Below are positions 1 to 64,000 of a stretch of 64,000 bases of DNA, one piece after another. The DNA is taken from assembly GCF_030316135.1 (NCBI RefSeq), contig NZ_CP128185.1:3224001-3288000 (forward strand), read 5' to 3'. Position 1 is the first letter of the stretch. Each line of letters opens with the position of its first letter. This DNA is from Aliiglaciecola sp. LCG003 (lineage in GTDB: Bacteria > Pseudomonadota > Gammaproteobacteria > Enterobacterales > Alteromonadaceae). The translations under genes were made by a program, and so were the position numbers. The notes below the pieces were generated by a model. It had not been told where the DNA came from and ran no database searches. It saw only the letters and a program-made list of their open reading frames with translations.

Positions 1-2
1 CG

Positions 3-308
3 CCAGCAATGCTGCAACTAAGTTATCTAGTTGACAGAACGAAAGTCGACTTTTGGCATGGGAAAGTTCCATCGACCCCAATGGGAATTTCATTAGCGGC
101 AGGCGTTCTAAATAGTAACGTATTGAAAATCCTGTTAAATCGTGGAGAAGTCCTGTGTGCCCCCCATGGATGGCATGTAGATGCTTACAAAAACAAATCC
201 AAACGAACATGGCGTCCTTGGGGGAATAAAAACCCTATACAGAAGTACATCATGTTTCCCATGGTTAAAAAGGCCATAGGCAAGCCCAAACCAGCGGATA
301 TTAGCTAA
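3..308 (+). CDS. C-terminal fragment, probable ThiF/MoeB-family protein (partial)
   Basis: The reading frame is open from the left edge of the window, so this is the 3' end of a gene that begins outside it; the first Met (position 9) need not be the start. The visible ~100 residues contain a stretch of the type 'SLAAGVLNSNVLKILLNRG' followed by 'DAYKNKSKRTWRPWGNKNP'. This resembles the tail of large ThiF/HesA/MoeB-type adenylyltransferases, where a helix is followed by a conserved Trp-Arg-Pro-x-Gly-Asn segment. The catalytic adenylation domain is not in the window, so the family call is from memory of this tail and tentative. It lies upstream of an exosortase island. Confidence 0.4.
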   Translation, partial: PAMLQLSYLVDRTKVDFWHGKVPSTPMGISLAAGVLNSNVLKILLNRGEVLCAPHGWHVDAYKNKSKRTWRPWGNKNPIQKYIMFPMVKKAIGKPKPADIS

Positions 309-606
309 AATAATAATAGCTTACGAACGGCCCCAAAGCGCTGTTGTGGAGCTAAAGCATGAAACTAAACATTATGTGCTTCTAATCATTGTTTAATTCA
401 CACACTTGACTCTAGCGGCTAGGTTTAACATTTGATGTGTTATCTTAGCTGCCAATCTATCCTCTCGATCCTAGCCTACTTTGTTCTTAAATGATTGTTT
501 TTCTTCAGGCTTCTTACAGCGTCTCTTAACCCGGTTCATTTTAACTTGTTTAAAAATAGGGCCTATAATGGATAGAAGTATTGGCTAAGCTACTTTGAGC
601 GGAAAA
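309..606. other. Intergenic region with no gene seen
   Basis: About 300 bases between the partial gene at the left edge and the terminator of the PEP-CTERM gene. I see no reading frame with a credible ribosome-binding site, no tRNA and no clear promoter. Confidence 0.5.
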
Positions 607-637
607 TAAAAAACCCGGCATAAGCCGGGTTTTTTAA
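607..637 (-). terminator. Rho-independent terminator of the PEP-CTERM gene
   Basis: AACCCGGC and GCCGGGTT form a GC-rich 8-bp stem around an ATAA loop, flanked by A-runs on the left and T-runs on the right. It can therefore terminate in both directions. It lies just after the stop codon of the leftward gene. Confidence 0.85.
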
Positions 638-652
638 CACTTTTAAAGTATC

Positions 653-1483
653 TTAGTTTTTACGTCTGCGACCTGCGCCAGCCAAACCTAAAAGACCAAG
701 ACCTAATACCGCCAAGCTTGAAGGCTCAGGGATTTGGAAAGATAATGAACCGTCGTGGTTACCAGCCAATGTGAAGGTACCATCGTTATTATCAATAACT
801 GTCACGAAACGCGGATCAGTGTTGAAGTCAACAAAACCGAAACCGTCAATTTCTTGATCAACCAAATCAGCTGCAGAACCTTTATCGAAGTTCAATACGT
901 CACCAGCTGCAATACCGTTTACCATACCAGCACCAACTGAAGAAATCATAGTTCTAAGCGAAGGACCACCTAAGCTCTGTGTCACACTCAAGAAATCAAG
1001 AGTGAACAATTCTACAAACTCGCTAGTGTTAGCAAAGCCTGGCGTGAAATAATAGAAAGTGATTTCACCAGTATTATAATCTGTCGCTAAGCCAGGGCCT
1101 AAGGTACCAGATAGTTCGAATTGGAAGGTTAAACCCCAGTTACCGAAACCATTGTGGCTTTCAGTACCGAATTGATTTGGTAAAAACCCAGCAACGGCAT
1201 TGTTAGCGATATTAGCGCCAGCAGCAGGGCCACTGATGAATCCACCTGTAGTAGTGATAGCATCACCCGCAGTTGGACCATTCATATCAGCATCAGTTAC
1301 CAATGTTGAAGACGAATAGTTATAAGACATTTGCTCTAACCAACCAGTAGTTGTTGCACCAGCAGCTTGATTTTTCAGGTTATCACCGAAATCAGCACCT
1401 GCATCAATGTAAAATGCATCAGCCATGGCTACCGAAGAACCAGTTGCTAAAATCATCCCTGCTATTAAAGACTTGTAATTCAT
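653..1483 (-). CDS. PEP-CTERM sorting domain-containing surface/secreted protein
   Basis: A 276-residue exported protein. The N-terminus is a signal peptide (about residues 1-22, ending 'SSVAMADA'). The C-terminus carries a full PEP-CTERM tag: 'PEPSS', a short Leu/Gly/Ala transmembrane stretch ('LAVLGLGLLGLAGA') and a final Arg cluster (RRRK). Exosortases cut this tag, and the proteins are exported together with exopolysaccharide. The middle is low in Cys and rich in Gly, Asn, Thr and Asp, which is typical of these proteins, and gives no further domain I recognise. A good GGAG ribosome-binding site precedes the ATG. The gene stands alone between a sigma-54-type promoter and a strong terminator, next to prsT. 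Substrate status for XrtA is inferred from the tag and neighbours. Confidence 0.93.
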   Translation of the reverse strand: MNYKSLIAGMILATGSSVAMADAFYIDAGADFGDNLKNQAAGATTTGWLEQMSYNYSSSTLVTDADMNGPTAGDAITTTGGFISGPAAGANIANNAVAGFLPNQFGTESHNGFGNWGLTFQFELSGTLGPGLATDYNTGEITFYYFTPGFANTSEFVELFTLDFLSVTQSLGGPSLRTMISSVGAGMVNGIAAGDVLNFDKGSAADLVDQEIDGFGFVDFNTDPRFVTVIDNNDGTFTLAGNHDGSLSFQIPEPSSLAVLGLGLLGLAGAGRRRKN

Positions 1484-1555
1484 ATTTATTCTCCAGCGAG
1501 TAAGTTAAAGTTGTTAAAGCTATTTTGCATGTCTAGCTTTCCATGATTGTATAAA

Positions 1556-1570
1556 GCATATTACGGGCCA
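1556..1570 (-). promoter_or_regulatory. Sigma-54 (RpoN) type promoter of the PEP-CTERM gene
   Basis: Read on the minus strand the site is TGGCCCGTAATATGC, against the consensus TGGCACG-N4-TTGC. The invariant GG and GC are present at the correct spacing, and 9 of the 11 consensus positions match. The predicted start of transcription is near 1544, giving a leader of about 60 bases before the ATG at 1483. PEP-CTERM genes are known to be preceded by such promoters in species with the PrsK/PrsR system. Confidence 0.7.
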
Positions 1571-1613
1571 ACTTTTAACTCACTGTTTTTACGTTGTTTT
1601 TTATTTATGACTG

Positions 1614-1654
1614 TTGGGGAGTGTTAAAAATGCTGACACTTTAATTACCCCCAA
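1614..1654. repeat. Imperfect inverted repeat between prsT and the PEP-CTERM promoter
   Basis: TTGGGG-AGTGT (1614-1624) is mirrored by ACACT (1636-1640) and CCCCAA (1649-1654), with an extra unpaired segment on the right arm. It lies just after the prsT stop codon and 45-85 bases upstream of the sigma-54-type promoter. It could be the prsT terminator (no strong U-run) or an activator-binding site. Confidence 0.45.
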
Positions 1655-1660
1655 GTGCTA

Positions 1661-4327
1661 TTATTGATTCGCTTTTTGAGCCGCTTCGTAATGTATTCGA
1701 TAGTCCTGGTTACTTGGCTGCAAATCAAATGCTTTTTTACTAACTTCTAATGCTCTTTTCAGATCACCATTTTTCAATAATGCGACACCTAGAGTATCCA
1801 GCATCATAGGGTTTTCAGGTCGCAGCGCTACCGCTTTTTCTGCATAATCCACCGCTTTAACTGTCTCCCCTGTTTGCCCGTACAGCCAGCCTAAATTGTT
1901 TAGTACAATTATATTTTCCGGTAAATACTCAACTAAGAATACATAGTGTTCAATTGCTTTTTCAGGGAATTCCTGCATATACATTTCGGCTAATCTTGCT
2001 CTTGTATTAAGATCTAATTTCCGAACTTGTAAATGCTTCTCTAATAGATCAGTTGCGCCTTGTGGCTCATTTAATTGCTTCTTGACTTCAGCCATATAAA
2101 GAACGAACCGCCCATCACCGCTTTCATCATAGTAAGCCTGCAGCAGAGGAAGCGCTTTAGAGAATTTTTTCTCTGCATAATAAATCTGTCCCTGTAAGCC
2201 TTTAACCATGTTGCTTGACTTAACATGGGCAGGAAGATTATTTAATAACCGCTGAGCCACTGATACATTGCCATTGATCAAACTATAATGAACTTCCATC
2301 ACCTTAAACTCAGCATCATTTTGATGAAAATTCTGCGCCCGTTTAACCGTATCCAGCGCGCCAACTAAATCTCTAATACCATCATAAATAACGATAGCCG
2401 CCAGCCAAGGCTCTCTGCGCATGGGTTCCAACTGTTGCCATTTCAAATACACGTTTAATGCATCCGATGGATTATTTAAAGCTAACAGGCTGTCTGCTTG
2501 TGCTTTCCAGTAAAATACCGGTAAATCAGGTTGGGCTTTAACAGTAGTTAGAACATCGAGCACTTGTTGAGGTTTAGACTGCAAAACTAGCGCACGAGCA
2601 TAATTCAGCTTCTTCTCTAAGTCATTAGGATCCTTTTCATGGATAGCCTTTATCAGACTCAGAGCATCTTTTGTTTGTGAGGAACCTTGCGCTTGAGCCG
2701 CCACTAAATACTCAAATGATGCTTGCAAATATTCTGGATTTTCCTTAGCTGCTCGTTCAAGTAATACTAAGGCATCTTTATTGTTACCCTGTTCTTCAGC
2801 TTCCTTCGCTAAAAACTTAAGAGAGGTCGGATTATTCGGCGCAACATCCAAAGCCCGCTTGTGTGTCAGCTTGGCAAGTTCAAGCTGACCGGAAACTGTA
2901 TATATCTCTGCAAGTAAATTAAACGCGGTGATATTATCTGGCTGTTCCGAGATCCATTGCTTGGCGACCTCTGCAGCGCTATCAAAGTTTTTTTGTACAA
3001 CATATGACTGAGCCAAAGCGAGTCGTGCTTGCATCGCCTCAGGATCTTCGGCTATCGCTTCTTCAAGATCCTGATAGCCAGTTCTATCATTCAACGACAG
3101 TTTTAGCATTCCCAAGCGGGTTTTTTCTTGAGAACTACTTGGTTCAACCTTTTTTGCTAACTCAAGCATTTTTTTAGCTTGCTGTCTATTACCCTTATTA
3201 ACCAAGTCAAATCCGGCCTGAGTAAATAGCCTAGCATCAGAAAGATCGAAGCCTCCAAGGTTACTCAGGGTTTGAGCTGCATCTGTGCTGTAGCCCAAAC
3301 GTAACTGTATTTCAGCAAACAAGCGTTTACCGGGATGATCTGTAGGTAATAAATTCTGGATGGAAGCTAAATGACTGTGGGCTTGCTCAAGTTTATTTTG
3401 CTGATAAGCAGCGACTCCAGCGATTAAGCGGACCCGAGGTGCATTAGAACCATTTGCAATTGCCTGTTCCATAGCTACTTTAGCGCCAGCATAGTCATTT
3501 TTATTAAATTTCATTACGCCGACAAATTCATTGAGTCTTGGATTGTCAGGCAATTTTTCAACTAAAGGCGTAATTAATGCCTCAGCTTCATCGTATTGCT
3601 GATGTTGTAACAGCGCGTCAATTAATAAGAAATTTCCCTGAGCGTCACCAGGCATTTGCTTATTATAGGCTTTAAAGTCTTGTATCGCTGTCTCGTAATC
3701 CTTTTGGCGTAAACTCAATTGCCCTTGTAACAGTCGTGCTTGCATAAACTCAGGGTCTGCCGTTAATAACTCCTGCAAGATCATCAAAGCATCATTTAGT
3801 TCACCATCCTGTAATGCATGGTTAGCACGGCCGAGTCGGCTGTATGATGACTGAGGGGCTAATTCTGCTGCACGTTTAATCGCTAACTTTGCTCGAGATA
3901 CTTCGTTTTGTCTAAACAGAGCCAAGCCTTTGTAGGTTTGCGCGGCGGCTTCGGCTTCTGCGGACAATCCTGTAACACGTTCGACAATAGTGATTATTTG
4001 TTGATCTTTTTTAAGAAAATCTAACGCTCCGAGATATATAGGTAATACTTGATTTTTAAAGTAGCCTCCGTCAAAGGCAATTTTAAGCTCTTTTTCAGCT
4101 GACGCGGCATTACCACGACTAAAATAAATAGATCCAAGTAAGAATCGCGCTTTTAGGTTTTTCGGGTCACTGGACAATGCATTTTTCAGCACAATAATGG
4201 CTTTATCCGACTGGTTTTCCAAAATAGCACTTTCTGCTTCTTCAATGTATTCCGTCGGGGTTTTCTGGCTACAGGCTACCAACGCAAGCGTTGCCAATAA
4301 CAATCCATATTTTTTTATTGAATTCAT
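1661..4327 (-). CDS. prsT: PEP-CTERM system TPR-repeat lipoprotein PrsT
   Basis: An 888-residue lipoprotein. The N-terminus has a lipoprotein signal ('LLLATLALVACSQK', lipobox LVAC with the Cys at about residue 19). The rest is almost entirely tetratricopeptide repeats: recurring Ala/Leu/Tyr-rich helix pairs, with canonical repeats near the C-terminus such as 'VLNNLGWLYGQTGE'. Length and layout match PrsT, a marker of exosortase A systems thought to assist secretion or assembly of exopolysaccharide and PEP-CTERM proteins at the outer membrane. It is downstream of wecC in the same direction, separated by 118 bases that hold a hairpin. The family assignment is firm. The molecular role is only inferred for the family as a whole. 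Confidence 0.92.
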   Translation of the reverse strand: MNSIKKYGLLLATLALVACSQKTPTEYIEEAESAILENQSDKAIIVLKNALSSDPKNLKARFLLGSIYFSRGNAASAEKELKIAFDGGYFKNQVLPIYLGALDFLKKDQQIITIVERVTGLSAEAEAAAQTYKGLALFRQNEVSRAKLAIKRAAELAPQSSYSRLGRANHALQDGELNDALMILQELLTADPEFMQARLLQGQLSLRQKDYETAIQDFKAYNKQMPGDAQGNFLLIDALLQHQQYDEAEALITPLVEKLPDNPRLNEFVGVMKFNKNDYAGAKVAMEQAIANGSNAPRVRLIAGVAAYQQNKLEQAHSHLASIQNLLPTDHPGKRLFAEIQLRLGYSTDAAQTLSNLGGFDLSDARLFTQAGFDLVNKGNRQQAKKMLELAKKVEPSSSQEKTRLGMLKLSLNDRTGYQDLEEAIAEDPEAMQARLALAQSYVVQKNFDSAAEVAKQWISEQPDNITAFNLLAEIYTVSGQLELAKLTHKRALDVAPNNPTSLKFLAKEAEEQGNNKDALVLLERAAKENPEYLQASFEYLVAAQAQGSSQTKDALSLIKAIHEKDPNDLEKKLNYARALVLQSKPQQVLDVLTTVKAQPDLPVFYWKAQADSLLALNNPSDALNVYLKWQQLEPMRREPWLAAIVIYDGIRDLVGALDTVKRAQNFHQNDAEFKVMEVHYSLINGNVSVAQRLLNNLPAHVKSSNMVKGLQGQIYYAEKKFSKALPLLQAYYDESGDGRFVLYMAEVKKQLNEPQGATDLLEKHLQVRKLDLNTRARLAEMYMQEFPEKAIEHYVFLVEYLPENIIVLNNLGWLYGQTGETVKAVDYAEKAVALRPENPMMLDTLGVALLKNGDLKRALEVSKKAFDLQPSNQDYRIHYEAAQKANQ

Positions 4328-4368
4328 ACGATGCTCTTTACTAATTAATAAACTAATTTGAGTGTAAA

Positions 4369-4398
4369 CCTACAATAGAACTGAAATTCTATTGTAGG
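4369..4398 (-). terminator. 12-bp perfect hairpin between wecC and prsT (terminator or attenuator)
   Basis: CCTACAATAGAA and TTCTATTGTAGG pair perfectly around a six-base loop. On the minus strand it is followed only by TTTACACT, a weak U-run, so full termination is uncertain. It could partly separate prsT expression from the wecBC genes or protect the wecC 3' end. Confidence 0.55.
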
Positions 4399-4445
4399 CA
4401 GCGTGTTTCGCGAAAGAAAGGGCAATTATCGAAAAGCAGAAACAG

Positions 4446-5687
4446 CTAAGAAATAAGCCCACTTGAATCGATTAATACTTTGGTATTGAAATGAGACTTG
4501 TCTAATACTTTAAATTGTTTGTGATTGACTAATACAAGCACAATATTTGCCTGTTGAATGGCCGTATCTAAGCTCACAAGCTCGATTTTGCTGCCTTCGA
4601 GTTTAGCCGGTAACTGATGAATATTAGGTTCAACAGCCAAAATACGACCAACACCTAACTCAGCAAGCTTTTGCGTAATTCCAAGTGCAGGGCTTTCCCG
4701 AAGGTCATCGATATCAGGTTTAAATGCCAGCCCTAAACAAGCAATAACGGGACGTTTGAATTCATCTGCAGCCTGTTTCACTTTGTTGATCACATATTCA
4801 GGCTTGCCATCATTGACTTCTCTTGCGGTACGGATCATACGCGCAGACTCAGGAGCTGAGGCCACGATGAACCAAGGGTCTACAGCAATACAATGACCGC
4901 CAACACCAGGCCCAGGAGTCAGAATATTAACTCTGGGGTGACGATTTGCTAGCGCAATCAACTCCCATACATTTATGCTTAGCTCATCACAAATGACAGA
5001 CAGCTCATTGGCGAAGGCTATGTTGACGTCGCGAAAGCTATTCTCTGTCAACTTCGCCATTTCTGCAGTTCTTGCATTAGTAGAAATACAATTTCCGCGG
5101 ACAAAAATCTTATATAGCTCAATGGCTTTTTCGCTACATGCCGCAGACATTCCGCCAATAATACGATCATTAGAGACTAACTCTTCCAATACACGGCCGG
5201 GTAACACCCGCTCAGGACAATGGGCAACGTACATGTCTGGCTCATGTGAAGGATGGCCAGGAAAATACAAATCAGGCCGTAGTGTTTGCAACCAACCTGT
5301 GAGCTTTTCCGTTGCGCCCACCGGAGACGTGGATTCAAGGATCACCAAATTACCTTTTTCAAGCACCGGAGCTATAGCTTCTGCCGCTTTTTCGATGTAA
5401 CTCAAATCAGGCTGTTTATCTTCCTTGAACGGAGTTGGCACCGCAATCATAAATGCTTGGGCAGCTTCAGGAGTCAATGAGGCGCGCAATTTCCCCATAG
5501 TGACAGCAGCTTGAACGACCATGTCCAAATCCGGCTCAACAATATGAACTTTTCCCTGGTTGATGGTGTCGACTGCCTGTTTGGATACATCGATGCCGAT
5601 AACTTCGATGCCTCTAGATGCTATTACGGCCGCCGTCGGCAAGCCTATATAACCCAACCCTACTACTGAAACTTTTTCAAATGCCAT
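4446..5687 (-). CDS. wecC: UDP-N-acetyl-D-mannosamine dehydrogenase
   Basis: A 413-residue cytosolic NAD-dependent enzyme of the UDP-glucose/UDP-mannose dehydrogenase family. It oxidises UDP-ManNAc to UDP-ManNAcA in two steps. Visible marks are the N-terminal NAD-binding loop 'GLGYIGLPTA' (about residues 10-19) and the catalytic segment 'GGHCIAVDPW' with the nucleophilic Cys near residue 266. The C-terminal UDP-binding domain begins near 'CLGLAFKPDIDDLRESP'. Length fits WecC (about 420). It follows wecB after an 8-base gap, so the two are co-transcribed and act in sequence. Here they probably feed ManNAcA into the exopolysaccharide of the exosortase island; a role in an ECA-like glycan cannot be excluded. 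Confidence 0.92.
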   Translation of the reverse strand: MAFEKVSVVGLGYIGLPTAAVIASRGIEVIGIDVSKQAVDTINQGKVHIVEPDLDMVVQAAVTMGKLRASLTPEAAQAFMIAVPTPFKEDKQPDLSYIEKAAEAIAPVLEKGNLVILESTSPVGATEKLTGWLQTLRPDLYFPGHPSHEPDMYVAHCPERVLPGRVLEELVSNDRIIGGMSAACSEKAIELYKIFVRGNCISTNARTAEMAKLTENSFRDVNIAFANELSVICDELSINVWELIALANRHPRVNILTPGPGVGGHCIAVDPWFIVASAPESARMIRTAREVNDGKPEYVINKVKQAADEFKRPVIACLGLAFKPDIDDLRESPALGITQKLAELGVGRILAVEPNIHQLPAKLEGSKIELVSLDTAIQQANIVLVLVNHKQFKVLDKSHFNTKVLIDSSGLIS

Positions 5688-5695
5688 ACTATTCC

Positions 5696-6820
5696 TTAAT
5701 TATTGACGATGATATCGCGTATCCGCTGACAGGCTTTGCCATCTCCATACGGATTATGGGCAAATGACATCTTCTCATATGCGCCAGAATCGTCTAACAA
5801 CAATTCGGCCTGCTCTACTATAGTCTGATAATCGGTACCAACTAGTTTAACTGTACCTGCTTCAACGGCTTCTGGTCGCTCGGTTGTATCGCGCATGACT
5901 AGCACGGGTTTGCCTAGCGACGGGGCTTCTTCTTGCACTCCACCTGAGTCTGTCAAAATGATATGGGCGCGACTCATCAAATATACAAAGGGCAAATATT
6001 CCTGTGGTTCGATTAAAAATACATCGTCGGTATCGGCCAGCAGCCTATTGACGGGCTCTTGCACATTTGGATTAAGGTGAACGGGATATAGCACTTGCAC
6101 ATCAGGCTTTTCTGATAGGGTTCTCAATGCACGACAAATATTTTCAAAGCCGCCACCAAAGCTTTCCCGGCGATGCCCAGTCACCAAAATCAATTTTTTC
6201 TGTGGATCCAAGAACGAGAACTTTTCTGACATTTGGCGATTCAGTTCTAGGTCATTTTTTACTTTATCCGCCACCTGCACTAGTGCGTCAATCACAGTGT
6301 TGCCTGTCACAAATACACTTTGTGGCGCCACACCTTCTGCTAATAGGTTTGCTTGGGCTTTTTCAGTTGGCGCAAAATGCAGTTGTGTCAATGACCCGGT
6401 CAATTTACGATTAATTTCTTCTGGCCAAGGACTGTATATATCACCGGTCCGCAGTCCAGCTTCAACATGCCCAACAGCAATACGTTGATAAAACGCAGCC
6501 AGCGATGCGGCAAAGGTGGTAGTGGTATCTCCGTGTACTAGCACCAAATCAGGCTTTGCTTCGCTGAACACGTCTCTAAGGCCTAGTAGTGCTCGTGTGG
6601 TAATATCGTACAAATCTTGACCTGGCTGCATTAAATCTAAGTCATAGTCTGGTGTTAAGGTAAACAACTCCAAGACCTGGTCAAGCATTTGGCGATGCTG
6701 TGCCGTGACACAAACCGATACATCTAAGCGACTATCATTTTTTAACGCTAGTGCTAGCGGAGCCATTTTAATTGCTTCTGGACGAGTACCAAAAACCAAC
6801 ATTACTTTTTTTGTTGTCAT
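5696..6820 (-). CDS. wecB: UDP-N-acetylglucosamine 2-epimerase (non-hydrolysing)
   Basis: A 374-residue cytosolic enzyme converting UDP-GlcNAc to UDP-ManNAc, the substrate of the next gene product. Family marks are '[14 protein letters not shown]' at the N-terminus, '[10 protein letters not shown]', '[10 protein letters not shown]' and '[19 protein letters not shown]' in the UDP-binding half. I place the start at the ATG at 6820 ('[15 protein letters not shown]'). The longer frame to 6871 would add 17 unconserved residues and overlap the acyl carrier protein gene. With this start the length is almost that of E. coli WecB, and the gap to the upstream gene is 20 bases. Third gene of the leftward run ACP-wecB-wecC. 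Confidence 0.93.
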
Positions 6821-6840
6821 ATCTTGAGGTTCTTTTTTGG

Positions 6841-7086
6841 TTACTGTACTTTTTCTTCTACAAAGGCGCAAAGTGCACCGAATGTTTCAAAAATATCAGC
6901 ACTGATTTCATCATCATCTATTTCGATACCAAAGGTATCTTCGATGGCCGTTAACACTGTTACCACAGCCATTGAATCGAACTCAGGTATGGCACCTAAT
7001 AAAGCGGTATCTTCATCAAACTCGCTGTCACTTGATAATTGCAGTACGTCAATTAAAATTTCTTTCACCGAAGCGGCTATATTCAT
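6841..7086 (-). CDS. Acyl carrier protein, exosortase A cluster type
   Basis: A small acidic protein of 81 residues with the acyl-carrier fold. The segment '[12 protein letters not shown]' contains the Ser (residue 38) that receives phosphopantetheine; it is a clear DSM-type site. I chose the ATG at 7086, with an AGG-rich ribosome-binding site, over the longer frame to 7146, whose first 20 residues are not ACP-like. It is divergent from an XrtA-associated acyl-CoA ligase and decarboxylase, an arrangement seen in exosortase A loci. The likely job is to carry an acyl or aminoacyl group activated by that ligase. The cargo is unknown. Confidence 0.85.
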
Positions 7087-7218
7087 TCTTTCACTACCTG
7101 TATTATTATATTTTTTGGTATGGTTAAAATAAACCTCTACCAACATCGCACTTATTGTTCCATTATTTAAAGTAATAAGAAATAGTTGCAGTCAATAAAC
7201 AAGAGATAAGTATTAAAA
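7087..7218. promoter_or_regulatory. Divergent promoter region between the ACP-wecBC-prsT and ligase-decarboxylase arms
   Basis: About 130 AT-rich bases between two divergent operons. It must hold promoters for both. No sigma-54-type GG/GC pair at the right spacing is seen, so these arms are probably read by another sigma factor. Confidence 0.4.
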
Positions 7219-8796
7219 ATGGTAACATTTTTCGATGAGTTAGTATCAAAATCCTCAGTCCAGCATGGCTCTAGAAGCGCTTTGATACATAAGCAAAATA
7301 CGCTGAGTTACGCGGAATTAGATGAACAAATTAGCAAAACGGCCATAGGCTTGACGGGGTTAGGCCTAAATCGGCATGACCGAGTTGCTGTGTTCCTTCC
7401 CAAAGTACCTGAAACTATCATTAGCTTATTTGCCATAAGTCGGGCATTCGGCGTGTTTGTGCCAGTTAATTCGGTCCTGAAAGCCCCCCAGGTTCAGCAC
7501 ATTTTGAATGATTGTGATGTCAAAATTTTAATCACCAGTAGTGATCGGCTAAAAGCACTTGACCCGATATTGGCTGCTTGTCCCGCCTTGCAGCATATTA
7601 TCTTGATAGATAAATTACCGGCGACTTTCAATCACCAAATTAACACGGTTTTGTTACACCAATTACCTGCTATGTCTTTGCCCGAACTCACTCGTGCAGA
7701 TAACGATATGGCGGCGATTTTGTATACCTCAGGAAGCACGGGAAAACCCAAAGGTGTAGTGCTTTCCCACCGCAATATAGTGGCGGGTGCACTGAGTGTC
7801 TCTCAGTATTTAAATAACGATCACCAAGATGTGTTACTGGCTCTTTTGCCTCTGAGTTTTGACTATGGTTTAAGCCAAGTAACCACAGCATTTATTAGTG
7901 GTGCGACTTGCGTATTGCTGGATTATTTACTTCCCGGCGATGTGGTTAAAACCATTGAAAAACATCAAGTTACTGGATTAGCCGCGGTTCCACCTTTATG
8001 GCAGCAGTTGATGAAAGTGAATTGGCCCGAGTCAGCCACCCAACAGTTGCGCTACTTTACCAATTCAGGCGGCGCTATGCCCTTAGTTACACTGAATAAA
8101 TTACGGGAAACCTTTAGCAATGCTGACCCATACCTAATGTATGGGCTTACCGAAGCCTTTCGCAGTACCTATTTGCATCCGAGTAAAGTAGATGAGCGAG
8201 TAGGCTCTATGGGTAAAGCTATCCCCAATGCTGAAATAATGGTGGTACGAGAGGATGGCAGCGAGTGTGATGTCGACGAACCGGGTGAGTTGGTTCACCG
8301 TGGTCCTCATGTTAGTTTAGGCTATTGGAATGACCATGCCAAAACCGCTGAGCGCTTTAAACCGGTTCCGACTAAATTAAATGGCCTAGTACTGTCGGAA
8401 ATGGCGGTCTGGTCTGGCGATACCGTAAAGAGAGATAAAGATGGTTACCTCTATTTTGTTGGTCGCAAAGATGAAATGATTAAAACATCGGGCTATCGAG
8501 TCAGCCCTATGGAAGTAGAAGAAGCCTGCTATCAAGCTGCTGATGAAGTGGCAGAAGCAGTGGCAACAGGTGTAAATGACTTAGAATTAGGTCAAGCGGT
8601 GGTGCTGCTTTTAGTCTTAAAAGATGATGTGACAACCACTCAGAAAGACATCTTGGCCAAATGTAAAAAAGCTATGCCTAATTTTATGCATCCTAAATAT
8701 GTAGAGTTTCGGACGACATTGCCGCGCAATCCTAATGGAAAAGTCGACCGCAGCTTGTTAAGCAAAGAAGTAAAGGAAAAATACCAAAATGGCTAA
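7219..8796 (+). CDS. Acyl-CoA ligase (AMP-forming), exosortase A system-associated
   Basis: A 525-residue cytosolic adenylate-forming enzyme. The P-loop 'LYTSGSTGKPKGVVLSHRN' lies near residues 167-185. 'LMYGLTEAFRSTYL' is the A5 motif, and 'FVGRKDEMIKTSGYRVSPMEVEE' is the hinge and A8 region. The catalytic Lys is in the C-terminal 'NPNGKVDRSLL'. All key motifs are intact. It activates a carboxylic acid as an adenylate and passes it to CoA or to a carrier protein. The ACP is encoded just upstream on the other strand and the PLP decarboxylase gene overlaps its 3' end by 8 bases, so the three probably form one small pathway. The set matches the known XrtA-associated ligase/decarboxylase pair. 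The true substrate is unknown. Confidence 0.88.
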   Translation: MVTFFDELVSKSSVQHGSRSALIHKQNTLSYAELDEQISKTAIGLTGLGLNRHDRVAVFLPKVPETIISLFAISRAFGVFVPVNSVLKAPQVQHILNDCDVKILITSSDRLKALDPILAACPALQHIILIDKLPATFNHQINTVLLHQLPAMSLPELTRADNDMAAILYTSGSTGKPKGVVLSHRNIVAGALSVSQYLNNDHQDVLLALLPLSFDYGLSQVTTAFISGATCVLLDYLLPGDVVKTIEKHQVTGLAAVPPLWQQLMKVNWPESATQQLRYFTNSGGAMPLVTLNKLRETFSNADPYLMYGLTEAFRSTYLHPSKVDERVGSMGKAIPNAEIMVVREDGSECDVDEPGELVHRGPHVSLGYWNDHAKTAERFKPVPTKLNGLVLSEMAVWSGDTVKRDKDGYLYFVGRKDEMIKTSGYRVSPMEVEEACYQAADEVAEAVATGVNDLELGQAVVLLLVLKDDVTTTQKDILAKCKKAMPNFMHPKYVEFRTTLPRNPNGKVDRSLLSKEVKEKYQNG

Positions 8797-10024
8797 ACCC
8801 GCGCCAGTACATACAATAATGGATCAATTTGAAGTCAGTGAGCAACAGATTTTAGTGGGTGGTAAAAACCTTGATCTAATCTCTGCAATATTAGACAAGC
8901 CGGTGTTTTACGCTTATGACCAAGCCATTGTAAAAAAACAAATAGCGCTTTTTCACCAACACATGCCATCAACCATAAAGCTTCATTATGCAATAAAAGC
9001 CAATCCCTACCCCGCTCTAGTGCAGGCTATGCGTGACTGGGTTGCAGGGTTTGATGTGGCGTCACAAAAAGAAATGTTGTTAGCTATTCAAACTGGCATG
9101 CCGGTAGAAGACATCAGCTTTGCTGGTCCCAGTAAACAAGAATCTGAAATAAAAGCAGCTATTTGTGCAGGGGTCACCTTACACGTGGAGTCAGAACTGG
9201 AACTATCAAGGGCAATCTCTATTGGTCAAAACCTTGGTATTAAACCCATAGTAGCATTTCGCGTTAATCCAGCATTCGAGCTTAAAGCCTCGGGCATGAA
9301 GATGGGCGGAGGACCCAAGCAGTTTGGTATTGACGAAGAGCGCTTATTAGAGCTTCTGCCGGCCCTTGATTATACTACTATGTCATTCCGCGGATTTCAT
9401 ATCTATTGGGGCTCTCAGAACCTTAAGGTTGAGGCCATACAGGATGCACACAATAATACCTTCGCGTTAGCCCAGAAATTGATTGATGCCACCCCTGTTG
9501 AGGTTAAAACAGTCAATATCGGCGGTGGATTTGGGATCCCTTATTTTGCAGGAGAAGAAAGACTAGACCTTACCCCCATAGGCACAAATTTACGGCATTT
9601 ATTAGACACTTACCCCCAATTGGCAGCCATTGAATTGATCATTGAGCTTGGCCGTTTTTTGGTCGCTGAAGCTGGAATCTATGCGAGTAAAATTACCGAT
9701 AAAAAGGTCTCCCGCGGACACACCTATCTGATGACCAACGGCGGGCTGCATCACCATCTGTCCAATTCTGGTAACTTCGGACAGGTAATTCGTAAAAACT
9801 ATCCCGTTGCAATTGGCAATAAAATGGGTGCTGACAGCTCAAGCGAAGCCGTCACTGCAGTCGGACCCTTATGCACCCCATTAGATACCTTAGCGGACAA
9901 AATGCATCTCACGGATCCACAAATTGGTGATTGGCTAGTTGTTTTCCAATCAGGGGCTTACGGCCCTACCGCAAGTCCTCAAGATTTCCTTGGTCACCCA
10001 CACGTACACGAAATTTTATTATAA
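8789..10024 (+). CDS. PLP-dependent decarboxylase, exosortase A system-associated
   Basis: A 411-residue fold-type III (alanine-racemase-like barrel) enzyme related to diaminopimelate/ornithine decarboxylases. The PLP-binding Lys is in 'LHYAIKANPYPALV' (about residue 70). The phosphate-binding glycine loop is 'VNIGGGFGIPYF', and 'IELGRFLVAEAG' is the conserved late barrel segment. 'GPLCTPLDTLA' contains the conserved Cys near the active site. It is translationally coupled to the ligase gene (8-base overlap). It could decarboxylate an amino acid to supply an amine for modifying the polysaccharide or a carrier-bound product. The reaction class is firm; the substrate is not. Confidence 0.88.
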   Translation: MAKPAPVHTIMDQFEVSEQQILVGGKNLDLISAILDKPVFYAYDQAIVKKQIALFHQHMPSTIKLHYAIKANPYPALVQAMRDWVAGFDVASQKEMLLAIQTGMPVEDISFAGPSKQESEIKAAICAGVTLHVESELELSRAISIGQNLGIKPIVAFRVNPAFELKASGMKMGGGPKQFGIDEERLLELLPALDYTTMSFRGFHIYWGSQNLKVEAIQDAHNNTFALAQKLIDATPVEVKTVNIGGGFGIPYFAGEERLDLTPIGTNLRHLLDTYPQLAAIELIIELGRFLVAEAGIYASKITDKKVSRGHTYLMTNGGLHHHLSNSGNFGQVIRKNYPVAIGNKMGADSSSEAVTAVGPLCTPLDTLADKMHLTDPQIGDWLVVFQSGAYGPTASPQDFLGHPHVHEILL

Positions 10025-10032
10025 CTGTCGTT

Positions 10033-11304
10033 ATGAATAAGGTTTTCAAGATGCTGAAATGGCTGCTTTTGGCAGCCATATTAATAGTTATCTTTGCTTA
10101 TGGTTACTTGTCTTCCTCACAAGATGGAAAAGAGTTAACCATAAAAGCCAAGCAATATGTGCAGATCAATCTGAAAAAAAACTGGGGGATCCGAGCCTCA
10201 GTGTTGAGGCTGATGGATGCGACACTTGAATTGTTACCACCAGCAGCCCTTATACCATATCAAAAGGATGAGGTGTCAGTAGGCTTCACCCCCCAGAGCG
10301 CGGATTTTGAACTCTCTTCACTTAAGGCGCAAAAAGTCCATCTGGTTAGCAATGAAAAACAGCTGTATCAGGCAGCTATGCAGGCTAAGCCAGGTAGTGT
10401 GATTTTAATAGATGAGGGAGAATACCGGTTAACCAAAAGGCTTAGTTTCAGACATAATGGAACGGAATCTAAACCGATAAAGTTAATTGGCAAAACGCCT
10501 CAAAGTGTCATTTTTAAAGTGGCAGTGTCCGAAGGCTTGTATCTAGATAAGGCCTTCTGGCAGGTGAAGAATATCATTTTCAGGGGCGATTGCAGCAGCC
10601 ATAGTATATGCGAACATGCTATTCACATCTATGGCGATGCAGATGGCAGCGTCATATTGAACAATCAATTTATCAATTTTAATGCGGCCATTAAGGCCAA
10701 CGGTAACTACAATTCTCAGCCAGCTAAATTTGCTGATCAAGTTATTATTAAGCATAACGATTTCTATAATGAGTCCGTTCGCCAAACGACAACGCCTGCC
10801 AGCCCAATAGATGTGGTGGGGGGAGATAACTGGTTAGTCGACAGTAACTTTATTGCCGATTTCACCCGCAAGGTTGATGCTAGAATAAGCGTAACCTATG
10901 GCGCGTTTTTTAAAGGTGGTGGTCAACACGGTGTGATGACAAACAATGTGGTCAACTGTGCCTGGCGTATTCCCTATCAATCTAGTTTAGATGTTAGGGT
11001 GGGTTTGTCCTTAGGCAATGGTGGTACAGAGAAAGCCTTCTGCCAGACATCCGGTTGTCCCTATGAACATAATAACGGCAAGATTATGGATAATTTAATT
11101 GTGAATTGTCGCAATGATGTGAGTATTTATCTGAATAAGGCGGCAGCAACCACTATTAGAGGTAATGCAATGTTCAACTCATTGGGTATTGACGCGCGTT
11201 TTGAGCAAACCTCAGTGGTGATTGATGGCAATGAATTGGACGGGCGGATTAGAGCCAGAGATGGTGCATTTGTGCGTATTAAAGATAACCGCCTGTTGAA
11301 TTAA
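10033..11304 (+). CDS. Membrane-anchored right-handed parallel beta-helix protein
   Basis: A 423-residue protein starting 8 bases after the decarboxylase. I chose the ATG at 10033; the longer frame from 9931 runs inside the upstream gene. Residues about 6-25 form one membrane anchor or uncleaved signal. The body has the look of a right-handed beta-helix: 'AMQAKPGSVILIDEGEYRL' is the typical first coil of polysaccharide lyases of the chondroitinase B/alginate lyase group, followed by recurring Asn-rich turns ('NNQFINFNAAIKANGNY', 'NLIVNCRNDVSIYLN'). It is probably periplasmic and acts on, or helps shape, the exopolysaccharide. Catalytic residues cannot be assigned. Epimerase or lyase are both possible. 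Confidence 0.72.
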   Translation: MNKVFKMLKWLLLAAILIVIFAYGYLSSSQDGKELTIKAKQYVQINLKKNWGIRASVLRLMDATLELLPPAALIPYQKDEVSVGFTPQSADFELSSLKAQKVHLVSNEKQLYQAAMQAKPGSVILIDEGEYRLTKRLSFRHNGTESKPIKLIGKTPQSVIFKVAVSEGLYLDKAFWQVKNIIFRGDCSSHSICEHAIHIYGDADGSVILNNQFINFNAAIKANGNYNSQPAKFADQVIIKHNDFYNESVRQTTTPASPIDVVGGDNWLVDSNFIADFTRKVDARISVTYGAFFKGGGQHGVMTNNVVNCAWRIPYQSSLDVRVGLSLGNGGTEKAFCQTSGCPYEHNNGKIMDNLIVNCRNDVSIYLNKAAATTIRGNAMFNSLGIDARFEQTSVVIDGNELDGRIRARDGAFVRIKDNRLLN

Positions 11305-11323
11305 ATTAAAAGGAATAGCTGCT

Positions 11324-12778
11324 ATGAAACTAAGCTCGCTGAATCATTTATCCATCGCCGCCTGTGTGCTAGGTTTTTGCTCAACGGCGTCGGCATATTT
11401 CGATACGTCTGCGACCTTTCAGTTTGCCAGCGCAGAAGCACACATCTTTTGGCCAGATGGAAATTTTAAACAATTTAGTACGGCAAATGCTAAATACCTC
11501 ACTAGCTTGCCGGTCGCGGATCAAGATATAAAAAGAGCGATTACGACTTCCCTTGAGCAGCTAAAAGCTGCTGACACCATAGTGCTTATGATATCAGCGG
11601 AGAGCACTAATAAGGGCGTGACAGACTTCTTCAGTATCGAGAAAGGTGGTTATGATGCGCCACAACTCATATTCAATGTGGCAGGCAAAAAGCGCCTTTT
11701 AATTGCCGAAACCGATACTTATATTGCTAAAAAAGATCGTAAACCCAATGGCGCTAAAAAAATGCTGAAAGGCGGTAACGGCAATTTTATCTTGCTTAAA
11801 TTTTCCCTGCCAGAGGATTTGAAAGGGAAAAAATTGGACAATCCCAGTTTGTTGCTTACCACCACTGACCGGCAATATGGCAAATCGGCATTGGCCATTT
11901 CCCAACTCAATTACATTCCTCCCGCCGCCAACATTGATTCCAATGGTATTGCTCACAAGTACATTCTTGACAGTGGTATCGAAAAAGACAAACACGTTTA
12001 TTTTGCCGACAATTTTGACCAGCAAAGCTGGTTTAACGAGATCAAGGTTAAGGTGGGATTGAACGAGCCCGTTTGGCAAAATACCGGGGAATTAAAATAT
12101 GTTGACCACAGCCAAGTTCATCACTATTCCCGCCAGGCGGGGAAGTCGGTGGTATTGCCTTTTCGTACCTCCCGTAATCTGGCCGGGAACTTAGACTTCT
12201 ACTTCAAAGCCCAATTAGGCCATGAGCCAGAAGAAGCCTATTTCCGCTACTACTCAATGCTCGCCCCCGGCTCCAACGTATCTGGCGGTGGGAAGTTGCC
12301 CGGTTTCGGCGGTACTTATAACCAAGCAGGCTGGGGCGGTCGGGCAAATAATGGCGAAAATGGTTGGTCTGCACGAGGCGCCTTCTACCAAAGCATTAGC
12401 TCAAGTAATCAAGACTGGGCCGCCAGAATGCCAATTGGCAGTTATATTTATGAAGTCGATACAAAGAATAAATATGGTAAATCCATCCCTTGGGGCGATG
12501 AGCTATCCACTCTGCAACCGGGAAAGTGGTACAGTATTGAGCAGTACTTAAAGTTAAATACTCCTGGTGAGGAAGATGGGATTTTAACTGTATGGATAGA
12601 TGGGATTAAAATATTCCACAGAAACAATCTAAACTTCAGAACAACTGACAATCTCAAAATAGAAAAAATTTGGATGAATTATTATTTTGGTGGAGTGGCA
12701 AAACCGAGTAAAAACTTTGACATGTATTTAGATAACGTTGTCATTGCCTCAAGTTACATTGGCCCCATTCGTCGCTAA
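11324..12778 (+). CDS. Secreted polysaccharide lyase family 14-like protein
   Basis: A 484-residue exported protein with a signal peptide (residues about 1-25, ending 'CSTASAYF') and a good AAGGA ribosome-binding site. The first ~220 residues are an unassigned beta-rich domain. The second half has the pattern of PL14 alginate/glucuronan lyases: 'YFRYYSMLAPGSNVSGGGK', then 'LPGFGGTYNQAGWGG' and 'GENGWSARGAFYQ', with a late 'GKWYSIEQYLKLNTPG' strand. It probably trims or releases the exopolysaccharide made by the neighbouring system. It is the last gene of the rightward run, 19 bases after the beta-helix gene. Confidence 0.75.
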   Translation: MKLSSLNHLSIAACVLGFCSTASAYFDTSATFQFASAEAHIFWPDGNFKQFSTANAKYLTSLPVADQDIKRAITTSLEQLKAADTIVLMISAESTNKGVTDFFSIEKGGYDAPQLIFNVAGKKRLLIAETDTYIAKKDRKPNGAKKMLKGGNGNFILLKFSLPEDLKGKKLDNPSLLLTTTDRQYGKSALAISQLNYIPPAANIDSNGIAHKYILDSGIEKDKHVYFADNFDQQSWFNEIKVKVGLNEPVWQNTGELKYVDHSQVHHYSRQAGKSVVLPFRTSRNLAGNLDFYFKAQLGHEPEEAYFRYYSMLAPGSNVSGGGKLPGFGGTYNQAGWGGRANNGENGWSARGAFYQSISSSNQDWAARMPIGSYIYEVDTKNKYGKSIPWGDELSTLQPGKWYSIEQYLKLNTPGEEDGILTVWIDGIKIFHRNNLNFRTTDNLKIEKIWMNYYFGGVAKPSKNFDMYLDNVVIASSYIGPIRR

Positions 12779-12796
12779 GCTAGCAACGAATGGGCC
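12761..12796. terminator. Hairpin at the convergent 3' ends of the lyase and beta-barrel genes
   Basis: CCCATTCGT and ACGAATGGG pair perfectly (9 bp) across the lyase stop codon. There is no long U-run on either side, so it is a plausible but weak terminator. Confidence 0.45.
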
Positions 12797-12802
12797 CGAC
12801 AA

Positions 12803-14023
12803 TTAAAAATAATATTCTACGCTGAGCTGGGCAAAGTCATCACGTCTATATTGATAGACGGGTTCACTCGGCTCTTTACTGGAAAACAACCAAGCGTCAA
12901 AACGCCATTTCCAATTATCATTAATTCGGCTCGAAGCCTCGACAAACCCCATTCGACTAGAAGATACATCTAAATCTTGGATAAAACCGAGCAGTATTTC
13001 CGTTCCATCAATATCGTTAAATACAATTCTGGAACCAAGCATAAGATCATTTTGTGACGGGGCTAACAATATATTATCGCGGCCATCGTATTGGTATTCC
13101 ATCAACCAACCTAGATCAAAATTACTATTAAACACACCAACTTTGGTGTATTCAAATCCCCCAACTGCAGCAGTGTAGTCATCAACTTCGGATTGACGGG
13201 AAATACCTTCAAACTTAAATAACCAGGCACCATAAACCGCTAGTAAATCAATTCCGGCCTGCTGGATTTGCGGGTATAAGGGGCGTAAATAAGCTTCGTC
13301 TTGGTCGAGTACTGGCACCATGATGGGTTCCCGTGACGTTCCATCGAAGTAAGAGACGCCCACTTCCCAATCCCCTAAGGTATTTTGCCAGCGCACTGCC
13401 CAATCAATATTTTTTTCTCGATCATTAGATTCATACAAAGGATTGTCGCTATCAACCTCCAAAGCAAATCTTGGCCGCCCTTCAGGGCCGGAAAATGTGC
13501 GTTCGCGAAAATAAGGTAGAACAAAAAATGACGTGGTACCCCAATCACGTATAATCGATAAATTAACCATTGGCTGGCCCAGCTTATCTTCGCCATCTAT
13601 GGCTTCAATGGAGTCGGTCTGGTTAATGATATCCACTAGATGCAAGGATTCCGTTTGTCCCCAAAATACCCGTCCCACGCCGGTACGCAGTTCCCAATCA
13701 TCTCCAACGTGAAGCCAAATGAGCTCCCTGATATCTCCATGGGTCCGTTCATCATCTTGCTGATCAAAACGATAAAAGGGCTTAAACAGTAGACTGTCGT
13801 TTCCGTCATTAAATTCAGTGTAAATTTCAGCTTCAGCGAACATAGAAATGCTCGCCCGCTGCTGCTGGTCCATCAGTGCATCTTGCAAAAAATAGCGCTG
13901 CTCAATAGCCGCAGTGCCTCTTACTTCAATTTCACTGGCAAAAGAAAAAGTAGAGATAAAAGCACAAGCTAAACATGCACTAGTTAGTGCTTTATCTCGC
14001 CCTTTTAAGGCTGTTCTTATCAA
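12803..14023 (-). CDS. Outer-membrane beta-barrel protein of an MMPL/LolA-like cassette
   Basis: A 406-residue exported protein with a signal peptide ending near 'STFSFASEIEVRG'. The rest alternates short amphipathic strands and turns, rich in Trp, Tyr and Asp, and ends in Tyr-Phe ('LSVEYYF'), the normal C-terminal signal for outer-membrane barrel insertion. It resembles DUF1302-like barrels that accompany MMPL transporters. Its start overlaps the end of the LolA-like gene by 32 bases, so the two are translationally coupled. It is the last gene of the three-gene leftward cassette and may provide the outer-membrane step for a lipid or other hydrophobic cargo. Function is inferred only. Confidence 0.7.
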   Translation of the reverse strand: MIRTALKGRDKALTSACLACAFISTFSFASEIEVRGTAAIEQRYFLQDALMDQQQRASISMFAEAEIYTEFNDGNDSLLFKPFYRFDQQDDERTHGDIRELIWLHVGDDWELRTGVGRVFWGQTESLHLVDIINQTDSIEAIDGEDKLGQPMVNLSIIRDWGTTSFFVLPYFRERTFSGPEGRPRFALEVDSDNPLYESNDREKNIDWAVRWQNTLGDWEVGVSYFDGTSREPIMVPVLDQDEAYLRPLYPQIQQAGIDLLAVYGAWLFKFEGISRQSEVDDYTAAVGGFEYTKVGVFNSNFDLGWLMEYQYDGRDNILLAPSQNDLMLGSRIVFNDIDGTEILLGFIQDLDVSSSRMGFVEASSRINDNWKWRFDAWLFSSKEPSEPVYQYRRDDFAQLSVEYYF

Positions 14024-14801
14024 AATCTCCGTCCTTCAATCCGGTTTTAAACTCTATTGTATGGGTAATCAACTCAGTACTTTTACCATTTTGTTCGTTG
14101 AACATTTCAGCCCGATGTGGGCGCCAATATTTGTCCAAATACTGTTTGTAATCACTCATCTCCAATGTCTTTAGTAAGCTACCTTTTCTATCATAAAATT
14201 CAATTTTATAAGGCACGTAACGCTCTTTATCAACCCACACTTTTTGTTTAGTGTAGCCAGAAAATTCATCCACCGGATATTGCTCTAATACGAACATATC
14301 ACGGTCTTTATATTGATCATCAGATAGATACTTAAACGTATACTTTTCAACTTCAAAAGTAGTCATATCCTCGTAAGCAAACTCGCTACCCATAAAGGGG
14401 CCTGATTTATTCCGTGAAGAAATACGTTTCACCCGCTTTAAAGCCGGAAGATATATCCATTGGTCATCAGGCACAGTAGCATGGGAGAAATTTAAAAAAG
14501 CAGTGCCGCTGACATCCCGTGGTTCATCAAAAATAGTAATGGTTTTGTCACCATCATCCAATACTTCAAGGGCTTTCGTACGCATCTTGCGTTCAGTTTG
14601 TTGGCTTTGTGAATTACGCAACACCATGGTCATATCCGCCACGGTATCTTCCCAACCCAAATCCCGTAATTTACGCTCCTTCGCTATTTCCATCCCTTTT
14701 TGATCTGACTCTTGGGCGCTGACTATAGCGCTAAATATTATCAATAATGCCAGGGCAAAAGCTTGTTTAGCCCGCAAAAGAGTTTGTCTGTTGTTTTTCA
14801 T
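13992..14801 (-). CDS. Outer membrane lipoprotein-sorting (LolA-like) protein
   Basis: A 269-residue periplasmic protein. I place the start at the ATG at 14801, which has AAGGA 8 bases upstream and begins a normal signal peptide ('ALALLIIFSAIVSAQES'). The longer frame to 14873 lies inside the MMPL gene. The middle contains the family signature 'DEPRDVSGTAFLNFSH' followed by 'WIYLPALKRVKRISS' and 'GPFMGSEFAYEDM', characteristic of the LolA-like family found next to MMPL transporters. Such proteins have a half-barrel that can hold a lipid. It probably shuttles cargo between the MMPL pump and the outer-membrane barrel encoded on either side. Gene overlaps on both ends support one transcript. Confidence 0.85.
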   Translation of the reverse strand: MKNNRQTLLRAKQAFALALLIIFSAIVSAQESDQKGMEIAKERKLRDLGWEDTVADMTMVLRNSQSQQTERKMRTKALEVLDDGDKTITIFDEPRDVSGTAFLNFSHATVPDDQWIYLPALKRVKRISSRNKSGPFMGSEFAYEDMTTFEVEKYTFKYLSDDQYKDRDMFVLEQYPVDEFSGYTKQKVWVDKERYVPYKIEFYDRKGSLLKTLEMSDYKQYLDKYWRPHRAEMFNEQNGKSTELITHTIEFKTGLKDGDFDKNSLKRAR

Positions 14802-17097
14802 AGTTTGAATCCTTAGACGTGTCATGTTTGTCGAAAAGCAGAAGAAAAGCAGGTAGGAACAAAAAGTCCACAACCAATGCTATAACAATAATGATCCCGG
14901 TTAATAAACCCATGTCAGAATTTAACGCGAACGAAGACAAGGTTAAAACAGAAAATCCTAGCGTCAGTACGATAGTCGTTATCCATAGCGCTTTACCAAC
15001 ACTTCGAAACGCATAACGAACAGCATCTTCAGACGATTCACCACGAGTGATTGCATGTCTATATTTGCTTAGAAAGTGCACAGTATCATCCACAATTATA
15101 CCTAATGCCATGCTTAATACGACCGACAGGCCCATATTTATTTCGCCTGAATAGATCCCCCAAATACCAAAACCTATAGCCGCCGGCAGTAGATTTGGGA
15201 TCAGGCTGATCCCGCCCAGTTTCCAAGAGCCTAAGGCAAACACTAAAATCAAGCTTATCAGAATTAATGCAAACAGGGTGCCGCGTAATAGGCTATTCAT
15301 ATTAGCTTCGCCTACGTGGGCAAACATTAGGTTTTGACTACCTGCGGCTAAACGTAAATCGCTAGCATTATCAGCAATCCATTGATAAGCGCGATCTTCA
15401 AAGTCAGTGATCTGTTTGCTACCTAAATTTTGCATCGTCACTGAAATACGTGTACCCGATTTATCAATATTGAGTTGATTGTTCAAATCTAAATTATAAG
15501 GCAGCGACATTTCATACAACAACAGAAACTGCGCCGCCAGTTCCTGATTTTCAGGTAAACGATAAAAGTCGGGATCATCACCATGCATGTTTTTATTCAG
15601 ACGTAAAAATGTGTCGGTAATACTGGCGACGTGATCAACCTCAGGCTGTTGTTTTAGCCAAAGACTGAATGCATGGATCTTTGCTAATACTTCAGGATTA
15701 TTAATCCCAGACTCAACGTCCGTTAACACAGCAAAGTCCACTGTCGACATACCGCCGAGCAATTTATTTTGTAAATCAGCGGCAATTTTAAATTCAGCTG
15801 ACTCATCAAAGTACTCTATAGGTATATCATTGATTTTATTTAAACTTGATGCGCCAATGGCAGCAATTGTAACAACTACCGTTAACGGCAAAATACGCTT
15901 GTGATGAGCAATAACCCACTCTCCAAATGCGACAAAGGGATCTTCACTTTGATTTAGGCTTTGAGTTGCCTTAATCGGCACCAAAACCAATAGTGCTGGT
16001 AGCAAGGTCACCGATAAGGCGCACGCAATCATAACCCCTACTGCGGTGAGCGTACCTAAATCAGCTAGCGCGGGTACATCTGAAAAATTCAGAGTGAGGA
16101 ATCCTATCGCAGTGGTGGCACTGGTGATAAAAATAGGTTTTAGATTCAGCTCCATACTGGTTTGTATAGCTTCACGCTTGGTCCTTCCATTTCTTAGTTC
16201 ATACAGCATTGAGGCAATTACGTGGACGCAATCTGCCACCGCCAGCGTCATAACTAAGGTAGGAACATTCACCGTAGCTGTGGTCAGCTCAAAGCCAAAC
16301 CACCCCCCAACCCCCATTGCCGAAGCGATTGAAGTTAGCACTATAAGCAGGGTTGTGAGCATTCCTAGGAAGGAACGCAGCAATACCCACAAAACAATCA
16401 GAATAACCAAAAACATTAAGGGCACTAAGGTTTTAGCATCCGACTTTGCAGCATGCTCAAACGCACTGTTCATGAACACAATACCGGTATGATAAAAATC
16501 GTGATCAGGGTACTTAGCTTTATACTTGTCGGTTAACTGCCTTATAGAGTCGACAATACTGGCAGTGGCGGCTGTTTTGTCACCATCGGGCAATTGTACC
16601 GTAACCGCTACTAATGCAATTTGACCTTTAGGGTCAACCAGACGATTTAATAAGTTCGGATCACTCAGGGCGACCTGCTTGACCTGCTCCACTCTGTGGG
16701 AATTAATTGAATCAACGTCTAATATGAGTTGCTCAACCACCATATCGTCTTGCTCAGACCAAGTGTGTTGAAAGTTGCTGATTGAGTCGACTCTATTCGA
16801 TAACGGCGTCTGCCAAGCGTCTTCCGTTAATTCAGTCAATAGAGTCAAGGTTCGTGTATTGAATACACTCCCAGATTGCGGCACCACAAGAATGGTTGCA
16901 CTTTCATTCTTGCTAAACACAGCTTGCATTTGTTCAAATGCTAGCCGCTGCGGATTATCTTGTTTGAAATAAACTTTGTAATCACCGTTGAAGGCTAAAA
17001 ACTGACCTCCGGCACTGGCCAGAACAACTAACGAAATAGAGACTATGAGGATCCACCAAGGTTTGTTTAGTACTGCATTTAACCAAAAACGCTTCAT
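14767..17097 (-). CDS. MMPL/RND-superfamily transporter
   Basis: A 776-residue inner-membrane transporter. The layout is one membrane helix at residues about 12-34, a large periplasmic loop, a group of five helices (about 225-370), a single helix near 405, a second periplasmic loop, and a final group of helices (about 625-760). This internal duplication is typical of RND/MMPL proteins. Conserved segments include 'VPTLVMTLAVADCVHVIA' and 'SMALGIIVDDTVHFLSKYR', which contain the charged Asp residues of the proton relay. First gene of a cassette with a LolA-like protein and a barrel. Related systems (for example HpnN for hopanoids) move lipids. The cargo here is unknown. Confidence 0.85.
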   Translation of the reverse strand: MKRFWLNAVLNKPWWILIVSISLVVLASAGGQFLAFNGDYKVYFKQDNPQRLAFEQMQAVFSKNESATILVVPQSGSVFNTRTLTLLTELTEDAWQTPLSNRVDSISNFQHTWSEQDDMVVEQLILDVDSINSHRVEQVKQVALSDPNLLNRLVDPKGQIALVAVTVQLPDGDKTAATASIVDSIRQLTDKYKAKYPDHDFYHTGIVFMNSAFEHAAKSDAKTLVPLMFLVILIVLWVLLRSFLGMLTTLLIVLTSIASAMGVGGWFGFELTTATVNVPTLVMTLAVADCVHVIASMLYELRNGRTKREAIQTSMELNLKPIFITSATTAIGFLTLNFSDVPALADLGTLTAVGVMIACALSVTLLPALLVLVPIKATQSLNQSEDPFVAFGEWVIAHHKRILPLTVVVTIAAIGASSLNKINDIPIEYFDESAEFKIAADLQNKLLGGMSTVDFAVLTDVESGINNPEVLAKIHAFSLWLKQQPEVDHVASITDTFLRLNKNMHGDDPDFYRLPENQELAAQFLLLYEMSLPYNLDLNNQLNIDKSGTRISVTMQNLGSKQITDFEDRAYQWIADNASDLRLAAGSQNLMFAHVGEANMNSLLRGTLFALILISLILVFALGSWKLGGISLIPNLLPAAIGFGIWGIYSGEINMGLSVVLSMALGIIVDDTVHFLSKYRHAITRGESSEDAVRYAFRSVGKALWITTIVLTLGFSVLTLSSFALNSDMGLLTGIIIVIALVVDFLFLPAFLLLFDKHDTSKDSNYEKQQTNSFAG

Positions 17098-17507
17098 CCG
17101 AAAAAATCCTCTACCGTGCTGTTGTTAATTCGAAATGAAATAGCTTCATGCCATTTCATCCACTACATACTTCGTTCACTTAATTGCCAAAAGCAGTGCA
17201 GATAGTAATTGTTAACCACTACGACTAATAGCCTCAAGCCTAGCAAATTTCAGGCTCAACGTATTAAACATCAAACCAAACAAACCCTTGGGTAAAGTTC
17301 ATTCAATATTAGTTAAGCATACCGACAAATACAAAACTTGACGGCCTATATTCATAATATATTGACAGATTTTATCCAAAAACCATTACCTATCCCCGCT
17401 CTATAGTTTCTATTCTACACGAGACTATCTAATTGTTTTATAGTTAACTTTTATCATTTATGCAGACTAAACCCGCGACCCAGCAATAGACTGGTTTGTA
17501 GATAATT
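17098..17507. other. Intergenic region between the MMPL cassette and fadE
   Basis: Divergent control region of about 400 bases, AT-rich, with no credible gene or RNA. It must contain the promoter of the leftward MMPL cassette, which I cannot place with confidence. Confidence 0.4.
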
Positions 17508-17535
17508 TTGATCTTTTTGATAAATGAGGTAGTAT
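17508..17535 (+). promoter_or_regulatory. Candidate sigma-70 promoter of the acyl-CoA dehydrogenase gene
   Basis: TTGATC (17508-17513), a 16-base spacer and TAGTAT (17530-17535). The match is moderate; its position just before the FadR-like site supports it. Confidence 0.4.
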
Positions 17536-17542
17536 TATTAGC

Positions 17543-17559
17543 AACTGGTCAGATGAGCG
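17543..17559 (+). promoter_or_regulatory. FadR-like operator
   Basis: AACTGGTCAGATGAGCG matches the gammaproteobacterial FadR consensus AACTGGTCNGACNAGTT in its full left half and part of the right half (12 of 15 defined bases). It lies immediately downstream of the candidate -10 box and 12 bases before the start codon, where binding would block transcription. fadE is a known FadR target in enterics. Confidence 0.65.
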
Positions 17560-17571
17560 GATGTGTTTAAA

Positions 17572-19815
17572 ATGAGTATTAGAACAAGTTTAAAGAAAGT
17601 ACTACCACCAATTTCAGTCACCGAGCAAGAAGCGCTAGACGCGGGTGATGTTTGGATCGAATCTTCTATTTATCAAGGTAAGCCTGACATGCAGGCCCTT
17701 AGAGACGTTCCGGCTGCCAAATTAACAGCTGAAGAACAGGCTTTTCTCGACGGACCTGTGCAAGAGCTACTAAGCATGATCGATGACTTTGAACTGCAAA
17801 ATAGTGCTCACATTCCTGAGAATATTTTGGATTTCATTAAAGCGAATAAATTCTTTTCATTGATCATTCCAAAGAAATTTGGTGGTTTAGAATTTAGCCC
17901 TTATGCAAACTCAACAATCGTAGCCACCATTGCTGCAAAAAGCGGCGCCGTAGCCGTTACCGTAATGGTGCCAAACTCTTTAGGTCCCGGTGAGTTGCTT
18001 ATGCACTACGGAACTGAAGAGCAACAAAATTATTGGTTACCAAAACTAAGTATCGGCCAAGATATTCCATGTTTTGCCCTAACCAGCCCCGAAGCCGGTT
18101 CAGATGCAGGCGCTATTCCTGATGCTGCATATGTAACCAAAGGCATGTGGGAAGGTGAAGAAGTCGTCGGATTGCGTGTTAGCTGGGACAAACGCTATAT
18201 TACCTTAGCGCCTATCGCTACAGTTTTAGGCCTAGCGTTTAAAGTATTCGACCCACAACAATTACTTGGCGATTCATTGGAATTAGGCATTACCTGTGCA
18301 CTTATTCCAAAGTCTCACCCAGGGGTTGAACTAGGTAATCGTCATGATCCTATGGGTGTGCGTTTCTATAACGGCACTACCCGTGGTACTGATGTGTTTA
18401 TACCAATGGATTTCGTTATCGGTGGACAAAAGAATATTGGCCGCGGATGGCAAATGCTAGTCAGCTGTCTTGGCGCTGGCCGCGGTATCTCGCTGCCGGC
18501 CATGGGCGTAGCCTCTGCTCAGTCAGCATTTAAATCTACCGCTGAGTACTCCTTTGTACGTGAACAATTCGGCGTACCAATTGGACGTTTCGAAGGGATT
18601 CAAGACAAACTAGCTGATATCGCCGGTAAAACCTTCGTTCTTGAAGCCATGCGTGTTCTAACCACTGAAGGTTTAGGCATAGGACTAAAACCCTCGGTTG
18701 TTACTGCCATTGCAAAATATCATATGACAGAGCTGGGTCGTGATGTATTGAACTCAGCTATGGATGTGCAAGCGGGTAAAGCGATTCAGCGCGGACCACA
18801 GAATACCCTGGCGAATGGCTATTCGGCGCTGCCTATCGCGATTACCGTTGAAGGTGCCAACATACTCACCCGCAGCTTGATGATCTTTGGTCAAGGAGCG
18901 ATGCGTTGTCACCCGTATTTGAAAGAAATGGTCGATCTGATCCACAGCGATGATAACGCTGCAGACGCCAAGTTCAATAAAGTACTAGGTAAAACCGTTA
19001 AATTTAGTACCGCCAATGCATTCCGTTCGCTACTTAACAGCTACGTGCCTTTTGCTCGCCGAGCAGAATCGGCTATGCCAGAAGTTAAAAAATACGAGAA
19101 ACGTTTGAACGCGTTATCAGCTAAATTAGCTCCATTGGCAGATTTCTCTTTATTAGTACTAGGTGGAGACCTGAAAAAAGCTGAACTATTGTCTGCTCGT
19201 TTAGGCGACATTATGAGCTACAGCTATGCTGCTATGGCAGTAATACGTTTTTATGAGCAAAAGGTCGAAAACCGCAAAGAAGCCCTACCTTATTTCGAAT
19301 ACGCTATTCAATGGTGTTTGCAGCAAGGTGAACAAGCTCTAGTCGACTTCGTGAATAACTTCCCGCAAACTGCTACCCGTGGTTTGATGAGATTGTTAAC
19401 TAACACTTATACTTCGTCTGTCAGCGGCATATCCGATGATCTGAAACGTGAGTTATCAGAAGCCAGTATGCAACAAACCAGCATTAAACGTCAGTTGACT
19501 CACTTGGTTAAAGTGATTCCAGGAGATGGTAACGACATCAACCAACAAGCATTTGATGCTAAACATGCCGCTATGCCATTATTGAAGAAAATTCATAAGG
19601 CTGTACGTGAATCACCAGTGATACCCTCGTTGTCATTTGAGCATGTGGTTGAAACCTTATTCAGCAAAGGTCTATTGACTCAAGATGAGCTCACTAGCGT
19701 GTTGGATTACAACGACAAGCGCAAATTAGCGGTTCGTGTGGATGAATACAACTTTGATTTAGAGCTACTCTCTCCAGAGCAAAGCACCGATAACGAACAA
19801 GCAGACGCGGCTTAA
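17572..19815 (+). CDS. fadE: Acyl-CoA dehydrogenase, FadE type
   Basis: A 747-residue flavoenzyme for the first step of fatty-acid beta-oxidation (acyl-CoA to trans-2-enoyl-CoA). I prefer the ATG at 17572 over the GTG at 17563, because the GAGCGG ribosome-binding site is 11 bases from the ATG but only 2 from the GTG. The acyl-CoA dehydrogenase core runs from about residue 70 to 450, with 'CFALTSPEAGSDAGAIPD' as the flavin/substrate segment and 'GRGISLPAMGVASAQ' later. The C-terminal ~280 residues are the extra domain typical of FadE. The N-terminal membrane segment of E. coli FadE (814 aa) is absent here, so this is the shorter marine form. Transcribed alone, with its own terminator. Confidence 0.9.
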   Translation: MSIRTSLKKVLPPISVTEQEALDAGDVWIESSIYQGKPDMQALRDVPAAKLTAEEQAFLDGPVQELLSMIDDFELQNSAHIPENILDFIKANKFFSLIIPKKFGGLEFSPYANSTIVATIAAKSGAVAVTVMVPNSLGPGELLMHYGTEEQQNYWLPKLSIGQDIPCFALTSPEAGSDAGAIPDAAYVTKGMWEGEEVVGLRVSWDKRYITLAPIATVLGLAFKVFDPQQLLGDSLELGITCALIPKSHPGVELGNRHDPMGVRFYNGTTRGTDVFIPMDFVIGGQKNIGRGWQMLVSCLGAGRGISLPAMGVASAQSAFKSTAEYSFVREQFGVPIGRFEGIQDKLADIAGKTFVLEAMRVLTTEGLGIGLKPSVVTAIAKYHMTELGRDVLNSAMDVQAGKAIQRGPQNTLANGYSALPIAITVEGANILTRSLMIFGQGAMRCHPYLKEMVDLIHSDDNAADAKFNKVLGKTVKFSTANAFRSLLNSYVPFARRAESAMPEVKKYEKRLNALSAKLAPLADFSLLVLGGDLKKAELLSARLGDIMSYSYAAMAVIRFYEQKVENRKEALPYFEYAIQWCLQQGEQALVDFVNNFPQTATRGLMRLLTNTYTSSVSGISDDLKRELSEASMQQTSIKRQLTHLVKVIPGDGNDINQQAFDAKHAAMPLLKKIHKAVRESPVIPSLSFEHVVETLFSKGLLTQDELTSVLDYNDKRKLAVRVDEYNFDLELLSPEQSTDNEQADAA

Positions 19816-19838
19816 TCACTAAAGTTTATGTTATTTTT

Positions 19839-19865
19839 AAAAGCAGGCTTAGGCCTGCTTTTTTA
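19839..19865 (+). terminator. Rho-independent terminator of fadE
   Basis: AAGCAGGC and GCCTGCTT form an 8-bp stem around TTAG, followed by a run of T. Strong and correctly placed after the stop codon. Confidence 0.9.
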
Positions 19866-20071
19866 TTGTCTGCAAATATTTAACCCGCATATTACGCTAG
19901 CCGCAATATATACCGGCTGAGGCGATTTCTCTGTGCGTAGTTAACATTTATGCTGTTGAGTGCTTTTTATATTCCATCTGCGCACTGGCAATAGCATCAA
20001 AGCAGAAAAAACGCTAACATCTGCTACTGACAGCAACATTTTACCTTATTAAGAAAACTGGATATCTGCCA

Positions 20072-20824
20072 ATGACTAATGAGCGACTCGATAACGATCT
20101 TCCTAATATTGTGCTAGATAAAGAAGATCGTGAGGCTTTCCAAAAATCTCGGGCTAAAGAAAAAAGCAGCAAACCGCTAAAATCAGATAACGATGGAAGC
20201 CCTAAAAGCGGTGTATCCGGTTTCTGGCTGGTACTCGCGTTATTGCTCGGAATTGCAGCATCGGCTGGTTGTTACTGGCTTTATCAGCAAAAAGTGATTA
20301 TGCAAGTAAGTTTAGACAATGCTGTCAGTCGGGTGACAGAGCTGGAAAGAAGACTGTCTGCAACTGGCGAGGAAATGGATCAATCTGCTGGTGCCCTGCG
20401 TATTAAAGTCACAGAATTGAGTGACAAAACCGATGAGCTGTGGACTCAAATGGATAAGCTATGGGCCAGTGCTTGGCGCAAAAATCAAACTGAAATCAAC
20501 CAGTTGAGTGAAAAGCTAAACTCCACATCACAAACTTTAGACAAGAAATTGTCAGGCTTAGAAAGTGATACTTTGACTGTTTCGACCAATCTAACTGTAT
20601 TGCAGGAACAAATATCACAGCAATCTAATGAACTGGCGCAATTGAATACCCAAATAGTTGCTCTCAAAGGGAGTGAGAACAATAATTCAAGGCAAATCGG
20701 TGATATCCAAGCAAAACTTGTGGCGCTGGACCAAGTTAATGGTGCAATAACCCGCAGAGTGGCTGAGTTAGAAAAATGGCGCAGAAGCCTGCCGCCGCCA
20801 ACAAGCCCGCAAACCCTTCCTTAA
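20072..20824 (+). CDS. Single-pass membrane protein with a long periplasmic coiled coil, function unknown
   Basis: A 250-residue protein I do not recognise. The first ~50 residues are highly charged and probably cytoplasmic. Residues about 52-70 ('FWLVLALLLGIAASAGCYWLY') form one membrane helix. The rest, about residues 80-240, is predicted coiled coil: regular Leu/Ile/Val heptads with Gln, Ser, Asn and Lys between, and repeated 'TELxxKTDELWTQMDKLW'-type units. The tail is Pro-rich. The layout recalls envelope scaffold or septal proteins but there is no defining motif. It stands between fadE and a hydrolase gene, with its own upstream gap of about 200 bases. Confidence 0.75.
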   Translation: MTNERLDNDLPNIVLDKEDREAFQKSRAKEKSSKPLKSDNDGSPKSGVSGFWLVLALLLGIAASAGCYWLYQQKVIMQVSLDNAVSRVTELERRLSATGEEMDQSAGALRIKVTELSDKTDELWTQMDKLWASAWRKNQTEINQLSEKLNSTSQTLDKKLSGLESDTLTVSTNLTVLQEQISQQSNELAQLNTQIVALKGSENNNSRQIGDIQAKLVALDQVNGAITRRVAELEKWRRSLPPPTSPQTLP

Positions 20825-21242
20825 GGCCCCAAGGCCAAGATAAATGTGATAGGTGTCTAAAGGTCGCTGCATCAGTTCTGATACAGCAACCTGCTTGATA
20901 GCAGACTTATTGTTTAAGCTGACACGATATGCCACAAGGACACTTTGCATGTCGATAGGCTCTTATGCCAAGGATGCTTAAAAGCGATATCCGTTAGCCA
21001 AAAGCTTCTATAAAAATAACTGATTCAGCACAAGCCCCTGGTCCAGATTGTTTCCACCCTCAGCGATTATTCATGGCTGTTTCATTTCCTGAACCTGATT
21101 TCAGACCCGCTTTTTAATCAAAAACCCATAGATAGCTGCGAAATTTTATACGGAGAAATTTATAAAATATCATTTGGCTAAAGATGAAACTGTATGAATA
21201 ATAGATGATTGATACCCTAACATAGCTAACCAGAGGCTTACC
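20825..21242. other. Intergenic region with no gene seen
   Basis: About 420 bases before the alpha/beta hydrolase. A short leftward frame starting here runs into the preceding gene and has no ribosome-binding site. It probably holds the hydrolase promoter. Confidence 0.4.
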
Positions 21243-22196
21243 TTGAAAATTTTAAAGTTCAGCTTGTATTTGCTGATGGCGATTATAATCTCCCTTGCCA
21301 TTTACCTTTATTTAAATAAAGCTCCAGACAAGTCGGTTGCTGAACTTAGTCAACGCTGGGCACCTGAACCTTCACAATTCGTGAATATTGCAGGTATGAA
21401 TATTCATTTAAGGGACGAAGGACCAAAATCCGATCCTGAACCTATCATCTTAATTCATGGCACCAGTGCCTCTTTGCACACTTGGGATGGATGGGTAGAA
21501 GCCTTAAAAGAACAGCGCCGGGTGATTCGTTTCGATTTACCCGCTTTTGGTCTAACAGGTCCCGATCCGCAAAATAATTATACCATTGAACATTATGCAG
21601 AAGTCGTACTGGCGGTATTAGACAAATTAAAAGTCGATAAAGGTGTGTTAGCCGGTAACTCTCTTGGTGGGTACATCGCTTGGGCAACTGCAGTATTGCA
21701 TCCTGATAGAGTGTCCAAATTGATTCTGGTCGACGCCAGTGGCTACCCCTACAAGTCCGAATCTGTGCCACTGGCCTTTAAATTATCGAAAAATCCTATT
21801 GCTAGTCGGCTATTAAAAAATGTCTTACCTAGGGCATTGGTCGCGCGCAGCGTTAAAAATGTTTACGCAAACCCAGATTTAGTAACGGATGCATTGATAG
21901 ACAGATACTACGAGTTAACCCTTCGCACCGGTAATCGTGACGCTTTGAAAGAACGCTTTAAGCAGACGTTACCTGGGCCTTTAGTAAATAAGATTCGCAC
22001 TATAAAGGTCCCTACTCTGTTAATTTGGGGCAAGAAAGACCAACTAATACCGGTTGAGTTCGCAACCATGTTTGAACAAGATATCGCAAACAGTCAATTG
22101 ATTATTTATGATGACTTGGGCCATGTGCCGCATGAAGAAGATCCACACACAACGGTTTTAGCGGTAAAACAATTTTTACAATCTAACAATGACTAG
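21243..22196 (+). CDS. Alpha/beta hydrolase with N-terminal membrane anchor
   Basis: A 317-residue hydrolase starting at TTG (21243), supported by AGAGG six bases upstream. Residues about 4-24 form a membrane anchor or signal. The fold marks are all present: oxyanion segment 'LIHGTSASLHTWDGW', nucleophile elbow 'GNSLGGY' (Ser near residue 141), acid in 'LLIWGKKDQLIP' and His in 'DLGHVPHEEDP'. It is a member of the broad esterase/epoxide-hydrolase-like group. The substrate cannot be told from sequence. It is transcribed alone and ends at a hairpin shared with the pilin operon that converges on it. Confidence 0.85.
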   Translation: MKILKFSLYLLMAIIISLAIYLYLNKAPDKSVAELSQRWAPEPSQFVNIAGMNIHLRDEGPKSDPEPIILIHGTSASLHTWDGWVEALKEQRRVIRFDLPAFGLTGPDPQNNYTIEHYAEVVLAVLDKLKVDKGVLAGNSLGGYIAWATAVLHPDRVSKLILVDASGYPYKSESVPLAFKLSKNPIASRLLKNVLPRALVARSVKNVYANPDLVTDALIDRYYELTLRTGNRDALKERFKQTLPGPLVNKIRTIKVPTLLIWGKKDQLIPVEFATMFEQDIANSQLIIYDDLGHVPHEEDPHTTVLAVKQFLQSNND

Positions 22197-22221
22197 ATGC
22201 CGTGGCTATTATTAGATTCAC

Positions 22222-22251
22222 AGCCCAAACAAATGTTTTGGGCCTTTTAAT
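22222..22251 (+). terminator. Terminator between the hydrolase gene and the pilin operon
   Basis: GCCCAAA and TTTGGGC pair around a short loop, followed by TTTTAATAAT. Placed between convergent stop codons; may serve both directions. Confidence 0.75.
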
Positions 22252-22260
22252 AATGACTAG

Positions 22261-22734
22261 TTAGCATCCCCAGCAATATTCGTCACTTGATAGAGAGTTG
22301 CTATCGTTTTTGTCCCAGGCTTTTCTGCCGTCACTATAAAAATATAGAGTACCGTCACCGGATTGCGCTGAGCTAGCCACCGGTTTAGCCAAAATAAGGT
22401 AACTGTTTCCAGATGCTGAAACACTATCAATGGTTAAATCATACTTTTTATTGGCTAGAGGTTCAGATGAAGGTGAATGAGCATGAAAAACCGCTGGTTT
22501 TCCCGTATCCCCTGCTGATTCTGCTGCACCTTTATAAGTATAGCTTGAGGCTTTGTGACGTTCCAAAGCAGCGGCTAACGCCATTAAGTCTGCCTGTGCA
22601 GCGCTTCGATTACTGCTTTTCATAAACCCTTGGTAACTCGGGTAGGCAATACTAGTAATAATGCCGATTATTGCCACCACAATCATTAATTCTATTAAGG
22701 TGAAACCGCTATTTTTTGTTGTACTAAACGTCAT
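22261..22734 (-). CDS. pilE: Type IV pilin-like protein PilE
   Basis: A 157-residue prepilin. The cleavage site is 'SG-FTLIELMIVVAIIGII' with the Glu at +5 of the mature protein and a long hydrophobic N-terminal helix. The globular part ends in two closely spaced Cys ('EYCWGC'), fitting a C-terminal disulfide loop. It is the last gene of the leftward operon pilV-pilW-pilX-pilY1-pilE, 12 bases after pilY1. In this operon type, PilE is a minor pilin that helps start pilus assembly with the other four proteins. Confidence 0.88.
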   Translation of the reverse strand: MTFSTTKNSGFTLIELMIVVAIIGIITSIAYPSYQGFMKSSNRSAAQADLMALAAALERHKASSYTYKGAAESAGDTGKPAVFHAHSPSSEPLANKKYDLTIDSVSASGNSYLILAKPVASSAQSGDGTLYFYSDGRKAWDKNDSNSLSSDEYCWGC

Positions 22735-22746
22735 CTATTATTCCCT

Positions 22747-25700
22747 CTATTGCCGTTCAATTTCAGTTTTCCAACTATTCTTCTGTACCCGTTCGAAGCG
22801 CCCATAAATGTTTTCAGCCAAACACTCAAAAGCTGTTCCGCAAGGCAACGGATTACCTTCATCGTCTACATCCATTACCGCCGAGGTGCACTCAGTGCCT
22901 AAGCAAACAACGGGTTTGACAATATCTTCTATCAAAATTTTAGTTTCCGGTGCTATGCCTGTTTGACGTAATTGGGCGAAGCGATCCTCGTTTTGGTAAT
23001 CCCCATTTTTATCTAAGTCAGTCACCGCATTGGCATTGAGCAAATTAACCAAATAAGCCCGGCTGTTACCCGCAGGCGGAGCACAATCACTGACACTGGC
23101 TGTAGTCGGTAAATAGGTGGTAAAGAATAATTGATAGTCGATAATCAGTGGAGACGCCAGTACCTTTTCCCCCCCTGCCGCCAACTCTAGGTACCAACCT
23201 TGTTTGTTGGAAAATTCATTAGTGGCGATTTCTTTTTCCGATTCATCACTTGAGGTCAGAGTGTGCGCAGTGGCATTAAACAACTCGGACAATGATATGG
23301 GTGTAGATGGGCGTGTATAGAGTCCGTTTGCATCCAACTCAAATACGCCCGGGTCTTTAATCATGTAAAAATGATCATTAATCACACTATTTAGAGGGCG
23401 GGCACGATAGCCACTGCCAAGGGCAACGGCATAGTAATGCTCATCACCTAAGGTAATTTCAGACACGTCAGGACCATAGAAAAAACGGCGATTATCGGTG
23501 GCTGATTCTCCCGCGAACTGTGCCATTAGGCCTCCGCTAACTAACTCACTCACGCCATTTCCATTGTGTATGTCTAAGCGGAACATTTGACCTCCCATAT
23601 CCACTACATACATATGGTCGGCAAATCCGTCACCTTCTCTGTCAATAACTGACACGCGGGCAGGAATACTGTATTGCATGTCGGTAAGGGTCAAATCAGC
23701 ACCTGAATTACTTGCTGACCAGAGTAAACCACCGGTATCTGCATCAACAATATACACAGCGTTGCCAATTGCATCCGGGCTGCGCGTTTCTTTATCGTCC
23801 TGCTGTGCATCATAACCACCGGCAAATATCAGCACGTTTTTAACCGTTGAGCCAATTCTAACTTTTGTTACAGTCGGTCTAGACCAACTCTGACCCAGTT
23901 TCTCAAAACCTGCACTGCCGCCGCGAATTTCAAACTTTAAAGAAGGGGATGATTTACTGGTAATGTCAAAAGCATAATAGTTGTTGCCACCTCGGCGCAT
24001 ACCCACGTATAAGTATTTATTATCACCGTCATTACGCAACACCATGTCACCATCCAAGCCATAAATATGATTGAAGCTTGCGCCATCACGGTATAAGTCA
24101 TATTGATTGGCTAGCAGTTCTCTTGGCATTACGGCGAAATTTTCGCTGCCGGTAACAGGGTCAAATGAATGCAGAAGACCATGGTTGGTTGCCACTAAAA
24201 TAGCACTTTCTGTTGCCCCATAATTGACAATAATGGGTTGCGAATGAATGGGGTCACCCATCATTAAACGTACGTCGTCGCTACTACCATCGCCATCATC
24301 ATCTCTAACATCCACTCCTCTGACCCACTTCAATACAGTAGTGCGCAGTGTTGCAGCATCGGGTAAATCCGACACGCCTAAATCATTTTGGCTAATACTA
24401 GTATTACTCTCATGTAACAAGTTACCTTCACGTATGATGGTGCCATTACCCTCAAAGGTATAGATATTCCGTGACAATGTCATTCTGCTAGCGGCCCCTC
24501 CCTCTCTGACATCATTGCCATCCGCTGCGACTGACCAATAGCTGTGTGAGTTTTCCGAAAAGAACCCAGTACCGTCATCGACTGCGGCTAGACCATTTTG
24601 GTCGAGAACTTGATCACCGTCTATCCGATACTTTTTCAAGTTTCCAGGCCAAATGGCCCCTTCTGATGGTTTGAATAAGGCGAAATACAATTCGTCGTTA
24701 TGGGTCAGGCGATTCAGTTGGTTGACCGCCACCCCTGGAGAAACGAAGGTGGTGTTAACATCCTTAACCGTTTTTAAAATAGATGAAAATGCAGTTACCA
24801 AATCGGCTGAGTTATCGGCTTCGTAGAAACCGCCGCCGCCATTAATGGCTAATTTATTTAAGAAAGCGCTGGCTGCACTGTTGGTAGCAAACCCTATGGT
24901 ATGGGTAATGATCCTCGAATCAATAACCGAGTCGCCTAGGTCACCGATATTACCGATCAGATCAACGCCACACTTTTCGCCACCATTGGCATCTCGGCAA
25001 TTTGCCCCTAACAGCGCTTGAATCTTGCTTACGCTATGGTTGTTGTTGGCTTCACCGTCGGATAACAACACAATATGGTTATTAGTCTGGCACTGCCTGT
25101 CTTCAATTGGCGAAATATAGCTGGCACCTGCCGGAATATACTCACCAACACAGTTACCATCACTCAAATTGTCTTCGCTGCAACCGTTAGGCAATACAGA
25201 GTTGGCTCCAATATAGGCTTGTCGATGGCTGACACGAGTACTACGGCGAACCGAAGAGCTCACTGAGCTTGTTCCCCTAGCCAAACCATAATCTACATCC
25301 CGTCCACCATAGTATTTAGCTGCTTCCAATAGCGTGTCAACGATGGGCGTATAGCCATTGGCAGTCAATTCATCCACCTTGCTGATAAGGTGTTGACGGA
25401 CTGTGGAGATACTACCTGGGGTAGCAGAACCTTGATATTCCACCACTAACTCTGGCGCCCCCGATGGTTTTCCTTGGTAGCTGTAAGCCCCTCTTACACC
25501 GGTAATATTTGACATGATAAACATCATGTCATTGCCGCTTTGCCAATCTCCTCGATTAACTAACTCTTGCACAATAGAAGCCACAGAGGGCGAATCATAG
25601 GAAAAATTCCGGTACCACTGGGGGATATTCGACCAGGTTACTGAGGCTGACGTTTTGGCTTTGTCTCGCAGTAAATAGCGAGGATAGTTTCTGAAATTAT

Positions 25701-26835
25701 CGGGATCGGCTTCATTAGCGCCACGTATGACAAAGGACGCGCCGCTACCGGTGCGGTTCTGATAAGCGGTAAATCTCAAATAGGCATTAGTTACAACAGC
25801 ATTTTTCGGCAGTGCTAGGTTACGAAAACGTACTGCAACATATTTGTTGTTTGAAGCATTAAAGGTCAACTCAGAGCCGGTAGACTGAGCACCGTCATTA
25901 CGTTCTTCAGCGTTGTCTCTTTGGGATGCAACTTGATAATTAGCTTGCCCTTGAACACAGCCTGTTGCAGTACTCTCATCATAACCAATGACCAATTGCG
26001 GGGTAGAGCCTGTGCCATCTTCAAATGCCGCAGTACGCCTATCACTAGAACCACTTACGCTACTGGTCTCAAGAATAATATTTAACGCATTCATGCCACA
26101 CCAGCTGGTTTGATCAACCACTTCTTGAATGACGTTCACAATAGACGGTGAATTAATCGTATCAGCAGATAAAGGCCAATCATTTTCGCTATCCCAATTG
26201 ATTTCATTGACGGTGCGAGTGCGCGAAGAAATATCGAAATTGCTCGTGGTAAATGTTGTGGCATCACCAATTAGTTCGGCACGGATATTAATAGAGGTAA
26301 CGGCGGTATTTAACTGCGACGAAGTAAAGCGCATATAGGCGCTGGTGATCACCGCTCCTCTTGGAATATTTAGTTGTTGGTAGCGATAACCACTAGTCAC
26401 AACTTCGGTACCTTGGGATATTTTGACTTGGTTGGATGACGTATTTACCACCCCTGAAATCTCATACGCATCATCTGAGCCTGAGACTATCGGCGTAATG
26501 ATTTCAGGGACTACTGAGGCATCAATCGGACTGACGGGATATAATACCGGCCCACCGAAATCAGAAAAACGCATCAACCCAGCGTTGATATTGGTCACAC
26601 TTCCAAGGGTTTCTTTTAAGGCATTTTGTACTCTAAGCATACGGGTTTCAGTAGTATTGTCTTTGCCGCCCATACTGCCGGACGTATCCATGATAAAGAG
26701 TACATTAGGGTAGTATTCGACCGCCGCATCTGATGTTCCTAGATAAATTTCCAAATCGTCCGCAAAAGCAGTAAAGACAATCATGTTGCTAAGCAAAAAT
26801 GATGCAACTCCAGTTAGCGCTTTATTAATAGACAT
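22747..26835 (-). CDS. pilY1: Type IV pilus tip/assembly protein PilY1
   Basis: A 1362-residue exported protein. A signal peptide (residues 1-25) is followed by the start of a von Willebrand A domain with the metal site 'MDTSGSMGG' (from Asp50). That domain is interrupted by two successive ~165-residue beta-sandwich units (about 122-285 and 303-468) that resemble each other ('VITSAYMRFTS' and 'VVTNAYLRFTA' strands). The A domain then resumes ('HIVLLSDGEANNNHS'). The C-terminal half is the PilY1 propeller, with 'GDPIHSQP' and the calcium loop 'DREGDGFADHMYVVDMGGQ'. It is known to sit at the pilus tip and act in adhesion, surface sensing and calcium-dependent retraction control. Central gene of the minor-pilin operon. 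Confidence 0.93.
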   Translation of the reverse strand: MSINKALTGVASFLLSNMIVFTAFADDLEIYLGTSDAAVEYYPNVLFIMDTSGSMGGKDNTTETRMLRVQNALKETLGSVTNINAGLMRFSDFGGPVLYPVSPIDASVVPEIITPIVSGSDDAYEISGVVNTSSNQVKISQGTEVVTSGYRYQQLNIPRGAVITSAYMRFTSSQLNTAVTSINIRAELIGDATTFTTSNFDISSRTRTVNEINWDSENDWPLSADTINSPSIVNVIQEVVDQTSWCGMNALNIILETSSVSGSSDRRTAAFEDGTGSTPQLVIGYDESTATGCVQGQANYQVASQRDNAEERNDGAQSTGSELTFNASNNKYVAVRFRNLALPKNAVVTNAYLRFTAYQNRTGSGASFVIRGANEADPDNFRNYPRYLLRDKAKTSASVTWSNIPQWYRNFSYDSPSVASIVQELVNRGDWQSGNDMMFIMSNITGVRGAYSYQGKPSGAPELVVEYQGSATPGSISTVRQHLISKVDELTANGYTPIVDTLLEAAKYYGGRDVDYGLARGTSSVSSSVRRSTRVSHRQAYIGANSVLPNGCSEDNLSDGNCVGEYIPAGASYISPIEDRQCQTNNHIVLLSDGEANNNHSVSKIQALLGANCRDANGGEKCGVDLIGNIGDLGDSVIDSRIITHTIGFATNSAASAFLNKLAINGGGGFYEADNSADLVTAFSSILKTVKDVNTTFVSPGVAVNQLNRLTHNDELYFALFKPSEGAIWPGNLKKYRIDGDQVLDQNGLAAVDDGTGFFSENSHSYWSVAADGNDVREGGAASRMTLSRNIYTFEGNGTIIREGNLLHESNTSISQNDLGVSDLPDAATLRTTVLKWVRGVDVRDDDGDGSSDDVRLMMGDPIHSQPIIVNYGATESAILVATNHGLLHSFDPVTGSENFAVMPRELLANQYDLYRDGASFNHIYGLDGDMVLRNDGDNKYLYVGMRRGGNNYYAFDITSKSSPSLKFEIRGGSAGFEKLGQSWSRPTVTKVRIGSTVKNVLIFAGGYDAQQDDKETRSPDAIGNAVYIVDADTGGLLWSASNSGADLTLTDMQYSIPARVSVIDREGDGFADHMYVVDMGGQMFRLDIHNGNGVSELVSGGLMAQFAGESATDNRRFFYGPDVSEITLGDEHYYAVALGSGYRARPLNSVINDHFYMIKDPGVFELDANGLYTRPSTPISLSELFNATAHTLTSSDESEKEIATNEFSNKQGWYLELAAGGEKVLASPLIIDYQLFFTTYLPTTASVSDCAPPAGNSRAYLVNLLNANAVTDLDKNGDYQNEDRFAQLRQTGIAPETKILIEDIVKPVVCLGTECTSAVMDVDDEGNPLPCGTAFECLAENIYGRFERVQKNSWKTEIERQ

Positions 26836-26848
26836 AAATACAACCTCG

Positions 26849-27412
26849 CTATTGGGATGCTGGCGCGAAGACAGACGCGCTCAAAGTGTTCGCTACGGCA
26901 AACTTAGCACCTTGCAACTGTCCGCAGCCTTTAATGATAAATACATGACAGCTAATATTACTGCCGCCGATCACGTTACTGGAACCTAAACAAGCTCGCT
27001 CTTGAATAAAAGCAGTGCGAGACCAGCTTGAAATAGCAGGCTTTTCATCAAAAAGTCCTGCCGCCGTATGCTCTGTATTAGTTCGCAAGCCGCTGGTAGT
27101 AACCGTTCGATTAGTCCAATCATTGGCGTTAAAGCAGCTAATATCATCATTGGCTAGATCAACAATATTGCCCTGTCGGGCTTGAGACAAGGGGTCAACT
27201 TTGTCGGGATCCGATAGCAGTACCTCGTCCTCAGATTCAAACACGACTCCGGCAATCGCCGCTTCTGCAGCATCAAAGGCCAATGATTGTTTCTCCATAG
27301 AAACCGCCATCTTATTTTGCATTAAGCTACTTGAGACTGAAGCTACTCCTAACACCGTTAGACTCATCAGTACTAACAATGCAAATACCATCACTAAACC
27401 TTGTTGTTTCAT
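26849..27412 (-). CDS. pilX: Minor pilin PilX
   Basis: A 187-residue protein beginning 'MKQQGLVMVFALLVLMSLTVLG', the short N-terminal hydrophobic helix typical of PilX, which often lacks the Glu at +5 found in other pilins. Several Cys occur in the body ('SCFNA', 'RACLGSS', 'NISCHVFIIKGCGQLQG'). Its start overlaps the pilW stop by 4 bases (ATGA), indicating translational coupling. It acts with PilV, PilW and PilE in priming the pilus and holding PilY1. Confidence 0.85.
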   Translation of the reverse strand: MKQQGLVMVFALLVLMSLTVLGVASVSSSLMQNKMAVSMEKQSLAFDAAEAAIAGVVFESEDEVLLSDPDKVDPLSQARQGNIVDLANDDISCFNANDWTNRTVTTSGLRTNTEHTAAGLFDEKPAISSWSRTAFIQERACLGSSNVIGGSNISCHVFIIKGCGQLQGAKFAVANTLSASVFAPASQ

Positions 27413-28278
27413 ACCTTTCTACTTCGCATAAAGTTCTTCACATTGCGCAATGTTATTGTGGTTTCAAATTGCTTAAACAGGCGCGGCTCTGTGGGGTTAA
27501 TTGCAGTCTCGTTGAGCAGTTTAAAGCGCGGCGTATTGTTAATCGACACTTCACCATCACCTTTCAAGAGTACGGCTAGTCTGATGGCCACAACCTGACC
27601 ATTGTTTGCAATGATGGCAGCCAATTGATCAGCGGTGACATAACTGACCGGGCGAGCGGAGTTGTCACCTGTAAGGACATTATTGGTGTAGCCATAAAGT
27701 ACTTGAAAGCTTTGAACCTCATCAACCAAGGTGACTGAAGCATGGTTGTCATGTCCTACTGCAACTTTTTGTCCGCGCAATACGCGCCCATCAAAGCCAC
27801 GACACTTAAGTTGAGTACCCTCGACAAAATATTCGTTGACCACGTAAAACTCTTCATTGACGCCATACCCTAATTTAAGCCCGCGACAATCGCTAGACGC
27901 GACCATAGCAACCGCGACCCTATCATTACTCCCCGCCGCCCCCTGAGAAGAACCAACATCAGCAAATGCCGCAAAGTCACCTGGCAGTACAATGGGATGA
28001 TTCATCACATAAGCGCCTTCGGCAACGGGGTCGAGGTCTCGATTCAAGGTGGGGGATAATGGGTCATACCTTCCGGCCATAATTAATTCATTGCGCAGGC
28101 GCGTAATAATAAAACGGCCACTTTCTTGAGTTGAAGCAATAGAGCGATTGAGTCGTTCAGTCAAACTATTACTCACTAATACTTGCACAATTGCGCCGGA
28201 TATCAGCAAACCTAATGCTAGGGTAATCATGATTTCAACAAGACTAAAACCCTGTTGGCGGGCATGTAGACGAGTCAT
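27409..28278 (-). CDS. pilW: Minor pilin PilW
   Basis: A 289-residue prepilin with cleavage site 'QQG-FSLVEIMITLALGLL'. The body has the usual PilW features, including an early 'RFIITRLRNELIMAGRY' segment. It overlaps pilV (4 bases) upstream and pilX (4 bases) downstream. It is part of the PilVWX-PilY1 initiation complex at the pilus tip. Confidence 0.9.
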   Translation of the reverse strand: MTRLHARQQGFSLVEIMITLALGLLISGAIVQVLVSNSLTERLNRSIASTQESGRFIITRLRNELIMAGRYDPLSPTLNRDLDPVAEGAYVMNHPIVLPGDFAAFADVGSSQGAAGSNDRVAVAMVASSDCRGLKLGYGVNEEFYVVNEYFVEGTQLKCRGFDGRVLRGQKVAVGHDNHASVTLVDEVQSFQVLYGYTNNVLTGDNSARPVSYVTADQLAAIIANNGQVVAIRLAVLLKGDGEVSINNTPRFKLLNETAINPTEPRLFKQFETTITLRNVKNFMRSRKV

Positions 28279-28910
28279 AGCACCACATCCAGTCGAACAC
28301 AGTCATGAGGTTCGGACTTACCCTCATTACAACTGTCGTTTAACGCTCTCTCAATATTTTGTCGATTCTCCACGGGCCATCTGAGCATGATGTTTACTCG
28401 CGAACCACTGCTGCATTGTTCTGTATCGAACAAATCATTGTCCTCACAGTTTACTTGGATCTCTACCGACGGATTCGAGCCTACCGCTGAGCAACTGGCT
28501 TCGTAGGCATCATAAATCGCAAACTCCGCTGCACTGCACTGTGAACCACTGCAATCAGGGATATCTGCTGGCTGTACTAGACAAAAACAGGCATAAGGTA
28601 AAGCACTAGAATTACAAGAGAGATTATTGAAATTGTAGATATCTGCATCGAAATAGTTTTGGTCGACAACTAAACCATCCCCTACTAGAGACATTCTGGC
28701 ACTGGCCCTCAAACGTTCGCTTAACTGCTGCGCCACCATTACCGATTGAGAACGATTCAATGCATCAGAATTAGAAAATGAACTGACAAATTGTAGCGAC
28801 GCGACGCCAAGTAAACCAACGGAGAGAATAAACAAAGTAACCAGCACTTCAATCATGCCAACACCACGTTGCTGTGTAGGTTGATAGCCACATGCTGCGT
28901 TTCTTACCAC
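28275..28910 (-). CDS. pilV: Minor pilin PilV
   Basis: A 211-residue prepilin. The start is GTG at 28910, with AGGAG five bases upstream. The cleavage site is 'RGVG-MIEVLVTLFILSVG'. The body is Cys-rich (for example 'YACFCLVQPADIPDCSGSQC'), suggesting several disulfides, as is usual for PilV. It is the first gene of the operon; no fimT/fimU precedes it here, but a fimT-like gene occurs in the second pilin cluster at 40.2 kb. Confidence 0.88.
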   Translation of the reverse strand: MVRNAACGYQPTQQRGVGMIEVLVTLFILSVGLLGVASLQFVSSFSNSDALNRSQSVMVAQQLSERLRASARMSLVGDGLVVDQNYFDADIYNFNNLSCNSSALPYACFCLVQPADIPDCSGSQCSAAEFAIYDAYEASCSAVGSNPSVEIQVNCEDNDLFDTEQCSSGSRVNIMLRWPVENRQNIERALNDSCNEGKSEPHDCVRLDVVL

Positions 28911-29300
28911 GGTAACTCCTGACTCACTGAAATTGATAGATCAAAAAACTCAAGTTTATTAGACCCAGTATAGTCTTTGTTGCGTCTATCGCTTGAACTG
29001 CTTTTTCGTTGGTATTAAATTTAGCCTATTTAGACTAGGTGTTGGTTATATTAGCAGGTGCTTAGGTATGAAATAATACAGCCATTTTGGAACTGGCCAA
29101 TGGGAAACCGCTTAATTTTATCCAATTAAACATTTTCAACAGCTTGTTATAGTTGAAATACTCGATGATTCATCGGTATCCACTGCCAGTATTGCTAGTT
29201 GGTTATACTGACTACATCACGTCCATGTGACGCGCTTAATACGTTGAATAAATTATCACTATGCTTGAACGCACTGCAATAATATTCAAGGCTCAGAGAG
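28911..29300. other. Upstream region of the pilV operon
   Basis: About 390 bases between pilV and the ispH stop codon. No gene seen. It should contain the pilV promoter and the end of the ispH transcript; I find no sigma-54-type site or strong terminator. Confidence 0.4.
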
Positions 29301-30245
29301 TTAGCTGACGTGGCGAACTCTTAACTCTTTTGGTACCGCGAACTCGATATTTTCTTCCCGGCCAGGACGTTCATGAGCTTTATCTGCTCCCCAGCTAATC
29401 AATTTATCCACTACCGCTTGTACTAACACTTCCGGGGCTGAGGCGCCGGCTGTCACACCAACATGTTTTGCGTTCTCCAACCATTCTTTCTGAATGCAGT
29501 CAGCACTATCGATCAGATAGGCCTGAGCCCCCATTTTTTCGGCTAACTCTCGAAGACGATTGGAATTAGAGCTATTTTGAGCTCCAACCACCAATAAAAT
29601 TTCGCAATCACCCGCCAATTCGCGAACTGAATCTTGTCTATTTTGCGTTGCATAGCAAATATCATCTTTACGAGGACCCTCGATAGCCGGGAACTTTTCA
29701 CGCAAAGCATCAATAACCTCTGCGGTATCATCTACCGACAAGGTCGTTTGACTGCAATAATAAAGCTTAGTGGGGTCTTTGACTTCTAAATTAGCCACAT
29801 CCATCACAGACTCCACTAAATAGATGCCTCCAGCAGCATTGTCATATTGCCCCATGGTGCCTTCCACCTCAGGATGGCCTTGATGTCCGATTAGAATGCA
29901 CTCTGTGCCCTTCTTACTAGCTCGCATCACTTCCATATGTACTTTGGTTACCAACGGACAAGTTGCATCAAATACTTTTAAGCCACGATCGGTTGCCTCA
30001 TTACGAACCGCCTGAGATACGCCATGGGCAGAAAATATAACAATACTATCATCTGGCACTTCGGTCAGTTCGTCGACGAATTTGGCACCACGGCGCTTTA
30101 ACCCATCAACCACAAATTTATTGTGAACCACTTCATGGCGCACATAAATAGGTGGAGAAAATAGCTCCAGTGCACGTTCTACAATAGTGATAGCACGGTC
30201 TACACCGGCACAAAAACCTCTGGGGTTGGCTAAATGTATCTGCAT
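29301..30245 (-). CDS. ispH: 4-hydroxy-3-methylbut-2-enyl diphosphate reductase
   Basis: A 314-residue cytosolic iron-sulfur enzyme, the last step of the MEP pathway to isopentenyl and dimethylallyl diphosphate. The start '[19 protein letters not shown]' is classic, and three conserved Cys that hold the 4Fe-4S cluster are visible: 'GFCAGV' (Cys12), '[11 protein letters not shown]' and '[11 protein letters not shown]'. 'HGVSQAV' contributes an active-site His. Length is normal. It is the last gene of ribF-ileS-lspA-fkpB-ispH, 10 bases after fkpB, an order widely conserved in gammaproteobacteria. Confidence 0.96.
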
Positions 30246-30255
30246 AGTCTAAACC

Positions 30256-30690
30256 CTAGCTTACGCCAAGGATCTCCACATCAAATATTACCCTTTGACC
30301 GGCTAAGGGATGATTAAAATCCACCGTCACCGAATCCCCTTCTACATCACGCACTATACCTGGAATTTCAGTTCCATCTGGTTGACTAAACGCAATGATA
30401 GTGCCGAGTTCAACCGGGGTGTCTTTGGAGAAACGACTGCGCTCCATATGGTGAATATTATCTGGATTAGGCAGGCCAAATGCATCAGGCGCTTCTAAGG
30501 TAAAGGATTTTTTATCACCTTGTTGCAAGCCCAACAAACACTGTTCGAAATTCGCAGTTAAACTGCCGTCGCCCATTTGCAGCTTTGCCGGCTTGTTATT
30601 GACCCGGGTGCTATCCGCAGCAGAACCATCGGATAATTTAAGGTCAAAATGCATTACAACTTGGCTATTTTGATCAATTTGTAGACTCAT
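30256..30690 (-). CDS. fkpB: FKBP-type peptidyl-prolyl isomerase (SlpA/FkpB)
   Basis: A 144-residue SlyD/FkpB-like isomerase. I chose the ATG at 30690 ('[19 protein letters not shown]'), which has a GAGG ribosome-binding site, over the longer frame to 30732. The FKBP core includes 'NFEQCLLGLQQGDKKSFTLEAPDAFG', and the inserted flap follows. It lacks the His-rich metal tail of SlyD. It probably assists protein folding in the cytosol. The start overlaps lspA by 17 bases, in the conserved ispH neighbourhood. Confidence 0.9.
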   Translation of the reverse strand: MSLQIDQNSQVVMHFDLKLSDGSAADSTRVNNKPAKLQMGDGSLTANFEQCLLGLQQGDKKSFTLEAPDAFGLPNPDNIHHMERSRFSKDTPVELGTIIAFSQPDGTEIPGIVRDVEGDSVTVDFNHPLAGQRVIFDVEILGVS

Positions 30691-31186
30691 TATCCTCGCC
30701 TTTGTCCTGTTTATTTTTAAACATATCAACAATCAATAGCGTAGCACCTAGACAAATTGCACTGTCTGCTAAGTTAAACACTGGCCAGTCATATTGTTGA
30801 TAATACACATGCAAAAAATCTATTACGTAACCATAGGCAACTCGATCATATACATTGCCTATTGCACCACCTAAGATAAGCGAAAATGCCACGGGTAATA
30901 GAATCTGGCTTTTAGGACTGGCCTTCAACCAACGTAAAATTATCACGCTAACGGCTACCGCTATGCCAGTAAAAAACCACCTTTGCCAGCCACTGGCGTC
31001 ACTCAAAAAACTAAAAGCTGCACCATAATTGCGGGTATGAGTTAAATTGAAAAACGAGGTGTATTGGATGGACTGGTACACGTCCATACTGGCAACAATA
31101 GCGTATTTACTCCATTGATCCAGCACCACGGTGAGAGCCGCCAACCATAGAAAACGTAAGCCGGTATTACTAAACATATTAAGCAT
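30674..31186 (-). CDS. lspA: Prolipoprotein signal peptidase (signal peptidase II)
   Basis: A 170-residue inner-membrane aspartic protease with four membrane helices. It removes signal peptides from lipoproteins such as PrsT in this window. The two catalytic Asp are in '[19 protein letters not shown]' and '[12 protein letters not shown]'. '[12 protein letters not shown]' is the conserved first helix. I place the start at the ATG at 31186 (overlapping ileS by 8 bases). The longer frame would lie far inside ileS, and an in-frame ATG at 31177 is an alternative. Confidence 0.93.
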
Positions 31187-34010
31187 AATGTCTTTTTTCA
31201 CCCTCACCCTCGACATTATCGACACAACGATGACAAAGCTCTGGATGGGACTCATCCACACCCACATCGGCTCGGTGATGCCAACAGCGTACACACTTAG
31301 GATCGGCAGACTTGGCGATTTCCATCCACAAGCCTTCTATCTCAGTATCAATGGCGCCTTCTGGGGCTGCCTCTACGGTTACCAATTTGGCCGCCGAGGT
31401 AATTAACACAAAGCGTAATTCATCTTCTAATAGTGCTAATTTGTCGGCTAGTGCAGCAGTTGCGAACAAAGTCACATTGGCTTCTAGTGATGCACCCAAG
31501 TGGCCATTTTTGCGTTGTTGTTCCAATGCACGGTTTACTTGTTCTTTGACTTCCAACACTTGCTGCCAGAATCCATTGTCAAAATCACCTTTAACGCTAT
31601 CAGTGGGCAAGCCGGTATACCAAACGCCGCTAAAAACAAACTCATCACGTTGGCCAGGCATTTCCTGCCACAACTCTTGTGCTGTAAAGCTCATGACGGG
31701 CGCCATCCAGCGCACTAGAGATTCAACAATATGATAGAGGGCTGTCTGGCATGAACGTCGAGCATGACTATCTGTTTTAGCCGTATACTGGCGGTCTTTA
31801 ATGATATCCAAATAGAAGCTGCCCAACTCAATTGAGCAGAATTGCATCATCTTTTGACAAACCACTAACAAGTCATACTTTTCATAGGCTTCGATGATTT
31901 CAGCCTGAACAGTTGCGGCACGACTCACTGCCCATTTGTCTAACTCGACCAATTGCTCAAAAGGCACGACATCAACACTAGGATCAAAACCGTTTAGATT
32001 GGCCAGCAAGAACCGGGCAGTATTGCGTATACGACGATATGAATCTGCCGAACGTTTTAAAATTTCATCTGAAACCGCAATTTCACTGCGATAATCCGTA
32101 GATGCAACCCAAAGACGTAATATATCCGCCCCCAGTTTATTGATAACTTCCTGAGGGGCAACCGTATTGCCAATAGACTTAGACATCTTTTTGCCTTCGC
32201 CATCGACGGTGAACCCGTGAGTTAGTACTTGTTTGTATGGCGCATGACCTTTTTCTGCAACTGAGGTCATCAATGACGACATGAACCAGCCACGGTGCTG
32301 ATCTGACCCTTCCAGATACAAGTCTGCTGATGCCGGAATATCATCACGACTGTCGACCACAAAGTGGTGGGTCACACCTGAATCAAACCATACGTCCAAG
32401 GTGTCTGGTACCTTAGTGTAAGTTTTCGCGTCTTGCTCACCTAAGAACTCGGTTAGATCAATATCCCACCAAGCTTGTATGCCTTTGGCTTCAACTAGTT
32501 TAGCTACACGCTCAAGCAGTTCGTCGGTATTAGGATGCAAATCACCGCTGTCTTTATCCACAAATAAAGCAATTGGCACACCCCAAGTACGCTGCCTGGA
32601 AATACACCAATCAGGACGTCCTTCCACCATGGATTCAATCCGGCTTTGACCCCATTCAGGGATCCATTGGGTTTTCTTGATTTCGGCTAAAGATTGCTGA
32701 CGAAGGCCATTTTTGTCCATGCTAATAAACCATTGAGGCGTAGCTCGGAAAATGATCGGCGTTTTATGACGCCAGCAATGCGGGTAGCTATGGGTATAGG
32801 CATGATGATGGACCAAGGCGTTATGTTCTTTAAGCACATCGACAATGTGAGCATTGGCTTTGAATACATGTTCGCCTTCAAATAATTCGGTACCTTGCAT
32901 ATAAACACCGTTAGCACCTACAGGGTTAGCCACTTCCAAACCGTATTTTGCACCAACGTTAAAATCGTCTACACCATGTCCAGGAGCCGTATGAACGCAA
33001 CCAGTACCTGATTCAGTGGTAACATGATCACCTAGAATAACCGGCACAGTAAAATCATAAAACGGATGTTTAACATGTTGATTTTCAAATGCATCTCCGT
33101 GGCAATAACCTAGCGCATGATAGTGATCAAAACCGAAACGGTCCATGCAATCTTTAACTAGGTCCGAGGCGATAATCAAGCGCTCTTTGCCATTTTCGCC
33201 GTCCACCTGCACTAATGTGTACTCTAACTTAGGGCTCACACATACTGCGCGGTTTGCAGGTAAAGTCCAAGGAGTAGTAGTCCAGATCACAACAGAGACC
33301 GGCCCTTCACCTACATGCCCTTCTGGATGTTCAAAGGATTCCACCAGCCCTTGCTCATCTGCGGCTAAAAACCTTACGTCAATAGAAGGCGACTGTTTAT
33401 CTTGATATTCCACTTCGGCTTCGGCAAGTGCCGAACCACAATCGGTACACCAATGCACTGGCTTAAAGCCTTTTTCCAAATGGCCTGAACGCACGATGCC
33501 TCCGAGCGCACGAATGATGTCGGCTTCGGAGCTAAAATCCATGGTTTTATAAGGTCTGTCCCACTCGCCCAGTACACCTAGACGAATGAAATCTCGCTTT
33601 TGACCAGCGATTTGTCGCTCGGCATAGTCGCGACATTTTTGTCTAAACTCTGCCGCCGTGACTTTTTTACCTGGCTTACCGACTTTTTTCTCTACCTGAA
33701 GTTCGATGGGAAGACCATGGCAATCCCAACCTGGTACATAGGGAGAATCAAAATCGGATAAGTTTTTAGACTTTACAATCACATCTTTAAGAATTTTATT
33801 CACCGCATGGCCAATATGAATATCACCGTTGGCGTAAGGAGGGCCATCATGCAATATAAAAGGTGTTTTACCTTTTTTGGCCGCTCGAATCACATGGTAC
33901 AGTCGTTTCTCTGTCCATTGCTTTAACATTTGCGGTTCCCGTTGCGCCAAATTCCCACGCATAGGGAAATCAGTGTAGGGTAAATTCAAGGTATGTTTGT
34001 AATCACTCAT
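31179..34010 (-). CDS. ileS: Isoleucyl-tRNA synthetase
   Basis: A 943-residue class I aminoacyl-tRNA synthetase that charges tRNA-Ile with isoleucine. The HIGH motif is in '[16 protein letters not shown]', and KMSKS is in '[15 protein letters not shown]'. The editing domain between them carries '[13 protein letters not shown]' and '[15 protein letters not shown]'. The C-terminal zinc site has paired Cys ('CVRCWHH' and 'LCHRCVDNV'). Length is that of the bacterial zinc form (about 940). It follows ribF after a short gap and overlaps lspA. Confidence 0.97.
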
Positions 34011-34039
34011 TAAGGTTTAAATCCAAATCTTAGTGGTAT

Positions 34040-34966
34040 TTATTCGACGCACATGAGCGCCCGCGCCCGCTGTGCATCGACTTGTATTTGTTGTTTTAAC
34101 AACTCGAAAGAATCAAATTTTATTTCATCTCGCAACTTATTCACGAAGACGACGCTAATATATTGACCGTAGACCTGCAGATCAAAATCAAACAGGTGGA
34201 CTTCTAACTGTAATCGCTGTCCTGACAATGTCGGTCTAGTTCCAACATTAGCGACACCATGGAAATGTTTGTCGCCAATTTTAACGCTTACGGCAAAGAC
34301 TCCCTTAATGGGTGCTTTGCAGCGTTTTAGCAAGACGTTTGCAGTGGGAAAACCAATGGTTCGGCCTTTTTTCTCACCGTGTACTATTCTGCCAGCGATT
34401 GCAAAGGGTCTTCCAAGCATTGCTTCAGCCTCAACAAAATCACCGCGAGACAATGCTTGTCGAATAGCGGTTGAGCTAATTCGGCAATCCTTACGGCGGA
34501 AACTTTGAGTACTGACTACTTGATAGTCAAATTTTTTGCTATTGTCTTCGAGTAACCCAAAGTCACCTCTGCGCTTCTGACCAAACCGAAAATCATCGCC
34601 AACAACGAGAAATTTAATACCTAGTTTATCCACCAGCAAATTTTCGATAAAATCCTGAGCACTACAATCGGCAAAATGTTGATCAAATTTAATACACAAC
34701 AAACGGTCAACGCCAATTTCTCGAAGATGCACAAACTTATCACGTAAACGGCTCAATCTAGCGGGTGCACTTTGCGGTGTAAATACTTCTTCTGGTTGCG
34801 GCTCGAACACCATCACAGTGGCAGGTAAATTCAGCTGACGAGCTTGCTTGATTAAATTAGTCAGTACTGCCTGATGACCTAAATGTACACCATCAAATTT
34901 CCCAATTGTTAGCACACACCCTTTGTGTTCTTCACGGATATTATGCAAACCTCGGATTAATTCCAC
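34040..34966 (-). CDS. ribF: Bifunctional riboflavin kinase/FMN adenylyltransferase
   Basis: A 308-residue enzyme making FMN and FAD from riboflavin. I chose the GTG at 34966 ('MELIRGLHNI'), which has GAGGG just upstream and aligns with the usual RibF start; the frame to 35005 adds 13 residues without family support. The N-terminal adenylyltransferase has 'LTIGKFDGVHLGHQAVL' and 'VGDDFRFGQKRRGDF'. The C-terminal kinase has 'GRTIGFPTANV' and 'GVANVGTRPT'. First gene of the block leading to ispH. Confidence 0.95.
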   Translation of the reverse strand: MELIRGLHNIREEHKGCVLTIGKFDGVHLGHQAVLTNLIKQARQLNLPATVMVFEPQPEEVFTPQSAPARLSRLRDKFVHLREIGVDRLLCIKFDQHFADCSAQDFIENLLVDKLGIKFLVVGDDFRFGQKRRGDFGLLEDNSKKFDYQVVSTQSFRRKDCRISSTAIRQALSRGDFVEAEAMLGRPFAIAGRIVHGEKKGRTIGFPTANVLLKRCKAPIKGVFAVSVKIGDKHFHGVANVGTRPTLSGQRLQLEVHLFDFDLQVYGQYISVVFVNKLRDEIKFDSFELLKQQIQVDAQRARALMCVE

Positions 34967-35136
34967 TGCGCCCTCTAATTCAATGCGTAAATTGTAGCAA
35001 TTCAAAGGCCGGAATTATAACCAACTGAACAGTTAAAGAAAGTGAATCGACCGGATATCAGTACAAAAGTCGCAAATTTATCAGAATCGGGGTATAAAAA
35101 TGATTTAACTAGTCAATTCCGTAACCTTGAATACCT

Positions 35137-36714
35137 TTAATCAGTTTTTCGTACCACGTGAGTACCGCTGAAATCTTTGACTCTGACCCCAAGAAGTAAC
35201 AAGGTAATACAGAAGGTGCCAAATCCAATCCCAATCAACTTAGCCAATAGCAGTGACTTAAACCATGTACTCATTTGCCACCAAATTGCGATGTCAGGTT
35301 TGACGTATACGATTGCCCCAACCATTAATCCTGTAGCGAGGATAATTTTCATCAGGTAAATGAAGGTCGCTGCGGTTACCTGATAAACACCTAATCGGTG
35401 CAATTGAAAGTACAGTAAACCCGTATTCAGCGTTGCAGACATTGATGTAGCAATAGCCAGCCCGACATATCCAAACGGAATCGCAAGGGCAATATTAAAG
35501 AAAATATTTGCCACCATAGAATAGATACCAAAGCGCACCGGAGTCTTTAAATCTTGACGGGAATAAAACCCCGGTGCTAACACTTTGATTAGCATAAAGC
35601 TCAATAAACCAGTCGAATAAGCCATTAAACTTGCAGAGGCCATGGCGGCGTCATTGACGGTAAATGCACCCCCATAAAAAATGGTTAAAAGCATAGGTTC
35701 GGCCAATACGAACAGACCGGCAGCAGCGGGTAACCCCAGCAAACACACAACCTTCAAGCCCCAATCAATGCTATTGCTGAAAGCTTGCTGATCTTTACTA
35801 ACGTGATGACTAGATAAAGTAGGCAAGATAACTGTCGCGATAGCGATACCAAATAAACCCAGTGGAAACTCTAATAAACGGTCCGAGTAATACAACCAAC
35901 TCACTGACCCTGTCATTAGCGCGGTAGCAATCATGGTATCAAGCAACAAGTTAATTTGACTTACCGAAACCCCAAATAACGCAGGGATCATCAAGCGCCT
36001 GACCTTAGACACTTTAGGGTCAGACCATGCCCATTTTGGCTTGACCAGTACACCCGCTCGATACAGAAATGGAATTTGAAACAGTAACTGCATCAGGCCG
36101 CCAAAAAATACGCCCCATGCCAATGCAAATTCAGGGTTTTCGAAACTAGGACTTAGATATATTGCACAGGCGATAATGGATACATTCAACAGCACTGGAG
36201 TAAAGGCCGCGACAGCAAACTTATTCAAGGTGTTTAATATCGCGCCAGATAAACCGGTCAGTGAAACAAAAAATAAATAGGGAAAGGTAATTTTAAGCAT
36301 CAAAGCGAATGGCTCAAATTTATCACCCTGTGGCGATCCTTGTAGGTAGTCAAGGAACCAACCGGCACCAAACAAAGCTGCAACCACTGGCGAGCCAATG
36401 ACGCCTAACAAAGTGACTAGGGTAACTACTACTCCTAAGGTACCGGATGCCTTGGCGATAAATAACTTTAGATGTTCTTTATCGCCTTCGTTTTTCACTT
36501 CGGTAAGCACCGGAATAAAAGCTTGAGCAAAAGCGCCTTCGGCAAATAGGCGACGAAGGAAATTAGGTATCTTGTTGGCAACTAAAAACACATCTGCTGC
36601 GGCGCCCGCACCTAGCATATTTGCCACAACGACATCACGAATAAGACCCAGCACCCTAGATAGAAATGTCATGAAAGATACAACGACGCCGGACTTCAGC
36701 AATTTTTTCGACAA
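35137..36714 (-). CDS. murJ: Lipid II flippase MurJ
   Basis: A 525-residue inner-membrane protein of the MOP/MVF superfamily with about 14 helices. It moves lipid II to the periplasmic face for peptidoglycan synthesis. Typical segments are 'SRVLGLIRDVVVANMLGAG' at the N-terminus and 'LRRLFAEGAFAQAFIPVL', with the conserved Arg residues of the central cavity. Next to rpsT and ribF, its normal place in gammaproteobacteria. It is separated from ribF by 131 bases, so ribF may have its own promoter. Confidence 0.96.
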   Translation of the reverse strand: MSKKLLKSGVVVSFMTFLSRVLGLIRDVVVANMLGAGAAADVFLVANKIPNFLRRLFAEGAFAQAFIPVLTEVKNEGDKEHLKLFIAKASGTLGVVVTLVTLLGVIGSPVVAALFGAGWFLDYLQGSPQGDKFEPFALMLKITFPYLFFVSLTGLSGAILNTLNKFAVAAFTPVLLNVSIIACAIYLSPSFENPEFALAWGVFFGGLMQLLFQIPFLYRAGVLVKPKWAWSDPKVSKVRRLMIPALFGVSVSQINLLLDTMIATALMTGSVSWLYYSDRLLEFPLGLFGIAIATVILPTLSSHHVSKDQQAFSNSIDWGLKVVCLLGLPAAAGLFVLAEPMLLTIFYGGAFTVNDAAMASASLMAYSTGLLSFMLIKVLAPGFYSRQDLKTPVRFGIYSMVANIFFNIALAIPFGYVGLAIATSMSATLNTGLLYFQLHRLGVYQVTAATFIYLMKIILATGLMVGAIVYVKPDIAIWWQMSTWFKSLLLAKLIGIGFGTFCITLLLLGVRVKDFSGTHVVRKTD

Positions 36715-36987
36715 AATGCAATTTCCTTTAATGCATAACCCGTGGGTTTAGAGAGGATATTATGCGGGACTTCAATGGAAGCTGTCCAGCAGATGCGAGT
36801 CTTAAAAAAATACAGGGAAATTATTTCTGATATTCTGTAAAATTAACCGGTAAAAAACATGTTCTGCTCCTGTCGATATGGTTAATGGATCTGGCAAATA
36901 AATGACGAAACAGACACATTCAGCAAGTCTTGTTGATAATAAAGCTGCTGTTTACGCGCTAAATTGCATTATTAGTCGTAAAACTGT
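36715..36987. other. Divergent murJ/rpsT intergenic region
   Basis: About 270 bases before the rpsT promoter; AT-rich and without a gene. It should hold the murJ promoter, which I cannot place exactly. Confidence 0.4.
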
Positions 36988-37016
36988 TTGACAATAGAGC
37001 ATCAAATAGGCACAAT
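36988..37016 (+). promoter_or_regulatory. Sigma-70 promoter of rpsT
   Basis: A perfect -35 TTGACA (36988-36993), a 17-base spacer, and CACAAT (37011-37016) as the -10. The strong -35 fits a ribosomal protein gene. Confidence 0.7.
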
Positions 37017-37060
37017 CTGCGCCCTTGAATTTTGACTAGAATTTTTTCGGGAGTTCCAAC

Positions 37061-37321
37061 TTGGCTAACATTAAGTCTGCTAAGAAACGCGCAATCCAAG
37101 CGGAGAAACGTCGCCAGCACAACGCTAGCCGTCGTTCTATGGTTCGTACTTATCTTAAAAAAGTAATTGCAGCTATCTCTGCTGGTGATAAAGAAGCGGC
37201 TACTGCTGCCTTCGTTACTGCTACACCTTTGCTTGACCGTATGGCAACTAAAGGTTTGATCCACAAAAACAAAGCTGCTCGTCATAAGAGCCGTCTTGCT
37301 GCGCAGATCAAAGCACTATAA
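37061..37321 (+). CDS. rpsT: 30S ribosomal protein S20
   Basis: An 86-residue basic protein, '[18 protein letters not shown]' at the start, which binds 16S rRNA early in 30S assembly. The start codon is TTG, with GGGAG seven bases upstream. E. coli rpsT also uses UUG, and there the weak start is part of translational self-control; the same may hold here. Lys/Arg-rich with no Cys, as expected. Divergent from murJ and ended by a strong terminator. Confidence 0.97.
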
Positions 37322-37345
37322 TATCGCGTTTCAGAAATGCATTAT

Positions 37346-37370
37346 AAAAAGCGCTTTTAGCGCTTTTTTT
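37346..37370 (+). terminator. Rho-independent terminator of rpsT
   Basis: AAAGCGC and GCGCTTT pair around TTTTA, followed by a run of seven T. Directly after the stop codon. Confidence 0.9.
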
Positions 37371-37533
37371 ATGTCCAAATTTTGACATTTATCCCCCATC
37401 TACTTTAGCTTTCCTGCTAATTAATTCTATTTTTAGCAAAGTTACCACGTCATAAATATGCAAAGAATCTGGCGTCAAAGTGTCATACAACTCGATTATC
37501 GTCTTCCAGAAGTAGCAGTCAAAAGGCGTGAGT

Positions 37534-39252
37534 ATGTACACCGCGGAAGAATTCTTAAAAAAACATTACCCTCAAACAGAGGGCAGGCCTTGGCTGTTTA
37601 AATCTATCCGTTTTATTCTGCGCCACTTACTACATGAAAAAGAAATGTTAGCATTTGGTCGAGATTACCCCAATCTGCAGGGTATCGATTTTATTGAACA
37701 GGTTTTGGAATACTTCAACGTCAGCTACTCTGCTAGAGATAGTGAGAAGGAACGTATTCCCAGCGATGGCCGAGTCGTCGTCATCGCAAATCACCCAATA
37801 GGCTCACTTGATGCCCTAGCCTTGATGAAACTACTCTGTGAAGTGCGCAGTGATGTAAAAGTCGTCGCCAATGAAATGCTCATGGCGCTTCCTCCTTTAC
37901 ATGACATAATACTTCGAGTGAATAATATGCAGGGCGGCACCCCCAAAGAGCATCTCCAAAATATTCATCAGCATCTCAACAATCAAGGCGCAATTTTAAT
38001 TTTTCCGGCTGGAGAAGTATCTCGCCTGCGCCCCCAAGGTATCCGAGATACACGCTGGCATTCTGGATTTTTAAAAATTGCAAAAGCCACTAATTCCCCG
38101 ATCCTTCCGGCCTACATAGACGCAAAAAATTCGCCGCTATTCTATAGCGTGTCCATGTTTTATAAGCCTATGGCCACAGCTTTATTGGTTAAAGAGATGT
38201 TTAAACAAAGACGCAAGCATCTGCCCATCCGCATAGGTGAGATTATTCCTGTTGATAGCTACATTCAGAATAAATTCCCCCCTACCCATCAGGTGAAAAT
38301 GTTCAAGAAGCATCTATACCGTATTGGTCATGGCAAACAAGGTATCTATAAAACCCAAACCGCGATTGCTTTACCAGAAGACCGCAAAACCTTATCAAAG
38401 GCAATTAAACAGCAATGTGAACGCCTCGGTGAAACGGGTGATGGAAAACATATCTACCTATATCGGCATACCGGAAGTTCACCTATCATGCGTGAGATAG
38501 GCAGATTGCGTGAGTTCGCATTTCGAGCCGTCGGGGAAGGTAGCAATAAACGCAGAGACGTTGATAACTTCGACTCCGACTACTTTCATTTACTGCTTTG
38601 GGATAATGAAGACTTGGAGATTGCTGGCGCTTATCGTTTCGGAGATACCAAACAAATCATTGCTAATAAAGGCCTAAGCGGCCTCTACTCCGCAACCTTG
38701 TTTGAATACACCGATCAAATGGCCCCCTACTTCGAGCAAGGTCTTGAACTGGGGCGCAGTTTTGTTCAACCCCGTTATTGGGGCAAACGCAGCTTAGATT
38801 ATCTGTGGTATGGCATAGGCGCTTTTTTAAATAAACACCCGCAATATCGTTATTTATTTGGCCCGGTCAGCCTAAGTAATAACTATCACTGTGCTGCTAA
38901 GGTGTTATTAGTACAGTTTTACAGTTTGTATTTCCCCGCCAAGACTAAGCTTGCCTACGCCAAGCTACCCTTTAAAATCCCGCAGGATACTTGCTCACCA
39001 TTTTTAGGCGCAGACTACAAACAAGACTTCACTGTGCTAAAGCACTCCCTAGCGAATATGGGGGCGGTAGTTCCAACACTCTTCAAGCAATATTCTGAAA
39101 CCTATGAAGATGGTGGTTTACAATTTATTGAGTTTAACATTGATCCTGATTTTAATCAGTGTATCGATGGTTTAGCCATGGGGGATATCACCATGATGAA
39201 AGCTAAAAAACGTCAACGCTATCTACAAACGCCATTACAGACAGCAGGATAA
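37534..39252 (+). CDS. olsF: Two-domain acyltransferase of OlsF type (PlsC-like plus OlsB/hemolysin-like)
   Basis: A 572-residue protein with two fused acyltransferase domains. The first ~270 residues are PlsC-like: 'VVVIANHPIGSLDALAL' near residue 85 is the catalytic His/Asp block and 'LIFPAGEVSRL' the second motif. The second half is the GNAT-fold OlsB/hemolysin domain ('IGRLREFAFRAVGEG', 'YFHLLLWDNEDLEIAGAYRFG'). This order matches OlsF, which acylates ornithine twice to make ornithine lipids, so that is the best guess; lipid-modifying hemolysin-like functions are possible. I chose ATG at 37534 because AAAAGG is seven bases upstream, while the GTG at 37528 is too close to it. Transcribed alone. 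Confidence 0.78.
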   Translation: MYTAEEFLKKHYPQTEGRPWLFKSIRFILRHLLHEKEMLAFGRDYPNLQGIDFIEQVLEYFNVSYSARDSEKERIPSDGRVVVIANHPIGSLDALALMKLLCEVRSDVKVVANEMLMALPPLHDIILRVNNMQGGTPKEHLQNIHQHLNNQGAILIFPAGEVSRLRPQGIRDTRWHSGFLKIAKATNSPILPAYIDAKNSPLFYSVSMFYKPMATALLVKEMFKQRRKHLPIRIGEIIPVDSYIQNKFPPTHQVKMFKKHLYRIGHGKQGIYKTQTAIALPEDRKTLSKAIKQQCERLGETGDGKHIYLYRHTGSSPIMREIGRLREFAFRAVGEGSNKRRDVDNFDSDYFHLLLWDNEDLEIAGAYRFGDTKQIIANKGLSGLYSATLFEYTDQMAPYFEQGLELGRSFVQPRYWGKRSLDYLWYGIGAFLNKHPQYRYLFGPVSLSNNYHCAAKVLLVQFYSLYFPAKTKLAYAKLPFKIPQDTCSPFLGADYKQDFTVLKHSLANMGAVVPTLFKQYSETYEDGGLQFIEFNIDPDFNQCIDGLAMGDITMMKAKKRQRYLQTPLQTAG

Positions 39253-39543
39253 CTATACTGCTGTTACGACCACATCACCCTCATCATCTGTTCCTCCAGT
39301 TCTGTTTGACCACTCCTGGGTATATTCTATCTCTTAGACAAAGTGGCGACTAAACCAAATGTAGGTCACCTCTTCTCATCCCTAGGCGGCACCTAGTATG
39401 CTATTGAGGAAATTCCACTCACTGAGTAAAGCTATTGCCATTTACCCTGATGCATTCCGTCACTGAGGGTTTTTACTAGCGCAGGAAAACATGACACTAT
39501 TGGAGCTGGTTTAGATCATAATAGCGATTTTAGGAGTCCAATC
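39253..39543. other. Intergenic region between the acyltransferase and a small membrane-protein gene
   Basis: About 290 bases with no gene; it ends with the AGGAG ribosome-binding site (39532-39536) of the next small gene. Confidence 0.4.
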
Positions 39544-39711
39544 TTGCTTAGATTTTTGTTTTTAATTCCCATAATGATGTGTGTAATTTGGATTGCATAT
39601 CTAAAAACTAATGGCTACAGCTTGGAGGAAGGCAAAAAAGGATTTGTCAAAATTCTGGTTATCTCCTGTGTTATCGCGGTGGTTTATTTTGCTATGTTGT
39701 TAGTTAACTAG
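39544..39711 (+). CDS. Small two-helix membrane protein (55 residues), function unknown
   Basis: A short gene starting at TTG (39544), with a perfect AGGAG seven bases upstream and a TAG stop at 39709-39711. The product begins 'MLRFLFLIPIMMCVIWIAYL', has a short polar stretch ('KTNGYSLEEGKKGFVK') and ends in a second hydrophobic helix of about 20 residues. The layout is therefore two membrane helices joined by a charged loop. It is not similar to anything I can name. It converges on the pilin gene at 39722, 10 bases away. The clean ribosome-binding site and membrane topology argue that it is real. Confidence 0.68.
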   Translation: MLRFLFLIPIMMCVIWIAYLKTNGYSLEEGKKGFVKILVISCVIAVVYFAMLLVN

Positions 39712-39721
39712 TGCAATTTAA

Positions 39722-40084
39722 TTACCAACAAGCGCGGGGAGCTTGGAGCATAGATTGATTAATGCTTAGCTGCTGGCAACCTCTGTCTGCCTGTTGTTCA
39801 TTAAGTGCATTCGCGTGTATGGTAAATGTTGCAGCCCCTTGATTAGAAACGCTAAATTGATAGTAATTTGAGCTAACAAGGGATAACTGTTCAGTTGTCG
39901 CATAGCTAGGCTGAGACATTCTAAATTCCTGTTGCATCAAGACTATTTTCATTAATGTTACCTGCGCCTCCTGACGGCGAGCCTTTAGCAATGATTGCTT
40001 ATAAGAAGGTATCGCCAGTGCTGCAACAATCCCTAAAATAGCTAGCGCAATCATCAATTCCAACAAACTCATTCCTTTGACCAT
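39722..40084 (-). CDS. Type IV pilin-like minor pilin (second cluster)
   Basis: A 120-residue prepilin with a very short leader: 'MVKG-MSLLELMIALAILGIVAALAIPSY'. The body is small, with Cys in 'RGCQQLS' and a C-terminal 'RACW' that could form a disulfide loop. It resembles PilE-type minor pilins. It is divergent from a fimT-pilW-pilX-pilV-like set and may be its partner, with the two promoters in the ~75 bases between. Confidence 0.82.
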   Translation of the reverse strand: MVKGMSLLELMIALAILGIVAALAIPSYKQSLLKARRQEAQVTLMKIVLMQQEFRMSQPSYATTEQLSLVSSNYYQFSVSNQGAATFTIHANALNEQQADRGCQQLSINQSMLQAPRACW

Positions 40085-40165
40085 AAATCTGTACCCTTGT
40101 CTGTTTGATTAGCAATTATACTCAATATCAGTAAAGCACATGGAAAACTTCAAAGGGTATTGAAA

Positions 40166-40693
40166 GTGCATTTAATCATAAAGACACAAGGATTCTCGCT
40201 TCTCGAAGCTATGATAGTGGTGAGTATTATTACATTAATAGCAGCCCTTGGTGGGCCGTCGATCACCGCGGCGCTGCATCATCAGCAGCTTAAAGGAGCT
40301 TTGCAACAAAGCTACTACTTGCTCCAACAAGGCCGCGCTTTTGCCGTAACCCAAGCTAAGGAAGTGACTGTACAATTTTCTCCAGGTCAAAACTGGTGCG
40401 TGGCCCTGAGCGATCGTGGAACTTGTGATTGCAAACAAGCAAACGCCTGTACCCTCGGTAATCAAAGCTATCAACTTACTGCAAAGGACTATCCATTTAT
40501 TCATTTGCCTAAGGTAACCATGGGCAACGATAACGCAGTGATATTCGATAAGACCCGCGGTAGTGCAATGGGAAACGCCGGTAGCAGTGTGTTCACCAAC
40601 GGCACAACACAAGCTAAATTAGTCATATCAAATTTGGGTAGAGTTAGGATATGTGTCCAACAGGGACAAATTGGAGCCTACTCAGCATGCTAA
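40166..40693 (+). CDS. FimT/GspH-like minor pilin (second cluster)
   Basis: A 175-residue prepilin with cleavage site 'TQG-FSLLEAMIVVSIITLI'. I prefer the GTG at 40166, eight bases after AAGGG, over the TTG at 40160, which is too close. The body matches FimT/GspH: 'QQSYYLLQQGRAFAVTQAKEVTVQFS' after the helix and 'LVISNLGRVRIC' near the end, with four Cys in 'WCVALSDRGTCDCKQANAC' that could pair. First gene of a rightward set of four pilin-like genes with overlaps. Confidence 0.85.
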   Translation: MHLIIKTQGFSLLEAMIVVSIITLIAALGGPSITAALHHQQLKGALQQSYYLLQQGRAFAVTQAKEVTVQFSPGQNWCVALSDRGTCDCKQANACTLGNQSYQLTAKDYPFIHLPKVTMGNDNAVIFDKTRGSAMGNAGSSVFTNGTTQAKLVISNLGRVRICVQQGQIGAYSAC

Positions 40694-41331
40694 ATAATAT
40701 CGCTAAAGCAAAGTTGCAAGCAGGATTTTCATTGGTTGAGTTACTCATCGCCATGACGATAAGCACAGCCACTATCGCCTCACTCACTAGTTTCGTCGCT
40801 ATATCCGGAGTCACTAGCGCAAAATTTTTAGCTAAAATGCGCCTATCTGAAGAGCTTGATACAATAATGTCATTACTCACCTCAGAACTGCGCAGAGCAG
40901 GCTATAACGGCAATGCTCATCAAGCTGCGTTGTCTCTAGAACACAGCCAGTCTGTGTTTTGGCAACAATGGCAATTATCTCACTATGCAGGAGAAAGCAT
41001 GAATAGCTGCATCGAGTTTGCTTATGATCGAAATAATAATGGACGATTAGACACCGAAGATGGCGATGAGCGCTACGGGTTCAGATTAAGAGACCGAGCC
41101 TTGGAAATGCGACAAGCCGGCTCCCCTTGTGAATCTGGGGGTTGGCAAGACTTGTCGGACAACAGTTTCGTTAGGGTTACACAGCTAACCTTTCGTGCGA
41201 CCACAGAGCAGCTTGCGGGCCTCACACGATTCCAAATAAACATTAGTCTTAGCGCCCATTTACACTCTCACCCAGAGTTAAGCATACAGCGACAACAGAC
41301 AATTCGAGTAAGCAATTATGCCATCTTTTAA
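40687..41331 (+). CDS. PilW-like minor pilin (second cluster)
   Basis: A 214-residue prepilin with cleavage site 'LQAG-FSLVELLIAMTISTA'. I place the start at the ATG at 40687, overlapping the fimT-like stop by 7 bases. The body includes 'LLTSELRRAGYNG', 'CIEFAYDRNNNGRLDTEDG' and 'YGFRLRDRALEMRQAGSPC', a PilW/GspJ-type pattern. It is shorter than the PilW at 28 kb (289 aa). It overlaps the next gene by 14 bases. Confidence 0.83.
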   Translation: MLNNIAKAKLQAGFSLVELLIAMTISTATIASLTSFVAISGVTSAKFLAKMRLSEELDTIMSLLTSELRRAGYNGNAHQAALSLEHSQSVFWQQWQLSHYAGESMNSCIEFAYDRNNNGRLDTEDGDERYGFRLRDRALEMRQAGSPCESGGWQDLSDNSFVRVTQLTFRATTEQLAGLTRFQINISLSAHLHSHPELSIQRQQTIRVSNYAIF

Positions 41332-42430
41332 TCAGCGCGGAGCTGTCACTCTGCTGAGTGTGACACTGTTGCTAATGTTGACGTCTGTCATAGGCATTTA
41401 CAATATGAAGGTCAGCCATTCTAAACATATCATAACCCTTAATAGTCAAATTAAAAGCACCGCCATGGCCGCAGCTCAGTCCGGCCTGGCCGAAGTAATG
41501 AATATCTTGCAGGCGGATCCCCAATGGTCCGATAGCCAATTAAGAGGGGATATTCCTAGTGTAGGCAGTTATAGGGCATTGATTAGCCATCAGCGCAGTG
41601 AGCGTTTGGCCAATTCTTTAGCCGTTCATCAAGTTCACGTCAGTGCCAATACCTCAGAGCAAATGGGGGTTTTACAATCCCATCAATCTATTATTAGCTA
41701 CCCGCTACTAAGCACCCTTCCTCACGCCCCTTTAATGGTCAACGGGCAGTTGCTATTAACCGCAAGTGTTACCTTAGTAGCCAACCCAAATGGTAGCGGA
41801 ACAGGCTTACCCCTCTCGATATGGAGCAAGTTGGGGCTGGGGCCGTTGTCAGACGCATTTGTAAGTTGCGGACACTTTGAATATGAGCAGGCGTCATGTG
41901 ATGCAATGCCATACTCAAATAACTCTGCACTGGCCGCCGATATTGTGGCTCACGATCTCAACTTCCCCAGCGATAGCCTGGCCTATTTAAGCAACGTTCC
42001 TAAGCAGTACAGTATGCAATTTAAAGATGAGTCAGACAGTATCCGCAATAACTGTAGTGATTTACCTCAAGGTAATCTGACCATGCTGTGGATCGAAGGG
42101 GATTGTGTTCTTTATCAGGGCCAACAACTAGGAACAGCGCTAAACCCAGTGTTCTTAGTGGTTGAAAACGGCCAACTAGAACTAGCTCAACAAGCACAGA
42201 TTAACGGGCTCGTTTTGCTGTTGGTTACCGACAGCCGTACTGACTCAAATATCATTAACCTAGAGGGTTTAGGGACCATTGTAGGAGCGATCTTATCCGA
42301 CCGTGATATGCACATTACTGGCGAGTCTCTGGTCTTGGTCTTTGACGCTAATATCCTGACTAAACTGACTGATTCTCCCGCATTAAGACGGGTGGCCAAT
42401 ATAGCCGGCAGTAATAGGGATTTCCAATGA
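41318..42430 (+). CDS. PilX/GspK-like pilin-associated protein (second cluster)
   Basis: A 370-residue protein with a hydrophobic N-terminal helix ('RGAVTLLSVTLLLMLTSVIGI') lacking the Glu at +5, as in PilX or GspK. 'AMAAAQSGLAEVMNILQADPQW' follows, again as in these families. The rest is a beta-rich region with few Cys that I cannot assign; it is about twice the length of the PilX at 27 kb. It overlaps both neighbours (14 bases upstream, ATGA downstream), so it is translated with them. Confidence 0.72.
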   Translation: MPSFNQRGAVTLLSVTLLLMLTSVIGIYNMKVSHSKHIITLNSQIKSTAMAAAQSGLAEVMNILQADPQWSDSQLRGDIPSVGSYRALISHQRSERLANSLAVHQVHVSANTSEQMGVLQSHQSIISYPLLSTLPHAPLMVNGQLLLTASVTLVANPNGSGTGLPLSIWSKLGLGPLSDAFVSCGHFEYEQASCDAMPYSNNSALAADIVAHDLNFPSDSLAYLSNVPKQYSMQFKDESDSIRNNCSDLPQGNLTMLWIEGDCVLYQGQQLGTALNPVFLVVENGQLELAQQAQINGLVLLLVTDSRTDSNIINLEGLGTIVGAILSDRDMHITGESLVLVFDANILTKLTDSPALRRVANIAGSNRDFQ

Positions 42431-44466
42431 GGCCGGCCTATGGATTCAGTTTGATAGAAGTGATGGTGGCCTGCATCATCATGCTAATCGGCGTAATGGG
42501 GTTTGTGCGTTTACAGTCACATATTATGCAATCTGAACAATCTCGTCATATTGCCGGAATAGCCAGACAATTGGCCCACGAAAAATTAACCGACTTACGT
42601 GATTTCAAGACCCTTCATAGGATGGATGAAAATTCCTCTTTTCAATCTATCGCAGATAACCTAGGTGGAAAAATAGTAGCCGGAGACATAGACATCAGCG
42701 TTGACGGTGATGAAACAGAATTGCAGCGTTTTAATCAGCAATGGCAGGTAAGAGATCAATTTTATGTCGATACTGACAACGACAATGTAAAGGATAGTTG
42801 GCGTGACTACGAAGATATCCCCAACAATCATGCTCTGCCCTCTTTACCCGAGCAAAAATGGGTCACAATCAGCGTTAAATGGACCAGCGCCAAAGGATTA
42901 ACTCAGACTACATCTTTGCAGGGTATCGTCTCACCTGTTTTGAGCTATCGAAGCATCCATGGCATACAGCAGACGCCGTCGAATCAAAGGGTTCCTAGGG
43001 TATTATTAGCTGAAAGCGCCCCCGCGATGAAAGGTTCCCATTTAATTAACGGCGACGTAAATGTCAGTTTTTCCCAACCTTCTTGGCCCAGTGACAGCGC
43101 CAGCACAGACATATCGATAACTCAGTTCAAACGCCATGAATCCGAAACTGAGGTACTTACCCAAGCGAATTTTCGAACCATAAACTGTGACTGTCAGATA
43201 GCCGGTGCAGGCCGCGGTAAGACACCCTCTATGACGATACTAAAAGACCAATCGCTAGTTAATCAACCTGGCAGTTGGGTCAACAAAACTGTGGGTATCG
43301 CGACAGCCGGTCAAAACCCACTTTGCAGCAGTTGTTGTCGTGACCACCACGATACCCAAACCATGCTTGTCGAACATTCAAATTATTCGCCCGGTCCTTC
43401 GGCACACCAACACTTCGGCATAAACTCCAATGGAGATTATACCTTGGCGCTCAATATTGCCGATCCCTACCTAGAGATCTGCCGCTTTAAACGCATAGAT
43501 GGACAATTCGAAATTTACCCAGACTGGCAACTGATTAATTTGACCCAATTTGATAGCCAATATTTGCATGATGAGAGTAACCGACTAGCCTATCAGCAGC
43601 ATGTCCTCAGCAGCCTTCGCGCTGCACTAAACAATCAACAACCAGCTAGCCTACCTCTGCCCCAAATAAACATGTTCAGCGGCGCGTTACAGCTGCTTAG
43701 CCGAGGAATCTATATAGAAAAACTGCGGCCAGAGCATATTGAATTCATAAGGCAGAAAGTGGCATCAAGACAATTAGATTGGCTAGATTATCTGCCATTT
43801 TATGATATTGACGTGACCTTATTGGCTAATTGGAGAAGCAGCGCAGAACATATTGCCACCATTAGCCAACAACCCTATGTATTGGAGGTAGACCAACAAC
43901 ACCTACAATTTGGCCAATATTCCCGTGGCCGAGTGAGTGGCCTTACGATAGGCCAAGCGCAAATAGCAGCGACTATTCACCGTGGAAATGCCGGTTTATC
44001 CCATCGACCTCCCCATGTCCCTCCCTCTAATTTACATGTTAGCCAAGCAAATACTTTGTTGTTGTCAGTTCAAGGATCAGCAAAGCCGCGCAGTAATCTT
44101 GCAATCAGTGGTGATGTAGCATGTATTGTTAAACAAGTAACTGATTATGTCCCATGTCAATATCAGGATCCAAAAAGGGCTGATTATGTTGATTTAACTA
44201 GCTTAAGGGTTAGTGACTCAGCGCAGGAATTTACCTGTGATATCACGATTAACAGCAGCCCAAACAGTAGTTTTTTCAATTGCGCCCCCATAACAGAAAA
44301 ATGGCAAGGAGCACTTCACCTCGCAACTGAGCCAGTTAACCCTCAAATTAGCCTGCATTGGGTCAGCGAGGCGTTAGGAATTGTGCCGGGGCCAAGCATA
44401 ACCTTGCCGGAACCACTAACAGAAACATCTAATTTTGAGTACCAAGTGCTAATCATAGTAAAGTGA
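42427..44466 (+). CDS. Very large PilV-like protein with long C-terminal region (second cluster)
   Basis: A 679-residue protein beginning like a PilV: 'YG-FSLIEVMVACIIMLIGVMG', then an early 'ARQLAHEKLTDLRDF'. PilV proteins are normally about 150-220 residues, so some 480 residues are extra. The C-terminal part is beta-rich and contains a Cys cluster ('INCDCQIAG' and 'PLCSSCCRDHHDT', about residues 250-320) plus later single Cys. I recognise no domain in it. Since this cluster has no PilY1, the extension may take over the tip or adhesin role (inference). Last gene of the rightward cluster. Confidence 0.75.
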   Translation: MRPAYGFSLIEVMVACIIMLIGVMGFVRLQSHIMQSEQSRHIAGIARQLAHEKLTDLRDFKTLHRMDENSSFQSIADNLGGKIVAGDIDISVDGDETELQRFNQQWQVRDQFYVDTDNDNVKDSWRDYEDIPNNHALPSLPEQKWVTISVKWTSAKGLTQTTSLQGIVSPVLSYRSIHGIQQTPSNQRVPRVLLAESAPAMKGSHLINGDVNVSFSQPSWPSDSASTDISITQFKRHESETEVLTQANFRTINCDCQIAGAGRGKTPSMTILKDQSLVNQPGSWVNKTVGIATAGQNPLCSSCCRDHHDTQTMLVEHSNYSPGPSAHQHFGINSNGDYTLALNIADPYLEICRFKRIDGQFEIYPDWQLINLTQFDSQYLHDESNRLAYQQHVLSSLRAALNNQQPASLPLPQINMFSGALQLLSRGIYIEKLRPEHIEFIRQKVASRQLDWLDYLPFYDIDVTLLANWRSSAEHIATISQQPYVLEVDQQHLQFGQYSRGRVSGLTIGQAQIAATIHRGNAGLSHRPPHVPPSNLHVSQANTLLLSVQGSAKPRSNLAISGDVACIVKQVTDYVPCQYQDPKRADYVDLTSLRVSDSAQEFTCDITINSSPNSSFFNCAPITEKWQGALHLATEPVNPQISLHWVSEALGIVPGPSITLPEPLTETSNFEYQVLIIVK

Positions 44467-44486
44467 GTTTCGATTAACTTCAGATA

Positions 44487-44525
44487 TAAAAAAGCCCCTA
44501 ATCGTCTAAAGCGATCAAGGGCTTA
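44487..44525 (-). terminator. Terminator of ppiD
   Basis: AAGCCC/GGGCTT and an inner ATCG/CGAT pair form a bulged stem. On the minus strand it ends in a run of six T. Correctly placed after the ppiD stop; weak in the other direction. Confidence 0.75.
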
Positions 44526-44543
44526 ATTGGGTTTAGCTTAAGC

Positions 44544-46430
44544 TTACAATTGGTTGATACTAATATCAGCCTCTGCACGCATAGCAGCAATTAGACTTGC
44601 ATAACTACCTTCAGCGCGGGCTTGACCAAGGCGCTGTTGCATAGCAGTAATTTGTTCGGCAGGAACCTCGTCCGTCAGATTGATACTATTTAGTTGCACT
44701 AGTCCAACATTACCACTGGCCAGCTCAACCACAGCTTGATTTGCGCCTTCAGTAGCCGACATTTTAAATGCTTGATCGACAATTCCACGAGGCAATGCGG
44801 CTCCGAATCTAGCGACACCCGCTTGGAGTTCCCAGGCTAGATCTTTATCAGCCAACTTAGCAGAGATATCGTTGCCAGCTTGCAGATCAACTAACAACTC
44901 GTTTGCCCATGCTTTAGCCGCAGCTTGTGCTTTTTCCGAAACTAGCTGTGTCACGATTTGCTCTTTCACTTCTTGTAACGCTTTAGTGCGCTCTGGCTCA
45001 TATTCTTTAACTCGCAACACTACAACGTGGTTATCACCAATACTGATGACTTCGCTGTTGACTTTGTCTTGGGTGAGCTCAGTTGAAAAAGCCGCCGCAA
45101 GTACAGTCGGATTAGCAATTTTTTCAGGGGCTGTTTGCGCCGTGAACAATGCCGTTTCTTGCACTGTCACACCAATAGCCTCTGCTACATCCACTAAGCT
45201 GTCAGGCATTTCAAACGCGAGTTCCTTTAGTTGGTTCTGGGCAAGATAGAATTCTTCAATCGCTTTTTCACTCTTGACTCGTTTGACCAATTCTTCTTTA
45301 ACGTCTTCAAATGGAGTGACCTGTTGAGCTTTGATATCAGTCAATTTGATAATATGTAGGCCAAATTCACTCTCAACAATGGCAGACACATCTCCGACAT
45401 TTTTTAATTCGAATGAAGCATCAGCAAAAGCGGGGTCCATCATGCCTTGTGCGAAAAAGTCTAAATCACCGCCATTCTCAGCTGAGAAAGTATCTTCCGA
45501 CATGTCTTTTGCAACTGTCGCAAAGTCTTCGCCGTTATTTAAGCGTTTAACAGCTTCGTCTGCTTTTTCTTGTGCCGCATCAGCGTTATCAGCTGTTTCA
45601 AATAAGATGTGCGATACACGACGTTCTTCTTCTGTGCGATAAGTGCTGCTAGAACGCTCATACAGATCCTGTAACTCTTGCTCAGTAACATCGATATCAA
45701 CCAAGAAGTCGTCAGCGTTTAGCTCAACGTATTGCAAACTAACTTTTTCTTCTGTATCGAAGCGCAATAAGTTTTGTTGATAGAAAATATTGATGTCGTC
45801 TTCTGACACCTCTATAGACTGTTTGAATGACTCAGAAGGGATGGTTATAAACTGTAAATTACGGGTTTGCGCTTGAAGCTTTAATACTCTTGATGCCTCA
45901 GACTGTAAGGTAAATTCGCTGCCCAATAATGCTTTAGCAACCTGCTGACGGGTCATTTCAGTACGCATATAGTCTCTGAATGTACTGGTTTGATAACCCA
46001 CTTGTCTGAGCGCATTTTGGAAACGAACATTGTCGAACTGACCGCCAACTTGAAACTCTGGCATATTGACAATTTGCTGACTAATTTGTTGATTACTCAC
46101 CCGTAAACCTAAATCTTCAGCTGCTTGCTCAATGAGTTTGTCAGCGATGAGACGGTCTAATACGCTCTGGCGGAATTGATTCAAATAGGCTGCATCAGCT
46201 GTCAAGGCTGTAAAAGCTTCACCATACTGAGATTCTAATCGGGCCCGTTCGTTTTCGTATGCACGTTCAAATGTGTTTAATGAGATTTCGTCACCATTAA
46301 CCTCTGCCGCTGCTGTACCGGTAGAAGACACATAGCCGCCTACTCCAGCAAAGACAAAGCTTAAAATAACTAAGCCCAAGATCACGACTGCCCATGTACC
46401 CTGCGATCCTTCTCTGATTCTTTCCAACAT
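44544..46430 (-). CDS. ppiD: Periplasmic folding chaperone PpiD (SurA N-terminal/parvulin protein)
   Basis: A 628-residue protein anchored in the inner membrane by a helix at about residues 13-33 ('WAVVILGLVILSFVFAGVGG'), facing the periplasm. A SurA-like chaperone domain comes first. One parvulin domain lies at about 265-360 ('RRVSHILFET', 'GGDLDFFAQGMMDPAF', 'SEFGLHIIKL'). A second chaperone region follows. In PpiD the parvulin domain has little isomerase activity; the main job is to help newly secreted proteins at the translocon. Normal place next to hupB and lon. Confidence 0.94.
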   Translation of the reverse strand: MLERIREGSQGTWAVVILGLVILSFVFAGVGGYVSSTGTAAAEVNGDEISLNTFERAYENERARLESQYGEAFTALTADAAYLNQFRQSVLDRLIADKLIEQAAEDLGLRVSNQQISQQIVNMPEFQVGGQFDNVRFQNALRQVGYQTSTFRDYMRTEMTRQQVAKALLGSEFTLQSEASRVLKLQAQTRNLQFITIPSESFKQSIEVSEDDINIFYQQNLLRFDTEEKVSLQYVELNADDFLVDIDVTEQELQDLYERSSSTYRTEEERRVSHILFETADNADAAQEKADEAVKRLNNGEDFATVAKDMSEDTFSAENGGDLDFFAQGMMDPAFADASFELKNVGDVSAIVESEFGLHIIKLTDIKAQQVTPFEDVKEELVKRVKSEKAIEEFYLAQNQLKELAFEMPDSLVDVAEAIGVTVQETALFTAQTAPEKIANPTVLAAAFSTELTQDKVNSEVISIGDNHVVVLRVKEYEPERTKALQEVKEQIVTQLVSEKAQAAAKAWANELLVDLQAGNDISAKLADKDLAWELQAGVARFGAALPRGIVDQAFKMSATEGANQAVVELASGNVGLVQLNSINLTDEVPAEQITAMQQRLGQARAEGSYASLIAAMRAEADISINQL

Positions 46431-46814
46431 ATTAGTCTATTCTCTCTAACTGACTTGATAACAACAACTGTGGCCAATGAACTTAAAAACACAGTATTTA
46501 AGGCGCAAGATTATAGCGCGAAAAATAGCTGGATCACCAGACAATCGCAAAGTTTATAACAGCAAAAAGGCTAACATTGGCGGTTAAAGGTCAAATAGAC
46601 TCTATCTAAACCATTTCTTTTACTCAAATGAGCCTATGTTAGCCAATGAGTGCCCGCTATTTAATGCTTTTGATGAGAATGCTAATACTTTAGGAGGCAG
46701 TTTTTGTAAATGGCAGCGATAGCTATGATGTGATGCCAGCTAATCGATTTTAAGCTGGTTTGTGAAGTAATAAACCTATGGGTAGGAATAGTCAAACTAG
46801 GGGGATCTATCAGA
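46431..46814. other. Intergenic region between hupB and ppiD
   Basis: About 380 bases with no gene or RNA that I can support. It contains a 9-bp inverted pair, GGCTAACAT (46569-46577) and ATGTTAGCC (46636-46644), and must hold the ppiD promoter. Confidence 0.4.
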
Positions 46815-46847
46815 AATAAAAAAACCCTTAATGAGTAAGGGTTTTTT
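46815..46847 (-). terminator. Rho-independent terminator of hupB
   Basis: AAAACCCTTA and TAAGGGTTTT pair around a short loop with T-runs on both sides. Just after the hupB stop. Confidence 0.88.
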
Positions 46848-46883
46848 CGTAGTTGCAGTTAGAATGTGAAATCACATTACTAA

Positions 46884-47156
46884 TTAGTTGCAGCTATCTT
46901 TAAGTGCTTTACCTGCTTTGAAAGAAGGTACTTTAGCTGCAGCAATCTGGATAGTCTCACCGGTTTGTGGATTGCGACCACTGCGAGCTGAACGCTCACG
47001 TACTGAGAATGTACCAAAGCCAACTAGCGCTACTTGATCGCCATCTTTAAGTGCAGTAGTAACCGCGTCGGTAAATGAATCAAGAGCACGACCCGCAGCA
47101 GCTTTAGAAATATCCGCACCAGAAGCGATTGCATCGATTAGTTGAGACTTGTTCAC
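46884..47156 (-). CDS. hupB: DNA-binding protein HU-beta
   Basis: A 90-residue histone-like protein, '[22 protein letters not shown]', that bends DNA and compacts the nucleoid as a dimer. The DNA-binding arm '[21 protein letters not shown]' with the Pro that inserts between base pairs is intact. Its place after lon and before ppiD identifies it as the beta form. A strong promoter and a terminator show that it is transcribed on its own. Confidence 0.95.
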
Positions 47157-47215
47157 AATAAGATCCCCTTCAATTGTTATTATTTGTGGTTCCGCAAAAT
47201 TGTTATTGCAGTGAC

Positions 47216-47244
47216 GTTATAACAAGCTTGAATCTTAACTTCAA
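47216..47244 (-). promoter_or_regulatory. Sigma-70 promoter of hupB
   Basis: On the minus strand TTGAAG (47244-47239), a 17-base spacer, then TATAAC (47221-47216). Both boxes match consensus well. The leader before the ATG is about 50 bases. Confidence 0.7.
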
Positions 47245-47359
47245 GCAATGTTTTACAATTTGTTAACACTAATGAATCGTCGCTATCCCTTTTGTTATAA
47301 GGCTTCGCACGAAACTAGGTTAAAGGCTAACATATCTTTTAACTTAGGGAAGCCCTAAA

Positions 47360-47400
47360 ATTCAAAAAAAAACGAAAAAACAGCCGTTTTCGGCTATTTT
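47360..47400 (-). terminator. Terminator overlapping the lon stop codon
   Basis: AGCCG and CGGCT pair around TTTT. On the minus strand it is followed by two long T-runs. The lon stop codon (TAG, 47394-47396) lies inside the right arm. Confidence 0.75.
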
Positions 47401-49760
47401 TTCTTCGCTTTTGGTTTTTCTAAGCTAAAGCGCTCTGGATTTTCCTGTAATGCAAGCGTTAATACCTCGTCAATCCACCGTACCGGATGGATACTTAAAT
47501 CCTTCTTAACGTTGTCAGGTATCTCTTCTAAGTCTCTTTCATTGTCTTTTGGAATGATAACTGTCTTAATTCCACCACGGTGAGCGGCCAACAGTTTTTC
47601 TTTTAATCCACCGATGGCGAGCACTTCACCCCGTAGAGTTATTTCTCCCGTCATGGCCACTTCTGCCTTGACGGGATTTCCGGTCAATGATGAAACTAAC
47701 GCTGTACACATTGCTATACCCGCACTTGGACCGTCTTTTGGTGTTGCACCTTCAGGGACATGTACATGAATATCGCGCTTTTCATGGAAATCTTCATTGA
47801 TACGTAGTTTTTCTGCCCTACTGCGAACCACTGTCATTGCGGTTTTAATCGACTCTTGCATGACATCACCCAAAGAACCGGTAAAGGTAGTTTTGCCTTT
47901 ACCCGGCACTGAGGTGGTTTCAATGGTTAGTAAGTCTCCACCAACTGATGTCCAAGCCAAACCAGTTACCTGACCGATTTGGTTGTTGCCTTCAGCCTTA
48001 CCATAATCAAATCGTTGTACACCTAAGAAGTCTTTAAGATTATCTTGATTGGCAACAACTTGCTTAACCGACTTATCCAACAAGATATTCTTCACTGCCT
48101 TACGACAAATTTTAGAAATTTCTCGCTCTAAGCTACGCACCCCTGCTTCACGGGTGTAATAACGAATAATCCCTATGATTGCTGAATCTTCGATTACCAA
48201 TTCACCGTCTTTGAGACCATTGCGTGACATTTGCTTTTTAAGCAAATGACGGATGGCAATGTTAAGTTTTTCGTCTTCGGTATACCCCGACAGGCGTATG
48301 ACTTCCATACGATCCAGTAATGGACCAGGTATATTCATACTGTTGGAGGTAGCCACAAACATCACATCCGACAAATCATAATCCACTTCCAAATAGTGGT
48401 CACTGAAGGTGCTATTTTGCTCAGGATCTAACACTTCCAACAGTGCCGAAGAAGGATCGCCGCGCATATCAGATGACATTTTGTCTATCTCATCTAACAA
48501 AAAGAGAGGATTCTTGACCCCCACTTTAGCCATCTTCTGGATCAGTTTACCCGGCATTGAGCCAATGTAAGTTCTGCGATGCCCACGGATCTCCGCTTCG
48601 TCGCGCACGCCGCCTAGAGCCATACGCACGTATTTGCGTCCCGTAGCTTTAGCGATAGATTGACCTAAGGATGTTTTACCCACCCCTGGTGGTCCCACTA
48701 AACACAGGATCGGTCCTTTAAGTTTTTTCACTCGCTGTTGTACCGCGAGATACTCAATGATGCGTTCTTTAACTTTTTCTAAACCATAGTGATCTGAGTC
48801 AAGAATATCATCTGCTTTTGCGAGATCTTTTTTCACCGCGCTGCGCTTAAACCAAGGGACATTGGCCAGCCAATCTATATAGCTGCGCACAACTGTGGCT
48901 TCAGCCGACATGGGCGACATCATTTTGAGTTTGCGAAGCTCTGCCGTAGCCTTTTCTTTGGCTTCTTCAGGCATTTTGGCTTCTTCAATCTTTTTGCCTA
49001 AGGCTTCAAATTCATCAGGCGCCTCATCCAGCTCACCTAATTCTTTTTGAATCGCTTTCATCTGTTCATTCAGATAATACTCGCGTTGGCTTTTTTCCAT
49101 CTGCTTTTTAACACGGGTTCGAATTTTCTTTTCAACCTGTAGCAGATCGATTTCGTTTTCCATCAAGGCCATCAAGTATTCGAGACGTTCATTGACGCTT
49201 TCCATCTCTAGCACTTTTTGCTTTTCAGCTAATTTCAAAGGCATATGCGCAGCCATGGTATCAGCCAATCGTGCAGCGTCCTCGATACCATTAAGAGAAG
49301 TCAGCACCTCCGGTGGGATTTTCTTATTGAGCTTAACGTAACCCTCAAATTGTGAAATCGCAGAACGCACAAGGACTTCCTGTTCGTTCTCTGGCAACTC
49401 TTTATCTACATGCTGTTTGACTTCGGCAATAAAAAACTCATCCGTTTGCAGGAATGTTTGGATCTGACCTCGAACATTACCTTCGACTAACACTTTTACC
49501 GTGCCATCGGGGAGTTTTAATAATTGTAAAATGGTGGCTATCGTACCCACTTCATATACATCATCAGTTTCCGGTTCATCCACACCCGCATCTTTTTGGG
49601 CAACTAGGAAGATTTGTTTGTCTTTATCCATAGCCGCTTCAAGGCATCGAATGGACTTTTCACGTCCGACAAACAAAGGGATGACCATGTGTGGATAGAC
49701 CACTACATCTCTTAATGCCAGTACCGGCATTTCAATGCGATCGACTCGCTCTTTTGTCAT
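47394..49760 (-). CDS. lon: ATP-dependent protease Lon
   Basis: A 788-residue cytosolic AAA+ protease that degrades misfolded and regulatory proteins. The N-terminal substrate-binding domain starts 'MPVLALRDVVVYPHMVIPLF'. The ATPase has Walker A 'GPPGVGKTSLGQSIAK' and Walker B 'LFLLDEIDKM'. The C-terminal protease domain has the catalytic Ser in 'KDGPSAGIAMCTAL' and the Lys of the dyad in 'GGLKEKLLAA'. Length fits LonA. Next to clpX and behind a heat-shock-type promoter. Confidence 0.97.
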   Translation of the reverse strand: MTKERVDRIEMPVLALRDVVVYPHMVIPLFVGREKSIRCLEAAMDKDKQIFLVAQKDAGVDEPETDDVYEVGTIATILQLLKLPDGTVKVLVEGNVRGQIQTFLQTDEFFIAEVKQHVDKELPENEQEVLVRSAISQFEGYVKLNKKIPPEVLTSLNGIEDAARLADTMAAHMPLKLAEKQKVLEMESVNERLEYLMALMENEIDLLQVEKKIRTRVKKQMEKSQREYYLNEQMKAIQKELGELDEAPDEFEALGKKIEEAKMPEEAKEKATAELRKLKMMSPMSAEATVVRSYIDWLANVPWFKRSAVKKDLAKADDILDSDHYGLEKVKERIIEYLAVQQRVKKLKGPILCLVGPPGVGKTSLGQSIAKATGRKYVRMALGGVRDEAEIRGHRRTYIGSMPGKLIQKMAKVGVKNPLFLLDEIDKMSSDMRGDPSSALLEVLDPEQNSTFSDHYLEVDYDLSDVMFVATSNSMNIPGPLLDRMEVIRLSGYTEDEKLNIAIRHLLKKQMSRNGLKDGELVIEDSAIIGIIRYYTREAGVRSLEREISKICRKAVKNILLDKSVKQVVANQDNLKDFLGVQRFDYGKAEGNNQIGQVTGLAWTSVGGDLLTIETTSVPGKGKTTFTGSLGDVMQESIKTAMTVVRSRAEKLRINEDFHEKRDIHVHVPEGATPKDGPSAGIAMCTALVSSLTGNPVKAEVAMTGEITLRGEVLAIGGLKEKLLAAHRGGIKTVIIPKDNERDLEEIPDNVKKDLSIHPVRWIDEVLTLALQENPERFSLEKPKAKKK

Positions 49761-49807
49761 GCTTAATCTCGTTTTTAATTAATACTAGGAAAGTTATGAT
49801 TATGTAT

Positions 49808-49833
49808 ATGGGGATAACGAAGTAAAGTTCAAT
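49808..49833 (-). promoter_or_regulatory. Sigma-32 (heat-shock) type promoter of lon
   Basis: On the minus strand ATTGAA (49833-49828), a 14-base spacer, then CCCCAT (49813-49808). This matches the consensus CTTGAA-N13/14-CCCCAT in 11 of 12 box positions. The lon gene is a classic member of the RpoH regulon. Confidence 0.75.
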
Positions 49834-49843
49834 CAAAAAAAAT

Positions 49844-49863
49844 AAAGGCTCCAAAGAGCCTTT
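49844..49863 (-). terminator. Terminator between clpX and lon
   Basis: AAAGGCTC and GAGCCTTT form an 8-bp stem around CAAA. On the minus strand the T-run after it is good (TTTATTTTTTTT). It separates clpX from lon, which has its own promoter. Confidence 0.8.
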
Positions 49864-49876
49864 ATAAATTTAATTT

Positions 49877-51154
49877 TTATTCTGCTGCAACTTTCTTATC
49901 GCTGCCACTATCGTAAATCAGAATTGGCTTGGATTCGCCTTTTATCACCGTCTCGTCGATAACCACCTTACTGACCCCTGTCATGGACGGTAAGTCATAC
50001 ATGGTTTCGAGTAATACACCTTCTACGATAGAACGCAATCCACGGGCGCCGGTTTTGCGCTGCATCGCCTTATTGGCAATTGCGTGCAAAGCATCATCGC
50101 GAAACTCAAGCTCTGCATTTTCCATGGCAAACAATGCGCCGTATTGTTTAGTCAGTGCGTTTTTAGGTTTTTTCAGAATTTCTATCAACGCATCTTCACT
50201 CAACTCTTCTAAGCTAGTTAGAACAGGGAGGCGACCAATGAATTCTGGAATTAAGCCGTATTTAACCAAATCCTCTGGTTCTACTTGCTTAAACAGCTCA
50301 CCGCTGTTTTTCTTGTCTGCTTTGCTTTTAACTGTCGCACCGAAACCAATACCGGAACCAACGGCTGCACGTTGCTCTATGACTTTATCTAAGCCTGCGA
50401 ACGCGCCACCACAGATAAATAATATCTTAGACGTATCTACTTGCAGAAACTCTTGTTGAGGATGCTTGCGTCCACCTTGAGGTGGAACAGAAGCGATGGT
50501 CCCTTCAATCAGTTTCAACAGGGCCTGTTGTACCCCTTCACCAGACACATCACGGGTAATAGATGGATTATCAGATTTACGAGAAATCTTATCAATCTCA
50601 TCAATATAAACTATTCCGCGCTGTGCTTTCTCAACATCATAATCACATTTCTGCAATAGCTTTTGGATGATGTTCTCTACATCTTCACCTACATAACCGG
50701 CTTCAGTTAAGGTAGTAGCGTCTGCCATAGTAAAAGGTACATCAAGCAAACGAGCTAAAGTTTCAGCTAGTAAAGTTTTACCACTACCCGTTGGCCCGAT
50801 TAGCAAAATATTACTTTTACTTAATTCAATACCGTCATGGACGTCGCCACTACGTAAGCGTTTATAGTGATTATAAACTGCTACCGACAACACTTTCTTA
50901 GCGTGTTCCTGACCAATTACATATTCGTCTAAGTGAGCATGGATTTCTTTAGGCTTAGGTAATGCGTCCTGCTTTTTCTTAGGTGAAATTTCTTTAATTT
51001 CTTCACGGATAATGTCGTTACACAGCTCTACGCACTCATCACATATGAACACAGATGGTCCTGCGATAAGTTTGCGCACTTCGTGCTGACTTTTGCCACA
51101 GAAAGAGCAATATAATAATTTGTTATCGCCATCTGTGTTTTTCTTATCAGTCAT
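49877..51154 (-). CDS. clpX: ATP-dependent Clp protease ATP-binding subunit ClpX
   Basis: A 425-residue AAA+ unfoldase that feeds tagged proteins to ClpP. The N-terminal zinc domain has four Cys ('[11 protein letters not shown]' and '[11 protein letters not shown]'). Walker A is '[17 protein letters not shown]' and Walker B '[10 protein letters not shown]'. '[10 protein letters not shown]' carries the IGF loop that docks on ClpP. All parts are intact and the length is normal. It follows clpP after 84 bases. Confidence 0.97.
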
Positions 51155-51238
51155 CTAAAACTTGCCTCTTCCAATTTGTCTAGTCTTCGAGTTTGACAAC
51201 TATTAGTAAGTGTTAACCCAAATGACTTACTTCTCAAA

Positions 51239-51871
51239 TTATTTTTTAGTACTTATCGCATCATTACGACTATTTAGCACTTGGTCGATCAAACCATATT
51301 CTTTTGATTCAGACGCGCTCAAGAAATTATCTCTATCTGTATCTTGCGCAACTTTCTCATAATCTTGACCGGTATGCTCTGCCATCAAACGATTCAACTT
51401 CTCTTTAATAGACAGGATTTCTTTCGCATGAATTTCAAAATCAGACGCTTGCCCCTGGAATCCACCTAGAGGTTGATGGATCATCACTCTAGAATTAGGT
51501 AAACAGTAGCGTTTGCCTTTAGCCCCACCAGATAACAAGAAAGCGCCCATACTTGCAGCCTGACCGATACACACTGTGCTCACATCAGGTTTGATGAAAT
51601 TCATAGTATCGTAAATCGCCATACCAGCGGTAACAGAGCCACCTGGGGAATTAATATATAAAAAGATATCTTTTTCTGGGTTCTCAGCTTCCAAAAACAA
51701 CATTTGCGCAACAATTAGATTGGCCATGTGGTCTTCAACTTGGCCAACTAAAAATATTACGTTTTCTTTTAGTAGACGTGAGTATATATCATAAGAACGC
51801 TCACCCTTTGCAGTTTGTTCAACAACCATAGGGACAAGCGCATTGAGTGGATCGAACGGGGTATTCAACAT
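51239..51871 (-). CDS. clpP: ATP-dependent Clp protease proteolytic subunit ClpP
   Basis: A 210-residue serine peptidase forming the two-ring chamber of the Clp protease. The catalytic Ser is in '[15 protein letters not shown]', the His in '[15 protein letters not shown]' and the Asp in '[10 protein letters not shown]'. A short N-terminal propeptide is present as in E. coli. Located between tig and clpX, the usual order. Confidence 0.97.
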
Positions 51872-51893
51872 AAATTTAATTCTTCACAAATAA

Positions 51894-51919
51894 AAATGCT
51901 CGGGAGATACCGAGCATTT
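51894..51919 (-). terminator. Perfect 10-bp hairpin between tig and clpP
   Basis: AAATGCTCGG and CCGAGCATTT pair around GAGATA. On the minus strand it is followed by a T-rich stretch. It may end most tig transcripts, or act as a partial terminator before clpP. Confidence 0.72.
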
Positions 51920-51961
51920 AATCAGGTGGAGACTATTGAAGTCAAATAACAAACAAGGAAA

Positions 51962-53272
51962 TTATGCTTGTTTGTTCATGATCTCGTCAAAGGGCTTTTT
52001 CACTTCTTTGACCTTAGCCTGACTTACTACCCACTCTACAGCTTGTTCTTCAAGCGCAACGTTTTGAATTTGTTGTAATAATTCATTGTTAGACTTGTAG
52101 TAATCGATCACTTCTTGAGGATCTTCATAAGCAGATGCAGTAGTTTCAATTAATTGCTCAACTTTTGCGTCATCGACTTTAATGTCGTTGTTTTTAATTA
52201 TTTCACCTAAGATAAGACCAATAGAAACTCGACGTTTAGCATTTTCTTCAAACAAATCTGCTGGTAGCTCTGGCATATTGTCTACTTTACCGCCAGATTG
52301 CTGTTGGAAGCGTTGTTTAGCTTGTTCACGCAAAGCGTTCACTTCTTGCTCAACCAATGCAGCTGGGAGATCTAATGTATTGCTTTCTAATAAACCGGCA
52401 ATCACATCTTCTTTTAATTTTGCTTTAAGGGTTTGGTCAAGTTCCCGTTGCATATTCTTACGAACTTCTACGTTCAATGCTTCAACGTCACCGTCTTCAA
52501 TACCGAAAGTTTTTGCAAATTCTTCATCAACTTTAGGTAGTTCAAGACCTTCTACTTTGCTCACTGTGATAGTGAACTGAGCGTCTTTACCTTTAAGGTT
52601 TTCAGCATGGTAATCTTCTGGGAAGGTCACATCAGAAACAACTTCATCACCTTTCTTAGCACCCACAAGTGGCTTTTCAAAACCAGGGATCATGCGATCT
52701 TTACCTAGTTCAAGTGGGAAATCTTCCGCTTTTCCACCTTCAAATTCTTCGCCGTCAATGGTACCAACGAAGCTGATAGTGACGCGGTCATCTTTCTTGG
52801 CTTTACGCTTTACTTCTTTCCAGCTAGCGTGTTGCTTGCGAAGGGTGTCTAGCATGTCTGCTAGATCTTTATCGGTAATTTCCACGACTGGTTTTTCAAG
52901 CTTAATTTTATCTAAGCCTTGGATCTCAAGTTCGGGATATACTTCAAAAGAAGCTACAAACTCTAAATCTTCGCCGCTAACGTCTTTTTTCATTTCAAAA
53001 CGCGGCATACCAGCAGGATTTAATTTTTCTTTAACGACAGCTTCGTAAAAATTACGTTGCATTGCTTCGCCAGCTACTTCTTGGCGTACAGCCTGTCCGA
53101 AACGTTTCTGAATAACAGATACAGGAACTTTACCTGGACGGAAACCGTTAATGCGCTGGGTTTTCGCCAACTGTTGAAGACGTGATTTCACCGCTGAATC
53201 AATTGAATCAGCAGGAACAGAAATGGTAATACGGCGCTCTAGGCCTTGAGTCGTCTCGACTGACACTTGCAT
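51962..53272 (-). CDS. tig: Trigger factor
   Basis: A 436-residue ribosome-bound chaperone and prolyl isomerase. The ribosome-binding signature is near residue 45 ('[17 protein letters not shown]'). The FKBP-like domain sits at about residues 150-245 ('[19 protein letters not shown]', '[14 protein letters not shown]'). The C-terminal helical chaperone domain follows. It catches nascent chains as they leave the ribosome. First gene of the tig-clpP-clpX-lon block. Confidence 0.96.
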
Positions 53273-53648
53273 TATTATACCTCAACTATGCGTTACAAAA
53301 ACGCGTAATTCGAATTCGCAATGATTTGAAGATTAGCTTGGGAAAGACGTTTTTAGTTCGTTTTTCCGCTACTTTTTTCTAGACCAAATTCACCGCATTT
53401 TGCGGATCAACGTGATCCACCTCGGTTAAAAAAGACGCGACAGTATACAGGCTGGGACTTACATAGTCGAGCGCAAAAATTGATTAAAGTGGCGTCAATA
53501 ATGACTAATTGTTTTAATCGGCTGTGATCCTGACAAATTAGAGGCTAATTATGGATGTTTACTCGGGTCTAACACTTCTGTCTAATTGCATCAAGCAGCG
53601 CGATATGGAATATTAGTTTCATAAATCAGCGAATCGGACCAGTAAAAC
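53273..53648. other. Divergent region between tig and the sigma-54 activator gene
   Basis: About 375 bases with no gene. It contains a small CCGCA/TGCGG hairpin near 53391-53403 and should hold promoters for both directions; I cannot place them firmly and see no sigma-54-type site. Confidence 0.4.
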
Positions 53649-56600
53649 TTGAACCCTAAAGATCTTCTTTATCATCACATTAACAGCATACTAGTATTTT
53701 CTGGCGCTAAGAACATTAGTGTCTGGCATCCCCAATTGAATGATGAAATGGGGAGCTTTAATGTGGGTGAATTTGGTCCTAATGAAACTCCGATTGAAGC
53801 GTCACAGGTTGGGGAAGTAAACGTCTTTGCTAAACAAGATAGTGCGTTTAACAATATGGCGTTTAAGGCAATCTCGGCGACCACTTTGTTAGTTAAAATT
53901 ACGGAAGAGCCCTTAGCTGATTCAATCTACTCTAACCTTGCCTCTAACAATAAAGCAACAGCGTCAGAAATAGCCTCCCGTCGCGCGCCGATTAAGACTT
54001 TCGATGACAACACTTGGTTTCTGATGCAATTTAATTTTGCCCAGCAGATACCGAATTGGTTGTCTCCTGATCAATCAAATCAACAACTGATGGTTTCGTC
54101 TGATAAGTTAGTCACTGTTCAGCATATGCTGCAATCAACTGTGATGCAGATGCGTTTGATTTCCGAATTTTTAACGCTCTTGTCTGACCCCTTGACAAAT
54201 CTGTGCTCCCGCACCGTATTGCAGAACAAGATCGCTCAGCTGAGTAACCAATATTCGGTGGGCTTGATCATGGTTCACTGTATTGACTTTCACCAAATAA
54301 ATAGAAAATTTGGCAATGAGTTTGGCGACAATGTTATTCGCGAGATAGCCGAATTGCTCAAATCCAGTACCCGAGAAAATGATATTTTAAGTCGCTATGG
54401 CGGTGCCTTATTCGGTGTAGCTTTTCCGGTAAATGAAAAGACCGATGTGGCAAGCTTTGCCAAAAAATTACAATTAATTCTGCAACAGAGACATTACTTG
54501 GATGGGGCTATTAATCTAGCTTTTGATGTCGGTGCTGCCATTATTGAATATAGTGAAGACTACCCATCAAAATCCGCATGTGCATCTGTGTTGATCAGTC
54601 GCGCAGATCAAGCATTAAAAGCAGCCCAGAAAGAAGAGAAGCCATCGATTATTACCTGGCACAAAGATGATTTCAGTCTTTATCAACAAAAATTTAATTA
54701 TCTAGGCGGGATATTTACAGCAGATACCATCACCGATTATCGCAACATGCTGTTGTTATGGGACATATCTTCATTAATCGCCGACAAATACGATTTTTCC
54801 CAGTTGGCGCAAAGCGTCATACAGCGTCTGGCACAAACCTTTGATTTTATGTGCGCCGGCGTGATCGGTCCAAACGAGCAACAGCAACAATATCTATACT
54901 CTATCGACAGTAATGATGATGCGGTCGCCATGACAGCACAAGATAGTGCCTTTCTAACCGAAATAAAACAAATGCAACAAAGCGTGATGGCTAGCGACAA
55001 ACCCTCTGAAAGGCTAGTTGGAAGCACTATTATTTTGGTCTTGCCACTTGAAATAGAAACTGCCGACTGCTTATTTATTTGTGGTAAAGCTAGCCAATTT
55101 GAAGTTAAACATGATACCCAGGTTTTGCTCTCAGGTTTAACTCGTCAGTTAGGTAAGGCGCTACGCAGAAGTAAATTAGAAGAGGAGCTCAACCGTAAAC
55201 TGGAAAGCCAAAATGAGCAGTTGCAACATGAACTGACCCAGTTAAAAGAAGGCCTACAAGTTAGCAGCATTATTTATCGTTCGCAGGCAATGGCAAATCT
55301 ACTCAAGCACGCCAAACGCGCCGCTATGACTGACACCACAGTATTGATTACCGGGGAAAGCGGTACAGGTAAAGAACGTCTTATCAACGCATTACATCAG
55401 ATGGGCAATCGCAATAATAAGTCCTTAGTCATTGTAGATTGTGGCTCTATCCCTGAAAGCCTAATAGAGTCAGAATTATTTGGTTATGTAAAAGGTGCGT
55501 TTACTGGTGCGCAGAACACCTCTTCCGGAAAAGTGTTAGATGCCGAAGGCGGTATTTTAGTCTTAGATGAAATAGGTGAGTTACCGCTAAATATGCAAAC
55601 CAAGCTGTTGCGTTTCGTACAGGAAAAACACTTCACTCCTGTTGGCGGCAATAAGGTCATAACTGTCGATGTTAAAATCATTGCGGTAACAAACCGAGAT
55701 TTGGCCTTTGAAGTCGAGCAGGGTAACTTTCGCAAAGACTTGTATTATCGATTAAACGTTTTGACCTTATATAATCCACCGCTGCGTGAAAGGCCAGAAG
55801 ATATCGAATTGCTGGCAACTCACTTTTTGACCAAGTACGCCGAACAATTCAAATTGGAAAAACGCAACCTATCGACTAATGCACTGCAAAAGATGCTGCA
55901 CTATACATGGCCGGGTAATATTCGTGAGCTAGAAAATCGATTAATGCAGGCAACCTTACTGTGTGAAGGAAAAGTAATTGAGTGGGGGCTATTGAACATT
56001 GAAGACGATGTACGCCCCACAGCCGCCCAGACTGAAAATCATTCACGATTGCCAGCTCAAAGTCCTGCTCCGCCCTACCCTGGGGTGAATTCGCTAGTCA
56101 ATTCCAACAACAATCATGCGGGTTATTCAGAGCCTGATTATAATGCTGAACGCTTTTCGAGCCAACAAGACAACAACTCGACAAATAACTATGCCAGAAG
56201 TGAAGTACACACAACTATGGTCAGTGCACAACATTGCACTGAAATGTTGTTAGATATCTTCAAGCAAACACTTAGCCAAGCAGGCCAACATCCCCAATTT
56301 GTCAATGCGCCCTTTGGCAGTTGGATTGAAGATGAATTGATTATTAAAACCTATATTGCTAGCGATCGAAAAATGCGTCTTACTGCTGCTAGACTGTCTA
56401 TTTCGCAGAGTACGGCAAGACGAAAAGTCGATAAAATTTTAGCTGAGGGAGACATGACTGAAAGCCATAGGCCCAGTAATTGGCATGTAATCAGTGAGGC
56501 ATTAGCTCCTATCGCCAATGGTCAGGTAGTGCTCAAGAATTGTGTGGCTCAAATTAAATTGTTAGTACTGGAAAGTATATTGAGTACACCTGTATATAGT

Positions 56601-56681
56601 ATGGCTCAGGCGGCAGAAATGTTGGGTGTGAGTGAACCAACCTTTTACAAATTGAAACGTGAGCTAGACGCATCTCAATGA
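53649..56681 (+). CDS. Sigma-54-dependent activator with degenerate GGDEF domain and two C-terminal HTH segments
   Basis: A 1010-residue cytosolic regulator starting at TTG with a weak ribosome-binding site. Residues 1-180 are unassigned. About 185-345 is a GGDEF-fold domain whose signature is 'RYGGALFGV', so the catalytic Asp/Glu are lost and it cannot be a normal diguanylate cyclase. About 370-510 looks GAF-like. The AAA+ domain has Walker A 'GESGTGKE' (near 568), the sigma-54 contact loop 'GAFTGA' (near 616) and Walker B 'ILVLDEIGEL'. The C-terminus has two Fis-like helix-turn-helix segments: 'LTAARLSISQSTARRKVDKI' (about 910-930) and 'MAQAAEMLGVSEPTFYKLKR' (about 984-1004). It probably activates sigma-54 promoters in response to a small molecule, perhaps c-di-GMP. 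Confidence 0.88.
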   Translation: MNPKDLLYHHINSILVFSGAKNISVWHPQLNDEMGSFNVGEFGPNETPIEASQVGEVNVFAKQDSAFNNMAFKAISATTLLVKITEEPLADSIYSNLASNNKATASEIASRRAPIKTFDDNTWFLMQFNFAQQIPNWLSPDQSNQQLMVSSDKLVTVQHMLQSTVMQMRLISEFLTLLSDPLTNLCSRTVLQNKIAQLSNQYSVGLIMVHCIDFHQINRKFGNEFGDNVIREIAELLKSSTRENDILSRYGGALFGVAFPVNEKTDVASFAKKLQLILQQRHYLDGAINLAFDVGAAIIEYSEDYPSKSACASVLISRADQALKAAQKEEKPSIITWHKDDFSLYQQKFNYLGGIFTADTITDYRNMLLLWDISSLIADKYDFSQLAQSVIQRLAQTFDFMCAGVIGPNEQQQQYLYSIDSNDDAVAMTAQDSAFLTEIKQMQQSVMASDKPSERLVGSTIILVLPLEIETADCLFICGKASQFEVKHDTQVLLSGLTRQLGKALRRSKLEEELNRKLESQNEQLQHELTQLKEGLQVSSIIYRSQAMANLLKHAKRAAMTDTTVLITGESGTGKERLINALHQMGNRNNKSLVIVDCGSIPESLIESELFGYVKGAFTGAQNTSSGKVLDAEGGILVLDEIGELPLNMQTKLLRFVQEKHFTPVGGNKVITVDVKIIAVTNRDLAFEVEQGNFRKDLYYRLNVLTLYNPPLRERPEDIELLATHFLTKYAEQFKLEKRNLSTNALQKMLHYTWPGNIRELENRLMQATLLCEGKVIEWGLLNIEDDVRPTAAQTENHSRLPAQSPAPPYPGVNSLVNSNNNHAGYSEPDYNAERFSSQQDNNSTNNYARSEVHTTMVSAQHCTEMLLDIFKQTLSQAGQHPQFVNAPFGSWIEDELIIKTYIASDRKMRLTAARLSISQSTARRKVDKILAEGDMTESHRPSNWHVISEALAPIANGQVVLKNCVAQIKLLVLESILSTPVYSMAQAAEMLGVSEPTFYKLKRELDASQ

Positions 56682-56690
56682 TGCGTCTAG
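56664..56690 (+). terminator. Perfect 11-bp hairpin overlapping the stop codon of the activator gene
   Basis: CTAGACGCATC and GATGCGTCTAG pair around TCAAT; the TGA stop (56679-56681) is inside it. No T-run follows, so it may be a processing or pausing structure and not a full terminator. Confidence 0.5.
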
Positions 56691-56768
56691 TGCTAAACTA
56701 GCCGATTAACCGTTTAATAAAAACCGATATCCCTTAGCTAACCCAGCATAGCAATTAGCCCTTATTGC

Positions 56769-59700
56769 CTAACGTCTGCTGGTTTGGATATCCATGACTT
56801 TTGCCGTGCCATCCTGCAATACCTGCTTAACCCTGACATAGCCTTCGTCAATCACGTTATCAATATTCTGAGTCAAGGTATTCATGATACTGACCGGAGG
56901 CATCTCGGCTGATTGCAAGATCCCAGTCCATTGATTACGTCCGCCTTCTTTGGACTTGTAAAGAGCATTGTCAGCCAATAAATGTACCTGCTCCCAACTC
57001 AGTGAATCTGGATAATGATGAGAGAAAGGATACATACTGTAGCCAATTGAACAGGATAAATGCATTTTTTGTTTCAAATTGATGTCGAAGCCAAACCCAG
57101 ATATTTTGCTGCGTAAGCGTTCTGCTAACAACTCAATTTCACTGACTTCTTCAACACGCCCCATGATCAGGAACTCATCTCCCCCCCAACGGATTACTGT
57201 ATCGGATTTGCGGCATACGAGCTTCAGCAGGTCACTCACCTGACATATCACTTTGTCGCCAGCATCATGGCCATAGGTATCATTTATGGGTTTAAAACCA
57301 TCTAGATCGAACATGAGGAAGAATAATCGTGGACCACTGTCTGCAGTACAACGGCCAGTGACCAGGTTTTCTTCAAATTCACGGAACACGCTGGCACATT
57401 GCTGCTCGATAATATTATTTAGATAGCGTCTATTGTGCAGCCCGGTTAGCTGATCTGTCACACTAGCATTAAGTAACTGCTCGTTGGCTTCACGTAATTC
57501 CACTGTTCTACTCTTTACTTCTAATTCCAACTCTTGGCGATAATTAGCTTCTTTTTCAAGCTTGTTAAGGTAGGAGCGATAAATCCAGTAGAGTAATCCA
57601 AGGGCAAACCCAGCGTAGATTGTATATGCCCACCAAGAATACCAAGGGGCGGGCAATACGGTTAGGGCCACATCGACTCCTTGCTCATTCCATATACCAT
57701 CATTATTTGACGCTTTGACTCGAAATAAATATTGGCCGGCAGGCAGGTTAGTATATGTTGCTTTTCGAATATCGCCGGCCTCGATCCAGTTATTATCGAA
57801 ACCCTCAAGTTTATATAGGTAACGGTTGTTACTTGGCGAAGCAAAGTCCAAACCAGCAAACTCAAAAGCAATCAAATAATCTTTGTGGGATATTTGTATA
57901 TTACTGTGGTCATTGCCTGAGGCGTCGATACTAAAGACTTCATTTAGCTTCTGAAACTTAGTTAACACCACAGGTGGAATGTGTTTATTTGGTGAAATTT
58001 TTTCTGGAAAGAACGAAGTCACTCCATTAGTTCCGCCAAAATATAATTTACCATCAGCAGATTGATAGTAAGCACCGGCGTTAAATTCGTTGCCTTGTAA
58101 GCCATGAGAACTATCAAAATTTAATAGTTCTTTAGTCTCAGGGTCAAGTTTAGTTAAGCCTCGGTTAGTGCTTAACCAGAGCAAGCCACTTGAGTCTTCC
58201 AAAATACCAAACACATTACTACTGGGTAGACCTTCATAGCGAGATATGCGCTCAAATTGAAAATTACCCACCTTGCGATTTTCGGCGGACAACTTGACCA
58301 CGCCCCCGCCACGAGTCCCGATCCAAATATTGTCCTTTGAATCCTCAAAAATAGACCAGATTTCATTACTGCCGAGTTCATTGGGCGAGCCTTGATCCGA
58401 TTTAATTCGCATCGCAGTAGCAGTAGTGGGATTGAAGATATTTAATCCTCCTCCCCAGGTTCCTACCCAAATTAATCCATTTCTAGCCCGAAGCACGGAA
58501 AGAACTCTATTGGTGCTAAGGGTTTGTAAGTTAGTTTTGTCATGTTTATAGCGGGTAAAGGTTTGGGTTTGTATATCGAACAAGTTTAAGCCACCACCGA
58601 AGGTACCCACCCACAACTTATTATTTCCAGCAGGCTCAATGGCGGTTACCCCTGGCGCACCCAAAGTTTGAGGATTTAACTTATCGCTTTCATAATGGGT
58701 AAAACGCATTGTTTTCGTGTTTAATTTGCTCATGCCCTTGTCTTGGTAACCAATATAGAGTTCATCACCATTATCAGAGTATAGTGCCATCACCTTGTCG
58801 CTCAGCAGCGAATTTAGGTTATCGGGTTGGTGATTCAAGTGAACAATGTTACCACTTTCGACATCCAGTAAATCTAATCCGCTCAATGAACCTATCCATA
58901 GTTTCCCAGCTGCGCCATCATGAAAGGTATTGATATAACTCCCAGCTAAGCTTTTATCTTTGTCCGCTCCTACCCTGATATGATCGAAATTGGATGTTGC
59001 TGTATTCCACTTATTCAGTCCTTTTATACTGCCGACCCAAAAAACATTACCGCGGTCTTGGTACAAATAATTCAATTGATTATCGGACAGACTATAGGGA
59101 TTTTGCTTCTCGTTTTTAATATGTAGGAAGCTTTCTCGATCCGGTTGCATTCGATACAGACCATTATCAGTTGCCAACCAGACCTTGTTGGCTTTATCTT
59201 GGTACACATGGGAAACAGTTTCTTTTTCAAGTATGGCAGGGCTCCAAACGTCGAATTCGGTTTGTTCAGCATTAGGTGGCGTGATCACCTTAACACCTAT
59301 GCCCAGACCACCAATCCAGAGACGTTGCTGACTATCAACAAGAAGGGTTTTGGCTGCAGACAGCGAAGTACCCGTAAGGGTGTCTAAGGTCCCACCGTCA
59401 ATTAATACCTCTAAGGTATCTGGGTTAATTTTCACCACGCCTGAATTTGAACTTGCGACCCACAGGTTTCCACTGGCATCTTCAGTAATGCTAAGAATGG
59501 CTTCGATAGTGTTATCACTTAGAGGCACGTAGGTAAAATCATCGGTCAACGGGTTATAGCGGTTCAGTCCGCCATCGGTCCCAATCCAAATAACATTGGT
59601 AGAAGATACAAACAGGAACCTTACAATGTCGTTGCTGACCGTGCCTGGTTGCTCGGGATCGTGTCGATAAGACTTAAAGGTTTGACTGGCTTTATCAAAA

Positions 59701-60041
59701 ACATTGATACCGCCACGGGTACCGACCCATAGTTTATTTTTTTGTGGCTCGACTATATGATAAATCCAATCTGAGCTAAGTGATTCTTTATTCCGTGAAC
59801 TGTAGGTAAACACTTTAAATTGATAACCATCATAGCGATTCAGCCCCTCTTGTGTGCCGAACCACATGAAGCCTTCGGAATCTTGAAATGCAGTGGAGAC
59901 GTTTTCCTGGGATAATCCTTGTTCAAGAGCGATACGCTGAAAACGAATATTCTGATTGTCAGCAAGTACATTAGTTGCAGAAGTCAATCCCAGAGCGATC
60001 CAGAAGACTACAAAAATGTTTTTAAACATGACATATCTCAT
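56769..60041 (-). CDS. Membrane diguanylate cyclase with periplasmic propeller sensor (Reg_prop/Y_Y_Y/GGDEF)
   Basis: A 1090-residue membrane protein. After a signal peptide (about residues 1-28) comes a periplasmic double propeller built from repeated 'IWIGT-GG-LN'-type units ('LWVGTRGGINVF', 'IWIGTDGGLNRY'), then a Y_Y_Y domain near 740-785 ('YKLEGFDNNWIEAG'). One membrane helix is at about 800-825, followed by a short coiled coil. The cytosolic GGDEF domain is intact: 'RWGGDEFL' near 950, with the inhibitory RxxD site (RKSD) five residues before it. It therefore makes c-di-GMP in response to an outside ligand, often a polysaccharide in this sensor class. It converges with the sigma-54 activator gene. 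A second in-frame ATG at 60029 is possible. Confidence 0.92.
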   Translation of the reverse strand: MRYVMFKNIFVVFWIALGLTSATNVLADNQNIRFQRIALEQGLSQENVSTAFQDSEGFMWFGTQEGLNRYDGYQFKVFTYSSRNKESLSSDWIYHIVEPQKNKLWVGTRGGINVFDKASQTFKSYRHDPEQPGTVSNDIVRFLFVSSTNVIWIGTDGGLNRYNPLTDDFTYVPLSDNTIEAILSITEDASGNLWVASSNSGVVKINPDTLEVLIDGGTLDTLTGTSLSAAKTLLVDSQQRLWIGGLGIGVKVITPPNAEQTEFDVWSPAILEKETVSHVYQDKANKVWLATDNGLYRMQPDRESFLHIKNEKQNPYSLSDNQLNYLYQDRGNVFWVGSIKGLNKWNTATSNFDHIRVGADKDKSLAGSYINTFHDGAAGKLWIGSLSGLDLLDVESGNIVHLNHQPDNLNSLLSDKVMALYSDNGDELYIGYQDKGMSKLNTKTMRFTHYESDKLNPQTLGAPGVTAIEPAGNNKLWVGTFGGGLNLFDIQTQTFTRYKHDKTNLQTLSTNRVLSVLRARNGLIWVGTWGGGLNIFNPTTATAMRIKSDQGSPNELGSNEIWSIFEDSKDNIWIGTRGGGVVKLSAENRKVGNFQFERISRYEGLPSSNVFGILEDSSGLLWLSTNRGLTKLDPETKELLNFDSSHGLQGNEFNAGAYYQSADGKLYFGGTNGVTSFFPEKISPNKHIPPVVLTKFQKLNEVFSIDASGNDHSNIQISHKDYLIAFEFAGLDFASPSNNRYLYKLEGFDNNWIEAGDIRKATYTNLPAGQYLFRVKASNNDGIWNEQGVDVALTVLPAPWYSWWAYTIYAGFALGLLYWIYRSYLNKLEKEANYRQELELEVKSRTVELREANEQLLNASVTDQLTGLHNRRYLNNIIEQQCASVFREFEENLVTGRCTADSGPRLFFLMFDLDGFKPINDTYGHDAGDKVICQVSDLLKLVCRKSDTVIRWGGDEFLIMGRVEEVSEIELLAERLRSKISGFGFDINLKQKMHLSCSIGYSMYPFSHHYPDSLSWEQVHLLADNALYKSKEGGRNQWTGILQSAEMPPVSIMNTLTQNIDNVIDEGYVRVKQVLQDGTAKVMDIQTSRR

Positions 60042-60221
60042 TAATTTTCAATACCTTAATCTCGTAATGTAGCATATTCCAGCTAACACCAATGTATTTT
60101 TCTGCAGTCACAATCACTATTTTTGATGTTAAATTATGAGTAAAGGACGCTAGAGCATTTATTTAACTATCAATAGATGCGCTTGATTAGCGTAGCTAAC
60201 TTAACAAATAATTAGAATAAA

Positions 60222-60253
60222 AAAAGCTGCACTTTAGTATAAGTGCAGCTTTT
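60222..60253 (-). terminator. Rho-independent terminator of the S8 protease gene
   Basis: AAAAGCTGCACTT and AAGTGCAGCTTTT form a perfect 13-bp stem around TAGTAT, with a T-run on the minus strand. Just after the protease stop codon. Confidence 0.92.
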
Positions 60254-60265
60254 GACAGATATTAA

Positions 60266-62317
60266 TTAAATAGCGGGTAGCTCGCTTAAAAGATCGTTAG
60301 AGCTTTTTTGTTGTTTAGCAGGCTTTTCATCAACATTTGCTACGCTTTCAATCGCAGCAAGTGCCTTCCATGCAAAGCCTTCAACAAATGCATTGGTGTC
60401 CCATACTGAACCTTCAAGAGCAGACATGCGATCCCAGACCGAACCTTGTAATCCAGTGGATACGTCCCACACCGAACCTTGCAGACCAGTTGAGACATCC
60501 CACACAGAACCTTGCAATCCGGTAGATACATCCCACACAGAGCCTTGCAATCCGGTAGATACATCCCACACAGAGCCTTGCAATCCAGTAGATACATCCC
60601 ACACAGAACCTTGCAATCCGGTAGATACATCCCACACTGAGCCTTGCAACCCAGTAGATACATCCCACACAGAGCCTTGCAACCCAGTAGATACATCCCA
60701 CACAGAGCCTTGCAACCCAGTAGATACATCCCACACTGAACCTTCCAAGACCGCAGACGACCCCATTACAGCGCCTTCAATCAAAATTGTGGTATCAGAA
60801 AGCTTGATATAAATCTCACCATTGTCTGCAACTTGAGCAGGTCCTTCAAAGTGCGCGCTACCTATCAAATCAGCAACTAGATCCAGCCCGTTGTTTGCAC
60901 AACCCGTCGCTTGGCTCATGGTTGCTGCATATGCATCAACAAGACCAGAACCTTGGGTGAAAGGACCATATTTGTATCCGTTATCAGGATTGGTGATTGC
61001 GCTTGCGCTAGCCATCAAACGACATTTGACATCATCAGGACTAAGCGCTGGATCATGTTGCAGCATAAGAGCAACCACACCCGTTACAACTGCAGCTGCT
61101 TGTGAAGTACCAGACACCATGTAGTAATCTTCACCCTCTTCAGAAGGAGCATGATTTTGTTTGATTAACTTACTTTTATCCAGTTTTGAACGAATATGGC
61201 CACCATAAGAAACAACTTCTGGCTTGATGAAACCTTCATAAGTTGGACCTCGTGAAGAGAACGTGGTCATGCGATCATCAGAGGTATCAAAAGGAGTGTA
61301 ACTATCAGTGATAGCACCGACAGAAATAACATAAGGCACATTACTTGGCAGGGTCACTGTATTGTAATCAGAACCTGTGTTACCCACAGAGGTAACTACT
61401 ACTACACCAGCATCCCATAAACGCATGACAGCCTGATTGATTGGATCTTCCCAATAATTTGATTGAACTTCAGCACCCAATGACATATTTACAACGCGAA
61501 TATTTAGACGTTCACGATTCTCAAATACATAGTTCAATCCATTCAACACATCGGAGTAGCTACCATTACCGGTTTCATCAAAGGCTTTTACTGACAAAAG
61601 GTAAACATCTGGCGCCATACCATTGTATTTGCCTGAATCACTTTTAAGGCTACTAGCAATAATACCAGTAACGTGACTTCCGTGACCGTTAAGATCATCG
61701 TCTAACTCTGTGCTTACTACACCTGTGATAGCATCATACTTATCAAAAGCACGATTTTGATAATTAGTGTTATAAAGCAAAGATTCACCCTGCTTACCCC
61801 CCATTAAAGAACCACTATCAATAACAGCAACAGTGACGCCCTGACCGGTTATGCCTTGTTGATGCAATAAGTCAGCTTTGGTTTGCGTGGTAATATAATT
61901 ATCAATAGCGTACTTCTTCACATTTGCACTGGCATCAGTGGCAGCGCTATTGTCAGCCATTGTCATCATGGCTCTGTCAGCGGTTACCTTAACCGCAGCG
62001 ATTTTAGCAATTTCACTAATCTGAGAATCAGATAAATAGGCGCTAACAGCACTAATTATCGGGAACTCGCGCGATACTACACCACCGGCATTTTCCACTA
62101 CAGCAACAAGCGCATCACGACTTAAGCCTTGTAGAATATAAGACTGTTGTTGGTTTACTTGCTGTTGGCGCACTGTCATTTGGGTCGTGCTCACCGACTG
62201 GGTAAAGAACGGTACACTTGATGCGTTCGATTGTGATGTCACTAACACAGCGGAAACACTGGTAACCAGTGATAACGCTCCGACAACCAATGTTTTTCTA
62301 TCTGTAAAAAAGCTCAT
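60266..62317 (-). CDS. Secreted S8 (subtilisin-like) serine protease with C-terminal 11-residue repeats
   Basis: A 683-residue exported protease. I chose the ATG at 62317 (GGAG eight bases upstream), giving a normal signal peptide ending near 'TSQSNASS'. Residues about 58-118 look like an inhibitor I9-type propeptide. The catalytic triad is Asp167 ('VAVIDSGS'), His212 ('GHGSHVTG') and Ser405 ('SGTSQAAAVV'), with the oxyanion Asn in 'VGNTG'; all are intact. Residues 526-624 are nine identical copies of GSVWDVSTGLQ, then three diverged copies to about 657 and a charged tail. The repeats probably form an extended or stacked stalk. The upstream region has a sigma-54-type promoter, and an orphan GspC-like gene is next door. 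It is likely a secreted or surface protease. Confidence 0.92.
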   Translation of the reverse strand: MSFFTDRKTLVVGALSLVTSVSAVLVTSQSNASSVPFFTQSVSTTQMTVRQQQVNQQQSYILQGLSRDALVAVVENAGGVVSREFPIISAVSAYLSDSQISEIAKIAAVKVTADRAMMTMADNSAATDASANVKKYAIDNYITTQTKADLLHQQGITGQGVTVAVIDSGSLMGGKQGESLLYNTNYQNRAFDKYDAITGVVSTELDDDLNGHGSHVTGIIASSLKSDSGKYNGMAPDVYLLSVKAFDETGNGSYSDVLNGLNYVFENRERLNIRVVNMSLGAEVQSNYWEDPINQAVMRLWDAGVVVVTSVGNTGSDYNTVTLPSNVPYVISVGAITDSYTPFDTSDDRMTTFSSRGPTYEGFIKPEVVSYGGHIRSKLDKSKLIKQNHAPSEEGEDYYMVSGTSQAAAVVTGVVALMLQHDPALSPDDVKCRLMASASAITNPDNGYKYGPFTQGSGLVDAYAATMSQATGCANNGLDLVADLIGSAHFEGPAQVADNGEIYIKLSDTTILIEGAVMGSSAVLEGSVWDVSTGLQGSVWDVSTGLQGSVWDVSTGLQGSVWDVSTGLQGSVWDVSTGLQGSVWDVSTGLQGSVWDVSTGLQGSVWDVSTGLQGSVWDVSTGLQGSVWDRMSALEGSVWDTNAFVEGFAWKALAAIESVANVDEKPAKQQKSSNDLLSELPAI
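60446..60742 (-). repeat. Nine tandem 33-bp repeats coding GSVWDVSTGLQ
   Basis: Nine head-to-tail 33-base units without spacers. All nine encode the same 11 residues, while the DNA differs at some third positions, so the protein sequence has been kept identical by selection or recent copying. Three further diverged units (GSVWDRMSALE, GSVWDTNAFVE, GFAWKALAAIE) follow at 60347-60445. The repeat keeps several reading frames open, creating false ORFs. Confidence 0.95.
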
Positions 62318-62381
62318 TTTCACTACTCCATAGCGCAATTATATTAAATATTGCATTTTCATTAATCAACTGACTTGATAA

Positions 62382-62397
62382 TGCAGTTTTAATGCCA
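62382..62397 (-). promoter_or_regulatory. Sigma-54 (RpoN) type promoter of the S8 protease gene
   Basis: On the minus strand TGGCATTAAAACTGCA. The -24 TGGCA and the -12 TGC are present with the exact spacing required (10 bases between GG and GC). The predicted transcription start is near 62371, giving a leader of about 55 bases, close to that of the PEP-CTERM gene at the other end of the window. Confidence 0.72.
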
Positions 62398-62458
62398 ACT
62401 TTATGAATGTAGATATGCTGTTGATTTATAATTATTTATTTTTAACTTGAGGACTTAA
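62398..62458. other. AT-rich spacer between the sigma-54-type promoter and upstream repeats
   Basis: Short AT-rich stretch; no gene. It is a suitable distance for DNA looping or bending between the upstream elements and the promoter. Confidence 0.4.
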
Positions 62459-62525
62459 AGTTAAAATATGAAAGACCTGAGTTAAAATATGGTGCGCCAC
62501 AAAAAATAAACGTCATATTTTAAGT
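62459..62525. promoter_or_regulatory. Three copies of the element A(G/C)TTAAAATATG, candidate activator-binding sites
   Basis: AGTTAAAATATG occurs at 62459-62470 and again at 62480-62491, exactly 21 bases (two helical turns) apart. A third copy is inverted, CATATTTTAAGT at 62514-62525 (11 of 12 bases match). They lie about 90-150 bases upstream of the predicted start of the S8 protease transcript, the usual place for a sigma-54 activator to bind. Confidence 0.6.
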
Positions 62526-62808
62526 CTATTTTAATAGTGGAATTAAATTACCTTTGATTTTATGCAATTGCTTGAAGGTAGCTTCAATATACCTTGATAG
62601 CCAACCAGCGAATATTAACCATCCCTAGCCATTATCAGAAAGGTACATCTAGGCAATTAGTATTGTCGTACTCCTTATCATCGGTTGTTAAAGTTGATCA
62701 AGCAGTCAACAGCATAGATAAAGGTGTTAATGATAAATAAAGCATTGTACCAAGAAGCGGTCCTCGTTATCCTTTTAGCTAAATATAACAGCCGCTAAAG
62801 AGATCCAA
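62526..62808. other. Intergenic region before the GspC-like gene
   Basis: About 280 bases with no gene seen; it should contain the promoter of the rightward GspC-like gene. Confidence 0.4.
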
Positions 62809-63648
62809 ATGAGCGATAGCCCCAATTCTAACAGTAAATTAATTTTATCTGCACTCGCCTTGGCAATAGCTATCTTGGCTTACTTTATGTTTTTCAATGA
62901 CAGTCGAGCACCGATTGAATTGACTGAAGAAGCCAAGTTGATTACCCAAGATAGAGGCAAAAAAGCAGTTGACGTTGTACAGCAAGCATCGTCAAGCCAA
63001 GCAGTGAGTAATCCACTTGATCTTAAAAGCCTCATAGTGACGCCATTAGATTTAACCTTGTTAGGTGTGGTTAGCAGTGATAAGCAACATGAGTCCTCTG
63101 CAACTATTCAGTCTCGGTTGCAAGTTCGCACGTATTTCATCGGCGACCAAATTGCGTACACCAATGCCACTTTGATAGAAATACGCAGTGATCGGGTTGT
63201 GATTTTGAATCAAGGTGATAAACAAGTATTGCTGATACGTGGCTCCGCTAATTCAACCACCAACAATCAGTCAGATAGCGCCGAAAAAACAGCTCCACAA
63301 GGTATAAGAAATAATGATATTAGTTCATCTTCCCTAGCCCTAAGTATTGGGAATCGTCCAAAACGACTTGAACACATAGTGATTTTGTTAGGAAATCAAA
63401 CTAATGGCAACGGACTTATAGTTTCCCCTGGTTTAAATCCCAAACTATTTAAATCGGCTGGATTTAAAGAAGGTGACCTGTTACAAAAAGTGAATGGTTT
63501 TGATGTGGACAGCGAGGACGGGTTAAATAGCATTCAGCAGACGATAGAAAACGCACAGACATTGGTATTTAGCGTACTTAGAGGTGGTAAGATCATTACT
63601 CTATATTTGGATATTCCTTCGGAAAATCTTGAACTCAAACTAAATTAA
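62809..63648 (+). CDS. Orphan GspC-like (type II secretion) inner-membrane protein
   Basis: A 279-residue protein with one N-terminal membrane helix (about residues 10-29, 'LILSALALAIAILAYFMFF'). A GspC homology region follows at about 75-148 ('TPLDLTLLGVVSS', 'RTYFIGDQIAYTNATLIEI', 'RVVILNQGDKQVLLIRG'). A low-complexity linker leads to a PDZ-like domain at about 195-265 ('GLIVSPGLNPKLFKSAGFKEGDLLQKVNG'). This is the layout of GspC, the inner-membrane link to the secretin in type II secretion. No other gsp gene is present in the window, and it lies divergent from a secreted protease. It may serve as a substrate-specific variant of GspC (inference). Confidence 0.82.
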   Translation: MSDSPNSNSKLILSALALAIAILAYFMFFNDSRAPIELTEEAKLITQDRGKKAVDVVQQASSSQAVSNPLDLKSLIVTPLDLTLLGVVSSDKQHESSATIQSRLQVRTYFIGDQIAYTNATLIEIRSDRVVILNQGDKQVLLIRGSANSTTNNQSDSAEKTAPQGIRNNDISSSSLALSIGNRPKRLEHIVILLGNQTNGNGLIVSPGLNPKLFKSAGFKEGDLLQKVNGFDVDSEDGLNSIQQTIENAQTLVFSVLRGGKIITLYLDIPSENLELKLN

Positions 63649-63686
63649 TTTTTATACCTAAACCCGTATTAATAGGTTAACTCGAT

Positions 63687-63709
63687 AATCAGCAACTGGG
63701 TTGCTGATT
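63687..63709 (+). terminator. 9-bp hairpin after the GspC-like gene
   Basis: AATCAGCAA and TTGCTGATT pair around CTGGG, 38 bases after the stop. No T-run follows, so termination is uncertain. Confidence 0.45.
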
Positions 63710-63870
63710 GTTGGCAAAATGGCAAAAACAGTTTTTGTTAAGATAAGCTGTTTGCAGTAACAGGTTAGTTTATTAATGCCATGCATAAAGGGTTAAGTTT
63801 GGAAACAAGATATAATTAAGAGGAGAAGTGCTAAGAAAAGTGTTTGAGAAAATTTGTAATTCGTAACTAA

Positions 63871-63898
63871 ATTTTGCAGAAAAATATTTCTGCAAAAT
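63871..63898 (-). terminator. 12-bp inverted repeat downstream of tRNA-Leu
   Basis: ATTTTGCAGAAA and TTTCTGCAAAAT pair perfectly around AATA. It is AT-rich and followed on the minus strand by TTTAGTTA. It may end the tRNA transcript. Confidence 0.5.
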
Positions 63899-63942
63899 CA
63901 ATCACTATCCCATTATTTAATATACACAAGATACAAAATAAA

Positions 63943-64000
63943 TGGTGCGGAAGGAGAGACTTGAACTCTCACGCCGTGAAGCACTGGAACCTAAATCCAG
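63943..64000 (-). tRNA. tRNA-Leu (anticodon UAG), partial
   Basis: Read on the minus strand, the visible part starts in the anticodon stem (CTGGA-TTTAGGT-TCCAG, anticodon TAG), then a long variable arm typical of tRNA-Leu, a T arm GAGAGTTCAAGTCTCTC and the acceptor end with an encoded CCA. The anticodon region closely resembles E. coli tRNA-Leu(UAG). The 5' part (D arm and acceptor strand) lies beyond the right edge. Confidence 0.93.

Follow-up and report, generated by a model that had tools for sequence, protein, structure and literature searches.

A predicted sigma-54 promoter with an enhancer array upstream of an S8 repeat protease gene and its probable cognate activator in Aliiglaciecola sp. 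LCG003

The S8 (subtilase) repeat protease gene of Aliiglaciecola sp. LCG003 very probably has a dedicated sigma-54 promoter with an enhancer array of its own, and the protein encoded at 53649-56681 would be the cognate activator. The window, i.e. the whole stretch of DNA analysed here, comprises 64,000 nucleotides (positions 3224001-3288000 of a chromosome of 4,411,932 bases).

In agreement with an earlier note on this DNA, which had placed a sigma-54 site at the right distance before the protease gene, a predicted -24/-12 site, TGGCATTAAAACTGCA, is found at 62382-62397 on the minus strand, with one mismatch to TGGCAYN5TTGCW. The mismatch lies in the -12 half, CTGCA, which is one base off the consensus TTGCW and counts against the site. 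The site aligns with TGGCAY..TGCW in five promoters of relatives; in all six aligned promoters this pattern occupies the equal alignment place, with GG and GC conserved ten bases apart. The genome contains an rpoN gene (518 bits), and exact matches to TGGCAYN6TGCW are enriched (57 sites, vs 13 for the reversed pattern), which indicates that sigma-54 promoters of this type are real in this genome. From the GC of the -12 half, the transcription start was estimated at about 62371, leaving a 5' untranslated region of an estimated 54 nt or so. The list of open reading frames starts the gene at a TTG (62338); the ATG at 62317 is the conserved start.

The target gene (60266-62317, minus strand) encodes an S8 protease with a signal-like N-terminus and C-terminal GSVWDVSTGLQ tandem repeats. 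Directly 3' of it, at 60222-60253 on the minus strand, lies a hairpin followed by T resembling an intrinsic terminator; hence, the transcript probably carries the protease gene alone. All 14 S8 proteases whose tails were compared (that at 60266-62317 and those of L060, L062, L063, L064, L066, L067, L070, L142, L143, L144, L150, L184 and L192) end in short repeats with a constant tryptophan, and the repeat sequence varies by lineage (GSVWDVSTGLQ, EGTVWN, EGHQWGDTG, EGAHWTTES, FIWEEA, HLWPDA and SQLWGNVRFN). In the contigs of two metagenome-assembled genomes (MAGs), L182 (6812-8558) and L185 (16376-18279), the S8 gene is split over two reading frames, which may reflect assembly error or decay.

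Upstream of the -24/-12 site, three copies of an asymmetric element with the consensus ACTTAAAWWATGA are arranged in the order +,-,- relative to the protease. Element 1, ACTTAAAATATG, occupies 62514-62525 on the minus strand and reads in the direction of the protease gene (+); it is 128 bp upstream of the T that opens the -24 box. Elements 2 and 3 both read AGTTAAAATATG on the plus strand, inverted relative to the protease, at 62480-62491 and 62459-62470, 94 and 73 bp upstream of the same T. The two exact direct copies described previously, spaced by exactly 21 bp, were thus recovered, as was the inverted copy, which differs from the 12-mer of the earlier note by one mismatch. Their placement 90-150 bases upstream of the start is accurate when counted from the predicted transcription start at about 62371 (88-154 bp) and inaccurate from the ATG at 62317 (142-208 bp). 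Element 1 fits the cross-species consensus best, and the two AGTTAAAATATG copies carry a G at position 2; this consensus was built from 44 copies picked at up to 2 mismatches from ACTTAAAATATG and is hence biased toward ACTTAAAATATG.

We searched for the protease in nine genomes of the genus including our own (own and G001-G008). Orthologues with 66-68% identity were present in four of the others, G001, G002, G003 and G006, giving five orthologous promoters, of which two belong to G001 and those of G002 and G003 are near-identical. G004 lacks a good protease match, the gene apparently falling in an assembly gap, and both protease and activator are missing from G005 (59% complete). With the first T of the -24 box as reference, element positions are -128 (+), -94 (-) and -73 (-) in our genome, at -130, -94 and -74 in both G001 promoters, and at -128, -94 and -74 in G006. 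The G002 and G003 promoters have elements at -128 and -73 with at most 1 mismatch, no recognisable middle copy, and an extra 2-mismatch copy at -165. All three elements are therefore within 2 bp of our own places in 3/5 orthologous promoters, and the first and third in the other 2/5. Mean conservation over the six aligned promoters was complete in the -24/-12 core (1.00) and higher in the elements (0.88) than at the remaining positions (0.70); the value for the elements was reached in 1/175 circular shifts of the element mask. In the distant relatives G007 and G008 (three genes), the sigma-54 site is kept with one to three elements at other spacings, and overall the array is diverged, rearranged or not found in G007, G008, G060, G153 and G196.

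A sigma-54 site also stands before S8 homologues of another genus (L150, L151; also L093). The word ahead of it differs, being of the TTCGCCAT type and present as a repeat in L151, and is possibly a third enhancer specificity. A lanthipeptide context, suspected by look for the third G008 protease copy, was dismissed after a scan of six proteins (five of them at the locus): four gave matches to other enzyme families and the small one gave none.

For a search independent of the window, a sequence-only model of 154 positions (R1) was built from seven promoters, those of G001 (two), G002, G003, G006, G054 and G121, with our own genome left out; its E-values are rough. In the 4.41 Mb of our genome, the site in the window ranked top (32.5 bits, E 3.4e-7; 150 of 1481 first-look candidates scored). 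The second match (E 1.1e-3) fell at 2.63 Mb, in the element region of a second S8 gene, with the gene itself on the other strand. Within the genus, R1 gave 11 matches with E<1e-4, all at S8 promoters: five training sites, three in G008, and one each in G007, our genome and G004; the G004 match stops at a contig edge, next to a gspC-like gene.

The family search covered 196 genomes drawn from a larger group, with 15 candidates scored per genome under stricter filters. It yielded 12 matches at E<=1e-5 in 10 genomes, all of them activator-bearing; 7/12 are training sites. Of the other three activator-bearing genomes, G196 gave E 7.2e-4, and G060 and G153 had no match at 0.001. Weaker matches (1.1e-5 to 1e-3) occurred in many genomes without the activator. 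Reading 25 weak-match loci (4 in our genome, 5 in the genus and 16 in the family) led us to reject them as regulon members: most look like ordinary sigma-54 promoters with a TGGC-type site after an A+T-rich, IHF-like block, and a reading frame was present in the downstream range scanned at 22/25, 9 of these being pspA-like. In a named collection, 25 of 30 loci were searched, L177-L180 and L183 having been seen already. Further S8 promoters with E<=4.5e-8 were found in a Paraglaciecola MAG (L182), Alteromonas aestuariivivens (L184), a Glaciecola MAG (L185) and Agaribacter marinus (L192). Matches were weaker in L187 (=G007), L188 (=G196) and L189 (=G060); L190 has both activator and S8 gene, with an R1 match of only E 0.17 away from the S8 start, and L191 and L193-L206 gave no R1 match at 0.5.

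These results bear on whether the arrangement could have arisen by chance, as a fortuitous repeat and a weak sigma-54 look-alike in AT-rich intergenic DNA. A sigma-54 match alone (at most 1 mismatch, either strand) appeared in the upstream 200 bp in 45/2000 shuffles, and the 12-mer of the earlier note occurs at background level in the genome (47 sites with at most 1 mismatch, vs 67 for the reversed pattern). In dinucleotide shuffles of the intergenic region, two exact direct copies of a 12-mer no more than 60 bp apart appeared in 17/4000, and such a pair with an inverted copy (at most 1 mismatch) in 1/4000. Against a chance origin, order and spacing are conserved before proteases of 66-68% identity, the held-out model recovers the site, paralogue promoters (see below) have the same layout, and the footprint of the aligned promoters contradicts such an origin, which we consider to have next to no chance of being correct. 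The earlier note had named a scattered and unconserved 12-mer as evidence against its reading: single words are indeed scattered at background, but the array is conserved. The signal is carried by the array and its conservation, not by the single word; the 12-mer was accordingly dropped as a regulon marker, since genome-wide it gave only background, and the array was modelled in its place.

The same distinction emerges from the consensus element. With at most 1 mismatch, ACTTAAAWWATGA has 54 sites in the genome, fewer than the reversed pattern (75). Pairs of such sites within 200 bp occur at only two places, one upstream of each S8 gene; by our own arithmetic, about 0.13 such pairs would be expected from 54 random points. 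At the second S8 gene (2.63 Mb), the promoter contains one exact and one 1-mismatch match. When 30 of the 57 TGGCAYN6TGCW loci were read for elements, one had a single 2-mismatch element and none had a pair; the other 27 sites, that in the window included, were outside this reading.

The probable cognate activator is encoded at 53649-56681 on the plus strand. It consists of a degenerate GGDEF domain (GGALF, with the RxxD kept), an AAA+ domain, which is a sigma-54 interaction domain with Walker A (GESGTGKE) and GAFTGA motifs, and two C-terminal HTH-like segments. The Pfam HTH scores of these segments are below the curated cut-offs, and both are conserved in the alignment. An orthologue at E<=1e-120 is present in 13/196 family genomes. 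In 12/13 it lies on the same stretch as an S8 gene, a few kb apart, the S8 protein of G153 being diverged (37-40% identical). In the thirteenth, G004, one contig breaks off within the likely repeat tail of the protease, and the promoter match stands at the beginning of another. Activator relatives, often beside a Reg_prop protein, extend to other Gammaproteobacteria and to MAGs of Thermoanaerobaculia; beyond the family they comprise L196 (Thiocystis violacea), L193 (a Thalassotalea MAG), L194 and L197-L206, with an S8 match in L193 and L196 only.

The sigma-54 activator domain has 12 matches in our genome, one of them the linked protein, so linkage does not prove which activator acts here. That the sigma-54 promoter is genuine but a different activator or DNA-binding protein reads its elements is nevertheless unlikely, in view of the near-constant neighbourhood of activator and S8 gene, broken in one genome by an assembly gap, and of the confinement of all 12 R1 matches at E<=1e-5 to activator-bearing genomes. 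Furthermore, the element differs where a paralogous activator is linked. G002, G003 and G006 each have a further cluster, which contains paralogues of both the activator and the S8 gene, and the promoters of these clusters show the same +,-,- layout and a sigma-54 site, with a GAAAAWAATGAATGC-like element. ACTTAAAATATG was found at up to 2 mismatches in 0/3 paralogue promoters, and the GAAAAWAATGAATGC-like element at up to 3 mismatches in 0/6 orthologous promoters; as the GAAAAWAATGAATGC consensus was read from the paralogue promoters, its count there is circular and only its absence elsewhere is independent. Our own genome kept the second S8 gene and showed no second activator of the paralogue type in a search at E 1e-40. 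Its best match to the paralogous activator is the activator in the window (34% identity), the other 11 matches covering the AAA+ part alone. The first-type element at the second S8 promoter is what would be expected if one activator serves both S8 genes. Linkage, the genomic specificity of the array and the paralogous clusters with their different element together strengthen the connection, previously proposed, to the activator encoded 6 kb away.

The intergenic region is shared with a divergent gene at 62809-63648 on the plus strand, a GspC-like gene of the conserved cluster. A stand-alone GspC-like gene divergent to the protease was seen in our genome, G001-G004, G006, G008:C23, G054, G060, G121, G196, L182, L184, L185, L190 and L192, and none was found next to the protease in G007, G008:C4 and L193; this neighbour suggests a link of the protease to type II secretion. 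Lying within the shared region, the elements might serve the GspC-like gene instead, or both genes, and in L184 R1 also matches the opposite strand (E 1.2e-5). Such a second match is expected of an inverted array, however, and TGGCAYN5TTGCW (at most 2 mismatches, GG and GC fixed) was found on the gspC side at 0/13 loci scanned, our own among the genes with no sigma-54 site found on that side. Spacing is fixed relative to the protease -24/-12 site in the nearest relatives, and in G008:C4 the protease promoter occurs where no neighbouring gspC-like frame was found. Hence, a role of the elements at the GspC-like gene appears quite improbable, and we retain the protease as their target. Under the same settings, the pattern was found before the Reg_prop gene at 0/10 loci and before the activator, among 8 loci, only as TGGAATATTATTTGCT in G001. 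A tRNA gene suspected at the right edge of the window was not borne out, as ARAGORN found none in 60000-64000.

Between the elements and the -24/-12 site, an IHF-like site, AATCAACAGCATA, lies at 62414-62426 on the minus strand, 29 bp upstream of the -24 T. It agrees at 12/13 positions with the IHF consensus used for scoring, which we take to be WATCAANNNNTTR. Matches of at least 12/13 were present in 9/18 promoters, counted without a shuffle control, eight of them at -29 and one at -30. The mean conservation of the block is 0.74, and by eye a comparable block is found at about the equal place in pspA-type sigma-54 promoters. A role of IHF at this block is therefore suggestive only. Another conserved block, AGGTAATTTAATT, at 62541-62553 on the minus strand upstream of element 1, was recognised by eye in our genome, G001 (two genes), G002, G003 and G006, with small changes in G001; it is separate from the activator element.

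Generally, the architecture of an activator-controlled sigma-54 promoter, as proposed in the earlier note, gains computational support from footprinting, the held-out model, the rpoN gene, the position of the activator beside S8 in 12/13 genomes, and an IHF-like site present in roughly half of the promoters inspected. The sites, their spacing in the nearest relatives, the S8-restricted pairs, the activator linkage and the paralogue element were obtained by computation, and from these we infer binding and the dependence on rpoN and IHF. Activator subunits, each with two HTH segments, would bind the asymmetric ACTTAAAWWATGA at three places (+,-,-), probably with one HTH pair per site. IHF may bend the DNA between the elements and the -24/-12 site, so that the GAFTGA loops of the AAA+ domains could contact the RNA polymerase-sigma-54 complex there, and ATP hydrolysis would remodel this complex. 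More tentatively, the activity of the system may be set by cyclic di-GMP from an adjacent beta-propeller diguanylate cyclase, read by the degenerate GGDEF domain of the activator.

The adjacent protein, encoded at 56769-60041 on the minus strand, combines a Reg_prop beta-propeller, a Y_Y_Y domain and a GGDEF domain with intact RWGGDEF and RxxD motifs, and is likely a sensory diguanylate cyclase. We aligned 34 activators (13 family orthologues, 2 paralogues and 19 from the named collection). The catalytic acids of GG(D/E)EF are lost in 34/34, and the RxxD five residues before the GGDEF motif is kept in 32/34, our own included, the exceptions being G153 and L199. In the best-scoring GGDEF sequence of solved structure, RKSD aligns with REND of the activator. 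These features tentatively suggest that the activator reads cyclic di-GMP through the RxxD of its degenerate GGDEF domain. The domain may instead be a dimerisation or GTP-binding module only, the signal entering through another N-terminal segment or a partner, a reading to which we give only a little short of an even chance. Degenerate GGDEF domains can serve other roles, according to the available part of PMC10333796, and two activators lack the RxxD, but retention of this motif throughout the others, despite complete loss of the catalytic acids, speaks against it. So do the cyclase motifs, RWGGDEF with RxxD, intact in the neighbouring Reg_prop protein in 11/11 clusters examined, and the GGDEF-EAL genes in four examined clusters, those of G054 and L184 and the paralogue-type clusters L083 (G002) and L150 (G180). 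For the paralogue clusters, the one sensor examined, from G002, is of the hybrid histidine kinase type.

Enhancer arrays at sigma-54 promoters are already well known (PMC7057263, in its accessible part). In the classical case described there, activator sites lie about 100-150 bp upstream, looping is assisted by IHF, and contact is made by GAFTGA. The present promoter shares the -24/-12 site, the upstream sites and an AAA+ activator with GAFTGA. It differs, as far as the accessible part of that source goes, in an element without match to a known site, asymmetric and in mixed orientation, in two HTH-like segments, in a GGDEF domain in place of the receiver domain, and in paired elements that occur in our genome only before S8 genes. 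The closest NCBIfam match of the activator is PrsR (TIGR02915), at 314.6 bits vs a cut-off of 502.6 and only from residue 518 on; no Response_reg match was found at E 0.001, and the GGDEF domain is found where the receiver would lie. By score and domain content the activator is not a PrsR member. The accessible text on PrsK-PrsR describes an RpoN-dependent promoter with a predicted enhancer before a PEP-CTERM gene (PMC9850573), whereas the target here is an S8 protease.

FleQ, FlrA and VpsR are described, in what was available of PMC10333796, as NtrC-type cyclic di-GMP receptors. Like them, the activator is an AAA+ enhancer-binding regulator, for which a response to cyclic di-GMP is only proposed; FleQ binds the ligand on its AAA+ domain, and the candidate site here, an RxxD, belongs to a GGDEF domain that is separate and degenerate. 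Closer in this respect are PelD and PopA, which the excerpts of PMC8461298 and PMC10333796 present as degenerate GGDEF receptors with the catalytic motif lost and RxxD retained, and from which the present case, with ligand binding proposed, differs in the fusion partner of the domain, a sigma-54 activator in place of a polysaccharide or cell-cycle factor. Literature searches, with most subscription journals outside their coverage, returned no paper on the cluster or the element, nor any report of this activator domain set, of its apparently single-type target or of paralogous copies with diverged elements.

Taken together, the cluster may form a self-contained module, in which the beta-propeller cyclase would supply cyclic di-GMP to a sigma-54 activator with a dead GGDEF domain, which in turn would switch on only tryptophan-repeat S8 proteases through asymmetric sites read by tandem HTH segments, coexisting paralogues being insulated by their diverged elements. 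As a whole, this is a possibility that we place clearly short of an even chance. The cluster of S8 repeat protease, beta-propeller cyclase and sigma-54 activator can now be treated as a testable circuit whose promoter and enhancer element are defined and whose cognate regulator is probable. Where paralogue clusters with different elements share one cell, they offer a clean system for how sigma-54 activators separate their enhancers. If the GGDEF domain gates the activator, it would constitute a route from cyclic di-GMP to a sigma-54 promoter unlike the binding to the AAA+ domain in FleQ.
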